A DNA stretch of 51,308 bases from an uncultured Oscillospiraceae bacterium (GTDB lineage Bacteria; Bacillota; Clostridia; Oscillospirales; Oscillospiraceae). The notes beneath the pieces were generated by a model. It was not told the DNA's origin, did no database searches, and saw nothing but the letters and a program-made list of their open reading frames with translations. Below are positions 1-51,308 of this stretch, one piece after another (positions within the stretch are counted from its first letter, which is position 1; every line of letters starts with the position of its first letter). The stretch lies in assembly GCA_947631865.1 (NCBI GenBank), contig CANRNF010000010.1, forward strand, positions 1-51,308. Reading direction: 5' to 3'. The translations under genes were made by a program, and so were the position numbers.

Positions 1-638
1 CTTGCCGCCAGCCGCTTCATGCTTCTCCATATATTGCTCCGGTCCAAAGGGAGCCCGTTTTTGCTCAAAAACACCGGTCCGGACGCGATATTCATTGTTT
101 TGCAATATTTGAGCAGCGTTTTGCATAGTTTTCCAGGTAAAACGATGGTCCGGCGCTTCCCTTTGCATATTATTTCAGCCTTCCCGGCGCGCAGCGATTC
201 GGCGGTGATGGCCTGGACCTCGCTCACGCGCACGCCGGTGGCCGCCATCGTCTCCAGGAGAAGGGCCAGCCTCGTGTCCCCTTCCTTCCGCGCGGTATTC
301 ACCAGCCTTTCATATTCGCACTTTTTGAGCTCCCGGCCGGGATCCGCGAAATTCCGGCGCTGGACGCGGAGGAACTTCAGCCGCCATTCACGGTATCCGC
401 AAAAATCCAGAAACGTATTCACCGCCGCCAGGGCCCCGTTCACGGTCCCGGCGGCCTTGTTTTGGGCGACCAAACTCTCCTTGAACGCCACCAATGTGGC
501 CTTGTCCGTGACCTCGCCCCCGGCGAAGGCCAGCAGTTCGCCCACGACCTTGCCGTATTTCGCCACCGTGGCGGGACAATACTCCCGCTCCCGCATCTCC
601 AATTGGAATGCGCTGAATGCTTCTCTGTCGATCTTCAT
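1..638 (-). CDS. Tyrosine recombinase/integrase, 3' part beyond the window
   Basis: The frame is open from an ATG at 636-638 to the left edge, giving about 212 residues without a stop. An AAGGAG ribosome site lies about 10 bases upstream of the ATG. The N-terminal half looks like a SAM-like core-binding domain (MKIDREAFSAFQLEMRERE...). The second half begins the catalytic domain: the ATGVRVSEVQAI segment carries the first catalytic arginine of the lambda-integrase family, and CKGKRRTIVLP matches the beta-hairpin with the catalytic lysine. The HxxR and tyrosine motifs would lie outside the window, so activity cannot be judged. Size and sequence resemble XerC/D-like orphan integrases of Clostridia. 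No other element genes are visible beside it. The family call is firm; the role (resolution, inversion or element integration) is unknown. Confidence 0.85.
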   Translation of the reverse strand, partial: MKIDREAFSAFQLEMREREYCPATVAKYGKVVGELLAFAGGEVTDKATLVAFKESLVAQNKAAGTVNGALAAVNTFLDFCGYREWRLKFLRVQRRNFADPGRELKKCEYERLVNTARKEGDTRLALLLETMAATGVRVSEVQAITAESLRAGKAEIICKGKRRTIVLPGKLCKTLLKYCKTMNIASGPVFLSKNGLPLDRSNIWRSMKRLAA

Positions 639-655
639 TTGTACTATCTCCTTTC

Positions 656-835
656 TTGTTGGAAGGCCCCGCACCATATGGAGCCCCCCTTGTCAAAGGG
701 GGGTGGCCCGCAGGGCCGGGGGGATTGCCAGCCGAACGACAATCCCCCAGTCAGCGTCTGGCGGCGCTGCCAGCCCCCTTTCACAAGGGGGCCTTCCATG
801 CGTTGCTGGTCCCCCAATTTACTATTTTCCAACAA
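656..835. repeat. MITE-like palindromic repeat A (core 680-797)
   Basis: A non-coding block of consecutive perfect hairpins. CCCCCCTT-GTCA-AAGGGGGG opens it, GGGGGATTG/CAATCCCCC is in the middle, and CCCCCTT-TCAC-AAGGGGG closes it. The ends are related inverted repeats (GGAGCCCCCCTTGT against GGAAGGCCCCCTTGT). An outer pair TTGTTGGAA (656-664) / TTCCAACAA (827-835) flanks the unit. Related units occur at 1877-1994 and 21978-22107. It carries no coding capacity, so it is a dispersed non-autonomous repeat, lying between the recombinase start and the next promoter. Confidence 0.75.
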
Positions 836-875
836 AATAGGAGATTATACAAACAGGGCGTGTCTGCACCCTGCA

Positions 876-904
876 TTGACGTATCGTCTATTTCGCGGTA
901 TAAT
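876..904 (+). promoter_or_regulatory. Sigma70-type promoter of the E2-like gene
   Basis: TTGACG (876-881) and TATAAT (899-904) are separated by exactly 17 bp. The predicted start of transcription is near 911, giving a leader of about 39 bases before the ATG at 950. Confidence 0.85.
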
Positions 905-905
905 T

Positions 906-922
906 TGTCTATACGATAGACA
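906..922. promoter_or_regulatory. Operator-like palindrome at the transcription start
   Basis: TGTCTAT-ACG-ATAGACA is a perfect 7-3-7 inverted repeat beginning 1 base after the -10 box and covering the predicted +1. This is the classic position for a repressor of the downstream gene. The regulator is not identifiable in the window. Confidence 0.6.
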
Positions 923-949
923 TCCACCGCGGCTTACAGGAGGTATGCC

Positions 950-1834
950 ATGCCTGAACGATATACAAGGCGGCGCCTGACCGACCGAAAGGACGGCCGG
1001 CGGCTGCGCACTATATCCCCCCTGTTCCAGCTGTCGCCCTTCACCATGCTCACCAGCGCCGACGCCGCCAGCAGCTTCACCGACTCCGTGGACGCCGCCC
1101 CCATCGAGGCCTGGCTCCGTGAGAAGCGGCGCAATGGGGACGAGGCCGTCACATTGCTGCACCTGGTCATCGCCGCCTATGTGCGGATGGTGGCCCTGCG
1201 GCCGGCTATGAACCGGTTCGTGGCGGGGCGGTTCCTCTACGCCCGGAACAACATCGACGTCATCCTGGCCCCCGGCGGCTCCGGCGGCGCGGATACCAGC
1301 GGCCTGGACTTCACCGTCCGGTTCCAGCCCGGCGACACCGTGGACGACGTGTGCCGGAAGATCGACGCCCGGACCGAGAACCTGAAGGCGGACCGCTCCG
1401 CCGACCGGTACGAGCGGGTGGCCGCCACGCTGGTGAAGACCCCCCGGTTCCTCCTGCGGGCCGCCATCGGCGTGCTGCGCTGGCTGGACAGCCACGGGTG
1501 GCTGCCCACGTCCTTCACCGACAAGAGCCCCTGGCACGGCTCCGCCGTCATATCCGACGAGGGCGCCTTCCACCTGCCCCCCGTCCGGCGCAGCCTCAAC
1601 GGCCTGGGCGCCCTGCCCGTGACCATATCCATCGGCCGGGTCCGGACCGTGACCGAGCCGGACAGGGACGGCGCCCCCGTGGAGCGCAAGTACATCGACT
1701 TCTCCGTCACCTACGACTGCCGGGTGGCCGACAGCGCCTATATCGGCTCTGCCTTCCGGTACTTCCGCTACTTCCTGGCCAACCCCAACGCCCTGGAATT
1801 CCCCCCGGATCGGGTGAACGAAGATTCGCTCTAA
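950..1834 (+). CDS. Orphan 2-oxoacid dehydrogenase E2-like acyltransferase, active site altered
   Basis: A 294-residue protein related to the catalytic domain of dihydrolipoamide acyltransferases (CAT/E2 fold). It has no lipoyl or E1/E3-binding domain, and no E1, E2 or E3 partner genes are nearby. Trimer-type E2 features are visible: the LHLVIAAYVRMVALRPAMNRFV helix region and the C-terminal beta-strand DFSVTYDCRVADSAYIG. In true E2 and chloramphenicol acetyltransferase the equivalent motif is HxxxDG. Here the histidine is cysteine and DG is DS, so normal lipoamide acyl transfer is doubtful. The start is chosen by AGGAGG 6 bases upstream. The gene stands alone with its own promoter and operator-like palindrome, followed by a hairpin at 1847. 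It may be a repurposed CoA-dependent acyltransferase; the substrate is unknown. Confidence 0.75.
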   Translation: MPERYTRRRLTDRKDGRRLRTISPLFQLSPFTMLTSADAASSFTDSVDAAPIEAWLREKRRNGDEAVTLLHLVIAAYVRMVALRPAMNRFVAGRFLYARNNIDVILAPGGSGGADTSGLDFTVRFQPGDTVDDVCRKIDARTENLKADRSADRYERVAATLVKTPRFLLRAAIGVLRWLDSHGWLPTSFTDKSPWHGSAVISDEGAFHLPPVRRSLNGLGALPVTISIGRVRTVTEPDRDGAPVERKYIDFSVTYDCRVADSAYIGSAFRYFRYFLANPNALEFPPDRVNEDSL

Positions 1835-1846
1835 GAACATAAAATG

Positions 1847-1870
1847 AGGGCGCGCTGGAAGCGCGCCCTA
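1847..1870 (+). terminator. Hairpin downstream of E2-like gene
   Basis: AGGGCGCGCT-GGA-AGCGCGCCCT forms a strong stem 13 bases after the stop codon. The following T-run is weak (ACGATTT), so termination may be inefficient. Confidence 0.55.
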
Positions 1871-1876
1871 CGATTT

Positions 1877-1994
1877 GGAGCCCCCCTTGTCAAAGGGGGG
1901 TGCCCGCCATTGGCGGGCGGGGGGATTGCCGTTGGATCGAGCACAATCTCTCAGTCATGCTTCGCATGCCAGCTCCCTTTCACAAGGGAGCCTT
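1877..1994. repeat. MITE-like palindromic repeat B
   Basis: Second copy of the unit at 680-797. It shares the opening GGAGCCCCCCTTGTCAAAGG, the middle GGGGGATTG segment and a closing CTCCCTTTCACAAGGGAG hairpin. The interior differs more than the ends, as expected for an ageing non-autonomous repeat. It is intergenic between convergent genes. Confidence 0.75.
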
Positions 1995-2006
1995 AATATG
2001 TCAAAC

Positions 2007-2034
2007 TCCCCCGTGACCAGGTGGTCACGGGGGA
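2007..2034 (-). terminator. Terminator-like hairpin of the Gld-type ABC operon
   Basis: CCCCCGTGACC / GGTCACGGGGG forms an 11-bp stem about 20 bases beyond the last stop codon of the leftward operon. The T-run after it is short. Confidence 0.6.
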
Positions 2035-2054
2035 TCTTACTTTGTATCGCGTTT

Positions 2055-3464
2055 TTATCCCGCTTCGGGGGTGGAGACGGGGTCGTCCATGAACAGTTCC
2101 GCGGCGTTTCTCGCCACCGCGTCGGCGGCGGTGCGGGACACCAGGTAATACTCCTCCCCGTTCACCGCGCACAGGTGATGGACGCTGTCATATGCATAGA
2201 ACACGGCGGTCACCTCCGGGAAGGCGGCGCTGTCCTGCCGGAAGGTGAGGCGGAACAGCTCGCCCCGCCCCTCCGAGGGACCCACCCGGCTGTCCGCCGG
2301 GAGCGCCGCCACCTGGTCCAGCCAGACCTGCACCTTTTCCGGGTCCAGGCTCCGCTTGCCCTCGGTGTAGATGGGCTGGGGCTCCTCCCCCTCCTGGGCG
2401 GAGAAGGTCTTGGCCACGTCGTAGGTCCCCTCCTCCAGGGAGAGGGTCATGGCCGTGAGCCTGTCCCAGTTCAGGGCCGTGGGGCTCAGGGGGAGCATGG
2501 CCTCAAAGTCCGGGTACATGAGCCCGTCCAGGACCGTGCCCGCCACGGAGTAGACCAGGCTGGACCCGCCCAGGCGGACGTAGACGTTCCCGTCGTCATA
2601 GTCGCCGAACTGGAGAACCACGGCGGGCTCGCTGCCGCCGCAATACATCTCCGCCGTCGCCTGGGGCTCGTCCAGGCCGTAGTCCGCCTCGTCCGCGGCG
2701 TCCCAGCTCACGCACTTGGTGAGGACCAGGTCAGCCGCGAGGCCGATGAGCTCCTCCGCCTTGGCGGAGTCCAGGGGCCGCTGGGCCTGGCCCTCCCCGT
2801 CCATGAGGAACCAGGGGAAGGCGTCCGTGTACCAGGCGTCGCCGGGGTCGTCCAGCTTTTGAAGGGCGTAGTCCTCCCCGCCGGAGCGGACGGTGAGGGC
2901 CGTCACATCCGACACGGCCGCGTCCACGCTCTCCAGGGCCAGCATGTCGTCCAGGCCCACCTGGAACCGGGCGGCCAGAGCGCCGTTTTCCAGATACACC
3001 TTGTCGTCCCCGTCCAGGCGGACGTACCAGGTGCCGGCGGCGTTGGAGTCGCCGATGTAGTAGGTGGTGACCTTGTCCGCCGTGGCGGCCATGACCACGA
3101 AGGCCGGGTCGTCCAGGCCGTACTGGGCAAAGTCCGTCACGTCCTCGATGACGCCGGTGGCCGCCGTGGAGGACACCGCCTCCACCAGGGGCTGGACCGC
3201 TGCCGGGTCGATGGGGCAGGCGGCGTCCTCGGCGTTCACCCAGGTCCCGCCGTCATTTTTGAGGCTCACCGCGTCGCCGAAATAGTTCCAGGAGAGGGCG
3301 TTCACATCCTCCGCCGCGCCCACGGCCAGGGATATATCCTCCCCGTGGGCGTGCTCGGCCAGGACGTCCTGCCTGCGGCCGGACATGGTCTCCGCCAGGA
3401 CCCACGCCCCCACCAGCACCGCCAGCGCCGCCAGCAGCGCCGCCAGCTTCGCGCCACGCTTCAT
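2055..3464 (-). CDS. DUF4340 domain protein, last gene of Gld-type ABC operon
   Basis: 469 residues. A single N-terminal membrane anchor (about residues 7-24, LAALLAALAVLVGAWVLAE) is followed by a large extracytoplasmic region. That region has repeated beta-rich segments with the LND/YGLDDPAF.V and YGLDEPQATAEM patterns, which are repeats typical of DUF4340 proteins. DUF4340 genes usually sit after a GldA/F/G-like ABC set, and the same order is seen here: it starts at the last base of the GldG-like gene. Its biochemical role is not known. It probably acts as an extracytoplasmic partner of the transporter. Confidence 0.8.
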   Translation of the reverse strand: MKRGAKLAALLAALAVLVGAWVLAETMSGRRQDVLAEHAHGEDISLAVGAAEDVNALSWNYFGDAVSLKNDGGTWVNAEDAACPIDPAAVQPLVEAVSSTAATGVIEDVTDFAQYGLDDPAFVVMAATADKVTTYYIGDSNAAGTWYVRLDGDDKVYLENGALAARFQVGLDDMLALESVDAAVSDVTALTVRSGGEDYALQKLDDPGDAWYTDAFPWFLMDGEGQAQRPLDSAKAEELIGLAADLVLTKCVSWDAADEADYGLDEPQATAEMYCGGSEPAVVLQFGDYDDGNVYVRLGGSSLVYSVAGTVLDGLMYPDFEAMLPLSPTALNWDRLTAMTLSLEEGTYDVAKTFSAQEGEEPQPIYTEGKRSLDPEKVQVWLDQVAALPADSRVGPSEGRGELFRLTFRQDSAAFPEVTAVFYAYDSVHHLCAVNGEEYYLVSRTAADAVARNAAELFMDDPVSTPEAG

Positions 3465-4915
3465 CAGCGTCTCCTCCTTCGTATGAATATGACCAGGCCC
3501 GCCGCCAGAAACAGCAGGGGCACCGCGATGGGCAGCGCCACCTTCAGCACGCCCGCCGCCACGCCGTCAAAGGTGAGATAATCGGCAGTGAGCTGCTTGG
3601 GGTGGATGGAGATACTGTCCTCCAGCCGGCCCAGCCAGTCGGCGGCGTTCAGGAACAGGTCCAGGTTCGCCCCGGACACCATATCGCTGAAGTCCGCCTC
3701 CATGAACCGGGTGGAGCCGAATACAACGAGCCGCCCGCCGGTCTCCCCGTTCTCCGCCGCGGCCGCGAGGACATAGGACCCCTCCGGGTCGCCCTCGGCC
3801 TCGTCGTAGCTGGAAAGGCCCTCCAGGCTCAGCTTCACGTAGCTGGTGGCAGAGCTGGTGAGAAGGGGCGTCACGGTGACGTCCGGGTCGTCGGTCAGGG
3901 TCATGGCCTGGCAGTCCGGCATGACCACGGACCAGCTGTCGCTCCGGGTCAGGGGAGCGGTGACCTCGTGCCGTCCGATGGCGGGCAGGACCAGGTCGAT
4001 GTAGCCGTAGCTGTAGTAGCGGCTGTCGCTCTCCATCACGTAGCCGCCCAGAAGGTCGACGCCGAAGCTTTCCAGCAGCGCATGGAAGTTGGGAAGGGGC
4101 TCCGCCGTGTAGGCGGTGGTCACCAGAAGCTGCCCGCCCCCGGCGGCATAGTCGGCGATGAGCTCCGCCTCCCGGTCCGTCAGGTCCTCCACCGGTCCGA
4201 ACAGGGCCAGCACCGCGCAGTCCTCCGGCACCGCCTTCTCGGTGAGGAGGTTCAGGCTCTTCGTCTCGATGTTATTGAGGGCGATGGCGTCCAGCACGCT
4301 GTCGGACACCCCCGTCTCCCCGTGGCCGGTGAGGTAGTACATCACCGGCATCGTCTCGTGGGTCACATAGTTCACCGCGCTGGTGAGCTTGGACTCGCCG
4401 GAGAACACGTCCAGGTACTCCGTGTCCATGTAGGTCATGTAATAGGCGTAGGTGTCGTAGTCCGAGTAGGTCCACATGTCCCCGTAGGGGATGTACATGC
4501 TCCGGTCCCCGCAGACAACCAGGGCGCTGTTTTCCGCCACCTCCGCGTCGGTGTAGTCCGCCGCGAAGCCGGGATAGCGCACCGGGTCCACCTTCGTCAC
4601 CGACACCCGGTCAAATTCGGCGTACTTTTGCAGCACCTGCTCCATGGTGGGGTTCTCGTACCCCTCCTGGACAAGCCAGTATATGTCCACGTCCCTGTCA
4701 AGGGAAGCCAGGATCTGCTCCGTGCCCTCGGTGAGGGAGTAGAGCCCGCTGGCGGTCATGTCCAGCTGGGTCACGGAGGCGGGCAGGGCGTTCACCGCGA
4801 GGTTCGCCACCACGGCGATGGCGATCACGATCACCGCCGCGAAGATGCTGTAGGCCCCGGCCCGCCAGGAGCGGGTGCGGAAGGAATCTCTCACCTTTCC
4901 CTTCATGAGGCCCAC
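3464..4915 (-). CDS. GldG-like ABC transporter auxiliary protein
   Basis: 483 residues with one membrane helix near the N terminus (about 21-46) and one at the extreme C terminus (about 455-478), followed by an RRRR stop-transfer tail. The extracytoplasmic middle resembles GldG/DUF4350-type domains: YSLTEGTEQILASLDRDVDIYWL matches the family's opening, and YYLTGHGE the conserved core strand. In gliding Bacteroidetes GldG forms an ABC complex with GldA and GldF. In Firmicutes the substrate is unknown. It overlaps the permease gene by 13 bp, so the two are translationally coupled. An alternative ATG three codons in (MKGK) is possible. Confidence 0.8.
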   Translation of the reverse strand: MGLMKGKVRDSFRTRSWRAGAYSIFAAVIVIAIAVVANLAVNALPASVTQLDMTASGLYSLTEGTEQILASLDRDVDIYWLVQEGYENPTMEQVLQKYAEFDRVSVTKVDPVRYPGFAADYTDAEVAENSALVVCGDRSMYIPYGDMWTYSDYDTYAYYMTYMDTEYLDVFSGESKLTSAVNYVTHETMPVMYYLTGHGETGVSDSVLDAIALNNIETKSLNLLTEKAVPEDCAVLALFGPVEDLTDREAELIADYAAGGGQLLVTTAYTAEPLPNFHALLESFGVDLLGGYVMESDSRYYSYGYIDLVLPAIGRHEVTAPLTRSDSWSVVMPDCQAMTLTDDPDVTVTPLLTSSATSYVKLSLEGLSSYDEAEGDPEGSYVLAAAAENGETGGRLVVFGSTRFMEADFSDMVSGANLDLFLNAADWLGRLEDSISIHPKQLTADYLTFDGVAAGVLKVALPIAVPLLFLAAGLVIFIRRRRR

Positions 4916-5775
4916 CTCCTGCGCTCCATGGCCTGGACCGTGAGGAACAGGAACACGCCTGTCACCGACAGGAAGTACACGATGGACCGTATGTCGAATA
5001 TATCATAGGTGAAGTTGTCGAATCTGTCGAAAACGGCGAGCTGCTCCAACACCTGCGCGAAAAGGCCGGAAAAGCTGTCCGGCCAGAGAGCATAGCATAC
5101 GCCCAGGGCCGCCGCCAATACCAGTGTCAGCACCAGGGCAAACAGGCCGTTTTTGGTCAGCCGCCAGAATATCAGCCCGAACAGCGCCGCCAGCACCCCG
5201 AAGGCGATGAGGGACGCAGCCCCGGAGGAGGAGATGAACCGGGCCAGGGGCGTGAGGAAGTGGAGCACCAGCATCACGAGAAAGCACGCCCCGGCGGCGA
5301 GCCCCACGTTCTCCATGAGGCTGGAGATGAAAAGCCCGATGGCCGTGAGGGCCATTCCAAGGAAGAAGTAGCCCACCAGCGCGCCGTAGGCGCTTTTGAG
5401 GGCCACGTGGCCCGCCGTGGCCGCCGCGTTCAGGGCCAGGGGGTACAGGGCCATCACCGCCAGCGGCATGGCCATGACCGTCACCAGGGCCAGGTACTTG
5501 CCCGCCACGATGCGGGTCATGCCCAGGGGCAGACTGTAAAGGAGCTGGTCCGTCTTCTGGTGGCGCTCCTCGGCAATGGAGCGCATGGTGAGAAGGGGTA
5601 TGGTGATGAGGGCGATCCACTTCATGCTGTACAGCACGCTGGTGAAATCCGGGGAACCCTCCAGATTGAAGGCCATCACGTAGATGCCCGCGAACAGCAG
5701 CATGATGGCCCCGTACACGTAGCCGGTCAGGCCGTTGAGCTGGCTGTCCAGCTCCCGCTCATAGATGGCTGTCAC
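4903..5775 (-). CDS. ABC-2 type permease (GldF-like)
   Basis: 290 residues with about six hydrophobic segments. The N-terminal cytosolic stretch MTAIYERELDSQLNGLTG matches the common ABC-2 permease opening, in which an E/R-rich helix precedes TM1. The segment after TM2, TMRSIAEERHQKTDQLLYSLPL, is the conserved cytosolic coupling region of this subfamily. It overlaps the ATPase gene by 4 bp (ATGA). It presumably forms the membrane channel of the exporter with the neighbouring ATPase. Confidence 0.85.
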   Translation of the reverse strand: MTAIYERELDSQLNGLTGYVYGAIMLLFAGIYVMAFNLEGSPDFTSVLYSMKWIALITIPLLTMRSIAEERHQKTDQLLYSLPLGMTRIVAGKYLALVTVMAMPLAVMALYPLALNAAATAGHVALKSAYGALVGYFFLGMALTAIGLFISSLMENVGLAAGACFLVMLVLHFLTPLARFISSSGAASLIAFGVLAALFGLIFWRLTKNGLFALVLTLVLAAALGVCYALWPDSFSGLFAQVLEQLAVFDRFDNFTYDIFDIRSIVYFLSVTGVFLFLTVQAMERRRWAS

Positions 5776-6767
5776 GCGTCCTCCCCCTTTCCTCTTCTCT
5801 TCCGGCGTGGCGTATCCGCCGCCGGGTCGGGGGCGTCCTCCTGGGCCAGGGCCAGAAACACGTCCTCCAGGCTTGTCTGCTCCCGCTCCAGCCGCAGCAC
5901 CGGGATGCGCCGGTCGCTGAGGGCGAAGCTGAGCCTCTCGTCCATATCGGGGCCCGTGTCCGAGGCGGCGATGACCGCCTCCGTCCTGCCCTCGGCTCCC
6001 GCCTCCGCCGTGACGGACGTCACGCCGGGGACGGCTTCCAGCGCCTGGCGCACCTCCATGGGCATCGCCTTGGCGGTGACCTTATAGGTCACCTGGCCGG
6101 AGAACCGCTGCTCCAGCTCCTCCGGGGTGCCGGAGGCCACCAGGCGGCCGTGGTGGATCATGAGCACCCGGTCGCACACCGCCTGGACCTCGCTCAGGAT
6201 ATGGCTGGAGAGGATGACGGTGTGGTCCCTTCCCAGAGTGCGGATGAGCTTTCGTATCTCCACGATCTGCAGGGGGTCCAGCCCCACCGTGGGCTCGTCC
6301 AGGATGATGACCTCCGGGTCGCCCAGGATGGCCTGGGCCACGCCCACCCGCTGGCGGAAGCCCTTGGACAGGTTCCGGATGAGCCGGCCGGCCACCTCCT
6401 CCACGCCGGTGACGGCCATGGCATGGTCCAGCTGTTCGTCCAGGTCCCTCACGGCCACGCCCTTGGCTCTGGCCACGAAGGACAGGTACTCCCGGACCGT
6501 CATGCCCATATAGAGGGGCGGCTGCTCGGGCAGGTACCCCACCTGCCGCCGGGCCGCCAGGGGCTCCTCAAATATATCGTGGCCGCCGATGGCCACCTTT
6601 CCCTCCGTGGCGGCCAGGCACCCGGCCAGGATGTTCATGGTCGTGCTCTTGCCCGCGCCGTTGGGGCCGAGGAAGCCCCACACCACGCCCTTGTCCACGG
6701 TGAAGGTCAGGTCCTCCACCGCCACGCGGGAACCGTATCGCTTTGTCAGGTGGCTCACTTCGATCAT
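5772..6767 (-). CDS. ABC transporter ATP-binding protein (GldA-like)
   Basis: 331 residues. Walker A GPNGAGKST lies near residues 34-42, the signature LSKGFRQRVGVAQAI near 137, and Walker B VIILDEPTVGLDP near 158. After the ABC domain a C-terminal extension (about 220-331) ends in a basic tail, RRKRRGKG. An AAAGGAGG site sits upstream of the ATG. First gene of a four-gene leftward operon. Domain order and neighbours fit the Gld/Nos-type exporter group; the substrate is unknown. Confidence 0.9.
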   Translation of the reverse strand: MIEVSHLTKRYGSRVAVEDLTFTVDKGVVWGFLGPNGAGKSTTMNILAGCLAATEGKVAIGGHDIFEEPLAARRQVGYLPEQPPLYMGMTVREYLSFVARAKGVAVRDLDEQLDHAMAVTGVEEVAGRLIRNLSKGFRQRVGVAQAILGDPEVIILDEPTVGLDPLQIVEIRKLIRTLGRDHTVILSSHILSEVQAVCDRVLMIHHGRLVASGTPEELEQRFSGQVTYKVTAKAMPMEVRQALEAVPGVTSVTAEAGAEGRTEAVIAASDTGPDMDERLSFALSDRRIPVLRLEREQTSLEDVFLALAQEDAPDPAADTPRRKRRGKGEDA

Positions 6768-6863
6768 ACCGCCGCCTCCTTTTGTGTCCGCCGGTCATTG
6801 TACACCCATCCGGCATGCCGTTTGTGACCGAATGATGAAATTTTCATAACTTTTCCCGCGCCG

Positions 6864-7784
6864 CTATACATTATAATTTCTCTCCCGGAACTGGGTGGGG
6901 GTGCAGCCCTGCGTCTTTCTAAATAAGGTGCTGAAATACCGGGCGTCCCGGAAGCCCGCCTCTCGGGCGGCCTGGCCCACGGGCAGGTCTGTCTCCGCCA
7001 GCAGTTCCCGGGCCCGCTCCATCCGCCGGGCCGTCACCCAAGCGGTGAAGGTGGTGTCCAGCTCCCGGCGAAAGAGGGCCGAGAGATACCCCGCTGTGAC
7101 CCCGGCGTGGGCGGCGGCGCCGCCCAGGGACAGGTCCGGGTCGGATATGTGTTCCTGCCCGTAGGCCAGGGCCCGGTCCAGGGCGCCGCCGGTCTCCGCC
7201 TGGCCGTCCGTTTCTGTTGTGTTCTCCGGCGCAGCCTCCTCCCCGCCGGCGGTGTCCACCGCTCTCGCGGGAAGGAATACATGCTGCTCCGGGTGGATAT
7301 ACCGCATAGCCCACAGCCGGGACGCCTCCTCCCAGCAGCGGGGCAGGTCCTCCAGCCGGGATGCGGGCGCGCTCACCGCGATGTGCCAGTCCGCGAGGCT
7401 GGCCGCGGCATACTGCCCCCGCACCTCATTCACGCACCGGCGGAGGAGGCCGGGCAGTTCGCCGTCGTTCCCCTTGATGAGCACGGCGCAGACCGTGGCC
7501 TCCCAGGGGACAGGCACATACTCGGCGTATTTGAGAAAGTGGGCCATGAGCCCGCTGCGCACGGCCGCCACCGGGTCGGACAGGTAGTCCGCCGCCGCCC
7601 TTGGCGGGGGCGGCAGGGTGAACAGGGCGACGGCGTAGCCCCCGGCATCCAGGTCGATATCCAGCCGCCGGGCCATGGCCAGGGCCTCTCCCCGGTCCAA
7701 GAGCCCCGCCGTCAGCCGCTCGAAGAAATACCGCCGCACATAGGGGGCCAGCTCCGGGTCATGGAGTATCTCCTCTCTCGTCAT
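6864..7784 (-). CDS. AraC-family transcriptional regulator
   Basis: 306 residues. The last 100 hold two helix-turn-helix units: LSLGGAAAHAGVTAGYLSALFRRELDTTF, then LPVGQAAREAGFRDARYFSTLFRKTQGCTPTQF, the standard AraC/XylS signature. The N-terminal 200 residues are not an obvious AraC-type arm/cupin domain. They loosely resemble the linker of YesN-type regulators but lack a receiver domain. It starts 16 bp after the araR stop with a GAGGGAGG site, so it is most likely co-transcribed with araR and linked to pentose use. The effector is not known. Confidence 0.85.
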   Translation of the reverse strand: MTREEILHDPELAPYVRRYFFERLTAGLLDRGEALAMARRLDIDLDAGGYAVALFTLPPPPRAAADYLSDPVAAVRSGLMAHFLKYAEYVPVPWEATVCAVLIKGNDGELPGLLRRCVNEVRGQYAAASLADWHIAVSAPASRLEDLPRCWEEASRLWAMRYIHPEQHVFLPARAVDTAGGEEAAPENTTETDGQAETGGALDRALAYGQEHISDPDLSLGGAAAHAGVTAGYLSALFRRELDTTFTAWVTARRMERARELLAETDLPVGQAAREAGFRDARYFSTLFRKTQGCTPTQFRERNYNV

Positions 7785-7800
7785 AACGAATGCCTCCCTC

Positions 7801-8874
7801 TCACCGGCTGCTGGCCCGCTCCATCAGCTCCCAGTCCAGGGACCGGCTGGTGCCCTGCTGGCCCCGGAGGATGTGGATGAGCTCCTCCGCCGCCACCTGG
7901 CCCATGCGGCTGTGGCGGTGCCAGAGGGAGGTGATGTGCACGGGGCCGATCTGGCTGTAGTAGCTGTTGTCGAAGCTGACCACCGCCACGTCCTCCGGCA
8001 CCCGCTTGCCCATGGCCAGCAGCTCCCGGATCAGGTGGAAGGCCACCTCGTCGTTATAGCATATCACCGCGGACACGTCGTCCAGACGCTCGGTCAAAAA
8101 CCGGCGCAGCAGGGCGCCCCCCTGCTGTTCCATCATCTCCAGCCGGTCCTGGGTGTCGTACCAGCAGAAGCGCCGGTCGGAGATGGGCAGGCCCTGGTCC
8201 CGGATGGCGGAGACGGAGCCGTGGTACCGCTGGGGGCCCTGGACGTCGTCGGATTTAAAGATGCCGCCGATGCGCCGGTGACCCTTGTCGATGAGGTACC
8301 GGGCCAGCTTGTAGCCGCCGCCGTAGTTGTCGTCGGCCACGCAGGGGATGCCGGTCAGCTCCGCGTAGGCCCCGTGGAGGAACACCATTGGCACCCCCAT
8401 CCGTCCCAGCTGGCGGTAAAGGTCCGCGTTGGGGTTGGGCAGGGCCGTCTTGGAGCCCTCCGCCAGGATGCCCGCCACCGGGTGCTCCAGAAGCTGCTGG
8501 AGTATCTCCCGCTCCCGGCTCACCTGGTTCTCCGTGGCGAAGACCAGGATGGAGTAGCCCTGACCGGCGAAGACGCTCTGGGCGTCATGGAGGATGGTGG
8601 GAAAGATGTAGTCGTCCAAAAAGGACGATATCACCGCCACCTGGCGCACCTCCCCCGCCCGGGTGACGCCGGTAGCATAGGTGCCGCTGCCCTGGCGGGA
8701 CTGGACCACGCCCTCCTCCGCCAGAAGCTGCAGCGCCCGGCGCACCGTCTGCCGGCTCACGGAAAACCGCTCCGAAAGCTCCGCCTCCGTGGGCAGCCGC
8801 CGTCCCGCCTTCCATTCCTGGCCCCGTATCTCCTCCCGGAGTTGGTCGGCCAGGGTCCTGTATTTCAGCGCCAT
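7801..8874 (-). CDS. araR: AraR-type arabinose repressor (GntR HTH + LacI-like sensor)
   Basis: 357 residues. Residues 1-70 form a GntR winged helix (LPTEAELSERFSVSRQTVRRAL). From about residue 78 a LacI/periplasmic-binding-like effector domain runs to the end (VAVISSFLDDYIFPTILHDAQ, ILAEGSKTALPNPN, DDNYGGGYKLARYLIDKGHRRI, VSFDNSYYSQIGP). This fusion is the hallmark of Bacillus AraR, which is released from DNA by L-arabinose. Identity is supported by the divergent arabinose operon and by a 27-bp shared sequence found upstream of both units. One copy overlaps the probable araR promoter, implying autoregulation. Confidence 0.9.
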   Translation of the reverse strand: MALKYRTLADQLREEIRGQEWKAGRRLPTEAELSERFSVSRQTVRRALQLLAEEGVVQSRQGSGTYATGVTRAGEVRQVAVISSFLDDYIFPTILHDAQSVFAGQGYSILVFATENQVSREREILQQLLEHPVAGILAEGSKTALPNPNADLYRQLGRMGVPMVFLHGAYAELTGIPCVADDNYGGGYKLARYLIDKGHRRIGGIFKSDDVQGPQRYHGSVSAIRDQGLPISDRRFCWYDTQDRLEMMEQQGGALLRRFLTERLDDVSAVICYNDEVAFHLIRELLAMGKRVPEDVAVVSFDNSYYSQIGPVHITSLWHRHSRMGQVAAEELIHILRGQQGTSRSLDWELMERASSR

Positions 8875-8943
8875 GGTCTCTCCCCTCTCATTTTTGCTGT
8901 GCCTATTGCCGTCCCTGCCGGACGGCTACGTGATAATGTATCG

Positions 8944-8970
8944 ATTTGTATTAAAAATGCGTACAAATTC
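8944..8970. promoter_or_regulatory. Probable AraR operator upstream of araR
   Basis: ATTTGTA (8944-8950) and TACAAAT (8962-8968) form an inverted repeat with an 11-bp spacer. The right half, CGTACAAAT, matches the half-site of Bacillus AraR boxes. The 27-bp stretch matches 9220-9246 at 20 of 27 positions. On the minus strand it overlaps a plausible araR promoter (TTGTAC-N18-GATACA). A further ATTTGTC half-site lies at 8976. Confidence 0.65.
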
Positions 8971-9219
8971 CACAGATTTGTCTGCTAATTCGCCATTTGT
9001 GCCCAATCAGTTTGTCATATTGCTGTTGCCTTTGCCCGTTTTTTCAGATTTTTCTGGCAGAATGAGCAAATTGACCAAAAGCTTTCAGAAATTACGGTAA
9101 ATCTGGACCATAAATAAACACACCTAGTTTACCACGAAATCTGAAAATTGCAAACATAATTCCGGGGTTTTCGGGAAGGATTCCTGAAAGTTGTATCAAA
9201 ATGGCCGAAAGGCGTTCAA

Positions 9220-9246
9220 ATTTGTCTTATTAATTGGTACGAATTT
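9220..9246. promoter_or_regulatory. Probable AraR operator upstream of the arabinose operon
   Basis: The sequence runs from ATTTGTC to GGTACGAATTT and aligns without gaps to the site at 8944-8970 (20/27 identical). It lies just upstream of the -35 box at 9268. The two centres are about 276 bp apart, which would allow co-operative binding by looping, as described for B. subtilis AraR. Confidence 0.6.
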
Positions 9247-9267
9247 GGAGGAAACGTCAAAAATCGA

Positions 9268-9325
9268 TTGACTTTCCAGGGCTTTTTTGATTTAATGCAT
9301 ATATCACAACGCTCGGTATTCCGAG
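9268..9325 (+). promoter_or_regulatory. Promoter and 5' stem-loop of the arabinose operon
   Basis: TTGACT (9268-9273) and TTTAAT (9291-9296) are spaced by 17 bp. The predicted +1 is near 9303. Close after it, CTCGG-TATT-CCGAG (9312-9325) gives a small stem-loop near the 5' end of the transcript, possibly protecting the mRNA. AAGGAG follows, 9 bases before the ATG. Confidence 0.75.
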
Positions 9326-9351
9326 TTGATTTTAGGAAGGAGATACTCCCC

Positions 9352-10311
9352 ATGAAGAAGATCCTCGCTATTGCTCTGGCGCTGGTCATGGTCCTGAGCC
9401 TGAGCTCTGTGGCTTTCGCCGCTGACGACGAGCTCATCAAGGTCGGCATCATCAACAACGACCCCAACGAGTCCGGCTACCGTACCGCCAACGACGCCGC
9501 CATGCGCGCCACCTTCACGGAAGAGAACGGCTATGACGCCACGTTCTACAACAACAACGACGCCGCTCAGCAGATCGCCACTGCGCAGCAGATGATCCAG
9601 GACGAGGTGGACTTCCTTCTGCTCTCCCCCGGCTCCACCACCGGCTGGGACACCGTTCTGCAGGACGCCGCTGACGCCGGCACCCAGATCATCCTCTTCG
9701 ACCGTATGCTGGAAGCCGATGAGAGCGCCTATGTGGCCGCCGTCGTGTCCGACATGGCCGCCGAGGGCGAGACCGCTGTCACTTGGCTGGAAGAGCAGGA
9801 GCTGGATGAGTACAACATCATCCACATCCAGGGCCACATGGGCTCTGACGCTCAGCTGGGCCGTACCGGCGCTCTGGACGAGAAGGTCGAGGCTGAGGAC
9901 AACTGGAACTACGTGACCCAGCAGACCGCCGACTGGAACGAGGAGACCGCCCGCACCATCGTGCAGTCCGTCATCGACTCCGGCGAGGAGTTCAACGTCA
10001 TCTACGCTGAGAACAACGGCATGGCCCGCGGCGCTGTTGCCGCGCTGGACGCCAACGGCATCACCCACGGCAAGGACGGCGACGTCATCGTCATCGGCTT
10101 CGACTCCGACAAGTGGGCCATGGAGTCCGTGCTGAACGGCGAGTGGAACTACATGGGCCTGTGCAACCCCATGCAGGCTGAGAAGGTCGACCAGATCATC
10201 AAGGACCTGATGGAGGGTGTTGAGCCTGAGGAGAAGATCATCTACTCCGACGAGCCGGGCTTTGACTGCGAGACCATCACCGAGGAAGACGTGGAGACCT
10301 TCGGTACCTGA
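9352..10311 (+). CDS. Sugar ABC transporter substrate-binding protein (arabinose locus)
   Basis: 319 residues. A Sec signal peptide (KK, hydrophobic core, then AFA) is cleaved after about residue 23. The mature part is a LacI-like periplasmic-binding fold (KVGIINNDPNESGYR, DFLLLSPGSTTGWD, IILFDRM, DVIVIGFDSD), closest in pattern to YtfQ-type galactofuranose/pentose binders. There is no lipobox cysteine, which is unusual for a Gram-positive binding protein. Retention may rely on the membrane partners. The start at 9352 is chosen over upstream in-frame codons because of AAGGAG and the signal peptide. First gene of the AraR-linked operon; arabinose or an arabinose-containing sugar is inferred as ligand from context. 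Confidence 0.88.
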   Translation: MKKILAIALALVMVLSLSSVAFAADDELIKVGIINNDPNESGYRTANDAAMRATFTEENGYDATFYNNNDAAQQIATAQQMIQDEVDFLLLSPGSTTGWDTVLQDAADAGTQIILFDRMLEADESAYVAAVVSDMAAEGETAVTWLEEQELDEYNIIHIQGHMGSDAQLGRTGALDEKVEAEDNWNYVTQQTADWNEETARTIVQSVIDSGEEFNVIYAENNGMARGAVAALDANGITHGKDGDVIVIGFDSDKWAMESVLNGEWNYMGLCNPMQAEKVDQIIKDLMEGVEPEEKIIYSDEPGFDCETITEEDVETFGT

Positions 10312-10352
10312 TCGCGTGACCATCCAATAAATAAAACATTTCGCATAATAAG

Positions 10353-10383
10353 CACGCGGCGCGGCTACATGCCGCGCCGCGTG
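10353..10383 (+). other. 13-bp perfect stem-loop between binding-protein and ATPase genes
   Basis: CACGCGGCGCGGC-TACAT-GCCGCGCCGCGTG has no T-run, so it is unlikely to be a full terminator. A 3' structure in this place commonly protects the upstream message and yields more binding protein than transporter. Confidence 0.65.
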
Positions 10384-10414
10384 TGAGATTCTCAGAGGAA
10401 TGGAGGTATGCACT

Positions 10415-11929
10415 ATGCAGGAAGGCGCCATATTGGAAATGCGCGGGATCAGCAAATTCTTCCCGGGCGTCAAGGCCCTTCAAAACGTGGACTTCACTCT
10501 GCGCGCCGGCGAGATACACGCCCTCATGGGCGAGAACGGCGCCGGCAAATCCACCCTTATAAAGTGCCTGACCGGGGTCTATCCCAAGGACGAGGGCGAG
10601 ATCTATATGGCGGGCCACGACAAGGCCGTGACCATCCGCTCCCCCCAGGACGCCCAGAACATCGGTATCAGTACCGTTTACCAGGAGATCACCCTCTGCC
10701 CCAACCTGACGGTGGCGGAGAATATGTATATAGGCCGTACCAAAGGAAGCCTCGCCAACTGGCGGAAAATGAACCAGGGCGCCGGGAAGATCCTCCGGGA
10801 CCTGGGCATCCCCGCGGCTCCCAACCAGCAGCTTTCCAGCTGCTCCATCGCTGTGCAGCAGATGGTGGCCATCGCCCGCGCGGTGGACATGGACTGCAAG
10901 GTCCTGATCCTCGACGAGCCCACCTCCTCTCTGGACGAGCAGGAGGTGCAGAAGCTCTTCGGCCTCATGCGGGATCTGAAGGCAAAGGGCGTGGGCATCA
11001 TCTTTGTCACCCATTTCCTGGAGCAGGTCTATGAGGTCTGCGACCGGATCACCGTTCTGCGGGACGGCCAGCTGGTGGGCGAGTATGTCATCGAGGATAT
11101 GCCCCGTGTCCTGCTGGTGTCCAAGATGCTGGGCAAGGACCTGGACGACATGGCCGACATCAAGAGCGAGTCCGGCACCGCCGCCGACATGAGCAGCACG
11201 CCCGTTCTGGAGGCGAAGGACCTGTGCAGCAACGCGGGCATCAAGCCCTTCGACTTCTCCATCCACAAGGGCGAGGTCAACGGCTTCACCGGCCTTCTGG
11301 GCTCCGGCCGCAGCGAGTGCGTCCGGGCCATCTTCGGCGCCGACCGGGTCACCGGCGGCTCTGTGAAGATGGACGGGAAGGACGTAAAGATCCACAAGCC
11401 CCTGGACGCCATGAAGAGCGGCATCGGCTACCTGCCCGAGGACCGCAAGGGCGACGGCATCGTGGGCGACCTGTCCGTCCGGGAGAACATCATCCTGGCC
11501 CTGCAGGTCATGAAGGGTTTCTTCCGACCCTTCTCCCGGGCCCAGGCGGAGAAATTTGCCGACGAGTACATAAAGCGTCTGGAGATCAAGACCGCCTCCT
11601 CCGACACCCCCATCAACTCCCTTTCCGGCGGCAACCAGCAGAAGTGCATCGTGGCCCGGTGGCTGCTCACCGACCCGAAATACCTCATCCTTGACGAGCC
11701 CACCCGCGGCATCGACATCGGCACCAAGATCGAGATACAGAAGCTGGTCCTGCAGCTGGCGGCGGAGGGCAAGAGCGTCACGTTCATCTCCTCTGAGATC
11801 GACGAGATGCTGCGCACCTGCTCCCGGCTCATCGTCATGCGCGACCGCAAGGCGGTGGGCGAGCTGTCCGGGGAGGACCTGACCCAGAGCAAGATCATGG
11901 CGACTATCGCAGGAGGTGATAAGCAGTGA
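10415..11929 (+). CDS. Sugar ABC transporter ATPase, two ABC domains (RbsA/YtfR type)
   Basis: 504 residues. The first ABC domain has Walker A GENGAGKST and Walker B VLILDEPTSSLD, with a degenerate signature (LSSCSIAVQQMVAIARA). The second has an atypical P-loop (GLLGSGRSE), signature LSGGNQQK and Walker B YLILDEPTRGID. This asymmetry is the rule in RbsA/MglA/YtfR proteins, which power monosaccharide uptake. The start at 10415 is preferred over the in-frame ATG at 10400 because GGAGGT lies between them, at proper spacing for the second. The gene is followed directly by the permease gene. Confidence 0.92.
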   Translation: MQEGAILEMRGISKFFPGVKALQNVDFTLRAGEIHALMGENGAGKSTLIKCLTGVYPKDEGEIYMAGHDKAVTIRSPQDAQNIGISTVYQEITLCPNLTVAENMYIGRTKGSLANWRKMNQGAGKILRDLGIPAAPNQQLSSCSIAVQQMVAIARAVDMDCKVLILDEPTSSLDEQEVQKLFGLMRDLKAKGVGIIFVTHFLEQVYEVCDRITVLRDGQLVGEYVIEDMPRVLLVSKMLGKDLDDMADIKSESGTAADMSSTPVLEAKDLCSNAGIKPFDFSIHKGEVNGFTGLLGSGRSECVRAIFGADRVTGGSVKMDGKDVKIHKPLDAMKSGIGYLPEDRKGDGIVGDLSVRENIILALQVMKGFFRPFSRAQAEKFADEYIKRLEIKTASSDTPINSLSGGNQQKCIVARWLLTDPKYLILDEPTRGIDIGTKIEIQKLVLQLAAEGKSVTFISSEIDEMLRTCSRLIVMRDRKAVGELSGEDLTQSKIMATIAGGDKQ

Positions 11930-13008
11930 AGGAAAAACGTTCCAATGAGAGCTTCTTCCGGCGGCTCACCCGCCACCAGCTGTTCATCCCCGTGGCCGCG
12001 CTGCTGGCGCTGGTGCTGTTCAACCTCATCGCCGACCCCTCCTTCTTCGCGATCAGCCTGAAGGAAAACAGCCTTGGCAACCCGGTCCTCAGCGGCAACA
12101 TCATCTCCGTGCTGGACAACGCCTCCGAGCTGGTCCTGCTGGCCATCGGCATGACGCTGGTGACGGCGTCCTCCGGCGGGCAGGACATCTCCGTGGGCGC
12201 CACGATGGCCATCGCCGGCAGCGTGATCCTCCGGCTGGTCTGCGGCGGCCAGGTCAGCGCCGACACCATGCAGGCGCCCCTGTTCCTGGCTGTTCTGGCG
12301 GGCATCGTCGTGACCATGGCCTTCGGCGCCTTCAACGGCGCGCTGGTGGCCTACTTCAAGATCCAGCCCATGGTGGCCACGCTGATCATGTTCACCGCCG
12401 GCCGCTCCATCGCCGCCTGGATCAACAACAACCAGCTCCCCTTCATCAACGACGTGGCCTTCAAGTACGCCGGCACCTTCCTGCCCGGCATCCCGGTGCC
12501 CACGCCGGTCTTCATCACCCTGTTCATGATCCTGGTGTTCTGGCTGGTGCTGAAATTCACCAACCTGGGCCTGTACACCCAGGCGGTGGGCATCAACGCC
12601 AACTCCTCCCGCCTGAACGGCCTGGACCCCAAGAAGATCAAGCTCCTCACCTACGTTATCCTGGGCGCGTGCGTGGCCATAGCCGGCTTTATCCGCGTCA
12701 GCCGCAGCGGCTCCATCAACTACTCCCGCATCGCGGAGAACATCGAGATGGACGCCATCCTGGCGGTGGCCCTGGGCGGCAACAGCCTGGGCGGCGGCAA
12801 GTTCAACGTCTACGGCTCCATCCTGGGCGCCTATGTCATCCAGTTCCTCACCACGACGCTGTATAAGTACAACGTGCCCTCCACTGCTCTGCCGGCCTAC
12901 AAGGCGGTGGTGGTCATCCTGCTGGTGGTGCTCAGCGCTCCCGTGGTCCGGGAGAAGCTGTCCCGCATGAAGAAGAGCTCCGCCAAGGCCGCAAAGGAGG
13001 TGGCGTGA
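11926..13008 (+). CDS. Sugar ABC transporter permease 1 (YtfT/RbsC type)
   Basis: 360 residues with about nine to ten hydrophobic segments. It has the BPD_transp_2 family motifs ASSGGQDISVGATMAIAGS near the middle and AVALGGNSLGGGKFNVYGSILGA near the C terminus. The start is GTG, overlapping the ATPase stop as GTGA with AGGAGGT upstream. A basic C-terminal tail (SRMKKSSAKAAKEVA) is cytosolic. Partner of the next permease, as in Ytf-type transporters, which use two different permease chains. Confidence 0.9.
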   Translation: MKEKRSNESFFRRLTRHQLFIPVAALLALVLFNLIADPSFFAISLKENSLGNPVLSGNIISVLDNASELVLLAIGMTLVTASSGGQDISVGATMAIAGSVILRLVCGGQVSADTMQAPLFLAVLAGIVVTMAFGAFNGALVAYFKIQPMVATLIMFTAGRSIAAWINNNQLPFINDVAFKYAGTFLPGIPVPTPVFITLFMILVFWLVLKFTNLGLYTQAVGINANSSRLNGLDPKKIKLLTYVILGACVAIAGFIRVSRSGSINYSRIAENIEMDAILAVALGGNSLGGGKFNVYGSILGAYVIQFLTTTLYKYNVPSTALPAYKAVVVILLVVLSAPVVREKLSRMKKSSAKAAKEVA

Positions 13009-13009
13009 T

Positions 13010-14056
13010 ATGCCGAAAGAAATAGCTGTGGATAAGCAGGGACGGCTGGCCGGCCGCCCCGCCATGAGCGACACCAACATGCTGCTCACCATCACGGTCC
13101 TGGTGTTTTTCGTCATGTACATCGCCGCCGTGGTCTTTCTGGGCGGCGGCTTCTCCAAGCCCCAGAGCTTCCTCAATATCCTGAACAACAACGCCTCGCT
13201 CATCGTGCTCTCCTGCGGCATGAGCATCGTCATGATCACCGGCGGTATCGACATCAGCGTGGGCGCCGTCACAGGCCTGGTGTGCATGAGCTGCGCGGTC
13301 CATCTGGAACTGCAGGGCGGCAGCATCATCACGGCCCTTCTGCTGGGTCTGGGCATCGGTCTGGCCTTCGGTATCGTCCAGGGCTTCCTGGTGGCCCATC
13401 TGGGCATCCAGCCCTTTATCGTGTCCCTGGCGGGCATGTTCTTTGCCAAGGGCATGACCACCATCGTCAGCAAGGAGCCGGTACGCGTGACCGGCGAGAG
13501 CTTCCTCGCCATCAAGAATATCCGCGTCACCGTGCCCGGTCTGGGTTCCAACAATAAGCTGGGCCAGTATGTGCCCGCCTATGTGGAAGTGGGCGTGCTC
13601 ATCGCGCTGGCAGTGGTCGTGATCCTGTTCTGCGTGCTGCGCTGGACAAAGCTGGGCCGCAGCTTCTACGCTGTGGGCGGCAACAACCAGAGCGCCAACA
13701 TGCTGGGCATCAACGTGCGCCGCACAAAGTTCCTGGCTCATGTGCTGTGCGGTCTGCTGGCGGGCCTGGGCGGCATCCTGTACTTCCTGCACGTGGGCAG
13801 CGGCGATGTGGCCAACGGCGCCGGAGACGAGATGAACGCCATCGCCTCCTCCATCATCGGCGGCACTCTGCTGACCGGCGGCGTGGGCAACATCGTCGGC
13901 ACCTTCTTCGGCGTGCTCAGCCTGAACACCATCAAGCGCATCGTCTCCACCCTGGGCTTTGATGAGGCCTGGTGGTCCAACATCACTGTGGCAGCCATGA
14001 TCTGCCTGTTCCTGATCATCCAGAGCATCATCCTGATGCGCAAGAACAAGAAGTGA
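13010..14056 (+). CDS. Sugar ABC transporter permease 2 (YjfF type)
   Basis: 348 residues of the same family as the preceding gene. Motifs are ITGGIDISVGAVTGLVCMS and ASSIIGGTLLTGGVGNIVGTFFGVL. It begins one base after the upstream stop. With its partner it should form the heterodimeric channel for the sugar delivered by the binding protein encoded at 9352. Confidence 0.9.
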   Translation: MPKEIAVDKQGRLAGRPAMSDTNMLLTITVLVFFVMYIAAVVFLGGGFSKPQSFLNILNNNASLIVLSCGMSIVMITGGIDISVGAVTGLVCMSCAVHLELQGGSIITALLLGLGIGLAFGIVQGFLVAHLGIQPFIVSLAGMFFAKGMTTIVSKEPVRVTGESFLAIKNIRVTVPGLGSNNKLGQYVPAYVEVGVLIALAVVVILFCVLRWTKLGRSFYAVGGNNQSANMLGINVRRTKFLAHVLCGLLAGLGGILYFLHVGSGDVANGAGDEMNAIASSIIGGTLLTGGVGNIVGTFFGVLSLNTIKRIVSTLGFDEAWWSNITVAAMICLFLIIQSIILMRKNKK

Positions 14057-14079
14057 AACGGATTCAATAAGGAGACGGC

Positions 14080-15615
14080 ATGAACGACAAAAAACTCTAT
14101 CTCGGCGTGGAGTTCGGCTCCACCCGCATCAAGGCCGTGACCATAGACGGGGCCCACCGCCCCGTCTCCTCCGGCGACTACACCTGGGCCAGCTCCTATG
14201 AAAACGGCGTGTGGACCTACTCCCTGGACGAGGTGTGGGCAGGGCTCAAAAAAGCCCTCTCCGGCGTGCAGGACCGGAACGATATCGCCGCCATGGGCGT
14301 TTCCGCCATGATGCACGGCTATCTGGCCTTCGACAAGGACTGGCACCTGCTGACCCCCTTCCGTACCTGGCAGAACACCATCACAGGCCCAGCCGCGGCG
14401 GAACTCACAGCCCTGTTCGGCTTCAACATCCCCCAGCGCTGGAGCATCGCCCACCTCTACCAGGCGGTGCTGAACGGCGAGGAGCATGTGCCCCACATCG
14501 CCCACATCACCACTCTGGCGGGCTATGTCCACCACGCCCTCACCGGCGTGAACGCCGTGGGCGTAGGCGAGGCCAGCGGCATGTTCCCCATCGCCGCCGA
14601 CGGCAGGGACTATGACGCCGGGATGATGGCGAAGTTCGATTCCCTCACCGCCGCCCGGAAACTGCCCTGGAAGCTGGCCGGCCTGCTGCCCCAAGTGCTG
14701 CAGGCGGGCGAGGACGCGGGCGCCCTCACCGAGGCGGGCGCGGCGCTCCTGGACGGCCTGCTCCCGGCGGGGGTCCCCTTCGCGCCCCCCGAGGGCGACG
14801 CGGGCACCGGCATGACCGCCACCAACGCCGTGGCTCCCCGCACCGGCAACGTGTCCGCGGGCACCAGCATCTTCTCCATGGTGGTGCTGGAAAAGCCCCT
14901 GGAGCACGTCCACGAGGAGATCGACGTGGTGACCACCCCCACGGGCAAGCCCGTGGCCATGGTCCACTGCAACAACTGCACCAACGACACCAACGCCTGG
15001 GTGGGCGTGCTGAAGGAGACGGCGGCGCTGTTCGGCGCCCAGCCGGACACCGGCGATCTCTACACCAAGCTCTATGAGAAGAGCCTGGAGGGCGAGCCCG
15101 ACTGCGGCGGCGTGCTGGTGTGCAACTACCTGGCGGGCGAGGGCGTCACCCATATGGACGCGGGCCGTCCCCTGGTGGTCCGCACGCCGGAGGCCAAATT
15201 CACCCTGGCCAACTTCTTCCGGGCCCAGCTCTACGCTACCATGTCCACCTTGAAGATCGGCATGGACATCCTGGCCTCGGAGCACGTGGCCATCGACTCC
15301 CTCACCGGCCACGGCGGTCTTTTCAAGACCCCCGTGGTGGGCCAGAAGTACATGGCCGCGGCCTGCAACGCCCCGGTGACCTGTATGGAGACCGCCGGCG
15401 AGGGCGGCCCCTACGGCATGGCCCTGCTGGCCGCCTATATGCTGAACAAAACCGGCGGCGAGAGCCTGGAGGAGTATCTGAACGCCCGGGTCTTCGCCGG
15501 CGCGAAGGGGACCACTCTGGTCCCGGAGCAGGCGGACGTGGACGGCTTCAACGCCTATATCCGGCGGTACAAGGCCTTGCTGGCCGTGGAAAAGGCCGCT
15601 GTTGACACCCTGTAA
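14080..15615 (+). CDS. FGGY-family carbohydrate kinase, probable L-ribulokinase of the pathway
   Basis: 511 residues. The phosphate-1 motif [12 protein letters not shown] is at the N terminus, and the second ATPase lobe has [12 protein letters not shown] and [17 protein letters not shown], the region of the FGGY signature. The active-site aspartate is probably in PEGDAGTG. Sequence style is closer to xylulokinase-like FGGY proteins than to classical AraB. Because it lies between the transporter and araA/araD and no other kinase is present, phosphorylation of L-ribulose is the likely reaction. GGAG precedes the ATG. Confidence 0.82.
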
Positions 15616-15629
15616 GGAGATATTATAAT

Positions 15630-17102
15630 ATGAGCAAGTACGAATTCTGGTTCGTGGTAGGCTCCCAATTCCTCTACGGCCCCGAGGTTTTGGAGACCGT
15701 GGAGGCCCGGGCCAGGGAGATGGCCGCCGAGATGAGCAAAAGCCTTCCCTATCCTCTGGTATACAAGGTCACCGCCAAGACCAACAAGGAGATCACGGAT
15801 ATAGTCAAGGAGGCCAACCACGACGACGCCTGCGCCGGTATCGTCGCCTGGTGCCACACCTTCTCCCCCAGCAAAATGTGGATCAACGGCCTGGCGGCCC
15901 TGCAGAAGCCCTACTGCCACTTCGCCACCCAGTACAACATGGAGATCCCCAACGAGGAGATCGACATGGACTTCATGAACCTGAACCAGGCCGCCCACGG
16001 CGACCGGGAGCACGGCTTCATCGCGGCGCGGCTTCGCATGCCCCGCAAGGTCATCGCCGGCTACTGGAAGGACGAGAAGGTCCTTGCCCGCATCGGCAGC
16101 TGGATGAAGGCGGCTGTGGGCGCGGCGGTCTCCCGGGGCATGAAGGTCATGCGCTTTGGGGACAATATGCGGGAGGTGGCCGTCACCGAGGGCGACAAGG
16201 TGGAGGTCCAGACGAAGCTGGGCTGGCAGGTGAACACCTGGGCCGTTGGCGACCTGGTGAAGGAGATGAACGCCGTCACCGACGCCGAGATCGACGCCCT
16301 GGTGGCCGAGTACGAGGCCCATTACGATGTGGCCACGGACAACACCGCCGCCATCCGCTATCAGGCCCGGGAGGAGATCGCCATCAAGAAGATGATGGAC
16401 GCGGAGGGCTGCAAGGCCTTCTCCAACACCTTCCAGGACCTGTACGGCATGGAGCAGCTGCCCGGTCTGGCCAGCCAGCACCTGATGGCCCAGGGCTACG
16501 GCTACGGCGGCGAGGGCGACTGGAAGGTATCCGCCATGACCGCCATCATGAAAGCCATGGGCGAGGGCGGCAACGGCGCTTCCGCCTTTATGGAGGATTA
16601 CACCTACCATCTGGCGGAGGGCCAGGAGTACTCTCTGGGCGCCCACATGCTGGAGGTCTGCCCCTCCCTCGCGGCGGATAAGCCCCGCATCGAGACCCAC
16701 CACCTGGGCATCGGCATGAACGAGAAGGACCCGGCCCGGCTGGTGTTCGAGGGCAAGGCGGGCAAGGCCATCGTGGCCAGCCTCATCGACATGGGCGGCC
16801 GCCTGCGCCTGATCGTGCAGGACATCGAGGCGGTGAAGCCCATCATGCCCATGCCCAACCTGCCTGTGGCGCGGGTCATGTGGCGGGCCATGCCGGACCT
16901 TCTTACCGGCGTGGAGTGCTGGATCACCGCCGGCGGCGCCCATCACACCGTGCTCTCCTACGACGTGACCGCCGAGCAGATGAAGGATTGGGCCAACATC
17001 ATGGGCATCGAGTTCGTCCACATCAGCAAGGACACCACCGTGGAGAGCCTGGAAAAAGAGCTGTTCTGGAACGACATCGCCTGGAAATTAAAGGCCGTAT
17101 GA
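15630..17102 (+). CDS. araA: L-arabinose isomerase
   Basis: 490 residues, the usual length. It converts L-arabinose to L-ribulose in a Mn2+-dependent reaction. The opening KYEFWFVVGSQFLYGPEVL and the NMEIPNEEIDMDFMNLNQAAHGDREHGF stretch are diagnostic. The metal and catalytic residues are in EGGNGASAFMEDYTYHL (Glu), ETHHLGIG (His) and the C-terminal GGAHHTVLS (His). It starts 15 bases after the kinase stop with AAGGAG, second enzyme gene of the operon. Confidence 0.97.
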   Translation: MSKYEFWFVVGSQFLYGPEVLETVEARAREMAAEMSKSLPYPLVYKVTAKTNKEITDIVKEANHDDACAGIVAWCHTFSPSKMWINGLAALQKPYCHFATQYNMEIPNEEIDMDFMNLNQAAHGDREHGFIAARLRMPRKVIAGYWKDEKVLARIGSWMKAAVGAAVSRGMKVMRFGDNMREVAVTEGDKVEVQTKLGWQVNTWAVGDLVKEMNAVTDAEIDALVAEYEAHYDVATDNTAAIRYQAREEIAIKKMMDAEGCKAFSNTFQDLYGMEQLPGLASQHLMAQGYGYGGEGDWKVSAMTAIMKAMGEGGNGASAFMEDYTYHLAEGQEYSLGAHMLEVCPSLAADKPRIETHHLGIGMNEKDPARLVFEGKAGKAIVASLIDMGGRLRLIVQDIEAVKPIMPMPNLPVARVMWRAMPDLLTGVECWITAGGAHHTVLSYDVTAEQMKDWANIMGIEFVHISKDTTVESLEKELFWNDIAWKLKAV

Positions 17103-17108
17103 TTTAAA

Positions 17109-17215
17109 CTGCGAGGGGAAAGTGAATTCCCCCTCGCAGGAATCAAAAGCCTGACGTTCTGCGGCTTTTGGTTCACGCGCGGGAATGCCGCGCGGCTCGC
17201 CCTGACCGGGCTTCG
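17109..17215 (+). other. Tandem stem-loops between araA and araD
   Basis: The 149-bp araA-araD gap holds several inverted repeats in a row: CTGCGAGGGGAA/TTCCCCCTCGCAG (17109-17139, one bulged C), CAAAAGCC/GGCTTTTG (17144-17170), a CGCGCGG/CCGCGCG type stem near 17175-17195, and GACCGGG/CCCGGTC near 17201. None ends in a T-run. They may tune araD and transketolase expression by partial attenuation or RNA processing. Confidence 0.5.
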
Positions 17216-17251
17216 CTCCCCGGTCGCATCTTTCAAAAGGATGTGTTATCT

Positions 17252-17947
17252 ATGTTGGAAGAACTGAAAAAAACAGTGTGGGAGGCAAACCTCCTCCTGC
17301 CGAAACACGGTCTCGTGACCTTCACCTGGGGCAATGTCTCCGGCATCGACCGGGACAAGGGTCTTGTGGTCATCAAGCCCTCCGGGGTGGAGTACGACGA
17401 GATGCGGCCCGAGGACATGGTGGTCATGGACCTGGATGGGAACCGGGTGGAGGGCCGCTATAAGCCCTCCAGCGACACGCCCACCCACATCGCCTTCTAT
17501 AAGGCCTTCCCCCACATCGGCGGCGTGGTCCACACCCACTCCCGCTGGGCCACCAGCTTTGCCCAAGCCGGGCGGGGCATCCCCGCCTATGGCACCACCC
17601 AGGGCGATTACTTCTACGGGGAGATCCCCTGCACCCGGAAGATGACCCCCGCCGAGATCGCCGGGGAGTACGAGCTGGAGACCGGCAACGTGGTCATAGA
17701 GACCTTCCGGGACCGGCACATCGACCCGGACCAGGTCCCCGCCGTGCTGGTGCACAGCCACGGCCCCTTCGCCTGGGGCACGGACCCCATGAACGCGGTG
17801 CACAACGCCGTGGTCCTGGAGGAGGTGGCCTTCATGGCCTTCCACGCTCTGGCGCTGACGCCGGACCTGCCCCCCATGCAGCAGGAGCTGCTGGACAAAC
17901 ACTATCTGCGCAAACACGGCCCCGGCGCCTATTACGGCCAGGGCTGA
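17252..17947 (+). CDS. araD: L-ribulose-5-phosphate 4-epimerase
   Basis: 231 residues, class II aldolase/AraD fold. It converts L-ribulose 5-phosphate to D-xylulose 5-phosphate. The Zn2+ ligands are visible in [13 protein letters not shown] (two His) and [11 protein letters not shown] (third His). [19 protein letters not shown] and [16 protein letters not shown] are family hallmarks. The start at 17252 is chosen because homologues begin [22 protein letters not shown], although the ribosome site (AAAAGGATG) is modest. Completes the ara pathway with araA and the FGGY kinase. Confidence 0.95.
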
Positions 17948-17971
17948 CCCATAGGATCGAGGTAAAATGTT

Positions 17972-18826
17972 ATGACATCAAAGGAAAAAAAGCAGCTGGC
18001 CATCGCCGCCTGCAAAATACGCATGGGCGCTCTGGAGGGCGTCCACGCCGCCAAGGCCGGCCACCCCGGCGGCAGCCTCTCGGCGGCGGACATGTTCGCC
18101 TACCTCTATTTTAAGGAGCTGAACATCGACCCCGCCAATCCCCACATGGAGGACCGGGATCGCTTCGTCCTCTCGAAGGGCCACACCGCCCCCGGCCTCT
18201 ACGCCGCGCTGGCCCTCCGGGGGTTCTTCCCCTGGGAGGACTTAAAGACCCTGCGCCAGATCGGCAGCCACCTCCAGGGCCACCCCAACATGGCCATGAC
18301 CCCCGGCGTGGACATGTCCACCGGCTCTCTGGGCCAGGGCATCTCCGCCGCGGCGGGCATGGCGCTGGCCGCGAAGGTGAAGGGCCTGCCCATCCGGGTA
18401 TACACCCTGCTGGGCGACGGCGAGATCGAGGAGGGCGAGGTCTGGGAGGCCACGATGTTCGCCCATCACCACAAGCTGGATGACCTGTGCGTGATCGTGG
18501 ACAACAACGGCCTGCAGATAGACGGCCCCATCGACCAGGTCATGAGCCCCTATCCCATCCCGGAGAAGTTCAAGGCCTTCGGCCTGCACGTCATCGAGAT
18601 CGACGGCCACGACTTCGACCAGATCGAGGCCGCCTTCAACGAGGCCCGGGAAACGAAGGGCGTGCCCACCGCCATCGTCATGAAGACCGTCAAGGGCAAG
18701 GGCGTATCCTTTATGGAGAATCAGGCCTCCTGGCACGGCAAGGCCCCCAACGACGAGGAATTCAAAAAAGCCATGGACGAGCTGAACGCCCGTCTGACGG
18801 AACTGGAGGGCGAGAAAGATGAGTGA
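17972..18826 (+). CDS. Transketolase, N-terminal subunit
   Basis: 284 residues. This half of a split transketolase binds thiamine pyrophosphate: the GDG...NN motif is GDGEIEEGEVWEA to VIVDNN, and GHPGGSLSAAD and LSKGHTAPGLYAAL form the substrate and cofactor pocket. It overlaps the next gene by 8 bp. Being in the arabinose operon, it channels the D-xylulose 5-phosphate made by AraD into the non-oxidative pentose phosphate pathway. Confidence 0.94.
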   Translation: MTSKEKKQLAIAACKIRMGALEGVHAAKAGHPGGSLSAADMFAYLYFKELNIDPANPHMEDRDRFVLSKGHTAPGLYAALALRGFFPWEDLKTLRQIGSHLQGHPNMAMTPGVDMSTGSLGQGISAAAGMALAAKVKGLPIRVYTLLGDGEIEEGEVWEATMFAHHHKLDDLCVIVDNNGLQIDGPIDQVMSPYPIPEKFKAFGLHVIEIDGHDFDQIEAAFNEARETKGVPTAIVMKTVKGKGVSFMENQASWHGKAPNDEEFKKAMDELNARLTELEGEKDE

Positions 18827-19748
18827 TGTGAAAAAGACGGCCACCCGCGAGAGCTACGGCAACGCCCTCAAGGAGCTGGGCGCTCTGCACCCGGACGTGA
18901 TCGTGTTCGACGCGGACCTGTCCGCCTCCACCAAGACCGGCGTCTTCCGGGCCGCGTACCCGGAGCGCCACTTCAACTGCGGCATCGCAGAGGGCAATAT
19001 GATGGCCGTGGCGGCGGGCGCGGCGGCCATGGGCCTGGTGCCCTACGCCTCCAGCTTCGCCATGTTCGCCTCCGGCCGGGCCTTTGAGCAGGTGCGCAAC
19101 TCCATCGGCTACACCCAGCTGAACGTGAAGATCGGCGCCACCCACGGCGGCATCTCCGTGGGCGAGGACGGCGCTTCCCACCAGTGCTGCGAGGACTTCG
19201 CCCTCATGCGCTCCATCCCCGGCATGGTGGTCATGAGCCCCGCCGACGACGCGGAGGCCAAGGCCATGGTGTTCGCCGCTTACGACCACCCCGGCCCCGT
19301 GTATATGCGCTTCGGCCGGGCCCCGGTGCCCGCCGTCCACGGGGACGATTACAAGTTCACCATCGGCAAGGGCGAGACCCTGGCCGAGGGTACGGACGTG
19401 GCCATCATCGCCAACGGCCTGTGCGTGGCCGAGGCACTGGGCGCCCGGGACATCCTGGCCCAGGAGGGCATCTCCGCCCGGGTCATCAACATGGGCACCA
19501 TCAAGCCCCTGGACGAAGAGCTGGTGCTGAAGGCCGCCCGTGAGTGCAAGAAGATCGTCACCTGCGAGGAGCACAGCGTCATCGGCGGCCTGGGCGAGGC
19601 CGTGTGCGCCGTGGTGGCGGAGGCGGGCCTCTCCTGCCCGGTGAAGCGGGTGGGCGTGCAGGACGTGTTCGGCCACTCCGGCCCTTTCACCGCCCTGCTG
19701 GAGGAGTTTGGCCTCACCGCGCCCCATATCGCGGAAGCATGTAGGTAA
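18819..19748 (+). CDS. Transketolase, C-terminal subunit
   Basis: 309 residues. It contains the pyrimidine-binding domain (DADLSASTKTGVFRAAYPERHFNCGIAEGNMM, with the catalytic Glu in GIAEGNM), the GATHGGISVGEDGASHQ loop, and the C-terminal domain (INMGTIKPLDEELVLKAAREC). It works as a heteromer with the preceding subunit. Last gene of the arabinose operon; a GC-rich hairpin follows. Confidence 0.94.
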   Translation: MSDVKKTATRESYGNALKELGALHPDVIVFDADLSASTKTGVFRAAYPERHFNCGIAEGNMMAVAAGAAAMGLVPYASSFAMFASGRAFEQVRNSIGYTQLNVKIGATHGGISVGEDGASHQCCEDFALMRSIPGMVVMSPADDAEAKAMVFAAYDHPGPVYMRFGRAPVPAVHGDDYKFTIGKGETLAEGTDVAIIANGLCVAEALGARDILAQEGISARVINMGTIKPLDEELVLKAARECKKIVTCEEHSVIGGLGEAVCAVVAEAGLSCPVKRVGVQDVFGHSGPFTALLEEFGLTAPHIAEACR

Positions 19749-19768
19749 CCTAATACAACGCAAAAGAC

Positions 19769-19786
19769 CGGCCCCGTTTGGGGCCG
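19769..19786 (+). terminator. Terminator-like hairpin of the arabinose operon
   Basis: CGGCCCC-GTTT-GGGGCCG lies 20 bases after the last stop, followed by ATCTATTTAT. Confidence 0.6.
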
Positions 19787-19933
19787 ATCTATTTATCTGC
19801 TCTCGTCTTGCTCCTCGCGTCACATCCTGTACCTCCGTCGGAACCGACGATATACTTCCGTCATTGTTCCTCCTTCGGCACAGTCTGCTGCCGCTCGTCG
19901 CTTGCCACACGCCGGATGAGTGCGCATGCCGAC

Positions 19934-20022
19934 GGCGCTCCAAGGAGGCAGTGTCCCTCGAACGAACATTGTTGAGCGTAGCGAAACCGTTCGCGAGGGC
20001 CACTGTCGACGCAGGGAGCGCC
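19934..20022. repeat. Nested imperfect inverted repeat
   Basis: GGCGCTCC (19934-19941) pairs with GGAGCGCC (20015-20022), CAGTG with CACTG, and CCCTCG with CGAGGG, giving one long interrupted stem around a loop with GAGCGTAGCGAAAC. Different in sequence from repeats A-C. No gene is seen in 19790-20039. It could be another dispersed element or a transcript-end structure for the flavoprotein gene ending at 20040. Confidence 0.5.
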
Positions 20023-20039
20023 ATGGCACCAACGTGCCC

Positions 20040-21890
20040 TTACTTCAACGGCTCGAAGTCCTCCGCGCCGTGCTTGCACAGGGGGCAGATGAAGTCCGCG
20101 GGCAGGGTGTCGCCCTCGTAGATATAGCCGCAGATCTTGCACACGAAGCCCTTTTTCTTCTCCAGCACCGGGGGCTTGGGCTTGATGTGGTCGAAGTAGT
20201 ACTGGTACGTCACGCTGGGCTCGTCAGACAGCTTCTTCGCCTCGGTCACGTCCGCGATGAACAGGGTGTGGGTGCCGCAGTCGATGGCATTCACCACCTT
20301 GGCGGAGATGAAGGCGTTGGTGAAGCCGGGGATATAGCAAAGGCCGTTCTGGCTGCGGGCCGCGTCGGGCCAGTTGGCCAGCTTTTCGGCGGTGCGGCCG
20401 GACTGGAAGCCGAAGTGCTTGAAAATGTCCATCGTCGCGCTGGTGCTCAGGGTGGAGACGTTGAACACGCCGGTCTTGGCCACCATATCGTGGGTGTAGT
20501 TTTCCTTGTTCACGGCGATGGAGATGCGAAGGGGCGAGCCCGTCACCTGCTGGACGGTGTTGATGATGCAGCCGTTGTCCTTGTCCCCGTCCTTGGCGGT
20601 GAGGACGAACAGACCGTAGGAGAGGGTGCGGATGGCGGCGGAGTCGATGGTCTTGTCCGCCGGGGCCTCGGGATGGGCGGCCTCCTCCTTGGCCTGGATG
20701 GACGCGGCCACCGCGTCCGCCAGGGCCTGGAGCTCGCCCAGCTGGTCCTCTTTGAGGGCGGAGCGGATGGTGAGGCCCGCGTCCAGGTAAGTCATGTTCT
20801 TGAGGCCGGAGAGCATCTCGCGCATGAGCTTGCCGGAGGTGGGGGCCCAGGAGCCGTTTTCCACAAAGGCCACGGTCCGATTCTGCAGGTTGTGGGCGGC
20901 GATGTCGTGCAGGAGGTTCTCCATGTTCACGAATACCCCCGCGTTGTAGGTGGTGGAGGCGAAGATGATGTGGCTGCAGCGGAAGGCCTCGGCCACGATA
21001 TAGCTGGGGTGGGTCACGGACACGTCGTACAGCGCCGTGCGCACCCCCTGCTCCGCCAGCCGCGCCGCGATGATCTCGGCGGTGTTCTCAGTGTGGCCGT
21101 ACACGGAGGCATAGGCGATGAGGACCTGGTCGTCCTCGGGCGTGTAGCCGCTCCACTTCACGTACTTCTCCAAAAAGTCCCCGATGCCCCGGCGCCAGAC
21201 ATAGCCGTGGAGGGGGCAAATGAGGGCGATGTCCAAACCAACGGCCTTTTTCAGCACCGCCTGGACCTGGTTGCCGTACTTGCCCACGATGTTGGTGTAG
21301 TACCGACGGGCCTCGGTCATATAGACCTGGTCCCCGGCGGCGTGGTCGGCGAATATCTCCCCGTCCAGAGCCCCGAAGGAGCCGAAGGCGTCCGCGGAGA
21401 ACAGGGCCTTTTCGGTGGTCTCATAGGTCATCATGACCTCCGGCCAGTGGACCATGGGGGCCATGACGAAGGTAAAGGTGTGTTTGCCGGTGCAGAGGGT
21501 GTCCCCCTCCTTCACCAGGTGGACATGGGAGTCCACGTCGAAGGTAAAGTACTGCTTCATCATGGCGGCGATCTTCTGGTTGCAGACGATCTTCACCTCC
21601 GGCCAGCGCAGCACCAGCTCCTCGATGGTGGCGGCGTGGTCCGGCTCCATGTGGTTCACCACGAGCCAGTCAAGCTCCCGGCCGTGGAGCAGGTGGCGGA
21701 TGTTCTCGAAAAACACGTCACGGACGGCCCGGTCCACGGTGTCCAGCACCACGGTCTGGTCGTCCTCCACGAAATAGGAGTTGTAGCTGACGCCGTTCGG
21801 CACCGGGTAGACGTTCTCAAAAAGGCTGATGCGCCGGTCGTTCCCGCCGATCCATGTGATGGCGTCGGTGATCTTTTTTACGCAGTACAT
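20040..21890 (-). CDS. FprA flavodiiron protein fused to flavin reductase and rubredoxin
   Basis: 616 residues, four domains. Residues 1-250 form a metallo-beta-lactamase-like diiron domain with NHMEPDH and a later LICPLHGYVW histidine. About 255-395 is flavodoxin-like (IAYASVYGHTENTAE, FASTTYNAGVF). About 418-560 is a flavin reductase (YGLFVLTAKDGDKDNGCIINTVQQ). The C-terminal 45 residues are rubredoxin (CKICGY ... CPLCKHG, four Cys for one Fe). Core FDPs reduce O2 or NO. In Moorella the reductase and rubredoxin parts are a separate protein (Hrb); here both are fused to FprA, so NAD(P)H-to-diiron electron flow could occur in one chain. The gene stands alone with its own promoter. It probably protects this anaerobe from oxygen or NO. 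Confidence 0.93.
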   Translation of the reverse strand: MYCVKKITDAITWIGGNDRRISLFENVYPVPNGVSYNSYFVEDDQTVVLDTVDRAVRDVFFENIRHLLHGRELDWLVVNHMEPDHAATIEELVLRWPEVKIVCNQKIAAMMKQYFTFDVDSHVHLVKEGDTLCTGKHTFTFVMAPMVHWPEVMMTYETTEKALFSADAFGSFGALDGEIFADHAAGDQVYMTEARRYYTNIVGKYGNQVQAVLKKAVGLDIALICPLHGYVWRRGIGDFLEKYVKWSGYTPEDDQVLIAYASVYGHTENTAEIIAARLAEQGVRTALYDVSVTHPSYIVAEAFRCSHIIFASTTYNAGVFVNMENLLHDIAAHNLQNRTVAFVENGSWAPTSGKLMREMLSGLKNMTYLDAGLTIRSALKEDQLGELQALADAVAASIQAKEEAAHPEAPADKTIDSAAIRTLSYGLFVLTAKDGDKDNGCIINTVQQVTGSPLRISIAVNKENYTHDMVAKTGVFNVSTLSTSATMDIFKHFGFQSGRTAEKLANWPDAARSQNGLCYIPGFTNAFISAKVVNAIDCGTHTLFIADVTEAKKLSDEPSVTYQYYFDHIKPKPPVLEKKKGFVCKICGYIYEGDTLPADFICPLCKHGAEDFEPLK

Positions 21891-21924
21891 TTCTTATCCT
21901 CCCTGGTATGCATTCGATGGGACC

Positions 21925-21952
21925 ATTATACCAAAATCTCCCCCGATTGCAA
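21925..21952 (-). promoter_or_regulatory. Promoter of the FprA fusion gene
   Basis: On the minus strand, TTGCAA (21947-21952) and TATAAT (21925-21930) are separated by 16 bp. A TG one base before the -10 box makes it an extended -10 promoter. Confidence 0.7.
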
Positions 21953-21977
21953 GGAGATATGCCGCACGAAGCACCCC

Positions 21978-22107
21978 AGCCTCCCTCTGACGAGGGAGGT
22001 GGCACGGCGCAAGCCGTGACGGAGGGAGAGATATTTCAGGCTGGCGGTCATCTGTCTCTCCCCCAGTCTCGCTTACGCTCGACAGCCCCCTCGTCAGAGG
22101 GGGCCTT
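21978..22107. repeat. MITE-like palindromic repeat C
   Basis: Same architecture as repeats A and B but diverged: CCTCCCTC-TGAC-GAGGGAGG at one end, CACGGC-GCAA-GCCGTG next to it, and CCCCCTC-GTCA-GAGGGGG at the other end. It lies between the FprA promoter and the 3' end of the leader-peptide gene at 22178. Confidence 0.7.
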
Positions 22108-22136
22108 TTGCTGCGTTTTCTGCAAAGCCCCCGCGC

Positions 22137-22166
22137 AAAAAAGAGGCCATCCATAGAGACGGCCTC
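22137..22166 (-). terminator. Intrinsic terminator of leader-peptide gene 1
   Basis: Read on the minus strand, GAGGCCGTC and GGATGGCCTC form a stem followed by six T residues. It lies 12 bases after the stop codon of the frame at 22178-22368 and supports that locus as a real transcription unit. Confidence 0.75.
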
Positions 22167-22177
22167 TTGTTCTTCAT

Positions 22178-22368
22178 TTATGGCTGCTGCCACTTATCCT
22201 TATCCACACCGAACTGCTCATATACAAATTCCCAGGCTTCTTCGGCTTTTTGCAGCCAAAAGGGTTTCTCCTCTCCGCCGGAGACAGCACCCAGGACGTC
22301 ATCATCCAGGGCGGCGTCCTTCTGTTCAGGGGTTACCCCCCCCCCCCGATTTTCTTATCCTCAGTCAT
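22178..22368 (-). CDS. Double-glycine leader peptide 1, interrupted at a 12-G tract
   Basis: ATG at 22366-22368, preceded by AGGAGG. The frame reads MTEDKKI, enters twelve consecutive G (22336-22347) and, as sequenced, hits TAA after four glycines. With one G more (13) or two fewer (10) it continues in frame: GVTPEQKDAALDDDVLGAVSGG, then EEKPFWLQKAEEAWEFVYEQ and FGVDKDKWQQP, 63 residues in all. The LxDDxLxxVSGG segment is a classic double-glycine leader of bacteriocin/RiPP-type precursors. It has its own promoter, palindromic site and terminator. Possibilities are phase variation by slipped-strand pairing, transcriptional slippage, or an assembly error in the homopolymer. The paralogue at 25669 has the same defect. 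No C39-type exporter is in the window. Confidence 0.7.
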
Positions 22369-22398
22369 CGTATTATTCCTCCTTGATGATTTGATCAC

Positions 22399-22452
22399 AG
22401 TATCAGACATTCCGGGGCATTTGTCAACCATTTTGTCCCGAATCGACAAAAT
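22399..22452 (-). promoter_or_regulatory. Promoter and upstream palindrome of leader-peptide gene 1
   Basis: Minus strand: TTGACA (22422-22427), 17-bp spacer, GATACT (22399-22404). Three bases upstream of the -35 box is TTTTGTC-N7-GACAAAA (22431-22451; ATTTTGTC/GACAAAAT if extended to 22430-22452). The same 21 bp stand at the same distance from the -35 box of leader-peptide gene 2. A site touching -35 from upstream suits an activator. Confidence 0.75.
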
Positions 22453-22454
22453 CG

Positions 22455-22488
22455 CGGCCTGAATTGCGCGCCGCACGCCTTCAGGCCG
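22455..22488. other. Inverted repeat between divergent promoters
   Basis: CGGCCTGAA (22455-22463) pairs with TTCAGGCCG (22480-22488). It lies between the leftward leader-peptide promoter and the rightward peptidase promoter. It may be a binding site or a transcript-end hairpin; no T-run. Confidence 0.4.
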
Positions 22489-22515
22489 GCAGCCTGGCAG
22501 AGAAAGGCAAAAATG

Positions 22516-22548
22516 CGGGTTGTAAAACCCGGTCGTATCGTGTAAATT
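22516..22548 (+). promoter_or_regulatory. Promoter of the M16C peptidase gene with overlapping palindrome
   Basis: TTGTAA (22520-22525), 17 bp, TAAATT (22543-22548). The -35 box lies inside CGGGTT-GTAA-AACCCG, a perfect 6-4-6 palindrome and possible repressor site. The leader also holds a CGGACGG/CCGTCCG hairpin (about 22569-22587) before the ribosome site. Confidence 0.6.
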
Positions 22549-22609
22549 AATAGTGTATGAAAAAACGCCGGACGGGGCTTCCGTCCGTTTTGGAAAGGAC
22601 AAAAACGCT

Positions 22610-25507
22610 ATGAAACAGGGCGATATTCTTCACGGCTTCAAAGTCCTCGCATCCCAGCCTCTTCCCGAGATCGGGGCGGTCATGTGGCGGATGGAATACG
22701 AGAAAAACGGCGCCCGGCTCATCTGGATGGACCGGGACGACGACAACAAGACCTTCTCCATCGGCTTCAAGACCATCCCCCAGGACGACACGGGCGTGTT
22801 CCACATCCTGGAGCACTCGGTGCTGAACGGCTCGGAGAAGTACCCGGTGAAGGAGCCCTTCGTGGAGCTTTTGAAGAGCTCCATGGCCACGTTTTTGAAC
22901 GCCATGACCTTCCCGGACAAGACCATGTACCCGGTCTCCTCCCGGAACGACCAGGACTTCCTGAACCTGGTGGACGTATACATGGACGCGGTGCTCCATC
23001 CCCTGAGCCTCACCGACCCCCACGCCTTCCGGCAGGAGGGCTGGCACTACGAGCTGGACGACGAGGACGGCGAGCTTCGTGTCAACGGTGTTGTCTACAA
23101 CGAGATGAAGGGCGCCTACGCCTCCTCCGACCGGGTGATGGCCAGCGAGCTGGAGCGGATGCTCTTCCCCGACAACTGCTACGGCCGCTCCTCCGGCGGC
23201 GACCCGGTGCACATCCCGGAGCTGACCTATGATGATTACCTGGCCAGCCACGCCCGGTTCTACCACCCCTCCAACAGCTATATCTTCCTGGACGGGCGGA
23301 TGGACCTGGACACCGTGCTGGCCAAGCTGGACGGCTTCCTCGCCTCCTACGAGCGCATAGACCCGGACGCTGACATCCCCATGCAGGCGCCCGTGGCCGC
23401 CGGGGAGAAGGCCGCCTGGTATGAGATAGGCCCGGAGGAGGACGAGGCCAACAAGGCCATCCTGGCCCAGGGCTGGGTGGTGGCCCGGTTCGATGAGCTG
23501 GAGAAGAACATGGCCCTGTCCGTGCTCACCACCGCCCTCACCGGCACCAACGACAGCCCCCTCACCAAGGCCCTGCTGGACGCGGGCCTCTGCGAGGACG
23601 TGTCTTTGGAAGTCGTGGACGGGGTGCAGCAGCTTTACGCCCTGCTGGTGCTCCGAAACGCCGACCCGGCGAAAAAGGATGAGATATGGGCCCTGGCGGA
23701 GAAGACCCTGGCCGGCCTCGCCGATCACGGCCTGGACCATGGGCATCTGGCCAGCATCCTGGACCGGCTGGAGTTCGTGACCCGGGAAAAGGACTTCGGC
23801 TCCATGCCCAAGGGCCTGGTGTACGCCATCAACGCTATGGAGACATGGCTCTACGGCGGCGACCCGGCCCAGAACTTCAGCTACGACGCCCTGTTCGCCT
23901 CCCTGCGGGAGAAGATCGGCGCGGGCTGGTTTGAGCTCTTCCTGCGCCGCTCCCTGCTGGACAACGGCCACACCGCCCGCGTCCTCATGCTGCCCTCCAA
24001 GACCCTGGGCGAGGAGAAGGCCAAGGCGGAGGCGGACCGCTGCGCCAGGATCAAGGCCGGTTGGGACAAGGAGACGGTCGCCCGGGTCATGGAGGATTTC
24101 CGCGTCCTCCGGGAGCGCCAGGCCCGGAAGGATACGCCGGAGGAGCTGGAGAGCCTGCCTGTGCTGGCCCTCGCGGACATCCCCGAGGAGCGGCCCATGC
24201 CCGTCTGGGAGGAGGCGAAAGCAGGGGACGCCACCGTCCTCTACGTGCCCCAGAAGACCGACGGCATCACCTATTTCGACATGTACTTCTCCCTGGACGA
24301 CGTCCCCACGGAGGAGCTGCCTCTGGCCAGCTTCCTCACAAAGCTCCTGGGCCAGACCGCCACGGAGCACTATACAGCTCTGGAGCTGCACAGCCGCATC
24401 GAGGCCGTGCTGGGCCACTTCGCCGCCAACGGCTCCGTGGCCGCCCGGGAGGCCCAGACGGCGGAGGCCCGGACCCTCTTCCAAGTGACCAGCGCCATGC
24501 TCTCTGCCAAGAAGGACGAGGCGGCGGACCTCTTGGAGGAGATCTTGCTCCGGTCCCGGTTCGATGACACCGCCTATATCTTCAACCTCCTGCGCCAGGA
24601 GCGCATCGGCCTGGAGCAGTCCATCATCATGAGCGGCAACGCCTATGCCTCCCTGCGCACGGCGGCCTCCGGCTCCGCCCGGGGCGCGGCGGTGGAGGCC
24701 CTGCAGGGCGTCACCTATCTGCGCTGGCTCCAGGCCGTGGAGAAGTCCTTTGACACGGAGGGCCCCGTTCTGTGCGAAAAGCTTTCGGCTCTCGCCAAAA
24801 GACTGTTCTCCCGTGAGCGGGTCCTGTGCTGCCTCACCGGCGAGCGGGACGAGGCCTTCCCGGAAAAGGTCCTTTCCGCCTTGGGCACGGAGCCCATGGG
24901 CCCCGCGGCGGCCCGCACGCCCTTCCCCGCCCGGAAGGAGGGCTTCCTCATCCCCGCCGCCATCGGCTTTGCCTGCAAGGGCGCGAATCTGTATAACTTG
25001 GGCGGGGCCATTACCGGCGCGGCCCGTGTGAGCGCAAAGCTGCTCACCTTTGACTACCTCTGGAACGCGGTGCGTGTCCAGGGCGGCGCCTACGGGGTGA
25101 ACCTGTCCCTGCGCCGGGAGGGCGACGTGCTCTTCACCAGCTACCGGGACCCCAGCCCCGCCCGGACCCTGGACTGCTTCGATGCGTGCGGCCAGACCCT
25201 GCGGGACACCCTGGCCAAGGGCGAGAGCGTGGACAAGTATATCATCAGCACCGTCTCCGACACGGAGCCTCTCATGACCCCCCGGACGGAGGGCGTCCGC
25301 GCCGCGGCCATGTTCCTCACCGGCCAGACCGGTCAGGACCTGCAGCGGGAGCGCAGCCAGATCCTCCACGCCACCCGGGAGCAGATGGCCGCCTTCGCCG
25401 GCGCCCTGGATGACGTCTGCGCCCAGGAGCGGGTCTGTGTCATCGGCGGCAAGGCCGTCCTGGACGCCTGCCAGGGCTTGGACAGCGTGGAGCCGATACA
25501 ACAGTAA
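22610..25507 (+). CDS. M16C zinc metallopeptidase (presequence-protease/insulinase family)
   Basis: 965 residues, the normal size for the single-chain PreP-like group. The inverted zinc motif HILEH is at residues 65-69. The third ligand glutamate lies about 80 residues later, and the motif NAMTFPDKTMYPV after it is characteristic of M16C. Four homologous domains form a closing chamber that degrades peptides rather than folded proteins. ATG at 22610 is chosen because homologues begin GDxxHGFKV right after it. AAAGGA lies about 11 bases upstream. It is flanked by two leader-peptide loci transcribed leftward. A role in peptide turnover is certain in kind; a link to those peptides is only positional. 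Confidence 0.92.
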   Translation: MKQGDILHGFKVLASQPLPEIGAVMWRMEYEKNGARLIWMDRDDDNKTFSIGFKTIPQDDTGVFHILEHSVLNGSEKYPVKEPFVELLKSSMATFLNAMTFPDKTMYPVSSRNDQDFLNLVDVYMDAVLHPLSLTDPHAFRQEGWHYELDDEDGELRVNGVVYNEMKGAYASSDRVMASELERMLFPDNCYGRSSGGDPVHIPELTYDDYLASHARFYHPSNSYIFLDGRMDLDTVLAKLDGFLASYERIDPDADIPMQAPVAAGEKAAWYEIGPEEDEANKAILAQGWVVARFDELEKNMALSVLTTALTGTNDSPLTKALLDAGLCEDVSLEVVDGVQQLYALLVLRNADPAKKDEIWALAEKTLAGLADHGLDHGHLASILDRLEFVTREKDFGSMPKGLVYAINAMETWLYGGDPAQNFSYDALFASLREKIGAGWFELFLRRSLLDNGHTARVLMLPSKTLGEEKAKAEADRCARIKAGWDKETVARVMEDFRVLRERQARKDTPEELESLPVLALADIPEERPMPVWEEAKAGDATVLYVPQKTDGITYFDMYFSLDDVPTEELPLASFLTKLLGQTATEHYTALELHSRIEAVLGHFAANGSVAAREAQTAEARTLFQVTSAMLSAKKDEAADLLEEILLRSRFDDTAYIFNLLRQERIGLEQSIIMSGNAYASLRTAASGSARGAAVEALQGVTYLRWLQAVEKSFDTEGPVLCEKLSALAKRLFSRERVLCCLTGERDEAFPEKVLSALGTEPMGPAAARTPFPARKEGFLIPAAIGFACKGANLYNLGGAITGAARVSAKLLTFDYLWNAVRVQGGAYGVNLSLRREGDVLFTSYRDPSPARTLDCFDACGQTLRDTLAKGESVDKYIISTVSDTEPLMTPRTEGVRAAAMFLTGQTGQDLQRERSQILHATREQMAAFAGALDDVCAQERVCVIGGKAVLDACQGLDSVEPIQQ

Positions 25508-25514
25508 GCGAACA

Positions 25515-25542
25515 GCGCCCCCGGACCTTCGTCCGGGGGCGC
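25515..25542 (+). terminator. Intrinsic terminator of the M16C gene
   Basis: GCGCCCCCGGAC-CTTC-GTCCGGGGGCGC, a perfect 12-bp stem followed by TTCTTCT, 7 bases after the stop codon. It may also stop leftward reading from the leader-peptide locus. Confidence 0.85.
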
Positions 25543-25578
25543 TTCTTCTATACCATCCGCTTATTTTCGGCTGATCTG

Positions 25579-25656
25579 TTATGTATCTGAATGCCTTCCG
25601 GCGCCGCCCGACACGTCTTTTCCGGTCTGGCTGTCCAGTTTCTTTTCCTCGCTTAT
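25579..25656 (-). CDS. Leader-like mini-frame after leader peptide 2 (ATA in start position)
   Basis: Beginning 12 bases after the stop of the gene at 25669, with GGAG at suitable spacing, the minus strand reads ATA then SEEKKLDSQTGKDVSGG and AGRHSDT, 25 codons in all. The SEEKK opening and VSGG ending copy those of the adjacent leader peptide, which starts MSEEKKI. The expected ATG is ATA, so this is either a decayed leader gene or a frame using a very rare start. Its first bases fall in GCAGCAGCCATAA, a 13-base string that also ends leader-peptide gene 1. Confidence 0.45.
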   Translation of the reverse strand: MSEEKKLDSQTGKDVSGGAGRHSDT

Positions 25657-25668
25657 GGCTGCTGCTCC

Positions 25669-25937
25669 TTAATACGGTTTATAGGCGGGGCAATGCTCAG
25701 CGCTGTTGTTTATAAAATCAGACAGGTCGTCACGATGGGGGCAGACGTCGGTGTCCCGGTGGTGGCAGTACATACGGCACTCTTCGGACTTTTGGACTGC
25801 CCTTATACCGGGGTCGTGATTGTACCGGTAATCACTGACCCCGCCGCCGCTGACTCCTTCCAAGGTCTCGTCGTTCAGGGTCTCCTTCTGTTCAGGGGTT
25901 ACCCCCCCCCCCGCTGGATCTTCTTCTCTTCGCTCAT
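25669..25937 (-). CDS. Double-glycine leader peptide 2, interrupted at an 11-G tract
   Basis: ATG at 25935-25937 after AAGGAGG. MSEEKKIQR leads into eleven G (25902-25912). As sequenced, a TAA follows after three glycines. With 12 G (or 9) it reads on: VTPEQKETLNDETLEGVSGG, then a 54-residue tail with four cysteines (EECRMYCHHRDTDVC ... EHCPAYKPY), 89 residues in all. Leader residues match gene 1 closely (M-S/T-E-E/D-KKI, poly-Gly, VTPEQK, VSGG), while the tails are unrelated, the pattern expected of precursor peptides. Promoter, spacing and palindrome are also shared. Whether the cysteine-rich tail is exported, cross-linked or metal-binding is unknown. Confidence 0.72.
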
Positions 25938-25980
25938 GGTATGTTCCTCCTTAATTTATATCGCGCCATCGCGCAATATC

Positions 25981-26033
25981 ATACTAGCGGAACGCCGGGC
26001 GGCCGTCAACCGTTTTGTCCCGAATCGACAAAA
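25981..26033 (-). promoter_or_regulatory. Promoter and upstream palindrome of leader-peptide gene 2
   Basis: Minus strand: TTGACG (26004-26009), 17 bp, TAGTAT (25981-25986). TTTTGTC-N7-GACAAAA (26013-26033) stands 3 bp upstream of -35, identical in all 21 bases to the site at 22431-22451, including the spacer CCGAATC. Similarity continues for about 16 bp further upstream (…GAATTGC). Confidence 0.75.
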
Positions 26034-26067
26034 TCACGACTCGAATTGCACATTTGAGAAAGTTTTT

Positions 26068-26136
26068 GCCGGGTGCGGCTGCTTTACCAGTCCACCCGGC
26101 TCCTCTGTCAGTCAGCCGCCGGAATGATCCGGCGGC
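26068..26136. other. Two inverted repeats 3' of sigG
   Basis: GCCGGGTG/CACCCGGC (26068-26100) and the perfect GCCGCCGGA-ATGA-TCCGGCGGC (26115-26136). The second is followed by TTTT only on the plus strand, so it is not a canonical terminator for leftward sigG transcripts. The pair probably separates sigG from the leader-peptide promoter. Confidence 0.45.
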
Positions 26137-26164
26137 TTTTACAAAACACCCTTCCCATGTTCCC

Positions 26165-26944
26165 CTACGCCGGGAACAATGCCTTTTTGATCTGGCCCAC
26201 GGCGTTTTTCTCCAGGCGGGACACCTGGGCCTGGCTGATGCCGATGGCGGCGGCCACCTCCATCTGGGTCCGGCCGTCGAAAAAGCGCATGGACAGAATG
26301 CGCTTTTCCCGGTCCGCCAGCTTGTCCACCGCCTCGGTGAGGGCGATGCGCTCCAGCCAGGCCGCGTCGGTGTTCTTGTTGTCGCCGATCTGGTCCATGA
26401 CCGCCACGCTCTCGCCCCCGTCGTTGTAGACGGGCTCGAAAAGGCTTACCGGGTCGGAGATGGCGTCCAGGGCCATGACCACGTCCCCCGGCTCCAGCCC
26501 CAGCATCTTCGCGATGTCCTCCACGGAGGGCTCCCGCTGGTGTTCCGCCAAAAACGCCTCCTTGGCCTGCATGGCCCGGTAGGCCGTGTCCCTTAAAGAC
26601 CTGCTCACCCGCACCGCCCCGGAGTCCCGGAGATACCGGCGTATCTCCCCGGAAATCATGGGCACCCCGTAGGTGGAAAACTTCACGTCCTGGGCGATGT
26701 CGAAGTTGTCGATGGCCTTGATAAGGCCGATGCAGCCCACCTGGAACAGGTCGTCCACGTTCTCTCCCCGCCCGGCGAACTTCTGGATCACGCTGAGCAC
26801 CAGGCGCAGGTTCCCGGAGATGAGCTCCTCCCTCGCCTGCATGTCCCCTGCCTTGGCCCGGACCAGCAGGGCTCTCGTCTCCTCGTTTTTCAGCACCTTC
26901 AGCCGGGCGGTGTTCACGCCGCAGATCTCCACCTTGCATTGCAA
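26165..26944 (-). CDS. sigG: Sporulation sigma factor SigG
   Basis: 259 residues (B. subtilis SigG has 260). The N-terminal KVEICGVNTARLKVLKNEE is specific to sigmaG. Region 2 contains NLRLVLSVIQKFAGRGENVDDLFQVG, and region 2.4/3 IRRYLRDSGAVRVSRSLRD. Region 4 ends TQMEVAAAIGISQAQVSRLEK. SigG directs late transcription in the forespore. The start is TTG at 26942-26944, because the conserved KVEICG begins two codons later, GAGGGG lies 8-13 bases upstream, and no ATG in this frame is near. It is not next to spoIIGA-sigE, unlike in Bacillus. A sigmaF/G-like promoter lies upstream. Shows that the organism has a sporulation programme. Confidence 0.95.
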   Translation of the reverse strand: MQCKVEICGVNTARLKVLKNEETRALLVRAKAGDMQAREELISGNLRLVLSVIQKFAGRGENVDDLFQVGCIGLIKAIDNFDIAQDVKFSTYGVPMISGEIRRYLRDSGAVRVSRSLRDTAYRAMQAKEAFLAEHQREPSVEDIAKMLGLEPGDVVMALDAISDPVSLFEPVYNDGGESVAVMDQIGDNKNTDAAWLERIALTEAVDKLADREKRILSMRFFDGRTQMEVAAAIGISQAQVSRLEKNAVGQIKKALFPA

Positions 26945-26981
26945 CGGACTATCCCCTCTCGTTTGCCTTGTGAGGCGAAGA

Positions 26982-27011
26982 TAGTGTTGCCAGCGGAGGC
27001 AGATTTGATTC
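26982..27011 (-). promoter_or_regulatory. SigmaF/SigmaG-type promoter of sigG
   Basis: Minus strand: GGCAACACTA (26982-26991) fits the sigmaF -10 consensus GGnnAnAmTR at every position. GAATC (27007-27011), 15 bp upstream, fits the -35 element at four of five positions. Forespore sigma control of sigG is the known logic in spore formers. Confidence 0.65.
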
Positions 27012-27056
27012 ACCGGCCGGGCCTTAGAAAAAAACGCGCCATCCCCTTTTCTTTTT

Positions 27057-27069
27057 CCATATAATATGG
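27057..27069 (+). promoter_or_regulatory. Palindrome overlapping the probable -10 of the radical SAM gene
   Basis: CCATAT-A-ATATGG is a perfect 13-bp palindrome that contains TATAAT (27060-27065). No good -35 box is visible 17 bp upstream. A possible repressor or activator site. Confidence 0.4.
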
Positions 27070-27136
27070 TAAAATATCCTGCTGAGTTTCGGCATCGCGA
27101 CGAAAAATCTTGCGGAAACCAAGAGGTATCACACCC

Positions 27137-28018
27137 ATGGCCCATCACCCCTATAAGACGAGAGAAGGCGGCGCCACCGTCACCGTATTCGTGCCCTACG
27201 ACTGCCGCAACCACTGCCCCTTCTGCATCAACAAGCAGGAATACGCCGACATGACGGGCTTCAGCCTGGAAAAGATATGCCAGAGCATCAAGCGCATGGA
27301 CGCCATCACCCCCCGGTGCGACTTCGTATTCACCGGCGGCGAGCCCATGGCCAATCTGGAAAGCCTGCAGATCATGCTGGACTGCATCCCCACCACCCAC
27401 CGGGTGTTCATCAACACCACCCTGCCGGTGTTCGAGGACCAGTCCCCCGACGATATCCTGGCCTTCTTCCGGCGCAACAAGGGCAAGGTGACATGCGTCA
27501 ACATCTCCCGCCACATGCAGAAATACGTGGAGGAGTCCCCCGACGAGCTCATCGGCCAGCTCCCCGTCCCCGCCCGGGTCAACTGCGTACTGTGGAAGAA
27601 CTACCCCGCTCAAAACTTGCCCGCCTTCGTGGAGCGGTGGAAGGGCCGGCATGTGTCCATCCAATTCCGCTACGACTACACTGACACCACCCCGGAGAAC
27701 CTGTACCGGGAGGAGGACGACCACATCCTCCGCGACCTGAAGAAGTACTTTACCTACAAGGGCCTGGAGGGCTGCCGCATGCGCAACGGCTACCACTTCG
27801 AGCACGACGGCGTGGACATCACCTACCACAAGACCCTCCCCTACTCCACCATCGAGGAGACCGGCCCCGACGGGGTCACCTACGACATCCTCTATGACGT
27901 GATCATCAAGCAGAACGGCGATATCCACTCCGACTGGACGGGCGTGCTGATGGACGTGCCCGCCTACGAAAAGGTGGTCTTCGAGCCCGACGACCAGCAC
28001 TGGATCGAAAAGTGCTGA
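27137..28018 (+). CDS. Small radical SAM protein
   Basis: 293 residues. The iron-sulfur ligands form a CX3CX2C motif at Cys23, Cys27 and Cys30 (YDCRNHCPFC). TGGEP at 66-70 binds SAM. NISRHMQKY and VPARVNCVL follow at the positions of later barrel strands. There is no SPASM-type cysteine-rich C terminus and no RRE-like domain at the N terminus. Closest in build to short radical SAM activase-like or MoaA-like domains; the substrate is unknown. ATG at 27137 is preferred over TTG at 27110 because AAGAGGT lies 10 bases before it. It is transcribed away from sigG. Whether it modifies the nearby leader peptides cannot be told from sequence. Confidence 0.85.
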   Translation: MAHHPYKTREGGATVTVFVPYDCRNHCPFCINKQEYADMTGFSLEKICQSIKRMDAITPRCDFVFTGGEPMANLESLQIMLDCIPTTHRVFINTTLPVFEDQSPDDILAFFRRNKGKVTCVNISRHMQKYVEESPDELIGQLPVPARVNCVLWKNYPAQNLPAFVERWKGRHVSIQFRYDYTDTTPENLYREEDDHILRDLKKYFTYKGLEGCRMRNGYHFEHDGVDITYHKTLPYSTIEETGPDGVTYDILYDVIIKQNGDIHSDWTGVLMDVPAYEKVVFEPDDQHWIEKC

Positions 28019-28031
28019 CCCGAATATAGTT

Positions 28032-28062
28032 CAAGCCCCCGGACCGACGGTCCGGGGGCTTG
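28032..28062 (+). terminator. Intrinsic terminator shared by radical SAM and pepT genes
   Basis: CAAGCCCCCGGACC-GAC-GGTCCGGGGGCTTG, a 14-bp perfect stem followed by CTTCATTTTATT. Placed between convergent genes, it can serve both. Confidence 0.85.
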
Positions 28063-28080
28063 CTTCATTTTATTCACTAT

Positions 28081-29298
28081 TCACTCGCTATAGAGCCTGA
28101 CGATATTCAAAAGTATCTCCACCACGGTCTCCATGTCCTCGGCGCAGACGCACTCCGCCGGGCCGTGGCAGCTGTAGCCCCCGGTGCCCAGATTGGGGCA
28201 CGGAAGGCCCATGAAGCTGAGGCGCGCCCCGTCGGTGCCGCCCCGGATGGGCTCCACCGTGGGGACCACCCCGGCCATCTCCGCCGCCTTTTTGGCGTTG
28301 TCGATAAGGTGCATGCAGGGCTCTATCTTCTGGCGCATGTTGTAATAGCTGTCCCTCATGTCCAGGATCACCTTCGCCGTGGGATGGGCCGCCGCCACGG
28401 CGTCGCAGGCACGCCGCATCATTTCCTTGCGCTCTTCAAACTTCTCCCGGTCATGGTCACGGATGATGTAGCCCATCTGGGCGGCCGCGGCGGTGCCCTT
28501 GAGCCCATCCAGGTGGAAAAAGCCCTGGTAGCCAGAAGTCTTTGCTGGGACGTCCTCCGCGGGGAGCCGGGCGTTGAGCTCCTGGGCGATGAGCAGGGCG
28601 TTCTCCATGACGCCTTTGGCGGAGCCGGGGTGGACCGACACGCCCTGGATGGAGATGACCGCGCTGGCGGCGTTGAAGTTCTCATACTCGATGCTGCCCA
28701 CCGCGCCGCCGTCCACGGTGTAGGCATACTTCGCCCCGAAGGCGGCCACGTCGAAGTGATCCGGCCCCTGGCCGATCTCCTCGTCGGGGGTGAACGCCAC
28801 GCAGATGCGCCCGTGGGGGATATCCCCCGCCATGAGCCGGGCGCACAGCTCCACGATCTCCGCCGCGCCGGCCTTGTCGTCCGCCCCCAGAAGGGTGGAG
28901 CCGTCGGCGGTGATGAGGGTCTTCCCGGCGAGGCTCTTCAAAAACGGGAAGTCGCTTACCCGGATGACCCGGCCCTCTTTGGGCAGGACCACGTCCTTCC
29001 CGTCGTAATGCTCGTGCAGCACCGGGCGCACGTTCTCCCCGGAAAAGGCGGGCGAGGTGTCCATATGGGCCAGAAAGCCGATGGCCGGGGCGGCCTCATG
29101 GCCGGACGTGGCCGGGATAAAAGCCGTGACGATGCAGTTTTCGTCCAAGGCAGGATCTTCCAGCCCCAGGTCCGTCAGTTCCTTTTGAAGCACCCTCGCC
29201 AGGTCCCACTGGCAGGCCGAGGAGGGCGTGGTCCCCGACGTCTCGTCGGAGGTGGTGTGTATTTTCACGTATTGCAAAAAACGCTCTGTGGCGCTCAT
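28081..29298 (-). CDS. pepT: Peptidase T (tripeptide aminopeptidase)
   Basis: 405 residues, M20B family. It removes N-terminal residues from tripeptides in the cytosol. The zinc ligands and catalytic residues sit in FLAHMDTSPA (His and Asp), LLGADDKAGAAEI (bridging Asp), FTPDEEIGQGPDHFD (Glu-Glu pair), and GGTDGARLSFMGLPCPNLG near the C terminus. AGGAG precedes the ATG. Transcribed in the same direction as the esterase and ATP-grasp genes, but a hairpin at 29325 lies between. Confidence 0.95.
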   Translation of the reverse strand: MSATERFLQYVKIHTTSDETSGTTPSSACQWDLARVLQKELTDLGLEDPALDENCIVTAFIPATSGHEAAPAIGFLAHMDTSPAFSGENVRPVLHEHYDGKDVVLPKEGRVIRVSDFPFLKSLAGKTLITADGSTLLGADDKAGAAEIVELCARLMAGDIPHGRICVAFTPDEEIGQGPDHFDVAAFGAKYAYTVDGGAVGSIEYENFNAASAVISIQGVSVHPGSAKGVMENALLIAQELNARLPAEDVPAKTSGYQGFFHLDGLKGTAAAAQMGYIIRDHDREKFEERKEMMRRACDAVAAAHPTAKVILDMRDSYYNMRQKIEPCMHLIDNAKKAAEMAGVVPTVEPIRGGTDGARLSFMGLPCPNLGTGGYSCHGPAECVCAEDMETVVEILLNIVRLYSE

Positions 29299-29324
29299 GG
29301 CATATCGCTCCTTATGGTCATAGT

Positions 29325-29352
29325 AAGACCGGCCCGGGGACGGACCGGTCTT
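29325..29352 (-). terminator. Hairpin between esterase gene and pepT
   Basis: AAGACCGG / CCGGTCTT closes a stem with further GC pairing inside. The T-run after it on the minus strand is poor, so read-through into pepT is possible. Confidence 0.45.
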
Positions 29353-29358
29353 TCATTG

Positions 29359-30096
29359 TCAGATGGGCAGGTGGGAGAAGAAATAGGGCAGCTGCTTGCG
29401 CCACCAGGGCCAGTCGTGGCACACGTCGTAGCCCCAGTAGTCGGCCCAGACGGGGATGCCCTTCACGTGCAGGATGGACTCCAGCCGCCGCTCGTGGGCC
29501 ATCATCTCCTCGTCCCAGGCGCCCTGGCCGGAGCAGAGGATGATGTTGCTCTCCCGGTAGAGCTGGATATAGGGATGGTCCTCGGGCATGTTGGGCAAAA
29601 ATTGCAGCGGGGAGTTTGCGTAGGTCAGATCGTCGTGGTAGTCGCCGAAGAAGAAGTTGGCGTCAAAAAGTCCGCTCAGGGAGATGACCGTGTCGAACAG
29701 GTCCGGCCGGCGGAAGAAGAAGTTGGCCGCGTGGAGCGCGCCCATGCTGCACCCGGTGGTCATGGCCTTCCGGTCGTCGCAGCCCAGCTCGTGGAGCCGG
29801 GGCAGCAGCTCGTTCGTCACGTAGGCGAACCAGCGCTCCTGCAGCTCCAGCCGGTACCGGGGGTCGCCGGGGTTGGACCAGGTCTCGCCGTCGATGGCGT
29901 CCACGCCCGCCACCATGACCCGGCCCTGCTCGACCCAGGGGGCGATGGTGTCCACCATGCCGTAGTTCTCAAAGTCGTAGAACCGGCCGTCCTGGGGCGG
30001 GAAGGCCAGGCACAGCTTGCCGCCCTCGCCGTAGATCTTGAACTCCATGTCCCGGCCCAGGATGTGGCTGTACTCCTTGAAATAGCGTGTGGTCAT
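29359..30096 (-). CDS. Esterase-family alpha/beta hydrolase
   Basis: 245 residues. The nucleophile elbow GCSMGALHAANFFFRRPDLFD matches the GxSxG of the esterase-D/antigen-85-like group (PF00756). The catalytic His is probably in the C-terminal GYDVCHDWPWWRKQLP, a strongly conserved ending in this subgroup. No signal peptide, so it is cytosolic. ATG at 30096 is fixed by AAGGAGGA upstream; it starts 16 bp after the ATP-grasp gene. The tight pairing suggests one pathway, with one enzyme making and the other cleaving an ester, amide or thioester. The substrate is unknown. Confidence 0.85.
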   Translation of the reverse strand: MTTRYFKEYSHILGRDMEFKIYGEGGKLCLAFPPQDGRFYDFENYGMVDTIAPWVEQGRVMVAGVDAIDGETWSNPGDPRYRLELQERWFAYVTNELLPRLHELGCDDRKAMTTGCSMGALHAANFFFRRPDLFDTVISLSGLFDANFFFGDYHDDLTYANSPLQFLPNMPEDHPYIQLYRESNIILCSGQGAWDEEMMAHERRLESILHVKGIPVWADYWGYDVCHDWPWWRKQLPYFFSHLPI

Positions 30097-30112
30097 ATGG
30101 TTCCTCCTTATA

Positions 30113-31303
30113 TCAGGCCCGCTTCGAGACGAAGCGGATGAATTCCTTGGCCTCGGCCTCCGTATCCGCGTGGATGGTATAGGTCTGGTCGCCCATGGCG
30201 TCCGCCAGCGCCGCCGGCATCCGCTGGCACAGGGCCATCTTTTCGCCGTAGCGCTCCATGATCTCCTCGTGGGAGTGGACATATTTTGTGGCGTCCCTGC
30301 GGCTGGAGTAGGCGCAGAAGTGGTCTGGTCCGCCCGGGGTCACGTGGCTCTCGTCGAAGGCCACCATGTCCGCCCAGATCTGGTACACGTCCGTGCTGTG
30401 GGCGAAGTTGATCATGTCCGGGGTGTAGCCGCCGGCGGGGCGCATATTGACCTCCAGGCCCACGAAGCCGCCCTTCTTCCCCAGGCCGGGCTTGGCCTTG
30501 GAAAGCTCGAAGAACTCGAAGTGGACGAACCGGTTCCGGGCCCCGAAGGCCTTGGCCGTCCGTCGGCCCATGTCGGCAAGCGCCTCCGGCACCTTGTCCA
30601 CCACGTAGTAGCTCAGGTCCCCCTGGTCGTTCACGATGTCCGCGATGGAGGGCGGGAACAGGGCCGAGGACTCTATAAGGGGCTCGCAGTTGCTGTCCAG
30701 GATAGCGTCGTAGGAGCGGATGGCGCCGGTGACGAACTCCTCCATCACGTAGGGCACATCGGGCTTTTCCTTGAAAAACCAGTCCAGGTCCTCCTCTTTT
30801 TCCAGCTTCCAGGTGTGGCTGGCGCCCACGCCGTTGTCGGGCTTCACGATGACGGGCCAGCCCACCTCCTGGATGAACTTTTTGGCCGCCGCCTTGGTCT
30901 TCACCTTGTGGCAGCGGGCGGTGGGCACGCCGGCCTTGGCGTAATAGGCCTTCATGCCGGACTTGCTCTTGAAGGCCTGCACGCCCTTGGCGTCCACGCC
31001 GGTGGTGATATGGAAGTCCGTGCGCAGCTGGGCGTCCTGCTCCAGCCAGTACTCGTTGTTGGACTCCAGCCAGTCGATCTTTCCGTACCGGTAGGCGAAG
31101 TAGGCCACCGCCCGGAAAACCTGGTCGTAATTCTCCAGGGTGTCCACCTTGTAGTACTCGGTGAGAGCGCCCTGCAGGCCCGGTTCCAGCGCCTCATAGG
31201 GGCAATCGCCCACGCCCAGCACGTTCACACCGTCCCGCTTCAGCCTGTCGCAGAAGTTCCAGTAGGCCTGGGGGAAATTGGGGGAAATAAATACGAAATT
31301 CAT
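30113..31303 (-). CDS. ATP-grasp carboxylate-amine ligase-like protein
   Basis: 396 residues. An N-terminal Rossmann-like region (NFVFISPNFPQAYWNFCDRLKRDG) is followed by an ATP-grasp fold: the A-subdomain lysine in WPVIVKPDNGVGAS, the hinge segment YVMEEFVTG, and Mg2+/ATP ligands in GFVGLEVNMRPAGG. Such ligases join a carboxylate, via an acyl phosphate, to an amine or other nucleophile. The sequence does not fit biotin carboxylase, Ddl or PurK. AAGAGGAG lies before the ATG. It shares an apparent operon with the esterase downstream and the ClC gene upstream. Product unknown. Confidence 0.88.
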   Translation of the reverse strand: MNFVFISPNFPQAYWNFCDRLKRDGVNVLGVGDCPYEALEPGLQGALTEYYKVDTLENYDQVFRAVAYFAYRYGKIDWLESNNEYWLEQDAQLRTDFHITTGVDAKGVQAFKSKSGMKAYYAKAGVPTARCHKVKTKAAAKKFIQEVGWPVIVKPDNGVGASHTWKLEKEEDLDWFFKEKPDVPYVMEEFVTGAIRSYDAILDSNCEPLIESSALFPPSIADIVNDQGDLSYYVVDKVPEALADMGRRTAKAFGARNRFVHFEFFELSKAKPGLGKKGGFVGLEVNMRPAGGYTPDMINFAHSTDVYQIWADMVAFDESHVTPGGPDHFCAYSSRRDATKYVHSHEEIMERYGEKMALCQRMPAALADAMGDQTYTIHADTEAEAKEFIRFVSKRA

Positions 31304-31331
31304 GTGCTTTCTCCTCTTATGTATGATGAAT

Positions 31332-32594
31332 TTAAATCGCTTTCTTGTTGATCCACTCCGCCCGGAGCTTGGAGTAGACGATCTTCTGCTCGCTGTAGAG
31401 GCCGTAGTAGCCGGAGAGCATATAGCTCACGGCGCAGCCCAATGCGAACAGCACCACGCCCTGGCCGCCGAACAGCTCGTAGCTGAGGAGCATGGACGTG
31501 ACCGGGCAGTTGGTGACGCCGCAGAACACCGCCGCCATGCCCAGCGCCCCGGCGAAGCCGTGGGGCATGCCCAGCAGGGGCCCCATCCAGGTGCCGAAGG
31601 CCGCGCCTACACACATGGCAGGCACGATCTCGCCGCCCCGGAAGCCCGCCCCCATGGTCAGGGCCGTCAGCATCAACTTCACCAGGAAGGCGTACCATAT
31701 GGTCTGGCCCCCCAGGAGCTTTCGGATGAGCTCGTCCCCCGCGCCCATATAGAGCCAGCTGTCGGGGATGATCAGCAGCAGTCCCAGCACCAGCGCGCCG
31801 CCCACGGCGCCCCGGACCAGGGTGTTGGGTATGTATTTTTTATAGAGGGCGCCGCCCACGTGCATGACCTCGCAGAAGAGGACGGACACCGCCGCGCACA
31901 GCACGCCCAGGCCCACGCTCTGGGCCATGCTCACCCCTGTGAGGACCGGTATCTCCCCGGCGGCGTAGCCCACGAGACCGTGAAGCCCCAACGCCTGGGC
32001 CAGGATGAGCCCGCTGACGGAGGCGATGAGACAGGGCACGATGGCGGCGTAGTACATGACCCCTACGCTCACCACCTCCAAGGCGAAGATGGCCGCCGTG
32101 ATGGGGGTGCCGAACAGGGCAGAAAAAGCCGCGGCCATGCCGCACATGACCATGACGCGCTCGTCCTTCTCATCCAGATGGAGCACTCTTCCGGCCCAGC
32201 CGGCCATGGAGCCGCCCAGCTGCAGCGCCGCGCCCTCCCGGCCCGCGGAGCCGCCCACCAGGTGGGTCATCACCGTGGAGACAAAGATGAGCGGCGCCAT
32301 GCGTAGGGGCACGGATTCCCCGTCCCGCACCGCCGTGATGATGGCGTTGGTGCCCCGGTAGTCCGCCATGCCGCAGACATTGTAGAGCCACACCACTGCC
32401 ACACCGCACACCGGCAGCAGCCAAATGAGCCAGGGATACATGGTCCGCAGGGCCGACGCCGTGCCGATGCACCAGTGGAAGGCCACGGCCGCCGCGCCCA
32501 CCACCACGCCGCTCAGCGTGGCCAGCAGGCCCCATTTGATAAACGAGCCCAGCCCATAGGCCACCCGCTTCATTGTCTCCTTGAGCCGCTCCAA
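31332..32594 (-). CDS. ClC-family chloride channel/antiporter
   Basis: About 420 residues with ten or more hydrophobic helices. GGSAGREGAALQLG carries the gating glutamate of the family (GREGP in E. coli ClcA). The first selectivity motif (GSGIP) is replaced by YRGTNAII, as in a divergent bacterial branch. The frame is open further upstream, but the extension contains a TATAAT box (near 32636), so it is probably leader. TTG at 32594 has GGGAGG 5 bases before it; ATG at 32573 is the other candidate. It may move Cl- or F- against protons; the ion cannot be assigned. Confidence 0.85.
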   Translation of the reverse strand: MERLKETMKRVAYGLGSFIKWGLLATLSGVVVGAAAVAFHWCIGTASALRTMYPWLIWLLPVCGVAVVWLYNVCGMADYRGTNAIITAVRDGESVPLRMAPLIFVSTVMTHLVGGSAGREGAALQLGGSMAGWAGRVLHLDEKDERVMVMCGMAAAFSALFGTPITAAIFALEVVSVGVMYYAAIVPCLIASVSGLILAQALGLHGLVGYAAGEIPVLTGVSMAQSVGLGVLCAAVSVLFCEVMHVGGALYKKYIPNTLVRGAVGGALVLGLLLIIPDSWLYMGAGDELIRKLLGGQTIWYAFLVKLMLTALTMGAGFRGGEIVPAMCVGAAFGTWMGPLLGMPHGFAGALGMAAVFCGVTNCPVTSMLLSYELFGGQGVVLFALGCAVSYMLSGYYGLYSEQKIVYSKLRAEWINKKAI

Positions 32595-32740
32595 ATCGTC
32601 CTCCCGGTATCTCGTGTTCTTTAATAGCAAAGAGGTATTATAACATAATAATGCGTATTTTGCACCTGTGACAGAAAATTTTCCCGGCAAAAATGGCCCG
32701 GGCCAAGCCGCTTATGGGGCGCTTTACCAGAGTCGGCGCC

Positions 32741-32769
32741 TTGAAAAAAGTCGAAATCTATAGTATCAT
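32741..32769 (+). promoter_or_regulatory. Promoter of the LRR surface protein gene
   Basis: TTGAAA (32741-32746), 17 bp, TATCAT (32764-32769), followed by a leader of about 90 bases to the ATG. The ClC gene diverges from the same 270-bp gap, which holds no other gene. Confidence 0.65.
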
Positions 32770-32868
32770 ATCAAACATATTTCAAGATATCGCATCACAC
32801 AGAAAGCAGAGTGACATGTGTCTTATTGCCTGCCATAGCGCAGCGGAGCCCATCCAGGGAGGGAAAAT

Positions 32869-35265
32869 ATGAAAAAGCGGATCACTTGCGCGCTGCTCAT
32901 CTTGGTCATGATCCTCAGCCTGACAGCCCCCGCACTGGCGGCAGAGGACGGCTTTGAGGGCGAAGCGCCTGTCAGTCCCATCGAAGTGGAGGCCCCCGTC
33001 AGCCCGGTGGAGGGATATCCTGAGACAGAAGGAGCGGATGCGGCGCCGGCGCTTTTGCCCGCCGTCCCCGTGGACAAAACAGACGCCGCGCCCGGGGAGG
33101 AGCCGGCGGACGAGCCGCAGACCATCTCCTCCGGCACCTGCGGCAGCGGGGTGACCTGGGACCTGACCGGCAGCGTGCTCACCATCAGCGGCAGCGGCGA
33201 GATGCGCGATTACAGTTCCGGCGACAGCATAACATGCGCTCCGTGGAATGGGCAGCCCATAACGACTGTGGTGATCAACAGCGGCGTCACGAAGATCGGC
33301 GGCTACGCCTTCTCCCGGTGTGCCGAGCTCACCAGCGTCTCCATCCCGTCCACTGTGACGAGCATCGGCGGCGGCGCCTTTGAGCAGTGCCGGAGCCTCA
33401 CGTCCATCAGTCTGCCCACGGGGCTAAAGACCATCGGCGCCCAGGCGTTTTCCGAGTGCGGCGCCCTGACGTCCATCACCATCCCCCACACCGTGACCAG
33501 CGTGGAGCATGACGCCTTCGCCTACTGCGGCAGATTGACAAAAGCCGGTCTCTCCGCCGGGATGACCTCGATCCAGCCGGGCCTGTTCGCCAAGTGCGCG
33601 GCCCTTCAGACGGTCTCCTGCCCCAGTCAGTCAAAAATCACCCTTATCGGTAGCCGCGCGTTTGCGGGCTGTGTCAGCCTTCGGAGCTTTCCCATCCCCA
33701 GCACCGTGGTCACGATCAACCACAGCGCCTTTGAGGGCTGCGCGACCCCGACGAGCGTTACCATCCCCGCCTCGGTGAAGACCATCGGGGAATATGCCTT
33801 CGCTGACTGCACCAACCTCTCCACCGTGACTTTCCTGGGCACCGTACAAAAGCAGTATGACCACGCTTTCTCCAACACCCCCTGGCTGGCGGCCAAGGGC
33901 AGCTTCGTGATCGAAAACGGCGTGCTGCTGGAGTACCAGGGCCCCGGCGGCAGCGTGACCATCCCCAGCGGCGTCACATCCATCGGCGACCGGGCCTTTT
34001 TTGACCGCGGGGACGTCACCGCCGTGACCATCCCCGACCGTGTCCGCTCCATCGGCGAGCGCGCCTTTGCCTCCTCCGGACTGCGGAGCGTGGCCATCCC
34101 TGAGGGTGTCACGACCATAGGCGACGAGGCGTTTCTCAGCTGCGCCGGTCTTGAAAGCGTGTCCATCCCCTCCACCGTCACGGCTCTGCCGGACCGGACG
34201 TTCTTCGGCTGCAGTTCCCTCTCCAGCGTGACCATCCCCGAGGGCGTCAAGACCATCGGCGCCGGCTGCTTCCGGGCGTGTGTGGGCCTGACGGCGGCCG
34301 TTGTTCCGTCCACCGTCAACTCCATAGGCGAGTACGCCTTTGCCGAGTGCCGGAGCCTGAAGGACCTGATCATCGACGGGGCCGTCTTCACCTACGGGGA
34401 GGACGAACTGTTTGCCACGGTCACCGTCTATGGGACCGGAAAAGGCACGGCCCGGCAGTATGCCGCCGATATGGGCGTAAAGTACAGCGAAAACGCACCC
34501 ACCAGGCCCACGCCTCCTGCGCTTCCGGACCCTGCCGCACAGAGGCCGGACCAGAAAAACGGCTGGCAGTGGGAGTCCGGCGCCTGGCGCTACTATAAAG
34601 ACGGCGTCATGGTCGCATCCGACTGGGTCACGGATAAGGGACAGCGCTACTATCTGAACGACAATGGCGCCATGGTCACCGGTTGGAAGGTCATCGACGG
34701 GGGCTGGTACTATTTCGACAAGAAGAGCGGCGCGATGGCCAGCAATAAATGGCTGTACGACGGCGCGTGGTACTTCCTGGACCCGGACGGGCGGATGAAG
34801 GAGGGCTTCGACCAGATAGCCCTGGGCCGGTCCGACGACGGCTGGTACTACTTCAACCCCGACCACGATGGTTCCTACGGCCGTATGATGACCGGCTGGC
34901 AGCACATCAACGGCACCTGGTATTACTTCAACAAGGCGGGGAAATGGCCCCAGGGCAAGATGGTGGCCAACGCCTGGCTGTACGATTCCAAGGTGTGGTA
35001 CTTCATGGGCCCGGACGGGAAGATGTACGAGGGCCTGACCCGGATCGACCTGGGCCGGTCGGACGACGGGCTTTACTACTTCAGCGAGGCCCACGATGGC
35101 ACCTACGGCCACGTGATGACTGGCTGGCGGACCATCAACGGGAGCAGGTACTACTTCGACCCGAACCACAACGGCTTCTATGGCCGGGCCTACGCGGGCG
35201 GCACCTACAAGATAGGGAGCAGGAGCTACACCTTCGACGCCCAGGGCCGGTGCCTGAACGGCTGA
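32869..35265 (+). CDS. BspA-like leucine-rich repeat surface protein with cell-wall-binding repeats
   Basis: 798 residues. Signal peptide 1-24 (cleavage after ALA). Residues 25-85 are an acidic, proline-rich stalk. About 90-530 is a run of LRR_5 (BspA/TpLRR) repeats with the consensus SIPSTVTSIGxxAFxxCxxLTSV. A short proline linker (TRPTPPALPDP) follows. The last 240 residues are aromatic choline/glucan-binding-type repeats (MVTGWKVIDGGWYYFDKKSGAM and similar). The architecture points to non-covalent attachment to the wall and binding of host or bacterial surfaces. It has its own promoter and terminator. High-copy repeats make it prone to length variation. Confidence 0.92.
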   Translation: MKKRITCALLILVMILSLTAPALAAEDGFEGEAPVSPIEVEAPVSPVEGYPETEGADAAPALLPAVPVDKTDAAPGEEPADEPQTISSGTCGSGVTWDLTGSVLTISGSGEMRDYSSGDSITCAPWNGQPITTVVINSGVTKIGGYAFSRCAELTSVSIPSTVTSIGGGAFEQCRSLTSISLPTGLKTIGAQAFSECGALTSITIPHTVTSVEHDAFAYCGRLTKAGLSAGMTSIQPGLFAKCAALQTVSCPSQSKITLIGSRAFAGCVSLRSFPIPSTVVTINHSAFEGCATPTSVTIPASVKTIGEYAFADCTNLSTVTFLGTVQKQYDHAFSNTPWLAAKGSFVIENGVLLEYQGPGGSVTIPSGVTSIGDRAFFDRGDVTAVTIPDRVRSIGERAFASSGLRSVAIPEGVTTIGDEAFLSCAGLESVSIPSTVTALPDRTFFGCSSLSSVTIPEGVKTIGAGCFRACVGLTAAVVPSTVNSIGEYAFAECRSLKDLIIDGAVFTYGEDELFATVTVYGTGKGTARQYAADMGVKYSENAPTRPTPPALPDPAAQRPDQKNGWQWESGAWRYYKDGVMVASDWVTDKGQRYYLNDNGAMVTGWKVIDGGWYYFDKKSGAMASNKWLYDGAWYFLDPDGRMKEGFDQIALGRSDDGWYYFNPDHDGSYGRMMTGWQHINGTWYYFNKAGKWPQGKMVANAWLYDSKVWYFMGPDGKMYEGLTRIDLGRSDDGLYYFSEAHDGTYGHVMTGWRTINGSRYYFDPNHNGFYGRAYAGGTYKIGSRSYTFDAQGRCLNG

Positions 35266-35281
35266 CCCAAACAAATATAAG

Positions 35282-35309
35282 GCCGGGAGAGGACAAGTCC
35301 TCTCCCGGC
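35282..35309 (+). terminator. Intrinsic terminator of the LRR protein gene
   Basis: GCCGGGAGAGGAC-AA-GTCCTCTCCCGGC then TGTTTGTTT. The convergent lipoprotein gene ends 20 bases further on. Confidence 0.85.
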
Positions 35310-35328
35310 TGTTTGTTTCAAATCGATC

Positions 35329-36378
35329 TCACCCGTTGGCGGCGGCGATGGCAAAGCCCGCCAGCGCCTGCCCGAACAGGCTGCCCAGGACCATCATCAG
35401 TTCGTTCTCCTGTTCCTCGTCGGTCATGCCGGTCAGGTCTACGGCCTCGGATGTGTCCACATCCAGCCAGGGCGCCTCGTCGACGCCGCCGTTCAGAAGG
35501 TCCAGACTGACGCTGGCCAGCTCCTCGCCGTTCCCGGACACGTCCACGTCGATGGTGGAGACGCCGTCCACGGTCCCATCCGACGTCAGGTGCACGCCCA
35601 CGAGACCGGTCCCGGGGATATCCAGCCCCATGGTCAGCTCCACGTAGGTGCCGCCTGTCGGGCCGCTGTAAAGGCCGCCGATGACGTTGATGTCCAGGCC
35701 GCCCTCCTCCAGGGACTGGGCCGCGCCCTCCAGATCCCGGATGCGCAGCAGCTCGGCCACGTCCTCCTCGGTGAAGCGCAGGTCCATACCCTCGTAGGTC
35801 TCGCCGTTGATCTCCCTGGGCTCGGCCTCAGTGAGGCACTTTTCCATGAGCGCGGACATCTGCTCCGCCTGTTCCATGGCGGCCTGCATCTCCTCCTCGC
35901 TCATCTCGAACTGCCCGGACAGCTCGCCGCCCATCTGCTCCTCGATCTGGGCCATGTATGCCTCCCACTCCTCATCGGTCATGTTCTCGAAGTCGGGCAG
36001 GGGCTCCCCCGTCAGGCCGTCGATGGTCTCCGCCACCACCTTGACCGTGCCCGGGTCCGTGATGGTGTAGACCTTGGAGCCGCTGGACTGGCCGTTGGCC
36101 ACGATGGCCACCCGCTCGGCGTCGACAGTGACGATGAACTCGGCGTACACCTGGCCCTCATTTTCCAGATACAGCCGCATGCCGGTGGTCGTGTCGTTCT
36201 CCGCCACCTCCACCACCGCGTTCAGGCCGGCGAGGTCCAGGGCAGTCTCGCCGTCCAGGGCCGCCATCAGGCCGCCCAGACCGTAGCGCACGCCCGCCTG
36301 ACCCGGCGCGATGGAACTGACGGCGCAGCCCGAGAGCAGCAGCGTCATGCACAGAAACAGTACCGCTATCTTTTTCAT
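35329..36378 (-). CDS. Lipoprotein of unknown function in amino-acid ABC operon
   Basis: 349 residues. The signal peptide ends in LLSGC, a proper lipobox with Cys18, so the protein is predicted to be anchored outside the membrane. The rest is acidic (many Glu and Asp) with a helical middle (EEEMQAAMEQAEQMSALMEK) and beta-rich flanks. No recognised domain. It starts 12 bp after the binding-protein gene and is the last gene of the leftward operon, whose terminator is probably the shared hairpin at 35282. It may assist the transporter or sense its ligand; this is inference from position. Confidence 0.75.
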   Translation of the reverse strand: MKKIAVLFLCMTLLLSGCAVSSIAPGQAGVRYGLGGLMAALDGETALDLAGLNAVVEVAENDTTTGMRLYLENEGQVYAEFIVTVDAERVAIVANGQSSGSKVYTITDPGTVKVVAETIDGLTGEPLPDFENMTDEEWEAYMAQIEEQMGGELSGQFEMSEEEMQAAMEQAEQMSALMEKCLTEAEPREINGETYEGMDLRFTEEDVAELLRIRDLEGAAQSLEEGGLDINVIGGLYSGPTGGTYVELTMGLDIPGTGLVGVHLTSDGTVDGVSTIDVDVSGNGEELASVSLDLLNGGVDEAPWLDVDTSEAVDLTGMTDEEQENELMMVLGSLFGQALAGFAIAAANG

Positions 36379-36390
36379 GGCAGGTCTCCT

Positions 36391-37212
36391 TTACTTCTCC
36401 GCCGGGGCGGGGCTGGCCGCCGGGTCGGCGGTGATGTCGGAGCCGAAGTACTTTTCGCTCAGCTCCGCCAGCGTCCCGTCCCCCCGCATGGCGGCGAGGG
36501 CCTCGTTGACCGCGTCCATCAGACTGGCGGTCTCGGCACCCTTGCGCATGGGGATGGCGATGCGGTTGGCCTCGGCCGTATAGGCGACGATCTTCAGCGG
36601 CGCGTCGGGCTGGGCGTTGAAGTAGTCGGCCACGGAGGACTCCGCGTTCAGCGTGGCGTCCACACGGCCGGCCTGGACCATCTGCATTGTCTCGCCCAAG
36701 GACTCCACCCCCTCGCAGGTGGCGCCGTAGTCCTCGGCCAGCTCCATATAGGTGCTGCCGATGCTGTTGGACGTTGTTTTACCCTTCAAGTCCTCAAAAG
36801 AAGTAATATCGATGTTGTCCTCGCGGACCACCAGCGCCGTGCGGTCGTAGGCGTAGGGGTCGGTGAAGTCATACTTCTCGCTGCGCTCGTCGGTGATATC
36901 CACGCCGTTGATGACCAGGTCGTACCGGCCGGAATCCAGCCCGGCGAACAGGCCGCTCCACTCGCTCTCCACGAATTTGGCCTCCACGCCCAGGTGCTCG
37001 GCGATGCACCGGCCCACCTCCACGTCGTAGCCAACAAGCACGTCATCCTCGTCATGGTAGGTCCAGGGGGACCAGGTGCCCTCCATGGCGATGACCAGCT
37101 CGCCCTTGTCCTGGATGGCGGCCAGCAGGTCGTCCTCTGCCGCGAGAGCGCTCCCGCCCAGCAGCCCCAGGCACAGGGCCGCGAGGCAAAGCATAGCCAT
37201 AAGTTTCTTCAT
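36391..37212 (-). CDS. Amino-acid ABC transporter substrate-binding protein (family 3)
   Basis: 273 residues. Sec signal peptide (cleavage near ALA, residue 24) without a lipobox cysteine. The SBP_bac_3 fold is clear: VIAMEGTWSPWTYHDEDDVLVGYDVEVGRCIAEHLG, then LVINGVDITDERSEKYDFTDPY, then GKTTSNSIGSTYMELAE. The YDVEVG variant (aspartate after GY) is common in binders of polar amino acids and cystine. It overlaps the ATPase gene by 4 bp. Ligand inferred only to class level. Confidence 0.92.
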   Translation of the reverse strand: MKKLMAMLCLAALCLGLLGGSALAAEDDLLAAIQDKGELVIAMEGTWSPWTYHDEDDVLVGYDVEVGRCIAEHLGVEAKFVESEWSGLFAGLDSGRYDLVINGVDITDERSEKYDFTDPYAYDRTALVVREDNIDITSFEDLKGKTTSNSIGSTYMELAEDYGATCEGVESLGETMQMVQAGRVDATLNAESSVADYFNAQPDAPLKIVAYTAEANRIAIPMRKGAETASLMDAVNEALAAMRGDGTLAELSEKYFGSDITADPAASPAPAEK

Positions 37213-37958
37213 AGTTCTCCTTCCTTTCTGTCCAGGGAGCGGAGAAAGCTCTGTATCCGCTCCAATTTCTGCTCTTGGAAAAACGCCGCCGTGGGCTCCT
37301 CCGCCAGGGCCTTGCCCCCGTCCATAAAGAGGACGCGGGTGGATACGTTCCGGGCAAAGTTCACCTCGTGGGTCACCACGATCATGGTCATGCCGTCCTC
37401 CGCCAGGGCGCGTATCACATCCAGCACCCCGCCGATGAGTTCCGGGTCCAGGGCGCTGGTGGGCTCGTCGAAGAAGATGATGTCCGGCTCCCCCGCCACG
37501 GCCCGGGCGATGGCCACCCGCTGCTGCTGGCCGCCGGAGAGCTGGCTGGGATAGGCGTCTCTCTTATCCGCCAGCCCCACCCGCTCCAAGGCTGCCATGG
37601 CCCGCGCCTCCGCCTCAGCTCTGGCCATTTTCCGGGCCACGATGAGCCCCTCGGTCACGTTTTGCAGCGCGGTCTTGTTGGCAAAGAGGTTGAAGCTCTG
37701 GAACACAAAGGCGGTGTGCCGCCGGTAGGCGGCGATGTCCTTCTTCCCCGATCCGGGCATATCCATGGTCCGGTCCAGGAAGGTCATGGTCCCGGCGTCG
37801 GCCCGCTCCAGGAAGTTTAAGCACCGCAGGAGAGTGGTCTTGCCGCCGCCGGAGGGGCCAAGCACCGCCAGCACGTCGCCCTTGCCGATGGAAAGGTCCA
37901 CGCCCTTCAGTATCTCGCTGCCGCCGAAGCTCTTGCGCAGTCCCTTTACCTCAAGCAC
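37209..37958 (-). CDS. Amino-acid ABC transporter ATP-binding protein
   Basis: 249 residues of the GlnQ/TcyN type. Walker A GPSGGGKTT, Q-loop AFVFQSFNLFANKTALQN, signature LSGGQQQRVAIARA, Walker B IIFFDEPTSALDPE and H-loop VVTHEVNFARN are all intact. Overlaps both neighbours (8 bp with the permease gene, 4 bp with the binding protein gene), as expected for co-translated transporter subunits. Confidence 0.95.
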   Translation of the reverse strand: MLEVKGLRKSFGGSEILKGVDLSIGKGDVLAVLGPSGGGKTTLLRCLNFLERADAGTMTFLDRTMDMPGSGKKDIAAYRRHTAFVFQSFNLFANKTALQNVTEGLIVARKMARAEAEARAMAALERVGLADKRDAYPSQLSGGQQQRVAIARAVAGEPDIIFFDEPTSALDPELIGGVLDVIRALAEDGMTMIVVTHEVNFARNVSTRVLFMDGGKALAEEPTAAFFQEQKLERIQSFLRSLDRKEGEL

Positions 37959-38634
37959 GGATCACATTCCCCCCGTTCATGGCGTTCAGCTTCTTCTCCC
38001 CCAGCCGCTGCAGCCAGGTGATGACCGTGCAGAAGATGAGGTAGATGAGGGCCACCTCGGCATACAGCGCCAGGTGCTCGTATGTCCGGCCCGCCACCCG
38101 CTGGGTGGTCATGAACATCTCCGTGACGGTGATGTTGGCGGCCAGGGAGGTGTCCTTCACCATGGAGATGAGGGAGTTGGAAAGGGGCGGGAAGGCGGTG
38201 CGGAACGCCTGGGGCAGGACGATGCGGCGCATGATCTGTATGTAGCTCATACCCACGCAGTAGCCCGCCTCCATCTGGCCCCTGGGCACCGCCTCGATGG
38301 CCGCCCGGACCGTCTCGGCGCAGTAGGCCCCCTCGTTCAGGGCAAACACCGCCACCGCGCAGGGAAACGCCGGCAGGGCGACGCCAAGGTCGGGCAAACC
38401 AAAGTAGACAAGATACAGCTGCACCAGCAGCGGCGTGCCCCGTATGATCCATATGTAAAACCGGACGATCTGTTTCAGGCCCTTCACGTCCGCGATCTGG
38501 ACCATGGCGCAGATCACCGCGATGATAAGCGCCAGGGCAAAGGATATGACCGTCAGGGGGATGGTCACCAGCAGCCCCTGGCCCAGGATGCGGGGGAAGG
38601 ACGTTATGAGGATGTTCAATACCCGTTCGCTCAA
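37951..38634 (-). CDS. Amino-acid ABC transporter permease (HisM/TcyM type)
   Basis: 227 residues with about five membrane segments. ADVKGLKQIVRFYIWIIRGTPLLVQLYLVYFGLP and the EAA-like loop QMEAGYCVGMSYIQIMRRIVLPQAFR identify the polar amino-acid permease family. The start is TTG at 38632-38634 with GGAG about 8 bases upstream; no closer ATG aligns with family N termini. First gene of the operon; a single permease implies a homodimer. Confidence 0.92.
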   Translation of the reverse strand: MSERVLNILITSFPRILGQGLLVTIPLTVISFALALIIAVICAMVQIADVKGLKQIVRFYIWIIRGTPLLVQLYLVYFGLPDLGVALPAFPCAVAVFALNEGAYCAETVRAAIEAVPRGQMEAGYCVGMSYIQIMRRIVLPQAFRTAFPPLSNSLISMVKDTSLAANITVTEMFMTTQRVAGRTYEHLALYAEVALIYLIFCTVITWLQRLGEKKLNAMNGGNVIRA

Positions 38635-38681
38635 GATAAGTCTCCGTTTTCTGGTCTCGTCCGCGCCGCGGACGCTTTACT

Positions 38682-38710
38682 ATTATAGTATCTCTTGTAT
38701 CGGATTGCAA
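38682..38710 (-). promoter_or_regulatory. Promoter of the amino-acid ABC operon
   Basis: Minus strand: TTGCAA (38705-38710), 17 bp, TATAAT (38682-38687), about 48 bases before the TTG start. Confidence 0.75.
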
Positions 38711-38743
38711 TCAATTTATGGTTTTCCCCCTAAAAAAGTAGGA

Positions 38744-38772
38744 AAGCCCCGGAGGTCTTGCCTCCGGGGCTT
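38744..38772 (-). terminator. Intrinsic terminator of gltBD
   Basis: Minus strand: AAGCCCCGGAGG, 5-base loop, CCTCCGGGGCTT, then TCCTACTTTTTT, 13 bases after the gltD stop codon. Confidence 0.85.
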
Positions 38773-38785
38773 GCAGTATGGCCGC

Positions 38786-40168
38786 TCACAGGTTCGTATA
38801 GCCCTCCAGGAACTGGTCCACCGCCTTGGCGCAGGCCCGGCCGTCGGCGATGGCCGTGGCCACCAGGGACGCCCCCCTGCGCATATCGCCGGCGGCGAAT
38901 ATCTTTTCGTTGGAGGTGCGGTGGTCGGCGCCGCCCAGACGGCCCTTCCCGTCCAGCTCCAGGCCGAAGGCCTCCGCCAGAGGCGCCTCCGCCCCGGTGA
39001 AGCCCGCCGCGATGAGGATGAGCCCCGCGGGCAGGGTCTGTTCCTTCCCGTCCGTGTCCACAACGACAGCGGTGAGCCCGCCGTCCTCGCCGGTCACCAG
39101 CTTTTTCGCCACGGTCTTGTAGACCCGGGGGTCCTTCCCGAACCTGGCCAGTGCCTCCTCCTGGCCGTAGTCTGGCTTGCCCGAGCGGACGTGGTAGGGC
39201 CACACCTTCGCCGGGGAGGCGGCCGCCTTCCGCACCAGCTGGGTGACGGAAACCGCTCCCTGGCGGATGGCGGTGGCCACGCAGTCGGTGGCGGTGTCGC
39301 CGTTGCCGATGACCACCACGTCTTTGCCCTTGGCGGTGATGTCGCTGTCCCGGCCGTCCAGCAGGGCCCGGGTGCTCTCGGTGAGGTAGTCCAGGGCCTG
39401 GTAGATGCCCTTGGCCTCGCGGCCCTCCACCTCCACGTCCCGGGCGTTCCGGGCGCCGCAGCACAGGACCACCGCGTCGTATTCCGCCATGAGCCGGTCC
39501 GCCAAAGAGGCGGCGTCCGTGCCGGTGAGGAAGGTGATGCCCTCGGTCTCCATGCGCAGGATACGCCGGTCTACTACGGACTTTTCCAGCTTCATATTGG
39601 GGATGCCGTACATGAGAAGGCCCCCCACCCGATCGTCCCGCTCCAGGACGGTGACGGAGTGGCCCCGCTGATTCAAGAGGTCCGCCGCGGCGAGGCCCGC
39701 CGGGCCGGAGCCCACCACGGCCACCTTCTTGCCGGTGCGCACCTCGGGTATCTTGGGCTTCACAAGGCCGTGGGCGTAGCCGTATTCGATGATGGCCAGC
39801 TCGTTGTCCTTAACGGAGATGGGCGCGTCCCCATAGAGGCCGCACACGCAGGCGGACTCGCACAGGGCCGGGCACACCCGGCCGGTGAACTCGGGGAAGC
39901 CGTTGGTCTTCAAGAGCCTATCCAGGGCGTGCTGCCAGTTGCCATGGAAGATCTCGTCGTTCCACTCGGGGATGAGGTTGTGCAGCGGGCAGCCGTAGTC
40001 GGACTGGCAGAAGGGCACGCCGCAGTTCATGCACCGGGCCCCCTGGACCTGGCGCTCCGCCTCGGTCAGGTCCCCGTGGAACTCGGCGAAGTCCGCCGTC
40101 CGGGCCGCCGGGTCATAGACGGGCCGCTCCGCCCGCCTGTATTCCATAAAGCCTGTAGCTTTTCCCAT
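38786..40168 (-). CDS. gltD: Glutamate synthase, small (beta) subunit
   Basis: 460 residues. It oxidises NAD(P)H and passes electrons to the large subunit. The N-terminal cysteine clusters for Fe-S binding are GARCMNCGVPFCQ and RVCPALCESACVCGL. An FAD site follows at VVGSGPAGLAAADLLNQRGH. The NAD(P)H site is VIGNGDTATDCVATA, where GNGDTATD replaces the usual GGGDTGxD. The C-terminal FAAGDMRRGASLVATAIADGR closes the FAD domain. Slightly shorter than the usual 480-490. It starts 3 bp after the gltB stop with GGGAGG. Confidence 0.95.
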   Translation of the reverse strand: MGKATGFMEYRRAERPVYDPAARTADFAEFHGDLTEAERQVQGARCMNCGVPFCQSDYGCPLHNLIPEWNDEIFHGNWQHALDRLLKTNGFPEFTGRVCPALCESACVCGLYGDAPISVKDNELAIIEYGYAHGLVKPKIPEVRTGKKVAVVGSGPAGLAAADLLNQRGHSVTVLERDDRVGGLLMYGIPNMKLEKSVVDRRILRMETEGITFLTGTDAASLADRLMAEYDAVVLCCGARNARDVEVEGREAKGIYQALDYLTESTRALLDGRDSDITAKGKDVVVIGNGDTATDCVATAIRQGAVSVTQLVRKAAASPAKVWPYHVRSGKPDYGQEEALARFGKDPRVYKTVAKKLVTGEDGGLTAVVVDTDGKEQTLPAGLILIAAGFTGAEAPLAEAFGLELDGKGRLGGADHRTSNEKIFAAGDMRRGASLVATAIADGRACAKAVDQFLEGYTNL

Positions 40169-40171
40169 GAC

Positions 40172-43100
40172 TTACACGCCTCCCTTCTGCACGGTGTAGA
40201 ACGCCTCCAGCTCCGCCTGCTGCCGGGGCATGCCCTTTTCCTCGAACTTGCTGATGGCGGTGAGCATCTTGCTGTAGTCGTTGGGGGTGATCTTTTTAAA
40301 GAGCGGCAGCATGTCGTCCCAGTTCTCCAGGACGGTCCTGCCCCGGGCGGAGCCGGTGGCGGCCACGTGGTGTTCGATCATCTCCCGCAGCTGGGCCACG
40401 TCGTGCTTGGCCGTGACGGAGCTCATGGTGACCATGTCCTTGTTCAGCTGCAGATACAGCTCGAACCGCTCGTCCAGCACATAGGCGATGCCGCCGGACA
40501 TGCCCGCGGCGAAGTTCTTTCCCGTGGGGCCCAGGATGACGGCGCAGCCGCCGGTCATGTACTCGCAGCCGTGGTCTCCCACGCCCTCCACCACCGCCTT
40601 GGCACCGGAGTTGCGCACGCAGAACCGCTCGCCGGCCATGCCGTTGATGTAGGCCTCGCCGGAGGTAGCGCCGTACAGGGCCACGTTGCCGATGATGATG
40701 TTTTCCCCGGCGTTGATGCGGCTGTTTTCCGGCGGCCGGACGATGATCTTGCCGCCGCTGAGGCCCTTGCCCATGTAGTCGTTGCTGTCGCCGGTGAGGC
40801 GGATGGTCATGCCCTTGGGCAGGAAGGAGCCGAAGGACTGGCCGCCGCCGCCCCGGGCGTCGATGAACACCGTGTCGTCGGGCAGGGCGTTGCCGAATTT
40901 CTTTGTTATTTCAGAGCCCAGGATGGTGCCGAAGGTCCGGTTGGTGCTGGACACGTTCACGCTCACCTTCTTGGGACTGCCGTCCTTGAGGGTCTTCTTG
41001 AAGGCCGGCAGCAGCACGCTCTCGTCCAAAGTGGTCTCCAGACGGAAGTCGTAATCCGCCTCGGCGTGGTGGTGCACGGCGTTCTCATGCATGTGTCCGG
41101 CGTTCAGGATGCCGGAGAGATCGATGGACCGTGCCCGGTCGCCGGTCAGGTCCTCCCGGACCCGGAGAAGGTCCGTCCGGCCCACCAGTTCGTCCACGGT
41201 GCGCACGCCCAGTTTTGCCATGATCTCCCGCAGCTCCTGGGCCGTGAAGCGCATGAAGTTCATCACGTACTCCGGCTTGCCGCAGAACCGGCAGCGCAGG
41301 TCCGGGTTCTGGGTGGCGATGCCCGCGGGGCAGGTGTCCAGGTTGCACACCCGCATCATGACGCAGCCCAGGGTGATGAGGGGCGCAGTGGCGAAACCGA
41401 ACTCCTCCGCGCCCAGCATGGCCGCCACGGCCACGTCCCGGCCGTTCATGAGCTTGCCGTCCACCTCCAGGATGACCCGCTCCCGCAGGCCGTTGGCGAT
41501 CAGGGTCTGGTGGGCCTCCGCCAGTCCCAGCTCCCAGGGCAGGCCCGCGTTCTGGATGGAGTTGCGGGGGGCCGCGCCGGTGCCGCCGTCATAGCCGGAG
41601 ATGAGCACCACCTGGGCGCCGGCCTTGGCCACGCCGGAGGCGATGGTGCCCACGCCCGCCTCGCTCACCAGCTTCACGCTGATGCGGGCGGCCCGGTTGG
41701 AGTTCTTCAGGTCGAAGATGAGCTGGGCCAGGTCCTCGATGGAGTAGATGTCGTGGTGGGGCGGGGGCGAGATGAGGCTCACGCCGGGGGTGGAGTACCG
41801 GGTCGCGGCGATCCAGGGATATACTTTCTTCCCGGGCAGATGGCCGCCCTCGCCGGGCTTGGCGCCCTGGGCCATTTTGATTTGTATCTCCTGGGCGGAG
41901 CAAAGATACTGACTGGTGACGCCGAAGCGGCCGGAGGCCACCTGCTTGATGGCGCTGTTCTTCTCGGTGCCGAACCGCTCGGGCTGCTCGCCGCCCTCGC
42001 CGGAGTTGGACTTGCCGCCCAGCCGGTTCATGGCCACGGCCAGGCATTCATGGGCCTCCTGGGAGATGGCGCCGTAGCTCATGGCGCCGGTCTTGAAGCG
42101 CTTGACGATACTGTCCACGCTCTCCACCTCGTCCAGGGGCACGCCGCCCTTGGGATCCCAGGCGAACTCCATGACGCCCCGCAGGTTGTGGGGCGCGCCC
42201 GCCCGGGCCGCCAGGGCGGAATACTCCTTGAACCGCTCGTAGCTGCCCTCATGGGTGGCCTCCCGCAGGGCCACCACGGTGGCCGGGTCGATGAGGTGGC
42301 CCTCGCTGTTGGCACCGGAGCGGAGCTTATACATGCCCACGCTGTTGAGGGTGGTGTCCACCCCCAGGTCCAGCGGGTCGAAGGCCTGGCTGTGGTGGAA
42401 CTCCACCGCCCGGCCGATGTCCTCCAGGCCGATGCCGCCCACGCGGCTCACAGTGTTGGTGAAGTACTTGTCGATGACTTCCTTGCCGATGCCCACCGCC
42501 TCGAAGATCTGGGAGGACTGGTAGGACTGGATGGTGGAGATGCCCATCTTGGAGGCGATCTTCACGATGCCGCTCAATATGGCCTTGTTGTAGTCGTCGA
42601 TGGCGGTATGCTCGTCTTTGTCCAGCAGTCCCAGGGCGATGCACTCGGCGATGCACTCGTGGGCCAGGTAGGGCTGGATGGCCCGGGCGCCGTAGCCCAG
42701 AAGCAGGGCGAAGTGGTGCACATCCCTGGGCTCCGCGCTTTCCAGGATGATGGACACGCTGGTGCGCTTTTTCGTGCGGACCAGGTGCTGCTCCATGGCG
42801 GACACGGCGAGGAGCGACGGGATGGCGACGTGGTTCTCATCCACGCCCCTGTCGGACAGGATGAGGATATTGGCCCCATGGCGGTAGGCCTTGTCGCACT
42901 CGATGAAGAGCCTATCCATGGCCCGCTCCAGGGGGGTGTTCTTATAGTAGAGGAGGCTCACGGTCTCCACGTGGAACCCGTCCCGGTGCATGGCCTTGAT
43001 CTTCAGAAGGTCGATGCCCGTGAGGATGGGGTTCTCGATCTGCAGGACGTTGCAGTTCTCCGCCCGCTCCTCCAAAAGGTTGCCGTCGGAGCCCACGTAC

Positions 43101-44701
43101 ACGGTGGTGTCCGTGACGCACTCCTCCCGGATGGAGTCGATGGGCGGGTTCGTCACCTGGGCGAACTGCTGCTTGAAGTAGTGAAAAAGAGGCGGGTACT
43201 GCTCCGAGAGCACGGCCAGGGGCGTGTCGCTGCCCATGGCGGCGGTGGGCTCTGCCCCGGTGCGGGCCATGGGGAGGATGGCGTCCTTGACCTCCTCGTA
43301 GGTATAGCCGAAGGCCCGGTACAGTCTATCCCGGACCGCCTGGGTGTGCACGTCCACCTTCTTGTTGGGGATGGGCAGGTCCTGCAGCCGCACCAGGTTC
43401 TGGTCCAGCCACTCGCCATAGGGCTGGCGGGAAGCGTAGAGGCTCTTCAGGTCGCTGTCCTGCATCACCTTGCCCCGGCGGGTGTCGATGAGCAGCATCT
43501 TGCCCGGCTGGAGGCGGCTCTTGAGGGTGATGTGCTCCTCGGGTATGTCCAGCACGCCCACCTCGGAGGCCAGGATGAGCCTGTCGTCGTCGGTGAGATA
43601 GTACCGGCTGGGGCGCAGGCCGTTCCGGTCCAGGATAGCCCCCACCAGCTCGCCGTCGGAGAACAGCACCGAGGCCGGGCCGTCCCAGGGTTCCATCATG
43701 GTGGCGTAATAGCGGTACAGATCCCGCTTCTTCCGGTCGATCATCTTGTCGTTCTTCCAGGGCTCGGGGATGATGATCATCATGGCCAGGGGCAGGGGCA
43801 TGCCGTTCATCACCAGAAATTCCAGGGTGTTGTCCAGCATGGCCGAGTCGGAGCCGTTGGGGTCGATGACCGGGAATATCTTGTCCATGTTCTCCCGCAT
43901 GACCGCGGAGCTCATGGTCTCCTCCCGGGCCAGCATGCGGTCCACGTTGCCCCGGATGGTGTTGATCTCGCCGTTGTGGAGGATGAACCGGTTGGGGTGG
44001 GCCCGCTCCCAGCTGGGGGTAGTGTTGGTGGAGAAGCGGGAGTGGACCATGGCGATGGCGGAGGTGTAGTCCTCGCTCTGCAGGTCCTTGTAGAATCCCC
44101 GGAGCTGATGGACCAGGAACATGCCCTTGTAGACCACCGTCCGGCTGGAGAGGCTGGCCACATAGGTGTTGTCGTTGCTCTGCTCGAACACCCGCCGGGC
44201 CACGTAGAGCCGCTGGTCGAAGGGCAGGCCCGTGCGCACGTCCTTGGGCCGCTCCACGAAGCACTGGATGATATAGGGCATGCAGTCCCGGGCCTTCCTG
44301 CCCAGGATCTCCGGGCAGGTGGGCACCTCCCGCCAGCCCAGAAGGCGCATCCCCTCTTTGCCCAGGATGACCTCGAACATCTTCATGGCCTGGCGCCGGC
44401 GCACCACGTCCTGGGGGAAGAAAAACATACCCACGCCGTAGTCCCCGGCAGCGCCCAGCTCGATATCGCACTCTGCGGCGGCCTTCCTGAAGAAGTTGTG
44501 GGACACCTGTACCAGGATGCCCACGCCGTCGCCGGTCTCGCCGGCCGCGTCTTTGCCCGCCCGGTGCTCCAGCTTTTCCACGATCTTCAAAGCGTCGTCC
44601 ACGATGGCCCGGGACTGTCGTCCCTTGATGTCCACCACCGCGCCGATGCCGCAGGCGTCGTGCTCGAATTCCGGCCACCAGAGGCCGTCCGTCTTTTCCA
44701 T
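40172..44701 (-). CDS. gltB: Glutamate synthase, large (alpha) subunit
   Basis: 1509 residues. It transfers the amide of glutamine to 2-oxoglutarate. The N-terminal nucleophile amidotransferase domain starts at Cys17 ([10 protein letters not shown]), after a 16-residue propeptide to be removed. The FMN-binding synthase domain contains [25 protein letters not shown]. A 3Fe-4S cluster is bound by [13 protein letters not shown] and nearby Cys. The C-terminal beta-helix has [33 protein letters not shown]. ATG at 44701 is chosen over the in-frame upstream codon at 44728 because GGGAGG lies between. Main route of ammonia assimilation with glutamine synthetase. Confidence 0.96.
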   Translation of the reverse strand: [1509 protein letters not shown]

Positions 44702-44783
44702 AGGCTTCCTCCCTCCCGCCGCTCTCATGCGGCAAGGGTATATGTAAACTTATTCTAATATTATAAATGAGATTGTCTTAGCG

Positions 44784-44812
44784 ATTATACACCACTTTAA
44801 ATCAGTGTGCAA
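44784..44812 (-). promoter_or_regulatory. Promoter of gltBD
   Basis: Minus strand: TTGCAC (44807-44812), 17 bp, TATAAT (44784-44789), with a second TATAAT-like run nearer the gene (about 44759). Confidence 0.7.
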
Positions 44813-44920
44813 TAGGTTAACCTCCATAAGATTATGCGGCGGGGCCCCCGGCTGTTTCCGGCGTTTTCTCCAAGGGGCCGGGAAGGTTTGGTTTTTCCGG
44901 CCTGAAGGTGAAATTGCCTC

Positions 44921-44949
44921 TTGCTTTTTCGGGGGCGTTGTGCTACTAT
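44921..44949 (+). promoter_or_regulatory. Promoter of tRNA-Pro
   Basis: TTGCTT (44921-44926), 17 bp, TACTAT (44944-44949), placing +1 a few bases before the mature tRNA. A GGCCGG/CCGGCC hairpin lies upstream near 44876-44902; 44820-44920 otherwise shows no gene. Confidence 0.6.
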
Positions 44950-44964
44950 ATTTGAGCGAAACGA

Positions 44965-45041
44965 CCGGGTGTGGCGAAGTTTGGTATCGCGCCTGAATGG
45001 GGTTCAGGAGGCCGCTGGTTCAAGTCCAGTCACTCGGACCA
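44965..45041 (+). tRNA. tRNA-Pro (anticodon GGG)
   Basis: 77 bases with encoded CCA. The acceptor stem CCGGGTG/CACTCGG pairs at all seven positions (one G-T). The anticodon stem CCTGA/TCAGG encloses loop ATGGGGT, anticodon GGG at the middle. The T-arm is GCTGG-TTCAAGT-CCAGT. A terminator hairpin follows at once. It marks the border between ordinary chromosome and the recombinase-bearing DNA. Confidence 0.93.
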
Positions 45042-45045
45042 TGAC

Positions 45046-45093
45046 GAGTGACCTTATGGTATCTGAATGATACTGTAAGGTCACTCGCTTTTT
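45046..45093 (+). terminator. Terminator after tRNA-Pro
   Basis: GAGTGACCTTA (45046-45056) and TAAGGTCACTC (45076-45086) form an 11-bp perfect stem followed by GCTTTTTC. Its 3' end abuts the stop of the convergent recombinase gene. Confidence 0.85.
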
Positions 45094-45461
45094 CATACCC
45101 AAGCGAGGTAAGGCGTGTTCTTTGCTTCATGCGGTGTAAACTCCAGACCGTCGTTGACAGAGAGCAGCGCGACATTGTGCCGATGTAGGAAACGGATATA
45201 CTTGTTTGTCATGGTCATTTGCCGGGAGATACGGGATGGGCTGTAAACGATCACAATATCCACTTGACCGGCGCGAACGGCGTTTGCCACTTCCTGTAAG
45301 CCAGGACGGGCGATGTCCGTTCCAGTGGCGTATTCCGAGGTCTTGCCCACGATTTGGTAGCCTTTTGTTTCTGCGAAGTGCGTCAACTGTTGTATCTGCG
45401 CTTCCATAAAAACGGGGTCTGCCTGTGGCGAGGCAATCCGGCAGTATAGATATGCTCTCAT
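45093..45461 (-). CDS. Small serine-recombinase-like protein lacking the usual catalytic Ser
   Basis: 122 residues, only the resolvase N-terminal catalytic fold; no helix-turn-helix or zinc-ribbon part. Family proteins read YxRxS with the serine as nucleophile. Here the motif is YCRIAS, with alanine in that place and a serine one step later. Other active-site positions persist (DIVIVYSPSRISRQM). It overlaps the large recombinase gene by 4 bp (ATGA), so the two are co-translated. It could be a dead partner that tunes recombination direction or assembly, or an enzyme with a shifted nucleophile. Confidence 0.75.
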   Translation of the reverse strand: MRAYLYCRIASPQADPVFMEAQIQQLTHFAETKGYQIVGKTSEYATGTDIARPGLQEVANAVRAGQVDIVIVYSPSRISRQMTMTNKYIRFLHRHNVALLSVNDGLEFTPHEAKNTPYLAWV

Positions 45462-47182
45462 GCTCCAACCCCCGTTGCTACAAAAGCGTTGGGCGCATAG
45501 CTGACGGTGACACCCTTCCTCGTGTTCACGGAGACTTCAGGATAAGGCAGCGGCAGATCATCGGGAATGTCAATGACGCCGACGCAGTTATAATGGATCG
45601 TCAGGCGCTGCTCCCACACGCCATCAATCTTCTCCGCAGGGTAGACCACTATGTACTGGATCAGCTCGTTGAGCATAGATGCCGTCAGCTTCTTTGCGCG
45701 GGTATATTTCCGCACAGTGGAGATGAACATATCAGCTGTTACGGCCTGGCTGCCGAACTTGCTGATCGCGTCTTTTAGTTCCTTGATCCTGACGGTCAAC
45801 TCTGCCTGCTCCGCCTCGTACTTCTTGCTCATGCGTGCAAACCGCTCATCGCTGATCTTTCCGGCCACATTGTCCTCATAGATGCGCTCAAACAGTGTGT
45901 CCAACTCGCGGTCCCTGGCTTGGAGGGCATAGACCTCTTTCTGCATCGCCTCGCGTTCTGTCGAGGCATTCTGCTGTGAACACCCCATGACCGCTTGGGC
46001 GAACTGCGCTTCATACTTGCTGGCAAACTTCGTCAGCCGCCTGATTTCAGCCAAGACGACCTTCTCCAGAAAGTCAACACGGATACGATGGGTCGAGTTG
46101 CAGGTCCCCCGATTGCCCTTGTAGTTGTAGCAACTGAAGAACTTGATGTCAGGGCTGGCCTGATTGCAATGAAGATGCAACTTTTTCCCGCACTCCGAAC
46201 ATACCAGGAGGCCGGAGAACATATTGATCTCGCCGGTATTGGTCTTTCGCTTACGGGACTGTCCGCGTTTCTCTTGGACCTGTTCCCACACGGAACGCTC
46301 AACAATGGGTGTATGCACATCTTTGAATACGACCCAATCCTCTCGGTCATTCCCTATACGCCTTTTCAACTTGTAGGACTTGGAGTAGGTCTTGAAGTTG
46401 AGAATATCCCCGCAATACTCTTGCGTGTTGAGAACGCGGATAACCGTCGAATGGTTCCAATGAGCAGGCGGCAGGGTCTTACCGCTGCCTGCGCGGGAGA
46501 TGCCCTTGGCGATCCAGTATGCCCTTGGCGTGAGGATGCCCTCGGTTTCCAGCCTCTCCGCGATCTGCATCGTACCCAGGCCCGAAAGCGTCATATCGAA
46601 GATACGGCGCACAACAGCGGCTGCTTCCTCGTCCACGACCCAGCGTTTCGGATTGTCCGGGTCCTTCTTGTAGCCATACGGTGGAGGCCCCATCGGTTCT
46701 CCGGAATTGCCCTTGATCTTGTTGCTGATGCGCCGCTTCTTGCTGATGTCGCGGGCGTACCATTCGTTGAACAGATTTCTGATCGGGGCCAGCTCGTTGT
46801 CACCGTCGGACGTGTCGATACCGTCGGAGACGGCCACAAGCCGTATGTCATGCTCCGGGAAAAACTCCTCCATCAGCCTGCCGACCTCAATGTAGTTCCG
46901 GCCCAAGCGGGACATATCCTTTACGAACACGGCGGCTGCATGGCCTTTTTCCAGCTCGGCCATCATAGCGTTGAAGCCGGGGCGGTCCATGGTGACGCCG
47001 GACACGCCATCGTCCACGAATGTGACAAGATTGGTGTAGCCCATATCCTTGGCGGCCTTGGCGAGCAGCTTCTTTTGATTCTGGATGCTGTAACTCTCAC
47101 CTTCAAGATTATCGTCGCGGGAGAGCCTGGGGTACAAAAACGCGGTATTCTCACGGGATTTCTTGCTGGTTGACTGTTTCAT
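45458..47182 (-). CDS. Large serine recombinase (integrase of the element)
   Basis: 574 residues. Catalytic domain about 1-165 with the nucleophile in FLYPRLSRDDNLEGES, FVKDMSRLGRNYIEVG and the RPGFN loop. A recombinase domain follows (GPPPYGYKKDPDNPKRW to about 290), then a zinc ribbon with paired cysteines (LVCSECGKKLHLHC ... FFSCYNYKGNRGTC). A coiled-coil stretch about 385-460 precedes a C-terminal DUF4368-like end. This build matches integrases of Tn4451/Tn1549-like elements, which act at short, non-duplicating core sites. AAAGGAGG precedes the ATG. Located at the tRNA-side end of the element, as expected. Confidence 0.93.
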   Translation of the reverse strand: MKQSTSKKSRENTAFLYPRLSRDDNLEGESYSIQNQKKLLAKAAKDMGYTNLVTFVDDGVSGVTMDRPGFNAMMAELEKGHAAAVFVKDMSRLGRNYIEVGRLMEEFFPEHDIRLVAVSDGIDTSDGDNELAPIRNLFNEWYARDISKKRRISNKIKGNSGEPMGPPPYGYKKDPDNPKRWVVDEEAAAVVRRIFDMTLSGLGTMQIAERLETEGILTPRAYWIAKGISRAGSGKTLPPAHWNHSTVIRVLNTQEYCGDILNFKTYSKSYKLKRRIGNDREDWVVFKDVHTPIVERSVWEQVQEKRGQSRKRKTNTGEINMFSGLLVCSECGKKLHLHCNQASPDIKFFSCYNYKGNRGTCNSTHRIRVDFLEKVVLAEIRRLTKFASKYEAQFAQAVMGCSQQNASTEREAMQKEVYALQARDRELDTLFERIYEDNVAGKISDERFARMSKKYEAEQAELTVRIKELKDAISKFGSQAVTADMFISTVRKYTRAKKLTASMLNELIQYIVVYPAEKIDGVWEQRLTIHYNCVGVIDIPDDLPLPYPEVSVNTRKGVTVSYAPNAFVATGVGA

Positions 47183-47270
47183 ACTTCCTCCTTTCCGGCA
47201 GCCAACACAGCGATATTACAATATGAGAATACCACGTCTTGCTGCCGTTGTCACGGATGCCGCCTTGCAA

Positions 47271-47459
47271 TCAGGACCGCATGGTAACGTCAGCTTTCAT
47301 CATCCGCATGAGAATACTGTTGAAGGATTCACCCCCGTCACGAAAAACGGGGGTGACAACAAACCTTCTGCCATCCACCGTGTAGGTGGTTTTCCTGCTC
47401 AAAGAATCATCGGCGGGGGTGTCCAGTTTGCGCTCCGCCCGTTCATGTGTCTTTTCCAT
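47271..47459 (-). CDS. TnpW-like transposon-encoded protein
   Basis: 62 residues. RKTTYTVDGRRFVVTPVFRDGGESFNSIL is the core of the TnpW family, small proteins carried next to large serine recombinases in clostridial elements. Function unknown. It lies 88 bp upstream of the recombinase gene on the same strand. The ribosome site is weak, so the exact start (ATG at 47459) is less sure. Confidence 0.75.
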   Translation of the reverse strand: MEKTHERAERKLDTPADDSLSRKTTYTVDGRRFVVTPVFRDGGESFNSILMRMMKADVTMRS

Positions 47460-47477
47460 AATGAAGCCTTCTTCCAG

Positions 47478-47531
47478 AGAAAGCCGGATGTATCACCATA
47501 AGATGACCTGTTGATGATACACCGGCTTTCT
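47478..47531. terminator. Long hairpin upstream of the TnpW-like gene
   Basis: AGAAAGCCGGATGTATCA pairs with TGATACACCGGCTTTCT (one unpaired base), loop about 19 bases. Short T-rich runs on the plus-strand side (TTCCTTTTG). Probable transcript end or regulatory structure. Confidence 0.55.
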
Positions 47532-47533
47532 TC

Positions 47534-47925
47534 CTTTTGCGTGATTTCGCCGTATTTGCCACGCGCCCCGGCGATGGGGGATGCCGCAGGCCGCCTTTGG
47601 CAAGGCTGTCATAACTCTGCGATACCGCTGCTTGTAAGGCTGCGCATATCGCAGGGCTTCCCCTCAAGTCCGTGGGAGAGCGTGAGCAAGTTTCATTATC
47701 CGCCGCGCTGTCGTTGCGCCCGATCTGCCGGGTCGGGTCCAGGGTATGCGTTGGTCGCTCCGAGGCTTGTCCAGTATGGACAGCACCATCATGGCGTCGC
47801 ACCCTGCGTCGCTATCACGCGGCTTTTGTGCCTGTGACACCGTGTATTCAGTTGTTAAAGAGAACGAAGAAATATGTATTCTTCACAAAGAACAAAAAAA
47901 CCTGTCAAAATACAATGCTCCAGAT
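47534..47925. other. Region without supported gene inside the element
   Basis: About 390 bp, GC-rich for the element. Open frames here (for instance 47443-47802 on the minus strand) have no ribosome site, odd composition and no family resemblance. Short inverted repeats are present. I see no tRNA or known RNA. Confidence 0.4.
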
Positions 47926-48399
47926 TTATTTTTTCATAAAACCTCCCAACTTTTTTCGTATTGCCACAAGGCTTTGCGACACGGCCTGTTGCGTGGTATT
48001 CTCCTTCCAGGCAATCTGCTTCTCGTTCAGACGCTCTACGATGAACATCCACAGACGCCGATACTGCGTCTGTGTGAGCTTTGAGCGCACTTCTTCCAGC
48101 AAAGCGGTTTGATACTCGGCCCACTCTGCTTCCAGCATCGGGGCAAGCAGTACATCTTCAGCGGAGGGCAAAGGAGTGTCGATGGCCTCAATCACAGGGA
48201 TGCACTTATCGTAATAGCCGCGCCCGGCTTTTTCAGAGAGCCGGTAATCTTCATCAGAGAGGGCTTTCCACGCCAGAAATTCGTCCTCACTCGCAAAGTC
48301 CTCGCGGGTCAGACGAATCACGGTTCCTTTGGCGTCAACATAGACGATTGCTTGTGGATCACGCTGATTCATAAAATAGATGCTATTTCTGTTCAGCAT
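47926..48399 (-). CDS. Sigma-70 region-4-like protein of the mobile element
   Basis: 157 residues. The N-terminal part (FMNQRDPQAIVYVDAKGTVIRLTREDF) is typical of small regulators in clostridial conjugative elements. The C-terminal 60 residues, LTQTQYRRLWMFIVERLNEKQIA to TQQAVSQSLVAIRKKLGGF, form a helix-turn-helix like sigma region 4.2. There is no region 2, so it is not a complete sigma factor. CAGGAGGT lies 9 bases before the ATG. Likely controls element genes. Confidence 0.8.
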   Translation of the reverse strand: MLNRNSIYFMNQRDPQAIVYVDAKGTVIRLTREDFASEDEFLAWKALSDEDYRLSEKAGRGYYDKCIPVIEAIDTPLPSAEDVLLAPMLEAEWAEYQTALLEEVRSKLTQTQYRRLWMFIVERLNEKQIAWKENTTQQAVSQSLVAIRKKLGGFMKK

Positions 48400-48728
48400 C
48401 TTGAAGTTACCTCCTGTCAGATTTTTTGGGGAAACCTGACGGGAGGCGGCGGACCGCGAGGCCGGAAAAGCAATACACCTATGCCCACAGAGGGCATGGG
48501 TGTATTGTGATGATTATGTAAATGGAATTTTAACGCACATTTATGGGCAGAGTATTCCCATACACTACATTGAAATGCACCCGCAACAATCTCTTATCCT
48601 GATGATTACTCGTTTCATCAGATCATCCCTTTCAATTATTAGTGAACCGGGAGGCAATAAAGAGATGTATTGTGATGAGATTCCCGAAAAAGAGAGTGTA
48701 TTGTAAAATAATCCAGGGGTGAAACGGA
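48400..48728. other. Divergent control region with hairpin and direct repeats
   Basis: Between the sigma-like gene and the XRE gene lie AATACACCTATGCCC / GGGCATGGGTGTATT (48472-48506), a 15-bp stem with one wobble pair, and a direct repeat TGTATTGTGATGA at 48501-48513 and 48666-48678, with TGTATTGT again near 48695. The last overlaps the probable XRE promoter region. These repeats may be binding sites of the XRE protein. No gene is supported here. Confidence 0.5.
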
Positions 48729-49076
48729 ATGTCTGAATTTGCACATCCGCTGGGAGATGCCGTGAAACGCGCCCGTGACCGGCAGGGCCTTACGCAAGGC
48801 GAGGTCGCTGAGGCCATAGAAAAGGACACGCGGACGATTCTCAATATTGAGAACTACAAGGGAAACCCCAAGATGGAGGTCTTATATCCCTTAATACGAA
48901 CACTCCATATTGACGCGCGGGAGATATTCAATCCAGAGTTGCAGCGTGACGCCCCCGCTCTCTGGAATCTCCGCACCTTGGTGGAGGATTGCAGCGAAGA
49001 TGAAGCAGAAGCCGTCCTACCGGTTTTACAGACATTCCTAAAAGCCGTCAGATCAAACAGAAAAGTGAACATATAG
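48729..49076 (+). CDS. XRE-family helix-turn-helix regulator
   Basis: 115 residues. The N-terminal HTH_3 domain is ALKRARxRxGLTQ-like: LGDAVKRARDRQGLTQGEVAEAIEKDTRTILNIENYKGNPKME. The C-terminal half (DAREIFNPELQRDAPALWNLRTLVEDCSEDE) is a small helical domain that could mediate dimerisation. GGGG lies upstream of the ATG. Diverges from the sigma-like gene, the usual place for the element's master repressor. Confidence 0.88.
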   Translation: MSEFAHPLGDAVKRARDRQGLTQGEVAEAIEKDTRTILNIENYKGNPKMEVLYPLIRTLHIDAREIFNPELQRDAPALWNLRTLVEDCSEDEAEAVLPVLQTFLKAVRSNRKVNI

Positions 49077-49083
49077 GCAAAAA

Positions 49084-49122
49084 AGAGCCTGCCCCTCCGT
49101 CAGAATTGGAGGCGCAGGCTCT
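49084..49122. terminator. Bidirectional terminator between XRE and KTR genes
   Basis: AGAGCCTGC-C-CCTCC ... GGAGG-C-GCAGGCTCT, with A-rich sequence on its left so that leftward transcripts end in T residues. Serves convergent genes ending at 49076 and 49128. Confidence 0.75.
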
Positions 49123-49127
49123 GTGCG

Positions 49128-49307
49128 TTAAGCATCCGGCTCGTCGTTCACTACCATTTTCAGTTGTATGATGCTGACGTCGTGTTCCCGTTTGCACTTG
49201 GGGCAAAAGAGGGGGAAGTTCAATAGCACGGTATCCTTATAAACTTTGATCCTCGTTTTGCTCCTGCAAACAGGACAATGCACCCATTGGGAAGTTTCAT
49301 CGTTCAT
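49128..49307 (-). CDS. Cysteine-rich KTR domain protein
   Basis: 59 residues from the ATG at 49307. A zinc ribbon is evident: VHCPVCRSKTRIKVY and PLFCPKCKREHDV, with the CRSKTR segment that names the family. Common cargo of Tn916-like and related elements, function unknown. The internal ATG is chosen over 49322 because GAGGTG lies just upstream of it. Confidence 0.85.
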   Translation of the reverse strand: MNDETSQWVHCPVCRSKTRIKVYKDTVLLNFPLFCPKCKREHDVSIIQLKMVVNDEPDA

Positions 49308-49433
49308 AATAATACACCTCATACAAAATGCTCTGCGTCATGCGTCCGGCTGTTAAAATGTAAATCGCTATTGGTGGTTTATATCTATATTGGTAGCTAT
49401 CGCCTTAAACTCTTTATCCAAAAGACTACGTTC

Positions 49434-49622
49434 TTATATTTCATAGAGTTGATACTGTCGGAGCCGCCTATATAATACAAAAGAAACTATCAGCAGCAAA
49501 GCGGAAGTTACAAACATTACCAAGCCGCTGTGGTTATAAAAGACAACACAAATCAACAGCGGGATCACACTACTTAACATACCGACCCCCAATGTCGCAA
49601 GAACGGATAGTGGGAAGAACAT
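49434..49622 (-). CDS. Small two-helix membrane protein, start uncertain
   Basis: 62 residues with two hydrophobic helices (LSVLATLGVGMLSSVIPLLI and LVMFVTSALLLIVSFVLY) and a basic C-terminal end (YRRLRQYQLYEI). Not recognised. GGGAGGT lies 14 bases before the ATG, too far; an in-frame ATT sits 5 bases after it, so translation may begin there. A good promoter lies upstream at 49654. Possibly an immunity-like or fragmentary protein of the AT-rich import; no function is assigned. Confidence 0.5.
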   Translation of the reverse strand: MFFPLSVLATLGVGMLSSVIPLLICVVFYNHSGLVMFVTSALLLIVSFVLYRRLRQYQLYEI

Positions 49623-49653
49623 AGTCCAAATGATTACCTCCCTATGCCACTAC

Positions 49654-49682
49654 GTTATACGGCATTGTTTTTCTTTATTGAA
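49654..49682 (-). promoter_or_regulatory. Promoter of the small membrane protein gene
   Basis: Minus strand: TTCAAT (49677-49682), 17 bp, TATAAC (49654-49659); predicted +1 about 25 bases before the ATG. Confidence 0.5.
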
Positions 49683-49723
49683 CATGCTTGAATCATTTAT
49701 ATGTTCGCATATATCAGCATATA

Positions 49724-50571
49724 TCAATGATAGAAGTAGAGAATAATAATATGTATTGGGTAGAAAAAATAGAAATACCACTTGATTTTCAAGCCGCGTT
49801 TTCCATTGTATTTTAGGATGATTGGAAGTGCAAAAACTATCATCTATTGATAGCTTTCCAATAATATGTTTCCGCCTGTTTCGGCAGGGTGCAGGCCAAG
49901 AAGGGTTAGGAGAGTTTCTGCAATGTTTACTATAGGCGTAGTTTCTTGAAACAAGACCCGCTCAAGCTTTGAAATGATAGACATCCCAGAGGCGATAAGA
50001 GAACTGGAATTTAGAAGGAAGAAAACTACCACAAAACTGATATAAGTAAGTATAAATTTCTAAAGGTTTCGGTGCGTGAGATAAATCACAAGTCCCAAAA
50101 TGGTATAAACAAGACCTCCCTCGACCAAGATGACACTACCCAAAGCAGGAAGTAGGAGGTGCTCGCACACAGCATCGCCATATAATTCAGTAACCCAGCT
50201 ACCCAAGATATAAGAAGTTAACTGCCATAGCACATATAAAGTAAAGTAGCTCCAGAATTGCGCTTATTTTGGTGGGCTAAATCAGTTAATGTAAACCAGC
50301 AACAGACGCAGAATAATTGACGAAAAAAGTTGTTATCAATATCCAGGATATACTGACGCGCCCCCATAAGAACACTAGACAGGTATAACCTCAACAAGTA
50401 TTTCCCTTTACTACTTGTATATGTCCAGCTTTCAGAAGCAACGAAAAGGAAAATCGGCGCGGCTAATCTTCCTAACCAACGAAGGACCACAGGTGTACTT
50501 GAAATGAATTTTCCGATGTGATCGAGGATCAAAGAAAGCAGTGCTATTATTTTGAGATCTAAAATAGTCAT
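49724..50571 (-). pseudogene. Decayed traX-family gene (one frameshift, two in-frame stops)
   Basis: The minus strand encodes a full-length TraX-like membrane protein in pieces. The first segment (50571 to about 50250) reads MTILDLKIIALLSLILDHIG... to QNKRNSGA. After a frameshift near 50240-50255 it continues as YFTLYVLWQLTSYILGSWV... VEGGLVYTILGLVIYLTHRNL. A stop then interrupts the same frame (near 50061), which goes on KFILTYISFVVVFFLLNSS... GNILLESYQ. A second stop (49844, a TAG where TraX has Trp) is followed by MIVFALPIILKYNGKRG... to 49724. TraX-type proteins are polytopic membrane proteins often near peptide-transport or lantibiotic-type genes in Gram-positives. All breaks together make function unlikely. 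Confidence 0.8.
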
Positions 50572-50652
50572 GAACTACACCATGTCACACATAAAAGATA
50601 CAGTGCAGAGACATCCGCGCCGATACAAAAAAAGAAGATTTATTACTACTTT

Positions 50653-51308
50653 TTACTTCACATCCCTTTTGCCAAAAGGCAAAATGCCACATATTACTGT
50701 AATTGCAGCAAAAAGCAATGAATATAAAGGTAATCTAAATGGGTGAAACACGCTGTTGCTCGTAATCTGTAAACATTGTCCCATAGGAATAAAGTCATAA
50801 AAAAATTCTAATACTGGTTGTGAAATCATATCATTGGATAAAACAGAAAACACATCAGATATTGACTCCCCGCTGTAAAAACTAAATACTAACCTGCGAA
50901 TGACACCTGCTGCAATATAGCTTAAAAGAAAAATAATGATGCAAGCTACGGTTGCAGTTGTTTTGTTGTGGATTATCATTGCTAATAGTGTAAAAAATCC
51001 TGCAAAAGCAATGAGCATCATAACTCCACTAAAATAAGATAGTAGAAATAATGAGGGATTTGTCATGTGCCACCCCAGCAATCCTGTTCCAAGAAGAATT
51101 ATAACGATACTTGAAGCAAGCGTAATGATGATATTCGCAAAACATACAGTTATAAAATTTGCTAAGTAAATATTTTTCCTTGTATGTCCTACAATTAGTC
51201 GGTTTCTCATTGTTCCGTCGCTATACTCTGTTCCAATAAAAATACTGCAAAAAATCGGACAAAAAAAACTTATAATTGAAAATGGAGATAGTAAATACCA
51301 GTTTATTT
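50653..51308 (-). CDS. ABC-2 type permease, N terminus beyond the window
   Basis: The frame is open to the right edge, about 218 residues so far. The stretch IGTEYSDGTMRNRLIVGHTRKNIYLANF is the conserved cytosolic loop of ABC-2 permeases found with antimicrobial-peptide or bacteriocin immunity ATPases (the EYxxGTxRN pattern), so the ATG at 51210 is internal and not the start. Four to five further hydrophobic helices follow and the protein ends PFGKRDVK. Very AT-rich compared with the rest of the window. Its ATPase partner should lie to the right. Confidence 0.85.
   Translation of the reverse strand, partial: INWYLLSPFSIISFFCPIFCSIFIGTEYSDGTMRNRLIVGHTRKNIYLANFITVCFANIIITLASSIVIILLGTGLLGWHMTNPSLFLLSYFSGVMMLIAFAGFFTLLAMIIHNKTTATVACIIIFLLSYIAAGVIRRLVFSFYSGESISDVFSVLSNDMISQPVLEFFYDFIPMGQCLQITSNSVFHPFRLPLYSLLFAAITVICGILPFGKRDVK

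Follow-up and report, generated by a model that had tools for sequence, protein, structure and literature searches.

The double-glycine peptide gene at 25669..25937 is most probably a phase-variable (contingency) gene that switches by slipped-strand mispairing, and it belongs in that reading to a genome-wide poly-G system. According to the mechanism proposed, the G run in the leader would gain or lose Gs by mispairing at replication, and one length class in three would join the start codon to the leader and core. The in-frame precursor would then be cut after the GlyGly motif and exported by an NHLP-type C39-peptidase ABC transporter; the other length classes would stop soon after the tract. 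Through co-ordinated transcription the population would sense together, and each cell would make its own subset of peptides. The window is the whole stretch of 51,308 nucleotides analysed, and it contains two such genes.

The focal gene, its twin and their peptide family

Both window genes lie on the minus strand, each with a G tract within the leader:

25669..25937, minus strand: focal peptide gene (ATG 25937-25935, stop 25669), with a double-glycine leader and a four-cysteine tail, out of frame as assembled
25902..25912, minus strand: 11-G tract (the putative switch) in the focal leader, by direct reading
22178..22371, minus strand: second peptide gene (ATG at about 22371), built on the same leader plan and ending in another, cysteine-free tail, out of frame as assembled
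22336..22347, minus strand: 12-G tract of the second gene, by direct reading

The N-terminus of the focal gene reads MSEEKKIQR, followed by 11 G and an immediate stop. The start-codon frame meets TAA after the tract and yields a product of 12 residues, MSEEKKIQRGGG. Downstream, the frame VTPEQKETLNDETLEGVSGGGVSDYRYNHD... stays open over 77 codons up to the stop at 25669, the four cysteines included, and reads VTPEQKETLNDETLEGVSGG followed by the four-cysteine tail. Directly 3' of the 11-G run lies TAACCCCTGA, within which either wrong frame runs into a stop codon. The focal leader is short and ends in VSGG, a double-glycine motif of the V-[ATS]-G-G type. The start frame of the 22178 gene gives MTEDKKIGGGG and a stop, and its downstream frame is open for 52 codons. 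The first-pass annotation had described the focal gene as interrupted by poly-G between its start and a VTPEQK...VSGG leader with a four-cysteine tail, had counted 11 G where 12 or 9 are needed, and had held that the 22178 gene shares the leader plan and carries an unrelated tail. Direct reading bears out all of this, the tail of the 22178 gene being free of cysteine. The window also contains, at 21978-22109, a MITE-like repeat with many matches in relatives, in several of them on both strands.

A profile built from 11 intact members gave, at E values up to 1, 60 matches in this genome, 58 in the sister species G307, 46 in G318, 41 in G294 and 36 in G216; 19 of the 35 genomes of the genus have at least one match. 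The leaders are short, about 18-26 residues. The spacing N-C-x2-C-x6-8-C-P-x-C is common to members that were selected for their cysteine pattern, and other members carry zinc-ribbon-like cysteines or cysteine-free tails. Members of the GG-leader family in the alignments were picked by the V-[ATS]-G-G type motif, and the tail alignment has 26 rows (24 chosen from about 50 candidates that included repeats and alternative starts, a G307 row and the focal frame). A core similar to that of the family stands behind a tract-free leader in this genome (L006:2098-2334); in G216 and G294 it follows a tract leader that is in frame. The occurrence of the same core with and without a tract indicates that the tract module is an add-on to the leader, which comes and goes. 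None of the curated Pfam and NCBIfam precursor models exceeded its cut-off for the proteins scanned, and no family is listed for the focal protein. Membership in a class II bacteriocin or curated precursor family was rejected, PF10439 scoring 14.7 bits (cut-off 27.1) and TIGR01847 13.6 bits (cut-off 15.7).

Tracts at other positions were also observed. Three genes each at G294:C13 and G216:C18 have 9-10 G exactly at the leader GlyGly cleavage site, where slippage would alter the core and not the leader. Contig C87 of this genome, at 5700-9200 (L085), encodes two Cys/Gly-rich precursor-like peptides with G tracts of 9 and 10 at the first VAGG motif. These peptides are without a model match, and the end of the upstream frame resembles, by eye, a SPASM-type cysteine cluster; this may be a radical-SAM RiPP locus that uses such a switch as well. 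At G326:C9:12142-15150 (L040), three small frames close together, different in type (EKYESPEVEIVEI...), each have a 9-G run at the same place.

Tract length and reading frame among paralogues and relatives

The genome contains GGGGGGGTAACCCCTGAACAG, a word of 21 bases, five times: twice in the window and three times in a tandem cluster on contig C78. A looser pattern added leader tracts on C7 and C9, and reading all G runs of at least 8 added those on C11, C20, C37 and C97. The 11 leader tracts of this genome measure 11, 12, 9, 9, 10, 10, 9, 9, 9, 10 and 9 G; three of them are in frame and eight are not. For the C9 gene, as for the ortholog in G307, this count uses the leader-aligned start in place of an upstream ATG, so that the gene reads in frame in this genome but not in the sister. 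That 8 of the 11 copies are out of frame would suit decaying paralogues, a leader-tract ancestor having spread by duplication and most copies now being pseudogenes. However, the post-tract frame is open for 50-77 codons through the GlyGly motif in all eight, and the third gene of the C78 cluster is out of frame here yet in frame in the sister. Decay is thus a highly unlikely account of the set.

Across five genomes, 24 tract leaders of 7-12 G were found, with an uninterrupted run at the same place in each. G307, 96-97% identical to this genome over the genes flanking the two window peptide genes, has 9 leader tracts of 7, 9 or 10 G, and 3 of them are in frame. Four more, all in frame, belong to G216 (two), G294 (one) and the bin CANQQB (one).

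At two matched loci the length and the frame change together in genes that are otherwise intact. The C78 cluster has tracts of 9, 9 and 10 G here and of 9, 9 and 9 in G307; its third gene, with flanks 97-98% identical, is out of frame with 10 G here and in frame with 9 G in G307. The C9 gene is in frame with 9 G here and out of frame with 7 G in G307 (flanks 98 and 95% identical). On C37 the tract is 10 G here and 9 G in G307, out of frame in both, in matched surroundings with a small alteration next to the run; G307 has one additional tandem copy there. The tract on C20 is 9 G in both genomes in matched surroundings, as is that on C97, where the match is limited to its two-gene unit. In none of the four pairs examined is the downstream frame broken in either genome. 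One synonymous and four nonsynonymous codon changes separate the C9 pair, a pattern unlike strong purifying selection. Differences in length and frame between sisters at matched loci indicate that replication slippage operates at least on the evolutionary scale, and on the phase-variation reading the tracts would also switch within a population.

The genomic differences between sisters at matched loci also tell against transcriptional slippage, in which RNA polymerase would slip on the G run to give a fixed in-frame share of mRNA, so that the tract would set the dose and not an on or off state. The uninterrupted run of 9-12 G is a possible template for such slippage, and the prevalence of 9 G irrespective of frame, with most leader tracts out of frame yet their downstream frames intact, also speaks for it. 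Productive transcriptional slippage is known mostly on A or T runs. We consider this explanation improbable.

Homopolymers are error prone, and the genome is a draft metagenome bin of 150 contigs, 87% complete, so an error of assembly or sequencing could have put out of frame copies that are truly in frame. The congener bins G257 and G300 contain G runs above 20 that are artefactual in look. Nevertheless, both frame states coexist at exactly 9 G, because the frame needed varies with the flank, and no single systematic miscount would bring all copies in frame. Tracts at the same codon recur in five genomes with conserved flanks, and runs occur in polysaccharide gene clusters as well. Homopolymer error has, in our judgement, very little chance of accounting for these frames, although tract lengths in a draft assembly can individually be wrong. 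The lengths deposited for G tracts may depart from the real distribution, as a Bifidobacterium breve study cautions (PMC9187656).

The share of leader tracts in frame is about a third (3/11 here and 3/9 in G307), and 9 G is the modal length whatever the frame. A third is the random-frame expectation, and the assembled state therefore need not be selected; neutral slippage fits these figures as well as selection does. We regard it as likely that the device is selected and does not merely reflect a slippage equilibrium in a spreading gene family. The first-pass annotation had preferred a selected mechanism to two chance errors, a view supported by the 24 tract leaders in five genomes and the two matched loci with a change of length and frame. 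It had also proposed that tract length and frame be tabulated over homologous loci, with conserved non-G glycine codons in relatives and a lone deletion here as the outcome that would speak against a switch. The relatives instead keep the G run, with shifts of length and frame at those two loci; the focal gene itself has no counterpart in three of them. As a side observation, the in-frame tract peptides of this genome are cysteine-rich, in a set that is small and partly orthologous. Cysteine-free tract peptides are out of frame in both this genome and G307, and in frame in CANQQB.

Neither the focal gene nor the 22178 gene has a counterpart between the corresponding flanking genes of G307, G294 and G216, as far as the contigs reach (that of G307 ends inside the focal interval), and the comparisons of length are those of paralogous loci. 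The interval there is without a G run of at least 7, GATTCGGGACA or a peptide of this kind, and the alignments skip both genes. The two window peptide genes look like recent gains. The interval between an M16 protease and a sigma-factor gene holds the focal gene here and unrelated DNA at both ends in G307; it is possibly a hotspot of gain and loss.

The first family-wide pattern found this genome alone among 300, a range that is understated since the pattern misses the LTPEQ form (TTAACCCC) of G216 and G294. Scanning genome contigs with a pattern that covers both leader forms gave 16 stretches, 10 of which are leader tracts in four Oscillospiraceae bins named Lapin (rabbit, by name). The other six come from other phyla; each has a run of exactly 7 G with no leader of this type there, and they were rejected as chance. 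Viral contigs gave 0 matches to the tract-plus-leader pattern.

G runs across the genome and their flanks

The window contains 9 G8 words against 11.5 expected from dinucleotide shuffles, an unremarkable count that alone proves nothing. The evidence lies in the run lengths, whose distribution in this genome is two-humped. Within a sample of 141,222 bases, eight of whose nine stretches were chosen around tracts or peptide loci, exact runs of 4, 5, 6, 7 and 8 G number 877, 278, 40, 0 and 0, and those of 9, 10, 11 and 12 G number 14, 4, 1 and 1. The whole genome has 47 exact G7 runs, 32 exact G9 runs and 51 runs of at least 8. Merging the 51 runs by identical near flanks leaves 48 distinct tracts (6 G8, 29 G9, 9 G10, 3 G11 and 1 G12). 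GGG accounts for 71 of 519 glycine codons in 11 window genes, and for 10 of the 48 codons at the cleavage-site GlyGly of the 24 tract leaders. Since GGG is a minority among glycine codons, the unbroken run is not a mere codon preference; uninterrupted runs in coding sequence exceed what would be expected from the length distribution and from codon use.

Polysaccharide-synthesis genes are the usual targets of phase variation. Many of the 51 runs lie in or at the end of such genes, also where these form clusters. The scan of tract genes covered 30 frames, 6 of them without a match at E 0.001. Matches were to glycosyltransferases, sugar epimerases, sugar transferases, FkbM and other methyltransferases, and FkbH, and further to an aminotransferase, UDP-galactopyranose mutase, an acyltransferase, a permease, a solute-binding protein and a choline-binding protein. 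Non-peptide tracts compared with G307 are 9 and 9 G at C1 (a repeated element), C11, C35 and C62, and 10 and 9 G at C25, the G307 lengths being biased to 9 because the stretches were chosen for exact G9; the match of the C87 tract is ambiguous.

The run may also lie near the extreme 3' end of a gene, as at C47 9300-16500 of this genome (L081) and at L049, L053, L058, L069 and L070. The genes concerned are of the sugar-epimerase, aminotransferase and glycosyltransferase kinds, and short inverted repeats follow some of the runs. A role of the 3'-end tracts of epimerase genes in fusing adjacent genes was rejected, as the post-tract frames are short.

The tracts share a flank pattern. T directly follows the run in 45 of the 48 tracts, versus 70 of 318 for runs of 5-7 in the sample of this genome (Fisher p about 1.5e-22, with duplicated genes contributing non-independent rows). 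Positions 7-10 before the run are rich in A, the position just before it is mostly pyrimidine, and mostly TA follows. This pattern occurs in unrelated genes and reading frames. Among the matches listed for 22 congeners, a set that lacks this genome and some congeners, T follows G9 in 114 of 150 runs. When G257, G300 and G301 are set aside, the figure among the matches listed is 109 of 127; those three bins give 5 of 23 listed runs, a possible artefact. The motif HG9TA is found 22 times here (reversed control 3) versus 0-4 times in 139 other genomes of the family, 16 of which have any. A stop-codon device explains the T after the run only in part, as TAC and TAT also follow. A more speculative proposal, which we rate as rather unlikely, holds that the runs are copies of one switch element and not independent homopolymers, in a lineage that may have a dedicated means to make, move or keep G9-TA switches, which would shuffle both the peptides and the polysaccharide coat.

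Transcription, export and known systems

Upstream of the two window peptide genes the following elements were identified:

26013..26033, minus strand: operator-like element TTTTGTCGATTCGGGACAAAA, upstream of the focal gene, the second half of a direct repeat
25981..26009, minus strand: promoter-like TTGACG-17-TAGTAT, directly after the operator-like element, conserved in the alignment
22431..22451, minus strand: operator-like element upstream of the 22178 gene, identical to TTTTGTCGATTCGGGACAAAA with 0 mismatches

The direct repeat, ATTCGRG...ATTCGGG, has its halves 21 bp apart and precedes the -35 region, and a promoter-like pair follows the element at both window genes. With at most 3 mismatches allowed, the operator-like element has 15 sites in the genome and the reversed control pattern has 0. 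A downstream start was read for 14 sites; 10 of these precede genes for such peptides, in one case with a short intervening frame between, and 4 precede genes for other proteins. Promoters were examined for part of the tract-gene set. The genome encodes five LytTR genes, and a receiver-LytTR regulator (PF00072, PF04397) together with a GHKL-domain kinase (PF14501) adjoins the peptide array on C9. The ATTCGRG repeat is presumably akin to those of LytTR-regulated double-glycine peptide regulons. Judged from these elements, a LytTR-type response regulator probably co-ordinates the peptide set via the ATTCGGG element, as a candidate regulon.

The C39-peptidase exporter of this genome is an NHLP pair on contig C3, distant from the window and the focal gene, with 951 bits for TIGR03796 (cut-off 853) and 731 bits for TIGR03797 (cut-off 709). 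The TIGR03794 match beside the exporter is far below its cut-off (42.9 versus 156.2). The C3 exporter and the C9 regulator may serve these peptides. Double-glycine peptides are a class used for quorum signals and bacteriocins, and those described here may act as signals or as antagonistic peptides. If they are shared signals or weapons, a random switch in each cell within a co-regulated set would make questions of division of labour and cheating in bacterial social life directly testable. Metagenome annotation can miss such genes or call them pseudogenes.

Poly-G phase variation has been studied mostly in pathogens; in these uncultured gut Firmicutes it appears to be extensive and to affect secreted double-glycine peptides. 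A literature search outside subscription papers and preprints listed no recognisable account of phase variation by poly-G in Oscillospiraceae, nor of a tract switch in an NHLP-type peptide family. The genome resembles known NHLP/NHLM export systems in its GG leaders and in the two exporter models above their cut-offs, and differs from them in its short leaders and in that no precursor model passes for the proteins scanned. Its possible likeness to LytTR-regulated regulons lies in the 21-bp repeat before the -35 and in the GHKL kinase and LytTR regulator beside one array.

The gonococcal nap island, as far as the accessible text describes it, combines double-glycine bacteriocin-like small peptides with a C39 peptidase, and has a poly-G tract in NapR and a poly-T tract in NapC (PMC11798529). 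The NapR tract, of 6-12 G, lies near the 5' end; in the most frequent allele the GG leader is lost, and the authors regard the gene as likely phase variable (PMC11798529). That island, so described, involves one or two genes of a Gram-negative bacterium, whereas tens of peptide genes are present here in an uncultured Oscillospiraceae genus, 11 of them with the tract in the leader module, in a genome that has an NHLP exporter and LytTR genes. Campylobacter jejuni is reported to carry hypermutable G/C tracts in many surface-polysaccharide genes of one genome (PMC8355987, PMC8437040). The present genome is alike in its poly-G tracts within many polysaccharide genes, but it belongs to a different phylum and includes secreted peptides; its tract flanks share a consensus (T after the run, 45/48). 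B. breve is likewise a gut commensal, Gram-positive, in which a G tract that separates two open frames of the first pilin gene determines whether they are fused, with lengths that vary within cultures and are enriched in mice (PMC9187656). The switch there acts on pilin clusters and not on secreted peptides. The mechanism is already known from Campylobacter, Neisseria and Bifidobacterium, and what is new is the host group, the leader module and the tie to a candidate peptide regulon.
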